Part shown: positions 1 to 34,258 of the stretch, one piece after another
How positions within the stretch are numbered: the first letter of the stretch is position 1
Layout: the number at the start of each line of letters is the position of its first letter
Virus record (IMG/VR): IMGVR_UViG_3300044998_000753
Span: 1 to 34,258 of that record
Strand: one strand, 5' to 3'
Origin: a virus
Length of the DNA: 34,258 nucleotides
Program-made: the position numbers and the translations under genes
Notes under the pieces: generated by a model
The model's input: only the letters and a program-made list of their open reading frames with translations
What the model was told of the DNA's origin: nothing
The model's database searches: none

Positions 1-1
1 A

Positions 2-58
2 AGGGTAAAGCGGGTAAGAGCCACCGGCACAACCGCAACCGTTTTGGCGATGTATTAA
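2..58 (+). CDS. possible 3' end of an upstream gene (partial)
   Basis: Frame 2 is open from the window edge to a TAA at 56-58, and one base later an ATG begins the next gene. The spacing (TAA, G, ATG) matches the tight packing of all later + strand genes, so this is probably the last 18 codons of a gene cut by the window edge. The translated end is ...RATGTTATVLAMY, which I do not recognise. Frame 1 is also open here, so the reading is uncertain. Confidence 0.25.
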   Translation, partial: RVKRVRATGTTATVLAMY

Positions 59-59
59 G

Positions 60-797
60 ATGCGTACCCGCGTTCGCGCCCTGCCTCGAATTGCAGTTCG
101 ACAGAACTCAATGCCCGATAATTGGTCGCCGCTTGATCTCGGCGCAAGTTTGTTGGGTTGGTGGGATGCCTCGCATGGCGTTACCCATAGTTCTGGTGCG
201 GTGTCGGCATGGGCGGACAAGATCGGGCCGTACAGCGCGGAAGAGGCCACCAACCAGCCCGTCTTTAGCGCCACGAGCTTTAACGGCGGGCCGGGCATTA
301 CGTTCGACGGGTCGAACGATCTTCTGACTGTCGCAAGCCAGCCGTTCCCGAGTGGAACGACCCCTTGTGAAATCTGGCTTGTTTGCGATCTGCCGGGTAC
401 TGCCGGCAGTCCGCAACCGCTGTTCACTTATGGGGGCGCGTCAAATGCAACAATGCGTCGCATTGTGCGCGTGTCCGGGAATGCTCTGAACTTTGGTTCG
501 GATAACGCCGGCACACCTGTCGTTGTCCAAGATAATTCGCAGGATTGGGGCGGCCGGCGCGTTCTGCGCATGAGGATAACAGCGACGGAACTTCGCTACG
601 CCATCGACGGCGGCGCATTGTCGTCGGCAACGACGGTTGCTCCCACAACCGGGACGACGCGAGTCCGCATCGGGGCTTCGACGTTGGCCTCTCCTACGTT
701 TGGCAATGTCATTTATGGCCACGCCATCGTAACAAATATATTAGACATTGATCAACAAGCTCGTATGAACAAGTGGACGTTGTGGGCGCGCGGATGA
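60..797 (+). CDS. lectin/LamG-like phage surface protein
   Basis: This 245-residue protein has the look of a concanavalin/LamG-like beta-sandwich protein of phages and prophages. An N-terminal LLGWWDASHG stretch is followed by a WADKIG turn, then NQPVF and GITFDGSNDLLTV, which are typical of the family. It is probably a virion surface or fibre accessory protein that binds glycans; the ligand is unknown. No catalytic residues are evident. The ATG at 60 lies one base after a stop and lacks a good Shine-Dalgarno site. An ATG at 111 (MPDNWSPLDLG) is a reasonable alternative because the first 17 residues are basic and unlike the rest. It overlaps the terminase gene by four bases (ATGA), which suggests translational coupling. 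Confidence 0.6.
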   Translation: MRTRVRALPRIAVRQNSMPDNWSPLDLGASLLGWWDASHGVTHSSGAVSAWADKIGPYSAEEATNQPVFSATSFNGGPGITFDGSNDLLTVASQPFPSGTTPCEIWLVCDLPGTAGSPQPLFTYGGASNATMRRIVRVSGNALNFGSDNAGTPVVVQDNSQDWGGRRVLRMRITATELRYAIDGGALSSATTVAPTTGTTRVRIGASTLASPTFGNVIYGHAIVTNILDIDQQARMNKWTLWARG

Positions 798-2284
798 CAA
801 ATACTCTTTTGATTGAAGAGGCGGTGAAATTGGGGGCGGTGGATTCGGAATTCTACGCCCGGACTTTCTTTCCGAATACTTTTCGGCAGGCGAGCCCGAG
901 TTTTGCGAAAGCGATATGGGAGCCGCTGGAAAATCCTAATGCGCGGCTTGTTAATCTCTTGTGCTTTCGCGGAAGCTCGAAAACGACGCGCTTGCGCACG
1001 TTCGCCTCAAAGCGGATCGCTTATGGAATATCGCGTACAGTACTCTATATTGGTGCAAGTGAGAGGGATGCGATACGATCTGTGCAATGGCTCCGAACGC
1101 AGGTAGAGAGAAATGCGGTATGGACCGGAGCCTTTGGGATTGCGAAGGGAAGGAAATGGGAGGAGACACAAATTGAAATCGAGCATCGAACTTTTGGCCA
1201 CACTGTTTGGGTTCTTGCTGCTGGTATCAATGGCTCTCTTCGCGGTATCAATTTTGACGACTATCGTCCTGACCTCATCATTGTCGACGATCCTCAAACG
1301 GATGAATCGGCGGCGACTCTTGAGCAGAGAGAAAAAGTTGCCGATTTGATTTTGGGGGCGGTTAAGAATTCGCTCGCGCCGGAATCTGAGGAGCCAAACG
1401 CGAAGCTTGCAATGGCCATTACTCCGCAGCATATGGGAGATGTTTCGCAACAGGCTCTTAAGGACGAACAATGGGTTTCGAGGCTATTTCCCTGCTGGAC
1501 TATGGATACCATGAACGCGCCGGTTGATATGCAAGAGAGTGCGTGGCCGGAACGATTTCCGACGGAAACATTGAGGGCCGATAAAAAGTCGGCGATGCAG
1601 AGAAATAAACTGTCGATCTTTACGCGCGAGATGGAATGCAGATTGATCTCGGCGGAAACATCGCAGTTTAAGACGTCGTGGTTAAGGGTACGTGCCCCGC
1701 ATGAGCCGCGCCCGGAGGGTTGTTTTGCAGTTCTTGGGATTGATCCGGTGCCGCCTCCGAGTGAGCAGGCGGTGGCGAAGGGATTGGCGAATAGGGATTG
1801 GGAGGCGCACTATGTCTGGGGCCGACATAATGGTGAATACCATTTGCTTGATTATGCTCGTAATCGTGGGCATGAGCCTTCTTGGTCTGTCTCCACTGCC
1901 TTAGCTCTCGCGCGCCGCTGGAGGGTGGCGAGGATTGTGGTGGAAACTATTGCTTATCAGAGGACGCTAAAATGGCTCCTCGAGCAAGAGATGAAGCGGC
2001 GCGGAACTTATTTTAGTGTTGTAGAATATCCGGATCGAAGAAATAAGTTTACTCGAATCGTGGGCACGTTGAGTGGCCTCGCAACTCAGGGGCGGCTTAT
2101 AATTGGCCCCGAGCATACGATTTTTATGGAGCAGTTCGAGGCGTATCCTGATGTGGAGCATGATGACGATCTCGATGCGAGCGCGATAGCGCTCTCAGAT
2201 TTGTCTAATCCGATGCTCGATAGCGTCGCCGGCTTTGATGATTCGGATATGATAACCCTGCCCTCTGTCAGAAGGTGCCCGTAG
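794..2284 (+). CDS. terL: terminase large subunit
   Basis: This is the DNA-packaging motor: an ATPase that pumps DNA through the portal plus a nuclease that cuts concatemers. With the start at 794 it has 496 residues, normal for the family. The ATPase part shows a Walker A-like FRGSSKTT (58-65) and Walker B LIIVDD (161-166). The RNase H-like nuclease part shows the acidic residues expected: GIDP (D317), VVE (E384) and HDDDLDAS near 456-463. Walker A is a variant with RGSSKTT in place of the classical GxxxxGK[ST], as is common in terminases. The start at 794 is chosen because its ATG overlaps the previous stop as ATGA and adds no extra residues; an in-frame ATG at 773 would create a 25-base overlap. 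The portal gene begins at the base after the stop. Confidence 0.93.
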   Translation: MTNTLLIEEAVKLGAVDSEFYARTFFPNTFRQASPSFAKAIWEPLENPNARLVNLLCFRGSSKTTRLRTFASKRIAYGISRTVLYIGASERDAIRSVQWLRTQVERNAVWTGAFGIAKGRKWEETQIEIEHRTFGHTVWVLAAGINGSLRGINFDDYRPDLIIVDDPQTDESAATLEQREKVADLILGAVKNSLAPESEEPNAKLAMAITPQHMGDVSQQALKDEQWVSRLFPCWTMDTMNAPVDMQESAWPERFPTETLRADKKSAMQRNKLSIFTREMECRLISAETSQFKTSWLRVRAPHEPRPEGCFAVLGIDPVPPPSEQAVAKGLANRDWEAHYVWGRHNGEYHLLDYARNRGHEPSWSVSTALALARRWRVARIVVETIAYQRTLKWLLEQEMKRRGTYFSVVEYPDRRNKFTRIVGTLSGLATQGRLIIGPEHTIFMEQFEAYPDVEHDDDLDASAIALSDLSNPMLDSVAGFDDSDMITLPSVRRCP

Positions 2285-4213
2285 ATGGTCTCGCGAACTC
2301 TAAATATTGCAAAAGAATCGAAGCTGCATCGAGATCTCATCAAACGGCTCGAGTCGCGCATCCGTCTTGGAGAACAAGACCATAATAATCAACACTATAA
2401 GTGGTCGAAGGCGGAAGAGATTACGCTTGCGTACGTGCCGGAGCGAGAAGCTGATGCGGCGAGAAATGCGAATAAAGAGCAGGGGCTTCCAGAATACACA
2501 ACGATTCAAATCCCCTATTCGTATGCCCTTTTGATGTCGGCGCATACGTATCTCACAAGCGTATTCTTTGCCCGGACGCCGGTGCATCAATATTCGGGAA
2601 GGCATGGAGAGGCCGAGCGGCAGGTGCAGGCGCTTGAGGCGCTTATCGGGTATCAGGTGGAAGTGGGAAGTTTCCTCGGACCATACTATGTCTGGCTGTA
2701 TGATACGTTGAAGTATGGGCATGGAGTGCTCGGGGAGTATTGGTGTGAGGAGAAGATATATTATGGCCAAATTGTAGAAATGGAAACGAGCCCCGGCATC
2801 TTTCAGCTAATGCAGTCGACCACGGAGCTTCCGGGGTATCAAGGAAACCGAGTGTATAATGTGAGTCCGTATGACTTCATTCATGATCCCCGCGTGCCGC
2901 TTCGCCGGTTTCAGGAGGGGGAGTTTTGCGCGGCGCGGTGTCGGTTGGGGTGGGATAAGATTCTCGAGCGGAAGAATTCGGGCTATTTTATGAATATTGA
3001 TCGGTTGAAGCAACACGATTCAACCGATCGCGGGTCGTCGATGGGAAGCTCGCAGATTATCCGCCCGGATTTCTCCCGCAAGCTTTATGAGGGGGAAGAG
3101 GAGAAAGACGGCCATCCGGCGGGCGCGGTGTTTTGGGAGATTTATGTGCGGCTCATTCCGAATGAATGGAAAGTGGGGCCGGGGAAGAATCCTGAAATAT
3201 GGTGCTTTACGGTTACGGAGGATATGGGGCTGATCGTGGGGGCCTCGCCCATCGGGTATATGCATGCGAAGTTTCCATTTAATGTGTTGCAGTCGGAGAT
3301 TGAGGGGTATGGCCTGTTTACAAGGGGCGTGCCGGAGATTATGCAGCCTATTCAAGAGACGATGGATTGGCTCATAAACACCCATTTCTATAATACCCGC
3401 GCCGCGCTGAATAATCAATTTATTGTTGATCCTTCGAAGTTGGTGATTAAGGATGTAGTGAATACGGGGCCAGGGTTTATCTGGCGGTTGAAGCCGGAGG
3501 CGTATGGGACCGACCTTAGGTCGATGTTCATGCAGGTGCCGGTGAATGATGTCACCCGGCAGCATATGACGGACCTGCAACAGATGTTTGGGATTGGGGA
3601 GAGAACTCTAGGCATCAATGATCAGATTATGGGGATGCTGAGTCCGGGGGGGAGAAAGACGGCGACGGAGATTCGAACAAGCACCGGTTTCGGAGTTAAT
3701 CGCCTCAAGACGATAACGGAGTATATGTCGGGAACGGGGTTCGCGCAGCACTCGCAGAAGCTGGTGCAAAATTCGCAGCAATTTTATGATATGCAGGCGA
3801 AGTTGCGCCGTGTGGGCGACCTTGTGTTAGAAGCCGGGGAGGGCTTTATCAACGTCGATCCACACGCGATTACGGGGTTCTTTGATTTCATCCCCGTTGA
3901 TGGCACGTTGCCGGTGGATAGGATCGCGCAGGCAAATCTTTGGAAAGAGATGATGATGGGCTTGCAGCGGATGCCTCCGCAAATTGTAATGGGGTATGAT
4001 TGGGGGAGGATATTTGGGTGGGTCGCGCAGCTTTCGGGGCTTAAGAATATCAATCAGTTTAAAATTCAAGTCATGCCGCCCGGCGCGCAGCCGCAAGGAA
4101 ATGTCGTCCCGATGCCGGATCGGGGAGGCGGTGTTGCGACGCCTGGCGCGGCGGCTTCGACTGCCGCCGGATTGAATGCCCTCGTGCCGCAAATGGGAGG
4201 AATGTATGGATAA
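2285..4213 (+). CDS. portal protein (podovirus type)
   Basis: This 642-residue protein fits the dodecameric portal at the packaging vertex. Its place directly after the terminase and before scaffold and capsid genes is the main support. The internal features fit too: a helical N-terminus, a central clip/stem region with the phrase GYGLFTRGVPEIMQPIQETM near 340-360, and a core segment around 440-470 with GRKTATEIRTSTGFGVNR, a phrase typical of podoviral portals. The C-terminus (about 600-642) is rich in proline, glycine and alanine and may be disordered. The length is longer than siphovirus portals and close to T7/SU10-like ones. The ATG abuts the terminase stop. There are no membrane segments. 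Confidence 0.88.
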   Translation: MVSRTLNIAKESKLHRDLIKRLESRIRLGEQDHNNQHYKWSKAEEITLAYVPEREADAARNANKEQGLPEYTTIQIPYSYALLMSAHTYLTSVFFARTPVHQYSGRHGEAERQVQALEALIGYQVEVGSFLGPYYVWLYDTLKYGHGVLGEYWCEEKIYYGQIVEMETSPGIFQLMQSTTELPGYQGNRVYNVSPYDFIHDPRVPLRRFQEGEFCAARCRLGWDKILERKNSGYFMNIDRLKQHDSTDRGSSMGSSQIIRPDFSRKLYEGEEEKDGHPAGAVFWEIYVRLIPNEWKVGPGKNPEIWCFTVTEDMGLIVGASPIGYMHAKFPFNVLQSEIEGYGLFTRGVPEIMQPIQETMDWLINTHFYNTRAALNNQFIVDPSKLVIKDVVNTGPGFIWRLKPEAYGTDLRSMFMQVPVNDVTRQHMTDLQQMFGIGERTLGINDQIMGMLSPGGRKTATEIRTSTGFGVNRLKTITEYMSGTGFAQHSQKLVQNSQQFYDMQAKLRRVGDLVLEAGEGFINVDPHAITGFFDFIPVDGTLPVDRIAQANLWKEMMMGLQRMPPQIVMGYDWGRIFGWVAQLSGLKNINQFKIQVMPPGAQPQGNVVPMPDRGGGVATPGAAASTAAGLNALVPQMGGMYG

Positions 4214-4514
4214 GTTAAATGCGGAGTTGTTGAAGGAGATACGGAAAGAACAGAAAGAGGCGAGGGAATTCTATGAAGCGTGTCAGAATCTCGAGCGCTC
4301 GCCGCCTTTTCAGATGTTCCGCTCGGTGTTGCAGAGGATGGTGGAGGCGAGAGGATCGAGTCTCCTTGAGCCCGTTCAAGGGGTCGATGGGGCGATGAGG
4401 CAAGAGTTTGAAAAAGGAACAATGAAAGGGTTGCTGTTGGCGAGTAACCTTGTAAGTGTAACGATAGCGGCGATGCAGGCACAAAGTGCCCCGAACCCTG
4501 ATGCAGAGGATTAA
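4206..4514 (+). CDS. small virion-assembly protein of unknown function
   Basis: This 102-residue protein is of unknown family. The first half is charged and probably helical (LLKEIRKEQKEAREFYEACQ), and the second half is a milder helix ending in an acidic tail (NPDAED). The ATG at 4206 is chosen because GGAGG lies five bases upstream. It overlaps the portal end by eight bases. The position between portal and scaffold genes suggests a head-assembly role, such as a portal- or scaffold-associated factor, but nothing in the sequence proves this. Confidence 0.6.
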   Translation: MDKLNAELLKEIRKEQKEAREFYEACQNLERSPPFQMFRSVLQRMVEARGSSLLEPVQGVDGAMRQEFEKGTMKGLLLASNLVSVTIAAMQAQSAPNPDAED

Positions 4515-4517
4515 ACG

Positions 4518-5558
4518 ATGCGACTTTCTTTCATGCGACAAATGAGTTTTGCTCCCGAGGGTGAAGGCGGAGCGGGCGGCGGCGGGAATGCATCGGGGCC
4601 CGCCGCTTCTCCGTCTCCGTCGTCGAGTGCTCCGTCCGCTGCGGCCGCCCCCACAGTAACGTCGAGCACCCCCTCGGGAGCAAGCCAGGCAGCGCCTGCG
4701 CCGTCGAGTGTGCCGGATGCTGGTGGTCTAAAGGATGCCCCGAGTGACGAAGTCGCTCCGTTTGATTTTAGTGGTGAGTTCTTCGAGCCCGAAGATGATC
4801 TTGTCACGGTAGAAATTCCTGCCGAGCCGGTTGCTCAGGCGGGTACTCCGCTGCAGGTGCAGCAAACGCAAGAGCCTCAACCGCCCCCGCCGACGCCTCC
4901 CTCGGCTTCCGCGCAAGAGCCTCAAGCGCCCGCTGCACCTGCTCCTGCGGAACAGGCTCCGAATGAGGTAAGTCCTCCCCTCGACCCATCGGACCCTGGA
5001 ACTTTGCTTCGAGCTCTCACAGAAAATAGAGATATGCTCGAGGCCTCGCTAGCTGCTCATCAGTTTGCGATGTCGAAAGAGGAAGCGGAGGCATTTGAGT
5101 CGGACCCGGTTGGGACGTTGCCGAAGATTGCAGCTAGAGCATATGTGACGACCATGCAGGCGTCGATCAATGTGATGGCGAAGATGATTCCGGCAATGAT
5201 CCAGCGCTATCAGCAGGTCACGCAGGTTGCTTCCAGTTTGGAGGATAAGTTTTACTCCAAATGGGGCGATATCAAGCGGGATCAGCATGGAGAGATCGTT
5301 CAAAAGGCAGCTACGATTTATCGCCAGATGAATCCGAAGGCGACGCCGGATAGGATGATTGAAGAGCTCGGGCCGATCGTTATGGCGATGGCAAAGATTC
5401 AACCCTCGCCGCAGATGCAACAGACGCAACTTCAACCGCAATCTCAGCCGCCGCGCCGCGTGCAGGCCTTTGTGCCTGCGGGTGGAAGCCCGCCGACTGG
5501 GATGCCGCAAATGCCTATGGCTTCTGAATGGGAAGCGTTGGGCGCTGATGGAGATTAA
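4518..5558 (+). CDS. head scaffolding protein (probable)
   Basis: This 346-residue protein is probably the internal scaffold that shapes the procapsid and leaves before DNA fills it. The call rests on position, directly upstream of the major capsid gene, and on composition. Residues about 20-160 are disordered and rich in P, A, S and Q with an acidic patch (DDLVTVEIPAE). Residues about 165-300 are helical and charged. The C-terminus (300-346) is rich in Q and P. No protease motif was found in it, so self-cleavage is not supported. GAGG sits eight bases upstream of the ATG. The gap to the capsid gene is three bases, consistent with stoichiometric co-translation. Confidence 0.7.
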   Translation: MRLSFMRQMSFAPEGEGGAGGGGNASGPAASPSPSSSAPSAAAAPTVTSSTPSGASQAAPAPSSVPDAGGLKDAPSDEVAPFDFSGEFFEPEDDLVTVEIPAEPVAQAGTPLQVQQTQEPQPPPPTPPSASAQEPQAPAAPAPAEQAPNEVSPPLDPSDPGTLLRALTENRDMLEASLAAHQFAMSKEEAEAFESDPVGTLPKIAARAYVTTMQASINVMAKMIPAMIQRYQQVTQVASSLEDKFYSKWGDIKRDQHGEIVQKAATIYRQMNPKATPDRMIEELGPIVMAMAKIQPSPQMQQTQLQPQSQPPRRVQAFVPAGGSPPTGMPQMPMASEWEALGADGD

Positions 5559-5561
5559 GAA

Positions 5562-6791
5562 ATGACAGCAGTAGCAGGTCTGAGAGGGACCGGCGATTGG
5601 GGCACGGATGAGCGCCCGAAAAACTTTCGCGAAGGTATCCTCTTTTTCAATCCAAATGGCACCGCGCCGATTTTTGCTCTGACCTCGAAGGCGGGCAAAA
5701 AGAGTGTGGATGATCCGGAGTTCTCGTGGTGGAACGAAGGAAATGTGCTCGTCCGCCTGCAGGTCAACGGCGCGCTGGTCGCGGCGGATACTCTCGTCAC
5801 CGTTGACTCGGCCGATCCAGGTGCGAGCACGCTGGGAGCAAATCGCGGCACGGCGTTGAATTTGAAGCCGGGGGATATCCTCCTGGTCGAGCCGTCGGCG
5901 GACAATGCGACCTTCAATCATGAACTGCTGGAAGTGGATACGGTGGTGTCCGCGACGCAATTTACTGTGCGGCGTGGCGCCGGCGGAACAACGCCAGCGG
6001 GCATCTCGAATGATGTGTGGCTGACGAGAATCGGTTCGGCGTATGCCGAAGGCACGGGGGCGCCTCGCGCTACCTCGCGCAATCCGATCAAGTTTTTCAA
6101 CTACACGCAAATCTTCAAGGACACGTACGAGCTCACAGGAACCGCCGACAAGACGACAACCCGTACCGGCTCGGCGTGGTCGAATGACAAGAAGCGCAAG
6201 GCGTGGGATCACGCGCAGAATATCGAGACGAGCATCCTGTTTGGCCGGCGCGCGGAAACGACGGGCGATAATGGGAAGCCGAAGCGATTCATGGGTGGGC
6301 TCAGGCAGTTCATCCCTGCGTCGAATACCACCGTCTTCAGCGCAACACCGACGCCGAATACGTTTCTCGACGCCGTCGCGCCGATGTTCGACTTCAATAC
6401 CGGCGCAGGAGATACGCGGATTATGTTCGCGGGAAATCAGGCGCTGATCAATCTGTCGAAGATTTTCGCTGGCGAGTTCACGTATAATACGAACGAGACG
6501 GTGAAAGTCTACGGGATGGATTTTCAAGAGTTCAAGCTGCCTATGGGCAGGCTCTTGATGAAGAGCCATCCGCTGCTCTCGCGGCATCCGTTGTATCGTC
6601 TCAGTGCGTTCTGCATCGACTTCGACGCGCTGAAGTATGTGTATATGAAAGATCGCGATACGAAGACGATGGACGATGTTCAGCAGAAGGATGAAGACGT
6701 GCGGCGCGGATTCATCCAAACGGAGTGCTCCATCATGGTCGACTACGGCGGCCTCACGATGGGGTACCTCGGAAATATCGTCGGGCCGTGA
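5562..6791 (+). CDS. major capsid protein, SU10/DUF5309-like
   Basis: This 409-residue protein is the likely HK97-fold shell subunit. It resembles the SU10-type (DUF5309) capsid family: an N-terminal region, then a domain with FNYTQIFKDTYELTGTAD (about 180-200), a helix with the AWDHAQNIETSILFGRR phrase typical of the spine helix (about 213-229), and a C-terminal half ending in a beta-rich IMVDYGGLTMGYLGNIVGP. An inserted Gly/Thr-rich loop (about 60-150) could be an I-domain-like outer loop. Position after the scaffold and a preceding GGAG eight bases from the ATG fit a highly expressed gene. A long antisense frame in this region is a shadow. Confidence 0.87.
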   Translation: MTAVAGLRGTGDWGTDERPKNFREGILFFNPNGTAPIFALTSKAGKKSVDDPEFSWWNEGNVLVRLQVNGALVAADTLVTVDSADPGASTLGANRGTALNLKPGDILLVEPSADNATFNHELLEVDTVVSATQFTVRRGAGGTTPAGISNDVWLTRIGSAYAEGTGAPRATSRNPIKFFNYTQIFKDTYELTGTADKTTTRTGSAWSNDKKRKAWDHAQNIETSILFGRRAETTGDNGKPKRFMGGLRQFIPASNTTVFSATPTPNTFLDAVAPMFDFNTGAGDTRIMFAGNQALINLSKIFAGEFTYNTNETVKVYGMDFQEFKLPMGRLLMKSHPLLSRHPLYRLSAFCIDFDALKYVYMKDRDTKTMDDVQQKDEDVRRGFIQTECSIMVDYGGLTMGYLGNIVGP

Positions 6792-6821
6792 GCCGGGTAA
6801 CTAGGAAAAGGAGCCACGAAC

Positions 6822-7184
6822 ATGGCACGAACGACAGGCGAAGACAATGCCCTCTACGCTCCGAAAATTCGGAGCACGTTGCAGCATGGCTGCTTGAAGA
6901 TGGCGGTGGCGGGAGCAACGCTTCTGCTCGACGATGATATGCCGCCGGTTATCGCTCTCGACCCCGCGCAGGCACTTACCGTGACGCTGCCTGCGCCGAG
7001 GCAAGGACTGCTCTACTATCTCCTCCACACGTCAACCGGGAACTTCGATATCACGGTATCGAGCCCGGTGAACCGTGCGGGAGCAGCCGGCGCCACGACG
7101 ATGGGAGTGATTTCGCAAAACCAAATCGGGATTGCGATTTCAGACGGAGTGACGTGGTTTGTGGGAATGATGCCGCAAACGTAA
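6822..7184 (+). CDS. small capsid-associated or decoration-like protein
   Basis: This 120-residue protein follows the capsid gene after a 30-base gap holding AAGGAG eight bases before the ATG, a strong ribosome site that fits an abundant product. The second half has the pattern TVTLPAPRQGLLYYLLH, then strands, and GVTWFVGMM at the end. The same LP..G / strand / ITV..P / G..W pattern appears in the two fibre-type proteins at 7877-8938 and 8951-9598, so I infer a shared beta-sandwich surface module. A decoration or head-fibre role is therefore plausible but unproved. The gene is closed by the hairpin at 7193-7230. Confidence 0.65.
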   Translation: MARTTGEDNALYAPKIRSTLQHGCLKMAVAGATLLLDDDMPPVIALDPAQALTVTLPAPRQGLLYYLLHTSTGNFDITVSSPVNRAGAAGATTMGVISQNQIGIAISDGVTWFVGMMPQT

Positions 7185-7192
7185 CGTCGGGT

Positions 7193-7230
7193 AAATGGGG
7201 CGGGGGAGCGATTATCCCCTGCCCTATTTT
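7193..7230 (+). terminator. terminator-like hairpin after capsid/decoration genes
   Basis: In the only sizeable gap of the left arm, the bases AAATGGGGCGGGGG and CCCCTGCCCTATTT pair over about 14 positions with a nine-base loop, including two G-U pairs that work only in + strand RNA. A run of T follows. This is a classical intrinsic-terminator shape. It sits right after the capsid-associated genes, where partial termination would favour head proteins over downstream genes. A closely related sequence occurs at 34172-34212. Confidence 0.72.
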
Positions 7231-7244
7231 CAAAGGCTCCACAA

Positions 7245-7877
7245 ATGCTCCGAGATGTAGCCGTAACACGTATTGGCGATGGATTGGGTTTCCGTCGCGA
7301 CCTCGACGCGACCATCGTGCAGAGGTTGCAAGAGGCGCAAAGGAATTTAGAGCAAGGAAAGTCGCTTCCTTGGTTTTTGATTCGAGAGGATCATACGATT
7401 AATCTCGGAGCGGGAAATCCGAGCGTAGCGCTCCCCGCAGATTTTCTTCGCGAAGTCGACTATGAAACGATGCGGTGGACGGAGAGTCTCGGGCCGCGCG
7501 TTAATTTCGTCAAACGCCGCATTTTTGATGACGCCTTAATGTCGTATGCGATGGCAGGGGCGACCGGGCCGCAAGTTTACGCTCTGCGGGAGACGAGTTT
7601 GTATTTCCTCCCGATACCTGACAAAAATTACACCCTTACATGGAGCTATTACCATAAAGGTGTGACGTTGGAGCAAAATGTGGAAAATGAATGGCTCGCG
7701 CACGCGCCGGAGCTTCTTATCGGCTTCGCCGGGGCGCGGATTGCGAGAGATTTGCGCGATGGGCAGGCGGCGGAGCTTTTCACGGCGATGTATAATGAGG
7801 CCCGCACCGCGTTTGTTGCCGAGATGGCAATAAGAGAAACGGCGCGTGAGGGATCAGCGATGGGAGGGCCGCGGTAA
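7245..7877 (+). CDS. head-tail adaptor protein (SU10/T7 gp11-like)
   Basis: This 210-residue protein is a probable adaptor joining portal and nozzle in a short tail. The supporting features are a helical N-terminus (about 15-45) with an NLEQGKSLPWF stretch, a beta core with LPADFLREVDYE, the phrase GPQVYALRETSLYFLPIPD and a strand TLTWSYYHKG (about 110-145), then a helical end. This pattern is typical of phage adaptors of the SU10/T7 gp11 type. Its position is also right, after the capsid genes and before fibre and nozzle genes. The ATG at 7245 has only a weak upstream AAAGG. The stop overlaps the next start by one base (TAATG). Confidence 0.7.
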   Translation: MLRDVAVTRIGDGLGFRRDLDATIVQRLQEAQRNLEQGKSLPWFLIREDHTINLGAGNPSVALPADFLREVDYETMRWTESLGPRVNFVKRRIFDDALMSYAMAGATGPQVYALRETSLYFLPIPDKNYTLTWSYYHKGVTLEQNVENEWLAHAPELLIGFAGARIARDLRDGQAAELFTAMYNEARTAFVAEMAIRETAREGSAMGGPR

Positions 7878-8938
7878 TGGGCCTCGAGAGTGGTACATAT
7901 GTCAGTGATCTTGTTCCGACGAATCCCCTCGGAACGGATTTACGCCGCCAAGGGGCGAATCATCTTCGTCTTATAAAGACGGTGCTTCAAAATACGTTTC
8001 CCGGCCTCGCTCGTGCCGTTCGCTTTGATCGGATGGAGAGTAAGAGTAGCGCGTATTCGGTTGTTGCGAATGATGATTATGCGACGATATTGTGTGATCC
8101 AACGGGGGGCGCGTTTAACCTCACATTGCCGGCGACAGGAGGATTGTTCGCGGGCTGGCGTGTGAAGGTCATGAAGGCGGTGGATCATGCGAATCCGATT
8201 TTCGTTCTTCCCGCCTCGGGCACGATTAATGGATTTGCAAAGGTGCGAATCGACGTGCCGTTTATGCTCTTTGAGTTCCTTTGGACCGGGTCGATATGGA
8301 TTCGGGTGAGGGGTCAAGGAGAGCTACGGGCGGGCAGTCTCGAAGATTTCTATGGCGGGACGATACCGACGGGGTACGCGCTGGCGTATGGACAAGCGAT
8401 CTCGCGGGCGGATTATCCAGAGCTATTTGCGGCATGGGGTACGACGCACGGTGTAGGCGACGGAAGCACGACCTTCAATGTGCCGGATATGCGAGGCCGG
8501 GCCGCGTTTGGTCGGGATAATATGAGCGGTTCCTCGGCGGATCGCATTACGAATGCCGAGTCGGGAATACTTGGCAACATTGTGGGGTCGGTGGGAGGTG
8601 TGCAGTCAATTGCCCTCACGCAAGCGAAGCTGCCGAATATTCAACTTACGGCCGCCGCAGCGGGGGCGCACAGACATTTCAGCCTCCACAACGTCACGGA
8701 CATTTTCGTCAACACCGTTGACCTTTCAACCTCCAATTCACCGATTGTCAGCACGAATGGTATGGCGGGCACTCTGGATTATCTCCTCCGAGGGAAAAGT
8801 GGGTCGAACGAGCCTACGGTTGGGCGTACCTCGGAGCAAGCCGCGCATACGCATAACGTGTCGCTCGGCGGTAATAACGAGACACATAACAACATGCCTC
8901 CGGCGATGATCGTCGAGAAGATGTTCCGGCTTTGCTGA
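7877..8938 (+). CDS. tail fibre with phage tail collar domain
   Basis: This 353-residue protein is a likely receptor-binding or fibre-tip protein. The N-terminal part (about 40-150) has a beta module with FNLTLPATGGLFAGWRVKV and a closing W (LFEFLWTGSIWIRV). A phage tail collar domain (PF07484 type) follows from about 152, with the classical FYGGTIPTGYALAYGQ, then ADYPELFAAWGTTHGVGDG and FNVPDMRGRAAFGRDNM. The C-terminal region has histidines in pairs (GAHRHFSLHN, AAHTHNV, ETHNNMPP), the arrangement that binds metal along trimeric tail tips. The start overlaps the previous stop by one base. The module composition suggests it attaches to the adaptor complex. Confidence 0.85.
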   Translation: MGLESGTYVSDLVPTNPLGTDLRRQGANHLRLIKTVLQNTFPGLARAVRFDRMESKSSAYSVVANDDYATILCDPTGGAFNLTLPATGGLFAGWRVKVMKAVDHANPIFVLPASGTINGFAKVRIDVPFMLFEFLWTGSIWIRVRGQGELRAGSLEDFYGGTIPTGYALAYGQAISRADYPELFAAWGTTHGVGDGSTTFNVPDMRGRAAFGRDNMSGSSADRITNAESGILGNIVGSVGGVQSIALTQAKLPNIQLTAAAAGAHRHFSLHNVTDIFVNTVDLSTSNSPIVSTNGMAGTLDYLLRGKSGSNEPTVGRTSEQAAHTHNVSLGGNNETHNNMPPAMIVEKMFRLC

Positions 8939-8950
8939 GAGGAGATAAAA

Positions 8951-9598
8951 GTGAGGTCGAATTTAGAAAACAATCTGGCGTATGGATTGAAGCAGTGGGG
9001 CGGCCAGTGGGCAGGCGTCTACGCAACACTCGACGGGGCGTACACGATAACGCCGGATAGGGCGAATGTATTCTTCTTCGATCCGGATGGGTCGAATAAA
9101 ATGGTGGTGTTGCCGGAGTGGGCGAATGGCCGCTATTTGATTATTGCGAATACAGGTGTGGGGGGCAATCTTGATATTCACGATCACCTCGGCGCACTTA
9201 TTGTCACGATTGAGCCCACGTTTACGATACTTTTGATCTCTGCGTTATCCTCATGGCAGACGATTGGACGCCCTGGAACGGATAGTGATGTTCCAGAGTT
9301 TGGAGCGAGCCGCACGCTAACGGGCGCGACGGAAACGATTACGAGTAATGAGCGCACGGTGCTTGTTAATCGTGAGGCGAATATGACGATCAATTTGCCA
9401 TCAGTGGCGTCGAGAAATGGCCGCCTTTTGCGTTTGATCGACATATCCGTTCCGAGCCCCGATCATACAATAACATTGGTGCCGAATGGGGGAGATACGA
9501 TACTTGGAGGAAATCCAAACTTGGGCCTTTATCATAATGGCTCTGATGCGCCAGTTGTAGAGTTGTGGCCCGTCGCGGGCCGTTGGGCTGTGAAGTAA
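8951..9598 (+). CDS. appendage protein with two beta-sandwich modules
   Basis: This 215-residue protein appears to consist of two copies of the beta module seen in the preceding fibre. Module one (about 16-98) has MVVLPEWANGRYLIIANTG, an IVTIEP strand and SSWQTIG. Module two (about 106-215) has MTINLPSVASRNGRLLRLID, ITLVPNGGDTILG and WPVAGRWAVK. The function is probably fibre or surface decoration. The start codon is GTG at 8951, with AGGAG six bases upstream; no ATG is nearby. I do not recognise a named family. Trimerisation or glycan binding is possible but not shown. Confidence 0.6.
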   Translation: MRSNLENNLAYGLKQWGGQWAGVYATLDGAYTITPDRANVFFFDPDGSNKMVVLPEWANGRYLIIANTGVGGNLDIHDHLGALIVTIEPTFTILLISALSSWQTIGRPGTDSDVPEFGASRTLTGATETITSNERTVLVNREANMTINLPSVASRNGRLLRLIDISVPSPDHTITLVPNGGDTILGGNPNLGLYHNGSDAPVVELWPVAGRWAVK

Positions 9599-9608
9599 GG
9601 AGCAAGCG

Positions 9609-9953
9609 ATGTATGTGGTTGAGGTGAAAGTTGGAGCGATTCGGGCGGGGGAAACTCCAAGGTTTCGTCTAGTACTCGAGGATCGTCGCGGCACGGGGTG
9701 GAATAGGAAAGAGGTTATCGACGGGGTGGCGTTGGGGGAGATGAGGAAATTTCTCCTAAACGATGACGAACGGGTTGTCGTGGAGTTGATTGAGGGGGAA
9801 AGGATTATATTCGATGCGGCGCAGAATGCGGCCGTGCCGGTTGCGAATGTGGAGGTAGGGGCGAGTGGGGAAGGCGAAACGGCGCCTCCTGTGAGTAAGC
9901 CAGTGGAAAAGAATGATGGATCGCGAGAAGTTCTTCGCAAAACTACGAAATAG
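9609..9953 (+). CDS. hypothetical protein of the tail/lysis junction
   Basis: This 114-residue protein is of unknown function. The first 80 residues are predicted mixed beta/alpha with many charged residues, and the last 35 (VGASGEGETAPPVSKPVEKND) look disordered. AAGGAG lies six bases upstream of the ATG. It overlaps the endolysin gene by 41 bases in another frame, so the disordered tail is also the endolysin start. It may be a small virion protein or a regulator of endolysin expression; neither is shown. Confidence 0.6.
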   Translation: MYVVEVKVGAIRAGETPRFRLVLEDRRGTGWNRKEVIDGVALGEMRKFLLNDDERVVVELIEGERIIFDAAQNAAVPVANVEVGASGEGETAPPVSKPVEKNDGSREVLRKTTK

Positions 9954-10728
9954 CAGTCTGTTCCCCACAGGACTATCTAGTCCGCAGGTGATGGGAATTG
10001 AGGCTATTTTAGACTCTTGTGTGCGGCAGCGAGTAAGCTCCGGGCATCACGTTGCGCATATTCTTGCTAATGTGTATCATGAGTCGGGCAGATATATGCT
10101 TGGGATTAAAGAGACGGTAATGCAGTCGCATTCGGATAAGAATCCGCCGGATGAGGTTGTGAAGAATCGTCTCGATATCGCGTGGGCGGGAAATAAGTTG
10201 CCGTGGGTAAAGGTGCCGTATTGGCGCGAGGGATGGTTTGGGCGAGGGCCTATCCAGATTACGCATAAGGCGAATTATGAAAAGATGGGAAAGAGGCTTG
10301 GGGTTGATTTAGTGCGAAAGCCGCATCTGGCGCTCGATCCTCGCATCGGAGCCGATATTGCCGTAGTCGGAATGATGGAGGGGTTGTTTACTGGAAAGAA
10401 GTTGGCACAGTATTCTTTCCCCTCGGCGTTGGATGCGGCTCCGGCAGATCATCCCCGGAGAATTGTTAATGGTCAAGATGGCACGGATGCAAAGATTGCG
10501 AAGTATCATCGAGTTTTCTTCGAGGCGATAGAAGCCGCCGGTGGGTGGATCCTTGATCGCCGCAAGCCACCGTTAAAGGAGATCGTAACAACGACGGTGG
10601 GAACAGGCGGCTCGATTGCGGTGGCGAAGGAACAGGGGATGGGTTGGACGGAGGCGTTTGGTATCGCCTTCGCGGTGGCGGTTATCATAATCGTCGGATT
10701 TATCATCTACTCAAAGGTGCGCAAATGA
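9913..10728 (+). CDS. GH19-type endolysin with C-terminal membrane segment
   Basis: This 271-residue protein is a probable peptidoglycan-degrading lysozyme of the chitinase-like GH19 group. Catalytic features are the helix ending in NVYHES (H56-E57-S58), with E57 the expected general acid, and the later GRGPIQITHKANY segment (110-122), a family signature near the substrate groove. Residues about 243-266 form a hydrophobic helix followed by YSKVRK, which could anchor the enzyme in the inner membrane. Most phage GH19 endolysins are soluble, so the anchor is noteworthy. Two ATG codons (9913, 9916) are possible starts. The stop overlaps the next gene by four bases (ATGA), and the following genes encode membrane proteins, consistent with a lysis cassette. 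Confidence 0.85.
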   Translation: MMDREKFFAKLRNSSLFPTGLSSPQVMGIEAILDSCVRQRVSSGHHVAHILANVYHESGRYMLGIKETVMQSHSDKNPPDEVVKNRLDIAWAGNKLPWVKVPYWREGWFGRGPIQITHKANYEKMGKRLGVDLVRKPHLALDPRIGADIAVVGMMEGLFTGKKLAQYSFPSALDAAPADHPRRIVNGQDGTDAKIAKYHRVFFEAIEAAGGWILDRRKPPLKEIVTTTVGTGGSIAVAKEQGMGWTEAFGIAFAVAVIIIVGFIIYSKVRK

Positions 10729-11069
10729 CACGAATTATGATCGCGGGTGCTCTTATCGCGGCCATTATTGTGCTGTATGTTGTGGTGATCAGGCCAAGGG
10801 GTGCGCACATCCTTGCGACGTATAAAGAGGCGGGTGGGGGTTGGAGCGGGGTCAAGGCAGTCTTTTGGGGCTACTTGACCCCGCTCTCCGGTCTTGGGGC
10901 TGCGATAGTTTATGCCGCACCGGAACTGCTTGCCGCGCTCCATTTGGTGGATTATAGTAAGTTCCCCGAGCCGTGGGGTCTTTATGTGGGAACGGGGATG
11001 GCATTTTTGCTCCCCGTCCTAAAGGCGTTTGCCGCAACTCCGACCGGTGTGCCGCCGAAGGGAGAATGA
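10725..11069 (+). CDS. small membrane protein, holin candidate
   Basis: This 114-residue protein has a hydrophobic N-terminal segment (IMIAGALIAAIIVLYVVVI) and further hydrophobic stretches near 48-70 and 84-102. That gives two or three membrane segments, with basic residues after the first. It overlaps the endolysin by four bases. Size, hydrophobicity and position make it a holin candidate. The ATG at 10725 is chosen over an upstream ATG in the same frame because of the overlap. The segment at 10844-10886 is a perfect hairpin inside the gene. Confidence 0.55.
   Translation: MTRIMIAGALIAAIIVLYVVVIRPRGAHILATYKEAGGGWSGVKAVFWGYLTPLSGLGAAIVYAAPELLAALHLVDYSKFPEPWGLYVGTGMAFLLPVLKAFAATPTGVPPKGE
10844..10886 (+). 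other. perfect inverted repeat inside a gene
   Basis: GAGCGGGGTCAAG at 10844-10856 and its exact reverse complement at 10874-10886 flank a 17-base loop. A perfect 13-base stem within coding sequence is stronger than chance would easily give. No T-run follows, so it is not a standard terminator. It might slow ribosomes or be an RNA-processing site. Confidence 0.6.
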
Positions 11070-11070
11070 A

Positions 11071-11499
11071 ATGTTGAGTTTCCTCGCATCGCTTGGAATC
11101 GGCACGATAGCGCAGCGACTCGCTTCGGCGTATGAGGCGAAGCAGAAAGCTGTGACGGATACGCAGCGGATTGCGGCGGAGGAAAGGATTAAGACGCTAG
11201 AAGCACGGCGTGCCGTGTTGGTGGCCGAGGGGAGTTTTTCGAGAATAAATGCGGTGGTAAGGGCGGGATATGCCGTTGCACCGCTTTGCTATGTGTGGAA
11301 GTATTATATCTGGGACAAGGTTATCGGCGCCTTCGCAGGTTGTGCAAATTTACCGAAAGGAGAGGTTCCAGAGTATTGTCGTCAATTCGCAACCGATGGG
11401 CTTTCACCAGAAATGGCCGCCGTATTAACGGCATCGATTGGGTTTTTCTTTCTCTATGAGGGAGCTGGCGTAATTAAAAGACATGTTAGCCGGGGCTAA
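11071..11499 (+). CDS. membrane protein, possible 3TM holin-like
   Basis: This 142-residue protein starts with a hydrophobic segment (LSFLASLGIGTIA), then an amphipathic helix rich in A, K and E (about 20-50), then membrane-type segments near 60-85 and 115-135 (VLTASIGFFFLYEGAGVI). It resembles the phage and gene-transfer-agent holin-like proteins with a helical stalk and C-terminal membrane helices; that is a resemblance, not a proven match. Start at 11071 has GGAG six bases upstream. Two cysteines (AGCAN, EYCRQ) sit in the loop between the last helices. Position in the lysis block supports a role in holin or pinholin function. Confidence 0.6.
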   Translation: MLSFLASLGIGTIAQRLASAYEAKQKAVTDTQRIAAEERIKTLEARRAVLVAEGSFSRINAVVRAGYAVAPLCYVWKYYIWDKVIGAFAGCANLPKGEVPEYCRQFATDGLSPEMAAVLTASIGFFFLYEGAGVIKRHVSRG

Positions 11500-11507
11500 G
11501 GTGAGTG

Positions 11508-11720
11508 GTGAAAGACTGGGAAAATTTCTCCGGCGAGCCACTTACGCCGGAGGAGAATAAAAAGGCGCGAAAGATTATTCAAGATCAGGAAAGGATGACC
11601 TGGTTGTGGGCTACGTTGCGAGTATGGTCGGCATATCTGGCAGGCGCGCTTGCAGCTATTTACGCTGCATGGGACCATATTCTTACAGTTACGAAGGCTT
11701 TGTTGGGTATGGGAAGGTGA
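11508..11720 (+). CDS. small single-membrane-segment protein of the lysis block
   Basis: This protein of about 70 residues starts with GTG. A polar N-terminus (KDWENFSGEPLTPEENKKARK) precedes a helix and one membrane segment (SAYLAGALAAIYAAW). The start is uncertain between GTG at 11505 and 11508; the second has AAGG six bases upstream. Lysis-block position and topology suggest a holin regulator or spanin-like component, but nothing decides it. Confidence 0.55.
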   Translation: MKDWENFSGEPLTPEENKKARKIIQDQERMTWLWATLRVWSAYLAGALAAIYAAWDHILTVTKALLGMGR

Positions 11721-12157
11721 TCGTGCGGAGGCATTTGCTTATCGCCCTTACAACAGCGGTTATTGCTATCCTCGGCACTCTTTTTGTTGTGATAGATCGT
11801 GAAGCGCCTTTGACGATTGAAGAGGTGCAAATTTCGCCGAGGATTGTAACGTCGGGTGGTATGTTGACGGTGGAGAAAAGGGTGAAGTGGGAGCGGAGGT
11901 GTGTGGGTGAAGTGTTCCGCACGCTTGTCGGGTCGGATAGTATTGTGAGGCATTATAAGAGGGAATGGTTCGGGCCGCCTTGGACATTGGGCTCGGCGCA
12001 ATCGGTACATGAGCTTCAGGTGCCGAAAGGTTTGCCATCGGGTATCGCAAGATATCGCGCCATGTTCGTCTTTAGACAGTGCGGACTGACGTCGTGGTGG
12101 TGGCCCCTAGATATTATTGAAGAAGAAGCCATGTTGACCATCGTGGGAAGTGATTAA
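11717..12157 (+). CDS. N-terminally anchored periplasmic protein of the lysis block
   Basis: This 146-residue protein has a basic start, a hydrophobic segment (LLIALTTAVIAILGTLFVV), then a soluble beta-rich domain with two cysteines (RRCVGEV and FRQCGL) that could form a disulfide in the periplasm. The domain carries EVQISPRIVTSGGMLTV, which resembles an Ig-like strand pattern. The start is a GTG at 11717 (GTGA overlap with the preceding stop) or the GTG at 11723 with a better-spaced GGAAGG. Function unknown; an envelope role at lysis is an inference from anchoring and neighbours. Confidence 0.55.
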   Translation: MIVRRHLLIALTTAVIAILGTLFVVIDREAPLTIEEVQISPRIVTSGGMLTVEKRVKWERRCVGEVFRTLVGSDSIVRHYKREWFGPPWTLGSAQSVHELQVPKGLPSGIARYRAMFVFRQCGLTSWWWPLDIIEEEAMLTIVGSD

Positions 12158-12158
12158 A

Positions 12159-13730
12159 ATGGCCGAGCTTGACATCAACGATCTCGCAACGATTGGAGTC
12201 GTGAAGGATCAGCCAGCGTATATGCTGCCGCCGGAGGCGTGGAGCCTTGTGCGGAATGCGAGATATGTGAATGGGGGTGTGGAGAATATTCAGGGGTGGA
12301 GTCAGGTGTTCGGCACGCCGCCGGTCGCGCCGCACCATTTGCTCGCCTATCATGGGCTTACGGAGAATTATTGGATATACGCTTCGTTGGCGAAGATTTA
12401 TCAATTTAACGGCTCGACGCATACGGACATAACTCGCGCCAGCGGCGGCGATTATAATGCGAGTAGCGCAGAAGATTGGAATAGCACAATCCTCAGCGGC
12501 GTGCCGATTTTTAATAATGGGGTAGATATTCCGCAGTATTGGCCTGATGTTGCGGGGAATATGGCGAATTTATTAAATTGGCCCTCCACGATGCGAGCGC
12601 GTGTTATTCGCTCCTTCGGCCCCTATTTGGTTGCTATTTATATCACAGATGATGGAGATGTGTTTCCGCACCTAGTCCAGTGGTCGCATCCGGCTGATCC
12701 TGGAAGCGTGCCGGTTTCGTGGGCTTTTGACGATCCTGCTTTTGATGGAGGCCGTACGGATTTGCCTGATGTGTCGTCCGGGCCGCTTGTGGATTTGCTT
12801 CCTCTGCAAAACACGATGTTTTTGTATAAAGAGGGCTCTACATGGAGAATGGATAGGATTGGCGGCCGGCTCGTGATGAGTTTTAGAGAATTCTTGGTAA
12901 CAACCGGGTTGCTCGCGCCGCGCTGCGTAGCAATTGTCGATGGATTGCGTCATGTGGTCGTGACGCAGGATGATATTATTGTGCATAATGGAAACTCGGC
13001 GGAATCCATTCTTGATAAAAGAATGCGAAGGTATTTATTCAATGACATGGATACACTTAATTATCGTCGTTCGTTTATCTTCACTAATTCGAGGAATGGT
13101 GAAGTTTGGTTCTGCTATCCAGAGCAAGGTTCACAGCAGCCTAATAAGGCTCTCGTGTGGAATTATCGCGAGGGTCGTATGGGGGCTATTTCCGAGATAA
13201 CGGGTATAACGTTTAGACATGCCGCGGAGGGCGATCTTGAGGGTGATCCGAGTGGGACGTGGGATGATGAAACTACGGGGTCGTGGGCTGAGGCGACGGA
13301 TGGCTGGACCTCATTTGACAGACGCAGAATACTCCTTGCTGGTACTGCCGCGACGAAGATATATAACTTGGACTCAGGACTTACACAAGATGGGGCTCTG
13401 GCGCCCTCGCTTTTGCAGCGAGAGGGATTAGCACTCATTGGGAGGAAGCGGAGCGGCGAATGGATTGTAGATCATCAGAATTTGAAATTCATTGATAGAC
13501 TTTGGCCGAAGATGCAGGGCGGGCCGGTCGCGTTTCGTATCGGAGTGCAGCAGGTTGTAAACGGGCCAGTCGATTGGACTTCGCAGGTTAATTTCGATCC
13601 GGCGACGCAGACGTTTCTTGGAGTTACGAAATCCGGGCGCGCCGTGGCGCTTGAGATTTCAACCGATGGAAGCGTGCAGTGGCGCCTTGATGGATATAAG
13701 ATAAATGTTACAAGGTTGGGGCAGCACTGA
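12159..13730 (+). CDS. tail nozzle / DNA stabilisation-type protein
   Basis: This 523-residue protein is likely the short-tail nozzle that seals the adaptor ring (the role of T7 gp12 or P22 gp10). The N-terminus has PAYMLPPEAWSLVRNARYVN, a pattern common to this group, then many short strands with repeated aromatic turns (YWIYASLAKIYQFNG, STWRMDRIGG, GEVWFCYPE), consistent with a beta-propeller. The ATG at 12159 follows the previous stop by one base, and an upstream GTG at 12150 would only add three residues. Position after the lysis block is a rearrangement compared with T7-type order, where nozzle directly follows adaptor. Confidence 0.7.
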   Translation: MAELDINDLATIGVVKDQPAYMLPPEAWSLVRNARYVNGGVENIQGWSQVFGTPPVAPHHLLAYHGLTENYWIYASLAKIYQFNGSTHTDITRASGGDYNASSAEDWNSTILSGVPIFNNGVDIPQYWPDVAGNMANLLNWPSTMRARVIRSFGPYLVAIYITDDGDVFPHLVQWSHPADPGSVPVSWAFDDPAFDGGRTDLPDVSSGPLVDLLPLQNTMFLYKEGSTWRMDRIGGRLVMSFREFLVTTGLLAPRCVAIVDGLRHVVVTQDDIIVHNGNSAESILDKRMRRYLFNDMDTLNYRRSFIFTNSRNGEVWFCYPEQGSQQPNKALVWNYREGRMGAISEITGITFRHAAEGDLEGDPSGTWDDETTGSWAEATDGWTSFDRRRILLAGTAATKIYNLDSGLTQDGALAPSLLQREGLALIGRKRSGEWIVDHQNLKFIDRLWPKMQGGPVAFRIGVQQVVNGPVDWTSQVNFDPATQTFLGVTKSGRAVALEISTDGSVQWRLDGYKINVTRLGQH

Positions 13731-13981
13731 TGGCTGAATATGTACCCGAGCCGTCTCCTCCCGTCAACAGTGTGGATGAGTTAAGGAGTTATCTTGAACG
13801 TGAGTTGATGCAAATATCGAGGGCGTTTCGTGAGACTACGACACTTGAACTTAGGCCAGTTTACAACGAACCGGCACGGCGGGTTGAGGGGATGATAGTA
13901 TTTGCCGATGGGACGGAATGGGACCCCGGAGGCGGACAGGGCGTCTACGTATATGCGGGGGGCGTATGGGTGAAGTTATGA
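13730..13981 (+). CDS. small hypothetical virion protein
   Basis: This 83-residue protein is of unknown family. It has a proline-rich start, a helix (VDELRSYLERELMQISRAF), and a C-terminal strand set ending in GVYVYAGGVWVKL, which resembles the closing strands of the surface modules in this phage. It overlaps the nozzle gene by one base and the next gene by four. It could be a nozzle-associated protein or small fibre, but this is inference. Confidence 0.6.
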   Translation: MAEYVPEPSPPVNSVDELRSYLERELMQISRAFRETTTLELRPVYNEPARRVEGMIVFADGTEWDPGGGQGVYVYAGGVWVKL

Positions 13982-14415
13982 GCGAGTGGCAGGCGGAACT
14001 TCTAACAGATGAAAAGTTGGAAATCTACTGGCCTTTCATCCAGCAGGAGCTTCAGCGTGTGCCGCATATTTGGTCGCGCCGCTGGACGATCGAGTGGTTC
14101 TGGCAGGCGGCGAATAGTGGGTTTATGCAGGTTTGGGGGCTCGGCCCGCAGAATGCGATTCATGTTGTGGCGTTTACGCAGATCGCGGTTTATCCGGCGG
14201 CGAGGGCGATTAGTATAACTCTGCTTTTCGGTCACGGGGTGGATAAGGCGATACCACTTCTGTCTGCCACCCTGCAGCAATTTGCCCGGTCGCAAGAGTG
14301 TGAATTTATCGAATGTGTCGGACGTGCCGGGTGGACGAAAAAGTTGCCAAGTGTGGGGGCGAAAGTGTGTGGAATGGCCTTCGAGCAACAGGTTGAAAGC
14401 GCGAGGATGCATTGA
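13978..14415 (+). CDS. GNAT-like internal core protein (T7 gp13-like)
   Basis: This 145-residue protein resembles phage GNAT-fold proteins such as T7 gp13. Evidence is the pattern WGLGPQNAIHVVAFTQIAVYPA, with a hydrophobic strand pair, then a helix and the C-terminal phrase CEFIECVGRAGWTKKLPSVGAKV. It lies directly ahead of the ejection genes, as gp13 does in T7-like phages. No clear acetyl-CoA loop (Q/RxxGxG/A) was found, so it is likely structural rather than an active acetyltransferase. The ATG at 13978 gives an ATGA overlap with the previous gene. Confidence 0.55.
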   Translation: MSEWQAELLTDEKLEIYWPFIQQELQRVPHIWSRRWTIEWFWQAANSGFMQVWGLGPQNAIHVVAFTQIAVYPAARAISITLLFGHGVDKAIPLLSATLQQFARSQECEFIECVGRAGWTKKLPSVGAKVCGMAFEQQVESARMH

Positions 14416-14416
14416 G

Positions 14417-15271
14417 ATGGGTGGGCCGAAAGAGACTACACAAAAGACAACGTATGAGTTGAGTCCGGAGCAGCGAGAATTGATGAATCTCGCTATGCCG
14501 AATATCCGACAATTCGCTGCGATGACTCCGCAGAGGTATGGTGGAACGCAAGTTGTTGGGTTTAATCCCGCGCAGCGAGATGCGCAGAATATGGCGCTCG
14601 GCGCGGCGGGAACGCAGAATCAGCTTGCGGGAAATGCCGCTGGCGCCCTCCAACAGTTTTTCACTCCGGAGTTCTGGAACCCGGAAAACAATACAATGCT
14701 CCAAGGAGCGATCAATGCAGCAACTCGCCCGATCATGCAGTCGTTTCGGGAGGAGACGCTTCCGGGCTTGAGAGGTGAGGCGGTAAGTACAGGGAACTTT
14801 GGCTCCTCGCGACAGGGGATTGCGGAGGGCGTGGCTGGCGGGCGCGCCGCGCAGGCTGTTGGAGATACCGCCGCGAAACTCGCACAGAGTACATACGATA
14901 CGAATACGAGAGCGGTGTTGCAGGCGGCGGGATTGCTTCCCACGGTGCAAGATGCGCAGCTGGCGGGGGCGAGAACTACCGGTGCCGTCGGTGATGTGAG
15001 GCAAGCCTTGCAGCAAGCACGTCGGAATGAAGATGTGCAGAACTTTATGTTCGATCAGTATGCGCCGTTTATGCAGAGTCAGGAGATTATGCGACTCCTC
15101 GCCGGACTGCCTGGGGGCACGAATGTCACCACCGGCACGGGGCCGACGACAGGGCCAACACAACTTCTCGGTGGCGGACTCGCGGGAATGCAACTTGGCA
15201 CGGCGCTTGGTGGTCCGGTCGGTGGTGGACTCGGCGCGCTCGGTGGGGCGCTCTTGCCCCTACTCTGGTGA
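14417..15271 (+). CDS. internal virion (ejection) protein
   Basis: This 284-residue protein has a composition rich in A, G, Q and N with long amphipathic helices. The phrase LSPEQRELMNLAMPNIRQF opens a helical region; NFGSSRQGIAEGVAGGRAAQAVGDTAAKLAQSTYDTNTR is typical of phage ejection proteins. The C-terminus (about 240-284) is Gly/Leu-rich and hydrophobic (GGLAGMQLGTALGGPVGGG), suited to membrane insertion. I infer a T7 gp14-like role in forming a DNA-translocation channel. The ATG at 14417 is two bases after the previous stop. Confidence 0.6.
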   Translation: MGGPKETTQKTTYELSPEQRELMNLAMPNIRQFAAMTPQRYGGTQVVGFNPAQRDAQNMALGAAGTQNQLAGNAAGALQQFFTPEFWNPENNTMLQGAINAATRPIMQSFREETLPGLRGEAVSTGNFGSSRQGIAEGVAGGRAAQAVGDTAAKLAQSTYDTNTRAVLQAAGLLPTVQDAQLAGARTTGAVGDVRQALQQARRNEDVQNFMFDQYAPFMQSQEIMRLLAGLPGGTNVTTGTGPTTGPTQLLGGGLAGMQLGTALGGPVGGGLGALGGALLPLLW

Positions 15272-15292
15272 TATGAAGGATAGGAGCTAAAA

Positions 15293-15826
15293 ATGTTCGG
15301 CGCATTTCCCTTCGGGCAACTACTTGCGGGAATGATGGGTGATACAGCGATGACGCCTCCGAGCGCGCCGATTGATCCGGCGGCAGTGCTCGGGCCGCAA
15401 GTAGGTCAAGAGGTGCCGGGAATGCAGGGCATTCCGGGGAATCCCTTTGGTGGCGGGACGTTTGGAGGTCCGCTAGCGGCGGGCGCGGTTGGAGGGCCTG
15501 TAGTATCTCCGATGACGCCACAACCGGAGCCCGGCCCGGCGGCCGATATTATGCCTCAGGGAGATTTCCAAGGTAATCCGTATATGCGCGGGGGGCCGAT
15601 GGAGAGGCAAGGAGGAAGGCCGAATGATCCCCTCGCCGCGCTGCGTGGGGTGCAGGCACCTCCCGCGCCCGCGACGCAGAGACTTACAAGTCCTGCCGCG
15701 CCGCGTCCGCAAGCGATTCAAGGACCCGGCCTTCAGCAGTTGATGAGCCTTCTCTTCTCCGGCGCCGGCGCGGGGGGAGGAATGAAGTTGCCATCAACGC
15801 TTGGGATGGCTTTGGGAGGAAGGTAA
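15293..15826 (+). CDS. Gly/Pro-rich virion protein of unknown function
   Basis: This 177-residue protein is rich in G, P, A and M with repeated GGP/GGG and PQP motifs and almost no predicted structure apart from the ends (LLAGMMGDTAM and LQQLMSLLF). It lies between the ejection genes, so a role as an internal virion linker is plausible. GGAG lies six bases upstream of the ATG. No recognised family. Confidence 0.55.
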   Translation: MFGAFPFGQLLAGMMGDTAMTPPSAPIDPAAVLGPQVGQEVPGMQGIPGNPFGGGTFGGPLAAGAVGGPVVSPMTPQPEPGPAADIMPQGDFQGNPYMRGGPMERQGGRPNDPLAALRGVQAPPAPATQRLTSPAAPRPQAIQGPGLQQLMSLLFSGAGAGGGMKLPSTLGMALGGR

Positions 15827-15828
15827 AG

Positions 15829-16500
15829 ATGATCGAGGCATTTCTTCCGCAAGATGCGCAGGAGAGGTGGAACGATCCGCGTATGCAGGCGGCGATGTTG
15901 CAGCTTGGAATTTCGCTGATGCAGCCAACGGGGGTTGGGCAGAGTGTAGGTGGGCATGTTGGGTCGGCGATTGGGCAGGCCGCTGCGGCCGCCGGTCGGC
16001 AGGAATCCTCCGAACTTAAACGGCAGCAAGAGGACCTCAAAACCGCTGCGACGATTGAGAGAATGGAGAATGCGAGCGAGAGATTGAAGCTTGCTGGAGA
16101 AAATGCCGCTCTACGTCAGCAAAGTGGAGCGGTGAAGTCGATGAATGAGATACTCGCGGAAAGGCGGCGGGCGCGACAGGGAGTGGGAAAGGCGGCGGAT
16201 GAGGAGGCGAAAGCGATTCTCAAACAGTTGAATGATGAGGCGCTTCTGCCGGATAATATGAAGAATCCGAACCTTGTGAGATTTAGGGGGATGCAGCAGA
16301 GTGAGATCGCTGCCGCGCTGGCGAATGATCCCGAGTTTAGAAAGCGGCGCGCCGCGGTGATGGGAGATGAAGAACCGCAGCAGGCGGCGGGCGCGCAGAG
16401 TGCGATTGCGAATGCTCGTGCCGCAATAGCAAGGGGCGCGAATCGTGAGGCGGTTATCCAACGGCTCCGGCAGTATGGGATTGATCCAGGAGGATTGTAA
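15829..16500 (+). CDS. internal virion / ejection coiled-coil protein
   Basis: This 223-residue protein is mostly helical: residues about 55-100 (SSELKRQQEDLKTAATIERMENASERLKL) form a probable coiled coil, and about 110-155 another. The start has RWNDPRMQAAMLQLGISLMQP, then a Gly-rich stretch GVGQSVGGHVGSAIGQAAAAAG. Position between ejection genes and the giant protein suggests a T7 gp15-like role. The stop overlaps the giant gene (TAATG), and AGGAGG precedes that gene's start. Confidence 0.55.
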   Translation: MIEAFLPQDAQERWNDPRMQAAMLQLGISLMQPTGVGQSVGGHVGSAIGQAAAAAGRQESSELKRQQEDLKTAATIERMENASERLKLAGENAALRQQSGAVKSMNEILAERRRARQGVGKAADEEAKAILKQLNDEALLPDNMKNPNLVRFRGMQQSEIAAALANDPEFRKRRAAVMGDEEPQQAAGAQSAIANARAAIARGANREAVIQRLRQYGIDPGGL

Positions 16501-19500
16501 TGTCGATTTCGTTTGATGATCTCATTCCGAAGCAACCGGGGGCCTCAGCGGCCCCCTCGCCGCTTTCACCCGAGGAGAGGGATATCGCTATTCGCACGAT
16601 ATATGGCGAAGCCGCGAGGGAGAGCCCGGAGGGAAAAGCGGCGGTAGCGGCGGTTATTCGTAACCGTTTACGCACGGGAAGGTGGGGCAAGAGTGTCAGC
16701 GATGTGGTGTTGGCGCAGAATCAATTCGAGCCGTGGAATACGCCAGAGGGACAGGCGAGGATGGAGGCACTTCGTGCCGATGATCCCGTGTATCAGGAGA
16801 TAGGAAGCTACGTCGATGATGTGTTCGGAGGAAGAAGGCCAGACCCCACGGGAGGTGCTACCCATTTCTTCGCGCCCCGTGCTCAGGCTGCCCTCGGTAG
16901 AAATGTGCCGGCGTGGGCGAGAGGACAGCAAGGGCGGCCGATTGGAAATCACACGTTCTACGCCCCGGAAGGAAGAGTCACGGACAGCGGGCCGAACTTC
17001 GATGACCTTGTGCCTGGAGGCGCGCCGAGCGGTGCGCAAGGTGGAGAAAGCGGCATCTCGTTCGAAGATCTCATTCCTCAGAACCCGGCGGCACAAGGAC
17101 AGGCGAGGGCTGTTCCAGGAGGACAAGTAGCGCAGTTCGGTTCTCCCGGCGCGGAGCTTGTTCAAGCGGAATGGCCCTCGCCGCCCGTTCCGCAGGCGAC
17201 GCAAGAGAATAGTCTTGCTGCCGATGCAATTAGGCAGCTTGGTGGTGGAGGTTGGAAAGGGCTTGGAAGTACAATTCGCGGCGTGGGTGCCGCAGCGCAA
17301 GTTCTTGGTGAATACACCACGACGCCAATTATTAATGCTCTACTCGGCACTACGTTTAAGACTCAGAATCTACTTGATCCTGCGGCAGATGTTGTTGGTG
17401 GTGTTGGTGAGGGGTTGCAGTCGAGAATTGATCCTGCAACAAAACAGATTATTAAAAAGAGTACACCGCAAGGTGATATCTTACGGCCGGAAACTTGGAG
17501 TTTTGGGGTTAATCCAAGTTTGCGGGGTTATGTTTTCCATGGGTTGGATGTTTTTGGTCAAATGCTGCCAACGGTCGCGGCCGCTATTGGCACATCAGGG
17601 CTCGGGCAAACGGCGTCGATGATTGCTGGAGCGGGAGTTGGTGGAGCGCAGGGTGGCGGTGCGGCGGTTGAAGAGGCGCGTCAGATTATTGATACGTTAT
17701 TCACCCAAGGAAAATTGGCCCAAACGTCGCCGTTGTACCATAGACTTTTGACTGAGGGAAAATCTCCCGCGGAAGCATTAGAGGAAACGAAAAGAAATGC
17801 AGAACTTGCTGCCTTTCTTCTCACAACTCCAGTGTCTGCTCTCGGCGGCGCGGCTACTGGGGCTATATTAAACCCTGCTGTACGGCTTGCTCCTGGGGGG
17901 CGTTTGATACAGGGTGTGGTGAAGGGGGTAGCGGGAGGGTTAGAAGAGGGTATTCAAGAAGTTGTCGAATCCGTACAGACTAGACAGGGAGTAAATTTGG
18001 CGACTGGAACACAAATTCCAGTAACAGAGGGAACGTTTGGCGATTTTGTTCTAGGGGCTTTGGGAGGAGGAACTACTGCCGCCGCTGGTGGGGTTGCTAC
18101 TCGCCCCCTTATGCCGGCGCGCCGCCCGGAGCTGTCGCCCGAGGTATTGGAGCATTATCTGCAAACGGCGAGCCAAGGTCCCGTGCCGGATACGGTTATA
18201 TTCTCGGCGGCAAGCGCCGAGCCGAGTCCGATTTGGTATTCGCAAGTGCGGCGGGTTATTGAGGAGAAAGGTCCGCAGGCGGCGAGCGGCGCGCAGTGGT
18301 TGGCGACGTTGGAAAATACGCCGGGGGTTAAGAGGGAAGAGATTAGCGATCTCGGTCTTGACTCTTATTTTTTGAATAGGGATAGAGTTACGAAAAATGA
18401 GGTTATTGGATATTTGGAGGAAAAGCAGATAGATGTGAAAGAGGTACTTCAAACGAGTATTGAGGGAGATCCTCGAGTTGGAGAATTGCGAGCGATGGCG
18501 CGCGGAGATGTGCCGTTCGATCGTGCTCGACATACAGAACTCATTGCGGCTCTAGATGGTATTCGTGATCCGCAGTATGAGGACTACATTGCGCCGGGGC
18601 CGCAAAAGAATTATCGCGAGTTACTCTTGATGACGCCTCGTAATCCCGAAGTTGTTCAAGCTGAACTAGAAGGAGACGTTGAGCGACAACGAGATTTACG
18701 AGAAACAGAATTTCGCGGCAGCCATTGGGATATGCCGAATGTAGTGGCGCATGTTCGTTCGACGGAACGAGTGGATAATACGAATACTCCTGTGTTGCAT
18801 ATTGAGGAGATTCAAAGCGACTGGCATCAACAGGGAAGGAAACGGGGGTATCGCGGAGCTCCTTTAACACCACAAGATATTGATTTCGAACAAGTTTCGT
18901 TGTCGGATGCTCAGACTGATTTAGGGTCTATGATTGATTCACATCTTGTACCATATAGACAGGCACGCGGTATCGACCTTAATGCGCCAGTTATACGTTA
19001 TCGCTTAAAGGGTTCAACTTTGGGGTGGAGTTACCTTTTTGATCCGCAAACAACCAGATATGATGCTTTTACAGAAGGCGTAAATACGATAGGAAGTGAA
19101 ATTTTTAATGAAGCGAAAAGACGTCAAGATGGTGTAGTGGTTGGTCCGTTCAAGACGGCGTGGCCGGAGCTTGCGTTTAAGAGGATGCTTCGGTGGGCGG
19201 CGGATAATGGGTATAAACGAATTACGTGGACCACGGGGAAGCTCGCGGGAGATTATGCCGCGGGCGGCTTACCGGCGATTCATGCGGCGCGGAAGGGGCT
19301 TGTTGAGTTCTATGATAAAATTGTGCCGGGAATTGCGAAGAAGTGGGCGAAGAAACTTGGAGGAAGTGTCGGCACGACGATGATTCCCGTGCCGCGAGCG
19401 GCGCCGAGGCTTGCGGTTGGATATGGTACCGATGGAACCTTTGCTATTTATGATGAGAATGATTTGATTATTGCTGATGGTTTCAATACTCGGGGGGAAG

Positions 19501-22500
19501 CTTATAATGCCAAAAGGGAAATTATGAACCGTACTACAAATAAGGATACTCCGGTTTGGTATATAGATATTCCGCCGACGGCGCAGTCAATTGTCCGGCG
19601 TGGTCTGCCGATGTATTCGGCAACGGGTCCGAGGACGGCGGAGTTTGTTGCGCCGGCATCAAGCGGCTCGGCGCAGGCGCCGCAGAATATGCGCGATCCG
19701 CAATACTTGCGCGCCGGGAGGAAAATGGCCGAGGTACTTCAAAGTTTGATTCGGCAAATGAAGATTGATGCGTCGATTCGAATTCATCTTTCAGACGCGC
19801 ATCCAGATTATCACGGGTGGGTTACTCCGAGGCGCGACGGCAGCTATGATCTGTATGTGAATCCGACGACGCATGTTAATCCGGGAGCCATGTGGGCGAC
19901 GGCGGCGCATGAGTTCGGTCATATTGTAATGTTTGAAAAGTTCGCGAAGGCGCCAGATAAGGTTAAGGTGGAAATCGAGGCAGCGTTTGAGCGGTGGCGA
20001 GAGGCTAATTCTAGCCCTAATCGAAACATCCAACAGTTGCTGCGGACGAGAGATAATGCGATTGTTAATTATTATAATATGAGAGGGGATGCACAGTTTC
20101 CTCTTTATATGCTCACTCCGGAGCATAGAAAGTATTATAGTTCATTCGAAGAATGGTTCGCGGAACAGGTTGCTCGTTGGGCGACGACGAGTGATTGGGC
20201 GCTAACTGTTGTTGATAAGTTTTTTGAGAATCTAGGTAAGTGGGTTCGGAAAGTTGTGGAGGCAGCGTATAAGAAATTCGGATTGGAGTTTAGAGCCGAG
20301 CCCGTGATGCAGCAATGGTTGGATTCGTTTATTACTGAAGGTCCGGCCTTTATGCACGAGTTGATGCCGGAGCTTCATCAACGAACGAGGGAGGCGAATC
20401 AGGGGGCTCTTGATGCGACTCTAGGGGATGGTGTGGTAGAGGCCGCGCCGCGCGCGCCCGGCACGCAGACGATAGAAGATGCCACGTATCAGGTTGTTGA
20501 TGGTGGCAGAGAGACGCATGGGCCGCAGATTCGCGAACGCGCGGCGCATGTGGATAATTGGCATAAGTATTATAAGTATTGGAAGGGGCTAGACCAGCTC
20601 GCGGCGGTTAATCCGAATTTTGCTCCATTGCTCCGGTATAAGGAGAGAATGGATGAGATGCATAATGAGACGAGTCAAATATATGACAAGGCGATTGAGT
20701 TGCTGAAGGCTTGGCGCTCGTTAGGTAAGAAGAGGGGGGAAAGTATTGTCGCCGCGCTGGATGATATTGTGAATATGCGGTATCGTACGGATGATGAAAT
20801 TCAAAGGGGGATCGCGCGGCATCCGACGCAGGAGGAGCTTCAGGCAATATATCGAGAGCATCGAGTGGATCAAGAATCGGCGCGGATGATTCAGAGATTG
20901 AATCAGATGTTCGATGCATTTTTGCAATTAACGGCGGATAATGCGAGGGCGGAGGCGCAGAGGTTGATTACTGATCCGCAAAAACTCGCGGAACGCCTAG
21001 ACAAGATTAATACGCAGGTGAGGAATTTGCGCCGGCGGCCGTATTTTCCCTTCTATCGTTTCGGCCGGCACTTCGTCCATGTGAGGGATGCCGCGGGGAA
21101 TACTGTGCATTTCGAAACGACGGAGCGGAGGGGATTGCGTTCCGCGGAACGGATGCAGGAGATTAAGGCGAAAGAGCTTCGAGAGGCATTCCCGGATGCG
21201 ACGGTTGAAGTGGGGGCGCTGCCGGAGGTGGCGGAACCGTTTATCGGAATGCCGCCGGCTCTTTTAGAATCTATCGCAAACGAGTTGAATTTGAGTCAAG
21301 AGCAAAGGGATGCAATCCAACAGTTGCAATTTGAGATGAGTCCGGCGAATAGCTTTAAGCATAGGTTTCAGCATAAGAACTATATGCCTGGATATTCGAT
21401 GGACTTCAAACGGGCGTTTGCAAATTATTTCTTCTACGGCGGCAAGCACTATGCGAGGACGAAGTATGCGTGGGAACTTCGAGGATTGATCCGCGCCGCG
21501 AGGGGGGTTGGAGGAAATAAAGCCGCATATGTTGCAGACTATATGCAGGATCATTTAGAGAATACGGTACTGAATGCGAAGGGGGATATTGGAGGGGTAA
21601 AAGCGGCAGCCTTTATTTGGTTCCTCGGATTCTCTCCCGCGGCGGCAGCGATTAATATGTCGCAAGTGCCGCTTGTATCGTATCCGTTTCTTGCCGCGAA
21701 GTTTGGAGGAATAGGTTTTGGGGATGCAAGGGCGACAAGAGCTCTCCTCGATGCCATGCGAATTGAGACGTTTCTGCCGAGGAATAAGTTTAAGGAAAGG
21801 GATGATTTCCTCGCGCGAGCGATGGAGTATGGAATTACAACGGGCCGCATAACGGATACGCAGGCGCATGAACTCGCTGGTGCGACGCAGGCGGAAAACT
21901 TGTTTGTGGGTTTCGGGGGAAATGCGGCGCAGAGGGTGGCGCAAACGATTCTGGAAAAATCGGCGTGGATGTTTGAGAAGGCGGAACAGTTTAATCGGCG
22001 CCTTACATTCCGTGCCGCGCTTGATCTCGCGCAGGCGCACCCGAATGCGCAGGCGGTAAAGGATGCGACGAATTTGTATAAGGATGAAATATTGACGTTG
22101 CGGAATAAGGGGTTTACTGAAGCGGAAGCTGCGGCCGTTGTTACGGCGATTCATGCGACGATGGAGACGCAGTTTAATTATAATCGGTGGGCACGGCCTC
22201 GATTTGTTAGAGGCAAATTTACTGGCACCCTTTTTATATATAAGAAGTATTTGCAATCGATGCTTGCGGTGATGGGGCAGAATAAGTCTGATGTGATGCC
22301 AAGGGCATTTCTCATGATGGCCATGATGGGAGGCCTCATGGGATTGCCGGGGATGGAGGATTTGACGGAAATCCTAAAGGCTCTCGGACATCATTTATTC
22401 GGGAGAGATTTCGATCTGAAGGATGAAACGAGGGAGTTTGTGCTGGAGCAGTTTAATGGTCGCGTGCCGCCAGATATCGTGCTCCATGGGCTGGCGCGAA

Positions 22501-23342
22501 GGGGCTTCGGCATACCTGCAATGTTGGATATGATGGGAGGAGTTTCAACGGGGCGCGGACTGGGAAGGGGTTTGCATCCAGGAGCAGGGCACTTCGTTCC
22601 CGCGCCGAGCTTTGATTTGTCCCGCAACTTATCTATGGGCCAGCTTTCGCCGATACCTCTTGAGGCGTTGATCGGGCCGCCTATGGGGCAGCAGCAAGCA
22701 TGGATGCAGATGAATGCACTTCAACGAGGGGCCGGGCCGGTTTTCGGTACAGGCTTTGCCCTCTTTCATGCGCTGCGGGATTTTAATTCCGATCCTACGG
22801 ATTTTAAGAGGTGGGAAAGGATTATGCCGAGGGCGCTTGCGAGTGGGTCGAGAGCGTATCGGAGTTTCTCGGAGGGGAGAGAAAGGACGCGCGGCGGGGT
22901 TAATGCGGGGAGTACGGTGGTGCGGTATGATCCGAGAGATCCAGAGCAGATGGCGGAGATTCTCGCACAAGCAATGGGCTTCGCGCCGACCCGACTTAAT
23001 GCTCGTTGGGAGCAACTGATTGAAGAGAGAAAACAACAGGCCTATTACGATACCCAGCGCGCGATGCTCTTGAGGCAAATGTTCGATGCGCGCCTCGGAG
23101 GAGATGAGAGGGAACAGGAGAGGGTTGTAAAGGCGATACAGAGGTTTAATTCGAGATTGCCGCCGGAGGCGAGATCGAAATCCATTACGGGGGAGGTGGT
23201 ACGAAGGTCGATGGCGAGCCGGATGCGGGAGCGACAGGCGCGGGAGACTGGAGTTCCGACGCAGCGCACGGCACGGCCGATGGCGGAAAAGATTCGGCAG
23301 ATGTATCCGGAGGCGCAGATTGATCTCCGAGTGGTGCGTTAA
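16500..23342 (+). CDS. giant polyvalent ejection protein with SleB-like hydrolase
   Basis: This 2280-residue virion protein has the architecture of phage large polyvalent proteins thought to enter the cell with the DNA. Residues about 24-157 are a SleB-like cell-wall hydrolase: IRTIYGEAARESPEGKAAVAAV with E37 the likely catalytic Glu, then QFEPWN and HTFYAPEG. Motifs F-D/E-D-L-I/V-P recur at 5-10, 167-172 and 188-193. Residues about 235-540 are Ala/Gly-rich helices, candidate membrane-interacting segments. About 565-1040 carry signatures seen in such proteins: EEIQSDWHQQGRKRGY, PFKTAWPELAFKRMLRW. HEFGH (1137-1141) is a zinc-peptidase motif. About 1690-2090 form a helical region with FNRRLTF near 1832. 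The role at entry is inferred: cutting peptidoglycan, then acting in the cell. AGGAGG precedes the ATG. The gene ends six bases from the facing gene. Confidence 0.8.
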   Translation: MSISFDDLIPKQPGASAAPSPLSPEERDIAIRTIYGEAARESPEGKAAVAAVIRNRLRTGRWGKSVSDVVLAQNQFEPWNTPEGQARMEALRADDPVYQEIGSYVDDVFGGRRPDPTGGATHFFAPRAQAALGRNVPAWARGQQGRPIGNHTFYAPEGRVTDSGPNFDDLVPGGAPSGAQGGESGISFEDLIPQNPAAQGQARAVPGGQVAQFGSPGAELVQAEWPSPPVPQATQENSLAADAIRQLGGGGWKGLGSTIRGVGAAAQVLGEYTTTPIINALLGTTFKTQNLLDPAADVVGGVGEGLQSRIDPATKQIIKKSTPQGDILRPETWSFGVNPSLRGYVFHGLDVFGQMLPTVAAAIGTSGLGQTASMIAGAGVGGAQGGGAAVEEARQIIDTLFTQGKLAQTSPLYHRLLTEGKSPAEALEETKRNAELAAFLLTTPVSALGGAATGAILNPAVRLAPGGRLIQGVVKGVAGGLEEGIQEVVESVQTRQGVNLATGTQIPVTEGTFGDFVLGALGGGTTAAAGGVATRPLMPARRPELSPEVLEHYLQTASQGPVPDTVIFSAASAEPSPIWYSQVRRVIEEKGPQAASGAQWLATLENTPGVKREEISDLGLDSYFLNRDRVTKNEVIGYLEEKQIDVKEVLQTSIEGDPRVGELRAMARGDVPFDRARHTELIAALDGIRDPQYEDYIAPGPQKNYRELLLMTPRNPEVVQAELEGDVERQRDLRETEFRGSHWDMPNVVAHVRSTERVDNTNTPVLHIEEIQSDWHQQGRKRGYRGAPLTPQDIDFEQVSLSDAQTDLGSMIDSHLVPYRQARGIDLNAPVIRYRLKGSTLGWSYLFDPQTTRYDAFTEGVNTIGSEIFNEAKRRQDGVVVGPFKTAWPELAFKRMLRWAADNGYKRITWTTGKLAGDYAAGGLPAIHAARKGLVEFYDKIVPGIAKKWAKKLGGSVGTTMIPVPRAAPRLAVGYGTDGTFAIYDENDLIIADGFNTRGEAYNAKREIMNRTTNKDTPVWYIDIPPTAQSIVRRGLPMYSATGPRTAEFVAPASSGSAQAPQNMRDPQYLRAGRKMAEVLQSLIRQMKIDASIRIHLSDAHPDYHGWVTPRRDGSYDLYVNPTTHVNPGAMWATAAHEFGHIVMFEKFAKAPDKVKVEIEAAFERWREANSSPNRNIQQLLRTRDNAIVNYYNMRGDAQFPLYMLTPEHRKYYSSFEEWFAEQVARWATTSDWALTVVDKFFENLGKWVRKVVEAAYKKFGLEFRAEPVMQQWLDSFITEGPAFMHELMPELHQRTREANQGALDATLGDGVVEAAPRAPGTQTIEDATYQVVDGGRETHGPQIRERAAHVDNWHKYYKYWKGLDQLAAVNPNFAPLLRYKERMDEMHNETSQIYDKAIELLKAWRSLGKKRGESIVAALDDIVNMRYRTDDEIQRGIARHPTQEELQAIYREHRVDQESARMIQRLNQMFDAFLQLTADNARAEAQRLITDPQKLAERLDKINTQVRNLRRRPYFPFYRFGRHFVHVRDAAGNTVHFETTERRGLRSAERMQEIKAKELREAFPDATVEVGALPEVAEPFIGMPPALLESIANELNLSQEQRDAIQQLQFEMSPANSFKHRFQHKNYMPGYSMDFKRAFANYFFYGGKHYARTKYAWELRGLIRAARGVGGNKAAYVADYMQDHLENTVLNAKGDIGGVKAAAFIWFLGFSPAAAAINMSQVPLVSYPFLAAKFGGIGFGDARATRALLDAMRIETFLPRNKFKERDDFLARAMEYGITTGRITDTQAHELAGATQAENLFVGFGGNAAQRVAQTILEKSAWMFEKAEQFNRRLTFRAALDLAQAHPNAQAVKDATNLYKDEILTLRNKGFTEAEAAAVVTAIHATMETQFNYNRWARPRFVRGKFTGTLFIYKKYLQSMLAVMGQNKSDVMPRAFLMMAMMGGLMGLPGMEDLTEILKALGHHLFGRDFDLKDETREFVLEQFNGRVPPDIVLHGLARRGFGIPAMLDMMGGVSTGRGLGRGLHPGAGHFVPAPSFDLSRNLSMGQLSPIPLEALIGPPMGQQQAWMQMNALQRGAGPVFGTGFALFHALRDFNSDPTDFKRWERIMPRALASGSRAYRSFSEGRERTRGGVNAGSTVVRYDPRDPEQMAEILAQAMGFAPTRLNARWEQLIEERKQQAYYDTQRAMLLRQMFDARLGGDEREQERVVKAIQRFNSRLPPEARSKSITGEVVRRSMASRMRERQARETGVPTQRTARPMAEKIRQMYPEAQIDLRVVR

Positions 23343-23348
23343 TATTTT

Positions 23349-24560
23349 CTATTGATGCAAGCGGGGGGCGAGGGAGAGGCCTCGGACCCCGTTTTGCTGG
23401 GTGATTTGAAAGATGTCGCCTTCGATAGCTATTCGAAGGGATTGCTTAAAGGCGGCCTCGGACATTGTTTTGAATACGCATTGATATAGGTCTTTCGCTG
23501 TGATCCATTTATAGGCTCGAACATATGGAATTAACTCGGCAACGTGTTGCGCTTCGTCAACCACCCCTACGGATTCGAATACCTTTAGCATGTGTGGTTC
23601 GACGTCGGTTAGTATCTGGTCGGCCTCGATTAAATCGTCGGGATGGATGAGTAAGTCGTTGCGCTTCGCGGCGGCGAGGACGATGGCGAGTTTGTGCATG
23701 TGAGTTTGTTTGCGGGCGATATATCCGCTATATTTATCTGAGGCCATATGGATTGGACGATTTTGCCACAACCTCGTATACCAGTTGCGCCCCCATTCTC
23801 TCGCATCGGGGTGCAGTTTATATTCCCCCACCATCATGCTTATTTGCGTCAGGTCGTCGATGAGCTTTTCTTGAAATTCGTAATACTCGCGGCCGGGAAT
23901 TATCTCGTCGGGATATGGGATAAATTCCCGTTTGGTATCCCCATAGATGAAGATGATGCGAGACGTCAGGCCGCCACCGATCATTGCCTTCGGGAAGTTT
24001 TCTGCAAGCCATGTTGGGGTGGTGCAGCCGATGAGGTTTACCCATGGGTTCGTTATTTTTGTATTACCTGTGGTTTTTGTATCATGGCCCCACTCGCCGA
24101 TTTGTCCGTCCCAGAGGCTTATCATAACATCACCTAAGACTCGGTCGTCCATTTTGAGGAAGGTACCGAGTTCTGAAACGGCCATACTAATTGCACTCAT
24201 CGGTATCGGTTTCACGGATTCGTCTTCGGAGACTTTTACATATTCTATTGCTTCTTCTAAACTCTTGGTCATCGCTTGCCAAGTCGCAGATTGCGGGCCG
24301 AACTTTATTCCGGGTACTTTTGAAAGAAGGTTCACGCCGATGTTTGCTGTCGTGGACTTTGCGACGATGCCGGGCGGGCCGACCATTATGATATAAAAGT
24401 TTGGAGTCCATTGGAATTTTCTCATGTCGATCCAGACGCGCCGACGCAGAGCGCCAGCGATTGTCCACACGCCGGTCCAGAAATGGAAGATAGTTGGCGA
24501 TTCGGTGTCGCGAGTGTGTTGGATGTAGGCGCGAAGCCAGTTCGAAAAGTGGCGCGGCAT
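23349..24560 (-). CDS. DUF3987-like replicative helicase/ATPase
   Basis: This 403-residue protein resembles the DUF3987 group of phage and plasmid helicase-like ATPases. The start FSNWLRAYIQHTRDTESPTIFHFWTG leads into an ATPase core with GPPGIVAKST (61-70), a P-loop where the expected Gly before Lys is Ala. It is probably the replicative DNA helicase; no separate primase domain is present. The last about 60 residues resemble a winged-helix region. The ATG is preceded by GAGGGGG about ten bases upstream inside a small hairpin (CGAGG-GGGCT-CCTCG), which could restrict translation. It is the last gene of the replication operon. Confidence 0.75.
   Translation of the reverse strand: MPRHFSNWLRAYIQHTRDTESPTIFHFWTGVWTIAGALRRRVWIDMRKFQWTPNFYIIMVGPPGIVAKSTTANIGVNLLSKVPGIKFGPQSATWQAMTKSLEEAIEYVKVSEDESVKPIPMSAISMAVSELGTFLKMDDRVLGDVMISLWDGQIGEWGHDTKTTGNTKITNPWVNLIGCTTPTWLAENFPKAMIGGGLTSRIIFIYGDTKREFIPYPDEIIPGREYYEFQEKLIDDLTQISMMVGEYKLHPDAREWGRNWYTRLWQNRPIHMASDKYSGYIARKQTHMHKLAIVLAAAKRNDLLIHPDDLIEADQILTDVEPHMLKVFESVGVVDEAQHVAELIPYVRAYKWITAKDLYQCVFKTMSEAAFKQSLRIAIEGDIFQITQQNGVRGLSLAPRLHQ
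23365..23395 (+). terminator. convergent-end terminator for the late operon
   Basis: GGGG-CGAGG (23365-23373) pairs with CCTCG (23380-23384) and, after a two-base bulge, CCCC (23387-23390), with a six-base loop and then GTTTT (23391-23395). It lies 23 bases after the last + strand stop and inside the 3' end of the opposite gene. It therefore likely ends late transcription while being coding on the other strand. Confidence 0.65.
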
Positions 24561-24577
24561 TTACGAGGAGCCCCCTC
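24561..24577 (-). promoter_or_regulatory. ribosome site inside a small hairpin
   Basis: On the - strand, CGAGG, a five-base GGGCT loop and CCTCG form a short hairpin that contains the G-rich ribosome site of the helicase-like gene, three bases before its ATG. No unsequestered site is seen nearer to the start. Sequestration of the site is inferred from pairing only. Confidence 0.35.
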
Positions 24578-24590
24578 GGGATGTCGGGTT

Positions 24591-24626
24591 AAGTGGGCAA
24601 GGGATGGCGCTACCCTTGCCCCATTT
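24591..24626. repeat. GC-rich intergenic hairpin of the GGGCAAGGG type
   Basis: GGGCAAGGG (24595-24603) pairs exactly with CCCTTGCCC (24613-24621) around a nine-base loop, with further A-T pairs outside. It lies between the polymerase half and the helicase gene. It resembles the hairpins at 7193-7230 and 34172-34212. There is no long T-run on either strand, so termination strength is doubtful; RNA processing is an alternative. Confidence 0.6.
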
Positions 24627-25395
24627 ACGCAGCCTCCTTAAGGTCCACTTTCTTGCAGTCGCCCCAAGATGTTTCGCTCATAGCTAGGCCCCACGGAATT
24701 ATAAGAGGATCATCATAGGGAATCGGTACGGCTAATGCCTCGACGATACCCTTATAGGTCCAGCCATTATGATGTTTTGGCATTTGGAATACAAGAGAGT
24801 CGTGTACTTGTAATAGGTCCTCACAATAGGGGTATTTTTCGAGAAGCTGCATTTCCCCATAATACGTCGTAAGGCCGACAGTACTCTGAGGTATCCATGC
24901 AAGGGCCTCGGTGAAGCACTGGTCGGGCCGGTCGAAATAGACGCGGCGGAAACCGAATTTGTTGTAAACGGTTTTCGAGGAGTCAAGGGCCTTTTGAACG
25001 CGGCCGTGGAAGTTGTGTTTGATGCCCGGATGGAGGCTGAACCAACGGCGCTGGAAGTCTTCGGCCTCGCGCACGGTCCAGCCGAGGACCATAGCCATCG
25101 CCCTTCCAGAGCCACCATAATTCGTTAAATGCACCGCCTGTTTGCATTGTTTGCGTTTGCTCTTCCACGCATGACTCTGAGGTTCGAGTCGGGCGAAGCT
25201 CGCCCCCCACATGTCCTCGGCGTTCTTCGCATGAACATCGAGACCCGCGCGGAATGCCGCTTTTAGGTCTTCATCCTCTGCCTCCCACGCCACCACCTGG
25301 GCGTCGGCGCCGGCGAGGTCGGCGTCGAACAACACATAGCCGGGATCGGGAGTGAAGAGTTTACGAACGTTTGGTAAAACTATTTTCGAAGTCAT
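24625..25395 (-). CDS. DNA polymerase family A, catalytic (palm/fingers) half
   Basis: This 256-residue protein is the C-terminal half of a split family A polymerase. It opens with KIVLPNVRKLFTPDPGY, which in intact enzymes follows the NLQN motif. Motif A is FDADLAGAD with catalytic D26; the usual Glu of motif A is Asp here (D31). The fingers helix has R81, K85 and Y93-G94, spaced as R754, K758 and Y766 of E. coli Pol I. Motif C is QVHDSLVF with D199. All catalytic residues are present, so it should be active when paired with the first half. Start at 25395 is chosen because AGGA lies eight bases upstream and upstream residues are unlike polymerases. It overlaps the winged-helix gene by 35 bases. 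Confidence 0.9.
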   Translation of the reverse strand: MTSKIVLPNVRKLFTPDPGYVLFDADLAGADAQVVAWEAEDEDLKAAFRAGLDVHAKNAEDMWGASFARLEPQSHAWKSKRKQCKQAVHLTNYGGSGRAMAMVLGWTVREAEDFQRRWFSLHPGIKHNFHGRVQKALDSSKTVYNKFGFRRVYFDRPDQCFTEALAWIPQSTVGLTTYYGEMQLLEKYPYCEDLLQVHDSLVFQMPKHHNGWTYKGIVEALAVPIPYDDPLIIPWGLAMSETSWGDCKKVDLKEAA

Positions 25396-25708
25396 GCCAC
25401 TTGTCCTTCTTGCGGGCAATATACTTATCAGTTGACGCGTTTTGTGTTTTCCCCTTGACTACACGAATCGTGTCGACGACAAGGGGGACGTTGTTGGATA
25501 AAAGGGCGCGCCGGATTCTATGGATATGTACGGCAAGAGAGCGCTGGCTGACAGGAAAGGCTGTAGTGTCGACGCCGCACGGGTGGGCGTTTAGGAGCAT
25601 ATCGAGTATAATGGATTCGGCGGGACGGAGTTTGAGCCAGCGGTACATGAGGCTGCGAGGGAAATAGGGCGCGCCGCAGTTGGGGCAGCAGGAGTTTATT
25701 TGGATCAT
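25361..25708 (-). CDS. CPxCG plus OmpR-type winged-helix DNA-binding protein
   Basis: This 115-residue protein begins with a CPNCG knuckle (CCPNCGAPY) and continues into a winged-helix domain like the effector domain of OmpR regulators (LRPAESIILDMLL, then SLAVHIHRIRRALLSNNVP and a wing VVDTIRVVKG). There is no receiver domain. Only one Cys pair is visible, so a full zinc ribbon is doubtful. A DNA-binding regulatory role is inferred. It starts with a four-base ATGA overlap with the dUTPase stop and lies between the two polymerase halves. Confidence 0.7.
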   Translation of the reverse strand: MIQINSCCPNCGAPYFPRSLMYRWLKLRPAESIILDMLLNAHPCGVDTTAFPVSQRSLAVHIHRIRRALLSNNVPLVVDTIRVVKGKTQNASTDKYIARKKDKWHDFENSFTKRS

Positions 25709-26154
25709 CTGCCGGTGCTCCCAAATCCGCCATCACTGCGGGTGGTTTCGTTTGGGTCAATATGGGGGACCTCATTGAAAGTTGCTCCCATTATGTCGTC
25801 GAGGACGAGGATTTGAGCGATGCGATCTCCGTGCTGCACGTAGTATGACTCGATGCCGCCGTTGAAGAGGAGAACTTTGATCTCGCCGCGATAGTCGGCG
25901 TCGATTACGCCGGGACTATTAGCAACAAAAACGGATTTCATCGAGAGACCGCTTCGTGGGCATACTAAGAGGCCCGAAGGGGAGCGGAAGCGAAGCCCGG
26001 TCGGCACGGCACGGGTCATGCCGGGAGGGATTAGCATATTATTCGCTCTATTGCCGTCGGTTTTGATAAAGGCGTGGATGTCGAAGCAGACGCTGAAAGG
26101 CGTCGCGCGATATGGCGCCTTGACGTCGGGGTAGAGTCGTTGGAAGTCAATCAT
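25705..26154 (-). CDS. dut: deoxyuridine triphosphatase
   Basis: This 149-residue trimeric-type dUTPase hydrolyses dUTP to dUMP and pyrophosphate, keeping uracil out of DNA. All five motifs are visible: motif 1 CFDIHAF (23-29), motif 2 PRSGLSMK (66-73), motif 3 GVIDADYRGEI (82-92), motif 4 GDRIAQ (109-114) and motif 5 RSDGGFGSTGR (139-149). The start at 26154 is chosen because GGAG lies six bases upstream and the ATG overlaps the polymerase stop by eight bases; an upstream ATG at 26160 would sit one base from the site. It is placed inside the split polymerase locus, whose first half carries a uracil-glycosylase-like domain. Confidence 0.93.
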   Translation of the reverse strand: MIDFQRLYPDVKAPYRATPFSVCFDIHAFIKTDGNRANNMLIPPGMTRAVPTGLRFRSPSGLLVCPRSGLSMKSVFVANSPGVIDADYRGEIKVLLFNGGIESYYVQHGDRIAQILVLDDIMGATFNEVPHIDPNETTRSDGGFGSTGR

Positions 26155-27913
26155 CTTCATCTCCGGTGCTGAGATTTTGCAGGTTGGTGCCGCGGCCGAA
26201 TACATTTGTTGAGGAGGAGAGGCGGTGGGTTTCCGTGCCGCCCGGATTGAAGGAGCATCGGATGCGAGAGTCGGAGTCGAGGGACATATTGATAACGGTG
26301 CGTGCGGTGTCGGCGGATTCGAGCGTGCCGAGCCGAGTTAAGAGGCCGGACCATTCGGGATACCTTTTGAGCCACTCGTTGCGGCCTTCCTTGCCACTCG
26401 TTGGGCGGCCCGTTTTTCTATTCATAATGACAGGAAGTCCGAGGATGTCATGTAGAATGGCTTTGGTTTGCTTCGGGCTCTTATACCATGCGGCGCTTTT
26501 CTTGCCTTTGATTGTCCCTTCGGGAACCATATCTTGTGGAATGATGGATAGGATTTCCTGTTCTAATGCTCCGAGGGCCGTGCTGAGTTCCATGGAGAGA
26601 TGCACGCGGCGGGATGTATCGAAGCGCATCCCACGGGACATCTTGCGGAGGCATGACTCGTTGATCTGCATTTTGAAATTCATCTGCTCCTGCATATTAT
26701 AGTGTTGCAAGAGGGTGCGTTGGACGTTGGCGCATTCCCACGTATTTACGAGGTCTTGGCAATTGTAGAGCCAGAGTTGCTTCGGGTCGCCCTTTAAGTC
26801 CCATTCTTTCCCATCATCCTTCCAATACCAATAGTATTTGCAATAGAGACTAGATAGGTAGTCGAGCCCCTTCGGGGTGCCGGGGAACATGACGTTCTGC
26901 GCGAGCATGGTGTCGAAAGAGAGGCGAGGTGTAACGCCGAGCCAGTGTTGGAAATATTGAGTGTCGTAGATAAAGTTTTGTCCTTCGATGAGAATATTCG
27001 GGTGCGAGTTGATTTGACGTAATAACGATATAACCTCGGCTTCATCTTCAGGGGACCAGAAGGAAACCAATTCCCCATCACGCTTATCAATGAAGGGCAC
27101 GCACATTGCAAACGATGTCGAGTCCGTCAATCCGACGCAAGTAATAAATCCTCGCATTGTTTCGATATCTTCGGCGAGCCGTATTTTATTCCCCGCATTC
27201 GCTTGGGCGAGCCAGGATTTGATCCTGCTGCGGAATTGCTGAAGGGTTGGCGGAGCGAGGAATACGGGTTTCGGATTCGGACGCCAATCATTCCGAAGCG
27301 CGAGGGGCACGCGCGCTTTTAAGTCATGAACGGTCACGGCGCGAAGGTCCCATTGTCGCATAATGGCGGCGGGATGGATTATCGGGAGGAGTTTCGTAGT
27401 AGAGTATTCGAGGGAGTTATAATCTTTTAGCATATACCACATACTCCCGCGCCATTTTGTGATGCCGCCAGGAGTTACGCGCCCCTGCGTTTCGGGGGAG
27501 GGACGAACGGGAGAGCTGCAATCGGTTAGTGCCCAGAGGGCATAATTGCCAACCGCTATTATGAGTTTGCGGGGAAAGGAGTTTATTTGGTCGTAGAGAC
27601 GCTTAAGTTCGGCAATGGCAAACGCCTCAGGGTGCTGGCCGCGGAGAGATGTTTGGGCTTCAGCCTTGGGGGAGAAGAAGCGCCAGGCTTCATTATTCTG
27701 TGGACGCGCCGCGATGGTGTTTGTTACGAGGCATGACATTCTGTCGATGCCACTTTCTGCGAGCATACGATTCAACTCATTGCCTGATGCGCCGACGAAG
27801 GGGCGCTCGCGATTAGCTTCCTCTGCGCCCCAAGCCTCGCCGACAATTACAATGTCGGCGTGCCGCGGCCCGCTCGTGCCGTACCAGAGATCACGCGATT
27901 GTTCCGTTTGCAT
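26147..27913 (-). CDS. UDG-like/3'-5' exonuclease/polymerase N-terminal half
   Basis: This 588-residue protein is an SPO1-type DNA polymerase fragment. Residues about 19-200 are a family 4/5 uracil-glycosylase-like domain with GEAWG (25-29), RPFVG (36-40) and the HPA motif (180-182). A 3'-5' exonuclease follows with D249/E251, N313/Y316/D317 and Y383/D387, so it looks intact. The polymerase part has TETHRLSSS (560-568) and ends right after NLQNLS (577-582) with an unrelated acidic tail (TGDEDD). Motifs A, B and C are missing and lie in the gene at 24625-25395. Start at 27913 has AGAGG five bases upstream; it overlaps the methyltransferase by 23 bases. Whether the UDG domain is catalytic or structural is unknown. 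Confidence 0.88.
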   Translation of the reverse strand: MQTEQSRDLWYGTSGPRHADIVIVGEAWGAEEANRERPFVGASGNELNRMLAESGIDRMSCLVTNTIAARPQNNEAWRFFSPKAEAQTSLRGQHPEAFAIAELKRLYDQINSFPRKLIIAVGNYALWALTDCSSPVRPSPETQGRVTPGGITKWRGSMWYMLKDYNSLEYSTTKLLPIIHPAAIMRQWDLRAVTVHDLKARVPLALRNDWRPNPKPVFLAPPTLQQFRSRIKSWLAQANAGNKIRLAEDIETMRGFITCVGLTDSTSFAMCVPFIDKRDGELVSFWSPEDEAEVISLLRQINSHPNILIEGQNFIYDTQYFQHWLGVTPRLSFDTMLAQNVMFPGTPKGLDYLSSLYCKYYWYWKDDGKEWDLKGDPKQLWLYNCQDLVNTWECANVQRTLLQHYNMQEQMNFKMQINESCLRKMSRGMRFDTSRRVHLSMELSTALGALEQEILSIIPQDMVPEGTIKGKKSAAWYKSPKQTKAILHDILGLPVIMNRKTGRPTSGKEGRNEWLKRYPEWSGLLTRLGTLESADTARTVINMSLDSDSRIRCSFNPGGTETHRLSSSTNVFGRGTNLQNLSTGDEDD

Positions 27914-29237
27914 GTTGGCCTCTAAAGAGATTCGACATTGCCGTATTATATGCGCCCTCGTCGATCTCAATGCCGAGGCCGACGCGATTGCATTCTTTTG
28001 CCGCCACGAGGGTTGCACCTGAACCGCAGCAGGGGTCGAGAATAAACTCGCCCGGCAGCGTTGATACCTCGATCAGGCGTCGCATGAGTTCGACGGGTTT
28101 CTCCGCGGCGTATGTGCGTTCGTGGCGCGGCACACGTTTGACGTTAATGATGTCGGTGGGGCTTGAGATTAAGCCGCGTTCGCCTTTTGTTGCATAGAAT
28201 ATGATGTCATATGTCCGGCGCGGCCCAGCGGAGCCCCAAGGGGCGAGCCCTTCGGATTCGCTCTTTTGCCAGATGAGAGGGGTGCGAAATGGAACCCATC
28301 CCATCGCGCCGGCTTGCCTCTTAAGCCAGTCGAAATGATCGATGTCGGTGAAGATGAAGATGTTGGCACGTGGCTTCGTGATGCGAAAGCCTTCGACGAG
28401 GATGAATTTTAGAATGTTTCGTGCATTATCGGATGAGTCATCGTAGTTGTGATGATGAATGGTCCGGGCGCGAAAGCCACCGACGTTTGCGTCGATGCCG
28501 TAAGGCGGATCGGTGCAGATTAAATCAACGCAGTGGGGTTCGAGTTTGGGGAGAACGTTAAAGAGATCCGCGTGGCGGATTTCGATTAGAGGTTTCCCTT
28601 CGGTCTCCGCCGCGACGCGCCGCGCGATGATCGCGTTTAGTTTTTCCTCTTCGCGTTTAAGTACTAAGGCGTGGGCTTCGTTAAGGTTGCGAGCCTTGGC
28701 GATGGTGGGGTCGGAGAGATGCTCGGCGACGCGGACGGCGGAGTTTACGAGCTTGCGTGCCGTTTCGGGGGATTCGGTGATCTGGCCTTTGGCTGCTAAT
28801 TCGCGCCCGGTTTCGTTGAAGGTTTGAGTGGGGTTCGCGGCGAGGCGTAATTCGTGCAGCTTGGCGAGTGCTTTACAGCGGTCTTGCCAAGAGGGATCGA
28901 GCCGTTGAAAGTTTTCATCGAATTCGGCTTCGAATATTCCAACCTCATTCAACTCGGTGTTGATGTCGAGGAAGGGGATTTTACCGGGAGGGATATTGTG
29001 CCCGTTACAATGAAATGTAATGCCTTCTTTTGCAAGGATGTCGATAACGGCAGTTCTTCGGCGGCCGCCGGTTAAGACATAAGTGTCTGTCGATTGATCG
29101 TACCATCCAAAGGGGGGCTGTAAAAGTCCTCTGGCGATGATGGATGCTTTTAGATCGGAAAGAGAGGAGATGGTTATGGTGGATTCATCGCGCTGGCGCT
29201 CGCGAATCTCAAGGTCTGATCTATCAATTATTCGCAT
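27891..29237 (-). CDS. ParB-domain plus DNA methyltransferase fusion
   Basis: This 448-residue protein has a ParB/Srx-like N-terminal domain (GGRRR at 57-61) and a C-terminal N6-adenine or N4-cytosine methyltransferase. The catalytic motif DPPY is at 243-246 and the AdoMet motif (DPCCGSG, 401-407) comes after it. This order is the beta class, as in CcrM. It likely methylates phage DNA to avoid restriction. The start at 29237 has GGAG eight bases upstream. No restriction partner is encoded nearby. Gene order suggests co-expression with replication genes. Confidence 0.87.
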   Translation of the reverse strand: MRIIDRSDLEIRERQRDESTITISSLSDLKASIIARGLLQPPFGWYDQSTDTYVLTGGRRRTAVIDILAKEGITFHCNGHNIPPGKIPFLDINTELNEVGIFEAEFDENFQRLDPSWQDRCKALAKLHELRLAANPTQTFNETGRELAAKGQITESPETARKLVNSAVRVAEHLSDPTIAKARNLNEAHALVLKREEEKLNAIIARRVAAETEGKPLIEIRHADLFNVLPKLEPHCVDLICTDPPYGIDANVGGFRARTIHHHNYDDSSDNARNILKFILVEGFRITKPRANIFIFTDIDHFDWLKRQAGAMGWVPFRTPLIWQKSESEGLAPWGSAGPRRTYDIIFYATKGERGLISSPTDIINVKRVPRHERTYAAEKPVELMRRLIEVSTLPGEFILDPCCGSGATLVAAKECNRVGLGIEIDEGAYNTAMSNLFRGQHANGTIA

Positions 29238-29260
29238 AGTCGTTGCTCCTTTATTTATGC

Positions 29261-29312
29261 CTAGCTTCGCTCTCTCGCCTTCAAGGCGGCTATGCAAAGG
29301 GCAATGGCGGGG
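29261..29312 (-). other. -1 frame continuation of the ABA-sandwich protein
   Basis: The C-run (G-run 29309-29312 on +) marks the break. Reading CCC GCC ATT GCC from there restores a typical family ending, IALCIAALKARERS, and stops at 29261-29263. The ribosome site and start of the methyltransferase gene (29237) then follow without overlap, a spacing that fits a natural gene end better than the in-frame stop at 29290. Confidence 0.7.
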
Positions 29313-29682
29313 TGGCTGCATATCCAACCCATCGCGGCGGGGTTAAAAGTGGGTGATAGAGGTAGGCCCCCGCTAACCCCTGTCGCCAAACGCCGTCGTC
29401 GTATCCTTCGTTTGAGATAACCCAACGTATCCCGTCCGGCACCAGCGTAAGCGCAGCGTCTATGCTGGCGAGGGGGTTGGGCTGCTCCCCGTCAACATAT
29501 TTTTCGACTGCCCCAAACTTAGTCCAAACTACTTCTCTTTCCCCCCAACCAAAATTATGCTCCCGCACCTTCCACCCGCAAGTCAGCAGAACGTCGTCGG
29601 CTAGTTCCCTATCCTGCCACGTCGCACTCTCCAGCCTCTCTATGAGTGCCGCCAGCGCGGCCGGTTCCTTCGTGTCGGTCAT
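29290..29682 (-). CDS. ABA-sandwich-like phage protein with apparent frameshift
   Basis: As read, this is a 130-residue protein. It resembles phage ABA-sandwich-type proteins: ALIERLESATWQDRELADDVLLTCGW at the start, PLASIDAALTLVPDGIRWVISNEG in the middle, then GYAATP near the end. Intact relatives usually end with a phrase like ATPALALCIAALKAR. Here the frame ends TPPLPFA, but the -1 frame from the CCCC run gives PAIALCIAALKARERS and a stop at 29261-29263. This means either a lost base, a programmed -1 slip or a sequencing error. The 29682 start has GGAG six bases upstream. Function unknown. Confidence 0.75.
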   Translation of the reverse strand: MTDTKEPAALAALIERLESATWQDRELADDVLLTCGWKVREHNFGWGEREVVWTKFGAVEKYVDGEQPNPLASIDAALTLVPDGIRWVISNEGYDDGVWRQGLAGAYLYHPLLTPPRWVGYAATPPLPFA

Positions 29683-29701
29683 TCATGGCTCCCGTTTGTG
29701 G

Positions 29702-29735
29702 GAGGGACAGGAACGCAATGTCCTGTCCCTCTTTT
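29702..29735 (+). terminator. terminator-like hairpin, + orientation, in a - strand operon
   Basis: GAGGGACAGGA (29702-29712) pairs perfectly with TCCTGTCCCTC (29721-29731) over 11 bases with an eight-base loop, followed by TTTT (29732-29735). On + RNA this is a classical intrinsic terminator. On - RNA no T-run follows. The genes here are on the - strand, so it may stop antisense transcripts; the hairpin may also have a role in processing - strand RNA. Confidence 0.6.
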
Positions 29736-29790
29736 CACCTCTCTACGCAAGCACCGGGGGAGAGGCTATGCTATGCTCGCTTCGCTCGCA

Positions 29791-30270
29791 TTAGCGAACG
29801 GGGGCGACACGCGAGACTTCGACGTACTTGCGCTCGGGATTGTTTTTGTCCGCGCGGTGCGTCACGCGGATCATGACAGGCCCCTGACCTTGGAGCATGG
29901 AGAAGTTCCACGGGCCGGCCCCGTTTTGTCCGACGGCGGCGCGGATGCGGCCGAGGGTTACGTTCTTGTCGGGGGCGGCGGAGAGGGCGCCGTTGTCGTC
30001 GAAGTCGAGGAACATCTTCGCGTAGACGATGATGCGGTCGCGCTCGAGTTCGGCCTTGAGGGCCTCGTCGAGGATCGAGAAGGGGAGCGAGAATTGCACG
30101 GCGCTACGCTCTTCGCCCGTGTTGCGGTCGTTCCATTTGATCTCGTTGAAGGCTTTCTCGGCCTCGAACGAGTCGATCATGGCTTGGTATTCGCCTTCGG
30201 GGACGAGCCGCATTTCCGTCGCCATCGGGGCGTCGACGTTTTGGGACATGAAGTTATTGGGGTCGAACAT
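29791..30270 (-). CDS. probable phage ssDNA-binding protein
   Basis: This 159-residue protein has a look often seen next to Sak4-type ATPase genes in phages: MFDPNNFMSQNVDAPMATEM, then LVPEGEYQAMIDSF, a beta-barrel-like middle (VQFSLPFSILDE, DRIIVYAKMFLDFDDNG) and a C-terminal VMIRVTHRADKNNPERKYVEV strand pair. An SSB-like (DUF669-like) OB-type protein is the best guess. It lacks an acidic C-terminal tail. GGAG precedes the ATG by eight bases and the gap to the ATPase gene is 33 bases. The antisense 289-codon frame here is a shadow. Confidence 0.6.
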   Translation of the reverse strand: MFDPNNFMSQNVDAPMATEMRLVPEGEYQAMIDSFEAEKAFNEIKWNDRNTGEERSAVQFSLPFSILDEALKAELERDRIIVYAKMFLDFDDNGALSAAPDKNVTLGRIRAAVGQNGAGPWNFSMLQGQGPVMIRVTHRADKNNPERKYVEVSRVAPVR

Positions 30271-30303
30271 TTTGAGGTCTCCAAGTTGCCACAGGTTTCC
30301 ATA

Positions 30304-31191
30304 TCAACGGGCGGCTTGTGGCGAGGCCGGCGTTGTCTCTTTGCTGCCGCTTGCTGCGGCAAGGCGGCGGCGGTAGGCGGTGACGATGGGGGCAAAGTCG
30401 GGAGCGAGGTCGGAAGATACCGGCAGGGCGCGATTTTTCAAATCGGCGGCGGCATCAACGGTGCTCCAGGTGAAGCGGGGAGCATTATTCGCAACCGTGC
30501 GCTTCGCGTAGACGACCTCGGAGAAGAAGCGAGGAATCTTCGGCGCGAGTTTGCGACCGAGCGTTGATGCCATGACCTGCGTCACGCCGGTTATTTCATT
30601 CAGCTCTTTCTCCACATGAGCCGTTAGCACAAAGAAGCATTTGCGATCCGATGTTACTTTTAAGAGGAGCTGTTCGAGAAAATTCATCGCAACGCCCCAC
30701 TCGCCTTGATGCGCCGCCGGCTTGTAGCCGATTGTTAAGGCCATGGAGATGAGAGAGAGGCCAGACAAAGAGTCTATGACGAAGGCGCGAGAGGCATCCC
30801 AAGTGGTAACGTCGCCATATCGTTCCCCGGTGCGCTCGCAAGGGAAGTTGGACATGGCTTCGAGAAGGGCCATTGCGGGCTTGCGGGTTTCCTCTTTTCC
30901 TACACCGCTCTTGATGTTTTGAAGGTCCATAAAGCCCTGCGCGCCGATCGCTTTTACCATGTCGGTCACGGCCTTCCAGCCGGCGGCGGCGGGGAGGACG
31001 GAGGTCCAATGCAGTTTGTCGATGGGGATGTTCCGACGGGAACAGCCGTCGAGGAGAGACTCGACCGCGCCGGGCTCGGTCATGAGGACGAAGGTTTCGA
31101 GGCCGGATGCTACTAGAGTAGCAATGGAGTCGGTTTTGCCAGAGCCGGGAGCGCCCTGAAGCAAAACGGCGGGGGGTTGGAGGGTGATCAT
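30304..31191 (-). CDS. RecA-like/Sak4-type AAA ATPase
   Basis: This 295-residue protein has Walker A GAPGSGKT (13-20) at the start and a Walker B RAFVIDS (D140), with a conserved HVEKELNEITG stretch after the core. It resembles the short RecA-like ATPases (Sak4/AAA_24 type) that phages use in single-strand annealing and recombination, often paired with a ssDNA-binding protein as here. The C-terminus (about 265-295) is basic and low-complexity. The start at 31191 is chosen because the Walker A then follows the N-terminus closely, as usual; an upstream in-frame ATG at 31266 adds residues unlike the family. Confidence 0.8.
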   Translation of the reverse strand: MITLQPPAVLLQGAPGSGKTDSIATLVASGLETFVLMTEPGAVESLLDGCSRRNIPIDKLHWTSVLPAAAGWKAVTDMVKAIGAQGFMDLQNIKSGVGKEETRKPAMALLEAMSNFPCERTGERYGDVTTWDASRAFVIDSLSGLSLISMALTIGYKPAAHQGEWGVAMNFLEQLLLKVTSDRKCFFVLTAHVEKELNEITGVTQVMASTLGRKLAPKIPRFFSEVVYAKRTVANNAPRFTWSTVDAAADLKNRALPVSSDLAPDFAPIVTAYRRRLAAASGSKETTPASPQAAR

Positions 31192-31205
31192 GAGGGTGCT
31201 CGGGG

Positions 31206-31376
31206 TTAGAGGGGACGGATGAAGATTGCGATATTGGACCTGTCCAATACGGCAACTAGTTTCCAACCGCTTTTCCCGTAAGGGTCAAGGCTGATTGGTG
31301 TGCTGAATGGAATAATGAGGTACTCGTATCGGGGGCCGTGCCAGATTCGATTCCACAGCTTTGCGAAGATGCTCAT
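31206..31376 (-). CDS. DUF4177-like small protein
   Basis: This 56-residue reading frame is too short for usual ORF cut-offs. It starts with ATG overlapping the preceding stop (TAATG) and ends with TAA at 31206-31208, 14 bases before the ATPase start. The sequence YEYLIIPF, then PYGKSGWKLVAVLDRSNIAIFIRPL matches the style of DUF4177 proteins (short beta-alpha-beta with G..GW.LV...). Function unknown. It fills an otherwise unexplained 184-base gap, supporting that it is a real gene. Confidence 0.7.
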   Translation of the reverse strand: MSIFAKLWNRIWHGPRYEYLIIPFSTPISLDPYGKSGWKLVAVLDRSNIAIFIRPL

Positions 31377-31678
31377 TAGATTAGGTCCAGGAGTTTGTCC
31401 GCGGATATGCGGGCCGGGCGGGGAGAGGTGAGGTCGCGGCGAGTTTTCGGCTCGGAGGAGGCGAAAGCGGTGGCGGTTAAGAGGAGGCCGCCGCGTTTAC
31501 TCTTAGCTTCGCCGTATGCGAACATTAGGGCGCGGTCGGGGAATTCGTCTTCGCCCCATGCGTAGCCGAAGACTTCATCGCGAAAGCTGGCGCGCCATCT
31601 CCCGTTGTCGAGTTGGAAGAAGTTATTCAATTTGAAGCCGGAGGCGTAGGCGTCTTGGAGGATGCGATCGATGCTCAA
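31376..31678 (-). CDS. hypothetical protein ending in LLDLI
   Basis: This 100-residue protein starts at a TTG (31678-31676), overlapping the preceding stop as TTGA with AGGA nine bases upstream. It has a beta-rich start (LNNFFQLDNGRWRASFRD, VFGYAWGED) and a basic linker (KTRRDLTSPRPARISADK) to a C-terminal LLDLI. The same five residues end the protein at 33467-33742. A short docking tail is plausible; its partner is unknown. I do not recognise the family. Confidence 0.6.
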   Translation of the reverse strand: MSIDRILQDAYASGFKLNNFFQLDNGRWRASFRDEVFGYAWGEDEFPDRALMFAYGEAKSKRGGLLLTATAFASSEPKTRRDLTSPRPARISADKLLDLI

Positions 31679-31899
31679 GACTTGGCTTCCTCTTGCTCGA
31701 TGGTGATAGCAACGGGGCCGATGCGGAGGCCGGGATTTTCCATCCCAACGTAGATGGCGATAGGAGGCGAGCCGATTACCGCAAAGACGCCTTCACTTTG
31801 AGTCTCGAGAACGGCTTTGCCTTCGGCATCTTTATATCCGCGAACGGTTGATTGTTTCTCGTAGATTGAATGGATGAAAGATAAGAGGCGTATTTTCAT
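31675..31899 (-). CDS. small hypothetical replication-arm protein
   Basis: This 74-residue protein starts at the ATG at 31899, which overlaps the nuclease stop as ATGA, with GAGGAG about eight bases upstream. It is mixed strand and helix (MKIRLLSFIHSIYEKQ, then GVFAVIGSPPIAIYVG) and ends in an acidic EQEEAKS. Longer in-frame extensions would run into the nuclease gene and are unlikely. Function unknown. Confidence 0.6.
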   Translation of the reverse strand: MKIRLLSFIHSIYEKQSTVRGYKDAEGKAVLETQSEGVFAVIGSPPIAIYVGMENPGLRIGPVAITIEQEEAKS

Positions 31900-32837
31900 A
31901 CCACTGGCTCCTCGACAGGGTTCTTCTTGAGGGGCGACCATTTGTTGATGACGAAATTCGAGAGCCACGATTCGGGGGTTGTAGATTGGCATACGGGTAA
32001 GAAGATGCAGTTGCCGTATGCGGTGCAGGAGTCTCCAAGGTTGAAGTCGAAATACTTCTCATCGTAGCAGCGGCGGAGACGCCAGAGGTCGCGCCGAAGT
32101 TGCTCGTGCCAGCGTTCGATCATGAAGTCGCTGTATGTCTTAATGGCTTCGGCATGAGCAATCTTAGTCTTAAGGATGCCGATGCCGCGGACGACGACGG
32201 TGTTGAGGTCGATGCCGAGCTGCCGGCAGGCCCAAACGTAGCCGAGAAACTGCGAACGGAGGTCCCATTTCTCTGCCCAATTTGCATCGGGGGATGTGCC
32301 TTGAGTTTTTTCGTCGCGGACGCAGGGGCGAGACATGTAGGAGCCGAGCATGTCGAAGCGGCCGCAATAGATGAAGGGTTCGCCCGAGGGGTGTAAGGGA
32401 AAGCCGTCGCCTTCGAGGGGGATGGCGAAGGTGAATTCGAAGGTGGGTTCGCCGTCAGGTTTCCTGTAAGGCTGCACGTGATCCGTCAGTGGGGGATAGA
32501 CGTAGAAGTAATCCTCAACTGCTTCCCATACGCGGTCTTTGGTTTTTGCCGTGCGTTTGTGCTCGGGGATTTCGAAGTCGCCCCACGAGATCATGAATTT
32601 AGCTTGGGCGACATCAAGGGCGTCGTTGACGCTTTTGTGTTTTGAGTGAATTTCGCGGTAGGTAGTCTCGAGGGCCTCGGCAAAGCAGGCACCGGCGTGG
32701 AGGTCGATGCTGATATGACTCGGACGGTAGCCGCAGGCGAATTCGAGCCAGAATTTCTGCGGGCAGGCGCGAAACGCGGATAGCATTGTGGAGTCGATGT
32801 GGAGAGGTAGCTCGGTGGTGGGAGAGATGAGAGGCAT
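31896..32837 (-). CDS. PD-(D/E)XK nuclease of Cas4/RecB type
   Basis: This 313-residue protein shows the nuclease core: GRFD (159-162), DEK (175-177) and QFLGY (196-200), matching the GxxD, (D/E)xK and QxxxY motifs of PD-(D/E)XK RecB/Cas4 enzymes. Cysteines at 25 (RACPQKFW), 271, 277 and 283 suit an iron-sulfur cluster like that of Cas4, AddB and Dna2. It likely trims DNA ends for recombination together with the Sak4-type ATPase and SSB-like protein downstream. AGGA precedes the ATG by about nine bases. A CRISPR locus is not present, so Cas4 adaptation is not implied. Confidence 0.82.
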   Translation of the reverse strand: MPLISPTTELPLHIDSTMLSAFRACPQKFWLEFACGYRPSHISIDLHAGACFAEALETTYREIHSKHKSVNDALDVAQAKFMISWGDFEIPEHKRTAKTKDRVWEAVEDYFYVYPPLTDHVQPYRKPDGEPTFEFTFAIPLEGDGFPLHPSGEPFIYCGRFDMLGSYMSRPCVRDEKTQGTSPDANWAEKWDLRSQFLGYVWACRQLGIDLNTVVVRGIGILKTKIAHAEAIKTYSDFMIERWHEQLRRDLWRLRRCYDEKYFDFNLGDSCTAYGNCIFLPVCQSTTPESWLSNFVINKWSPLKKNPVEEPVV

Positions 32838-32873
32838 CGGGGGATTCCTCGGGGTTAGATGATGACGAAGCTA

Positions 32874-33455
32874 TCATGGTTGCAAAACGGAGAGTTCTTT
32901 TTCGAGTCGTCGAAGGCGGGACTCGAGACCGGGCTCGGGGAGCCAAGTGTGGCGGATACCGGAAGGGAAGTTGTGGGCGGAAATGAGTTCGCCGGCGAAG
33001 ATACAATCGATGTTGTGAGGGCCGAACTTCGTAACGAACGGCACAACGTCGTCGACGAATTTGGCGTCGCGATAGATGATGCGTTGATAGAATAGATCGT
33101 CACCATCTTCCATGTGACGTTGAAGGGCGATCTCGCCGCGGATGCTTGCGCCGAGAATATGTTGAGTTTCGAGAGTAAGGGCGTCGATGAATTTTTCGTT
33201 TGATATTGTTTTTGAGCCGAAAGGAATCTGGGCGGCGCGTTGGGTGGCTTCGGTGAGGTCGTGTTCGAGGGAGAAACCACCGTATAGGAGGTGCAAGGTT
33301 GCGTTGCGGAAGGGTTCTTCGAGGTCCATCCAAAGAAGGCCTGGATCGCGGGCGCAAAGAGCGTGGCAGAGGTCACGAGACGGCGCGGGCCGGTCGTTGA
33401 AGAGGAAGGTGAAGAAGCGGAGAGGGAGAGGGGGAGAGAGATCTGGATTGGGCAT
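32874..33455 (-). CDS. unknown 193-residue early protein
   Basis: I do not recognise this protein. It starts with a proline-rich segment, then FFTFLFNDRPAPSRDLCHALCARD and mixed helices, a GEIALQRHMEDGDDLFYQRIIYRDAK stretch, and ends in a short charged helix (LESRLRRLEKELSVLQP). The ATG has GGGAGG five bases upstream. No membrane segment or signal peptide. It is a sizable gene in the early operon between small basic proteins and the nuclease, so it may act in replication or host takeover, but no domain evidence supports either. Confidence 0.6.
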   Translation of the reverse strand: MPNPDLSPPLPLRFFTFLFNDRPAPSRDLCHALCARDPGLLWMDLEEPFRNATLHLLYGGFSLEHDLTEATQRAAQIPFGSKTISNEKFIDALTLETQHILGASIRGEIALQRHMEDGDDLFYQRIIYRDAKFVDDVVPFVTKFGPHNIDCIFAGELISAHNFPSGIRHTWLPEPGLESRLRRLEKELSVLQP

Positions 33456-33466
33456 TGGGGCCTCCC

Positions 33467-33742
33467 TTAGATGAGGTCAAGGAGTTGCTCGCCGGTTTTC
33501 TTTTTTGTGCGAGCCTCGGTGGTTTTGGCGCGAGCAGGCGGCCCGGCGTTACGGCGGCGAAGGGTCGCGGTCAGGTACGCCAATTCTCGCAGCAGAGAAA
33601 TGGGGGCTTCTTCAGCACCTCCGGGATAGGTGCGGATTTCGTCGACTAGTTTTCGGCGGTGGGATTCGAGTTCCGCGGGGGTTTTGGAGTCGAAGTTGAA
33701 TTCGGAGGGACGGGAGGAGGTGGTTTCGTTTGGCTGGGTCAT
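33467..33742 (-). CDS. small basic protein ending in LLDLI
   Basis: This 91-residue protein has a helical middle (AELESHRRKLVDEIRTY, SLLRELAYLTATLRRR) and a basic, disordered tail (ARAKTTEARTKKKTGEQ) that ends in LLDLI, like the protein at 31376-31678. The tail composition suits nucleic-acid contact or a docking peptide. Function unknown. The ATG has only a weak AGGG upstream. Confidence 0.6.
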   Translation of the reverse strand: MTQPNETTSSRPSEFNFDSKTPAELESHRRKLVDEIRTYPGGAEEAPISLLRELAYLTATLRRRNAGPPARAKTTEARTKKKTGEQLLDLI

Positions 33743-33754
33743 GGAGATAGCCCT

Positions 33755-33970
33755 TTATGCGCCGAGGCGATCGAGGATTTCGGCACTGGAGCGGCCGCGG
33801 TTTTCGTATTCCCATTGGCGCAAAAGGGAGATGACGAGTTTATTCCTTGCGCCGTATTTGGGTTTGCGAGTAACGGGGTCGAGCAGCATGTACTCGATCG
33901 TGCCGGCTAGAGTGGCCGGCATGTTGAGTTTCCAGGAGATCGAGAAGTCTTCATTATGGGGACGGGGCAT
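33755..33970 (-). CDS. small hypothetical early protein
   Basis: This 71-residue protein has a short strand (SISWKLNMP), a helix (GTIEYMLLD), a basic connecting loop (PVTRKPKYGARNK) and a helical end. No recognised family; possibly a small DNA-binding protein given its charge. The ATG directly follows the previous stop (TAAATG) with GGAG six bases upstream. Confidence 0.55.
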   Translation of the reverse strand: MPRPHNEDFSISWKLNMPATLAGTIEYMLLDPVTRKPKYGARNKLVISLLRQWEYENRGRSSAEILDRLGA

Positions 33971-34159
33971 TTATGGCTCCACGGAAACAAGCAAGAGGCC
34001 GCGGCCGGTCCACGGACGGCCGTCGGGGTTTACTTTGTCGTGCTTTCGCGCCGGGCCGTAGAATGAGTTCATGGCCAGATGTCGAGCGGTTTCTTCATCG
34101 GGGGCCTCAATGGTGATAAGGCCGTGCTTGGCGTTGCGGGAGCGGAGAGTGAACTGCAT
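33971..34159 (-). CDS. first gene of the early operon, unknown function
   Basis: This 62-residue protein has a beta strand (FTLRSRNAKHGLITI), a helix (DEETARHLAMNSFYG) and a final strand (GRGLLLVSVEP). It is the promoter-proximal gene on the - strand, with AGAGG six bases before the ATG. The size suits an early takeover protein, but no function can be named. Confidence 0.55.
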   Translation of the reverse strand: MQFTLRSRNAKHGLITIEAPDEETARHLAMNSFYGPARKHDKVNPDGRPWTGRGLLLVSVEP

Positions 34160-34171
34160 TTGGGGCCTCTG

Positions 34172-34212
34172 ATAGATGGGGCGGGGGATTGGTAGTACCC
34201 TGCCCTATCTAT
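34172..34212. repeat. GC-rich hairpin related to that at 7193-7230
   Basis: ATAGATGGGGCGGGG (34172-34186) pairs with CCCTGCCCTATCTAT (34198-34212) with two G-U pairs on + RNA and an 11-base loop. The first 11 bases after ATGG match the hairpin at 7193-7230 almost exactly. On - RNA the two wobble positions become C-A mismatches, so folding is stronger in + RNA. Confidence 0.65.
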
Positions 34213-34236
34213 GCGCATTTGTCAATCCCCTTTTTT
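34184..34236 (+). terminator. alternative hairpin with T6 run
   Basis: GGGGATTG (34184-34191) pairs perfectly with CAATCCCC (34223-34230), and TTTTTT follows at 34231-34236. The loop is long (31 bases). The first arm overlaps the hairpin at 34172-34212, so only one of the two can form. In + RNA this is a terminator versus anti-terminator arrangement, though what is transcribed there is unknown. Confidence 0.45.
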
Positions 34237-34258
34237 AGAAGTCACGGAGATTTTTTCG

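Follow-up and report, generated by a model that had tools for sequence, protein, structure and literature searches.

A 2280-residue candidate ejection protein with a SleB-type hydrolase and predicted GNAT-like and zincin-like domains in a virus known from metagenomes

The giant gene and its genome setting

The window analyzed here is the whole 34,258-base stretch of IMG/VR virus record IMGVR_UViG_3300044998_000753, a single metagenomic contig. It harbors a giant gene at 16500..23342 on the plus strand (as are all features described below unless stated otherwise), for which the original prediction, made from the letters alone, had claimed a reading frame of 2280 residues. This frame is indeed uninterrupted over its 2280 codons, and an AGGAGG at 16488-16493 lies 12 bases 5' of the ATG, which in turn overlaps the stop codon of the preceding gene. 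The latter (15829..16500) encodes a protein of 223 residues without family match, which is a candidate second ejection protein on account of its position, a similar order being found in Microcystis phage Mel-JY34 and Vibrio phage VS-ABTNL-3. Further upstream, the frame at 14282..15271, whose real start is probably further in, encodes a relative of DNA-ejection proteins (phrog_4287, E 7.6e-18).

The virion genes of the window include those for terminase, portal, major head and tail-collar proteins, among others, together with a GH19-type endolysin, and are followed by a leftward block with DUF3987, a family A DNA polymerase, a dUTPase-like protein and a DNA methylase. As judged from head protein and terminase, the nearest isolated phages are Mel-JY34 and VS-ABTNL-3 (34-43% identity), and in both of them the gene order around the giant gene is conserved. 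Two further metagenome contigs (L002 and L003) contain parts of the giant gene at about 100% identity, hence the virus has been sampled more than once.

The leftward block shows some arrangements of its own. The family A polymerase (24625-28018, minus strand) is split right after NLQNLS, ahead of motif A, its halves being separated by a dUTPase-like frame (25705-26205) and by a small helix-turn-helix-like frame (25361-25708). The VS-ABTNL-3 polymerase is split at the same point, around an unrelated-looking gene of 184 residues (L155, 12887-16021), and that of Mel-JY34 is intact, with 810 residues. In the window, the frame at 26147-28018 (minus strand) combines the N-terminal polymerase half with a uracil-DNA-glycosylase-type domain (PF03167, E 2e-20), and the neighboring DNA methylase (N6_N4_Mtase; 27891-29327, minus strand) has an N-terminal part that by eye is ParB-like.

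Domains of the giant protein

From the N to the C terminus, the protein presents a SleB-type hydrolase, an Ala/Gly-rich stretch, a domain built around the motif EIQSDWH, a domain with the motif HEFGH and a helical C-terminal region of 930 residues. The SleB-type cell-wall hydrolase domain (residues 24-154, 16569..16961) matches PF07486 (Hydrolase_2) over residues 41-154 and profile positions 2-100 of 100, with E 9.6e-18 and 65.1 bits against a cut-off of 27. By phmmer, residues 16-153 align with the SleB structure 4f55 (E 8e-6), with YGEA (residues 35-38), already pointed out in the original prediction, over YGES. By analogy with SleB, we take the Glu of the YGE motif (E37) to be catalytic. 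The hydrolase looks like a lineage-specific insertion or addition, since seven relatives keep the GNAT-like and zincin domains and the C-terminus with no SleB detected: phmmer gave no match to the domain in any of the seven, and a Pfam scan of the N-terminal part of six of them gave no match either, the seventh (L084) being without its 5' end. The closest other copy found belongs to a separate 607-residue protein of another virus (L080), with 49% identity.

The Ala/Gly-rich, mildly hydrophobic stretch spans residues 341-545 (17520..18134) and has its hydrophobic peak at residues 434-457. The Ala plus Gly content, which had been noticed from the outset, amounts to 27-32% across residues 166-545. 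Residues 352-535 match phrog_2206 (virion RNA polymerase) with E 4.6e-12 over profile positions 233-418 of 3406; by sequence, the stretch is therefore akin to the N-terminal portion of the N4-type virion RNA polymerases (vRNAP), a likeness to N4 gp50 that holds at the family level.

The EIQSDWH domain occupies residues 578-1040 (18231..19619), including a helical leader. Its motif EIQSDWHQ was found at residues 770-777 (18807..18830), where it would form the end of strand beta-4 and the start of a degenerate cofactor loop. The motif had been taken for a polyvalent-protein signature; under that name, EIQSDWH turned up neither in the main text of the defining paper (PMC5512222) nor in the literature searched. 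A mere signature was rejected because EIQSDWH is the core of a predicted folded domain. The IMG/VR scan returned at least 596 relatives, 80 of which were kept, most matching in the EIQSDWH domain. The family thus covers at least 596 viral loci, with EIQSDWH as its most conserved part, and another 46 loci come from bacterial and archaeal genomes or genome bins. Sixteen positions are invariant among 53 aligned members, including H742, R753, E769, E770, Q772, S773, D774 and a downstream Trp. No Pfam or NCBIfam model matches the domain consistently, none of the LPD models in Pfam matches it, and a sequence-profile search of the PDB gave no match. The label "endolysin" of phrog_7348 was discarded, since it probably stems from other domains that those proteins contain. 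The large plasmids NZ_CP115292.1 and NZ_CP115286.1 of Pseudomonas aeruginosa show weak matches to the domain, located in a protein with the annotation LPD23. In L085 (5574-11723) the domain is a remnant without EIQSD, followed by what by eye is a second, more ordinary GNAT domain.

The AlphaFold2 model of residues 560-1340, built with 69 sequences, has a mean pLDDT of 78 and a pTM of 0.64, and in a large part of the core the pLDDT exceeds 85. For the EIQSDWH domain, the best PDB rows of Foldseek are spermidine/spermine acetyltransferases, with E only 0.05; VIA places the acetyl-CoA-binding domain of isocitrate lyase 2 on top (Z 9.0), followed by NatD, KacT, AtaT, Elp3 and TacT (Z 7-8), and the rows of both searches are mostly GNATs. 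A profile of 16 GNATs aligns in register (P 0.019), EIQSDWHQxGRKxGY coming to lie on strand 4 and the cofactor loop; the corresponding hhalign scores are insignificant (P 0.012-0.024, two control regions giving 0.27 and 0.77; probability 2-3.5%). A GNAT-like fold is therefore likely on the basis of the models, and catalysis by the domain is uncertain. The canonical R/Q-x-x-G-x-G/A loop before helix 3 is not conserved in the family, its place being taken by Q-x-G-R-K-x-G-Y and then an insertion that can reach about 100 residues, and the window copy is devoid of the nearly invariant Q..RY after strand beta-5.

The HEFGH domain (residues 1058-1340, 19671..20519) is predicted to adopt a zincin-like fold, as suggested by alignment, AlphaFold2, VIA and a weak contact with Peptidase_M78 in four of its eight members. 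HEFGH itself was confirmed at residues 1137-1141 (19908..19922); with the composition of this chain, HExxH is expected 0.05 times. It is the predicted zinc-binding and catalytic motif, and a Glu in FEEWFAEQ (residues 1216-1223, 20145..20168), E1218, is the presumed third zinc ligand on the following helix. All eight aligned sequences share H1137, E1138, G1140, H1141, E1218 and W1219, and the AlphaFold2 model with relatives places HEFGH on helix 1128-1150 and E1218 on a separate helix, 1216-1229. For this part VIA lists YbeY (Z 6.7) and Wss1 (Z 6.6), and a fold search of a viral library lists SprT-like proteins, with probability 1.00 but E 0.06; the sequence profile found only insignificant matches in the PDB. 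The original prediction had hinged on a hydrolase fold at the N-terminus or a metallopeptidase fold around HEFGH: the N-terminus belongs to the SleB family, and HEFGH falls in a predicted zincin-like fold.

The helical C-terminal region (residues 1345-2280, 20532..23339) is of the PLxRFG-protein type, being part of the region common to the F116-like "PLxRFG" proteins, and hhalign links it to H66 gp60 (E 2e-55) and PaP2 gp25 (E 1.8e-9). According to its record, mass spectrometry verified H66 gp60 as a virion component, and this homology argues for the giant as a virion protein, in line with the original claim. The AlphaFold2 model of the region is almost wholly helical, with a mean pLDDT of 68. 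The best 3 of 975 chains aligned by VIA are the core proteins of T7, E1004 and PhiM1, with Z values (7.3, 6.9 and 6.6) that are within the chance range for helical models; these alignments begin at similar target positions. Foldseek yielded nothing below E 0.5 and no T7-type core protein among the best 50, and a sequence-profile search of the PDB gave no match. A sequence link of the C-terminal or zincin regions to T7 gp16 or N4 vRNAP was rejected, since hhalign found no significant match for either region with either protein.

A repeated motif at the N-terminus

Three copies of a short motif are located near the start of the chain: FDDLIP at residues 5-10 (16512..16529), FDDLVP at 167-172 (16998..17015) and FEDLIP at 188-193 (17061..17078), with the SleB domain between the first and the second. 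Relatives display the same repeat arrangement in other letters, and the sequence differs from lineage to lineage: F(A/D)DLIP three times in L094, DFDPF/EGNPF-type repeats in L004 and L086, a GFDIP-type repeat in L091, SWDELLP in L085, LDDIDxML three times in Mel-JY34 and PWEEF twice in H66 gp60.

In a first set, 29 of 108 distinct N-termini carry a repeat whose score is reached by at most 2 of 200 shuffles. For chains longer than 1000 residues, a repeat at the 1-in-100 level is present in 20 of 68 N-termini, and in the controls it is present in 5 of 204 internal segments and in 18 of 250 N-termini taken from other frames. Giants from the later-fetched bacterial-genome loci behave alike: in 6 of 18, no more than 2 of 500 shuffles reached the score of the repeat, and none of 96 internal segments passed the 1% level. 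Of the phage records, Mel-JY34 and H66 stayed within the same limit of 2 in 500 shuffles; the shuffle test gave no N-terminal repeat for T7 gp16, N4 vRNAP and PaP2 gp25. Overall, about 30% of the giants carry an N-terminal repeat versus 0-2.5% of internal segments, counts that are not all independent because some sequences are mutually related. The window protein was tested with its SleB domain omitted, and the significance of its repeat is conditional on that choice.

The repeated motif may serve for docking or packaging. A cargo tag shared with other proteins was rejected, given that at 23 loci no other open frame showed the motif patterns close to its start. As for an N-terminal loading motif in ejection proteins, our literature search returned only the T4-type capsid targeting sequence and papers on P22 and SPN3US.

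Known systems and the proposed role

Several known systems share part of this architecture. Polyvalent proteins of phages and conjugative elements combine at least two unlike domains in one late protein, and the giant, a late phage protein that unites several different enzyme domains in its chain, is of this kind; zincin is the commonest domain among them and PF07486 occurs in a few (Iyer et al. 2017, PMC5512222), whereas EIQSDWH goes unmentioned in the main text of that paper and has no Pfam LPD match. The PLxRFG proteins of the Pseudomonas aeruginosa podoviruses H66 (gp60) and F116 are likewise giant late proteins with a homologous C-terminus, and gp60 also shares the N-terminal repeat and a virion record; however, gp60 has 3787 residues, other middle domains and no EIQSDWH match, and it carries HExxH motifs of its own that do not match the zincin profile of the window. 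In N4 vRNAP, too, a large helical C-terminal region comes after an HExxH domain (PMC12633501), but the protein carries an RNA polymerase and no EIQSDWH domain, and its zincin and C-terminal parts show no sequence match. In T7 gp16 a wall hydrolase comes at the N-terminus, as in the window protein (PMC8954989), ahead of a long helical C-terminal part; that hydrolase is a lytic transglycosylase instead of SleB, the zincin and EIQSDWH profiles do not match, and the C-terminus is without significant sequence homology. The proteins in the same gene place in Mel-JY34 (XAI96480.1, 1894 residues) and VS-ABTNL-3 (PVS_24, 1790 residues) have the zincin and C-terminal regions, but give no match to EIQSDWH, and a reading of their N-terminal sequences revealed no SleB domain. 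The overall kind of protein is already known; this set of domains together with a repeated N-terminal tag is not well described.

Probably, then, the giant is a large ejection (internal virion) protein of a short-tailed phage, of the type of T7 gp16 and N4 vRNAP, with added enzyme domains of the polyvalent kind. Assignment to the ejection class is based on the phrog_2206 match, the T7-type VIA rows, the DNA-ejection relative upstream and the shared gene place in Mel-JY34 and VS-ABTNL-3. The protein would be packed in the head, perhaps held by its repeated N-terminal motif, and would leave it at infection along with the smaller ejection proteins. The SleB domain would then open the peptidoglycan locally, the Ala/Gly-rich stretch and parts of the C-terminus would contact or cross the inner membrane, and the GNAT-like and zincin domains would reach the cytoplasm, where the zincin could either free domains by self-cleavage or cut host proteins and the GNAT-like domain could acylate, or only bind, a host target.

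Against this overall reading speak the lack of C-terminal and zincin sequence homology to T7 gp16 or N4 vRNAP, the chance-level Z values of the T7 structural match, the E of only 0.05 for the Foldseek GNAT match, the modest hydrophobicity of the presumed membrane parts and the fact that the window is one metagenomic contig. The large size, the late-gene position and the helical C-terminus would also suit a purely structural virion protein whose enzyme-like domains are relics, yet the SleB and zincin sequence motifs are intact and the neighbor genes resemble those of a short-tailed phage with ejection proteins, which makes this very improbable.

For the zincin, precedent leaves both self-cleavage and host-protein cleavage open (PMC5512222). 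A self-processing protease, cutting the giant chain at assembly or after entry and having no host target, comes fairly close to an even chance: DdrB of phage P1, which carries such a domain, is cut down to about 76 kDa ahead of packaging (PMC5512222), and the zincin of the giant is situated between its GNAT-like and C-terminal parts and is retained by relatives with both at high score, although N4 vRNAP, likewise with an HExxH domain, is packaged uncut. Somewhat less favored, but still to be reckoned with, is a catalytically dead GNAT fold that is only a binding or structural module; the replaced cofactor loop with its insertion, the missing Q..RY of the window copy and the L085 remnant without EIQSD all point that way, while the 16 invariant positions resemble an active site and not a scaffold. 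Our boldest proposal is twofold, namely that EIQSDWH marks a widespread, uncatalogued acyltransferase family injected by phages early to modify a host target, and that a lineage-specific N-terminal array of two to three motifs, co-evolving with a virion partner, keeps the giants in the head; taken together, this seems rather unlikely.

If the repeats are a loading signal, they would help to work out how very large proteins enter and exit the phage head. The EIQSDWH domain is not covered by any Pfam or NCBIfam model, yet it is present in at least 596 viral loci; should it prove to be an enzyme, many uncultured phages would have in common a factor that modifies the host early on.
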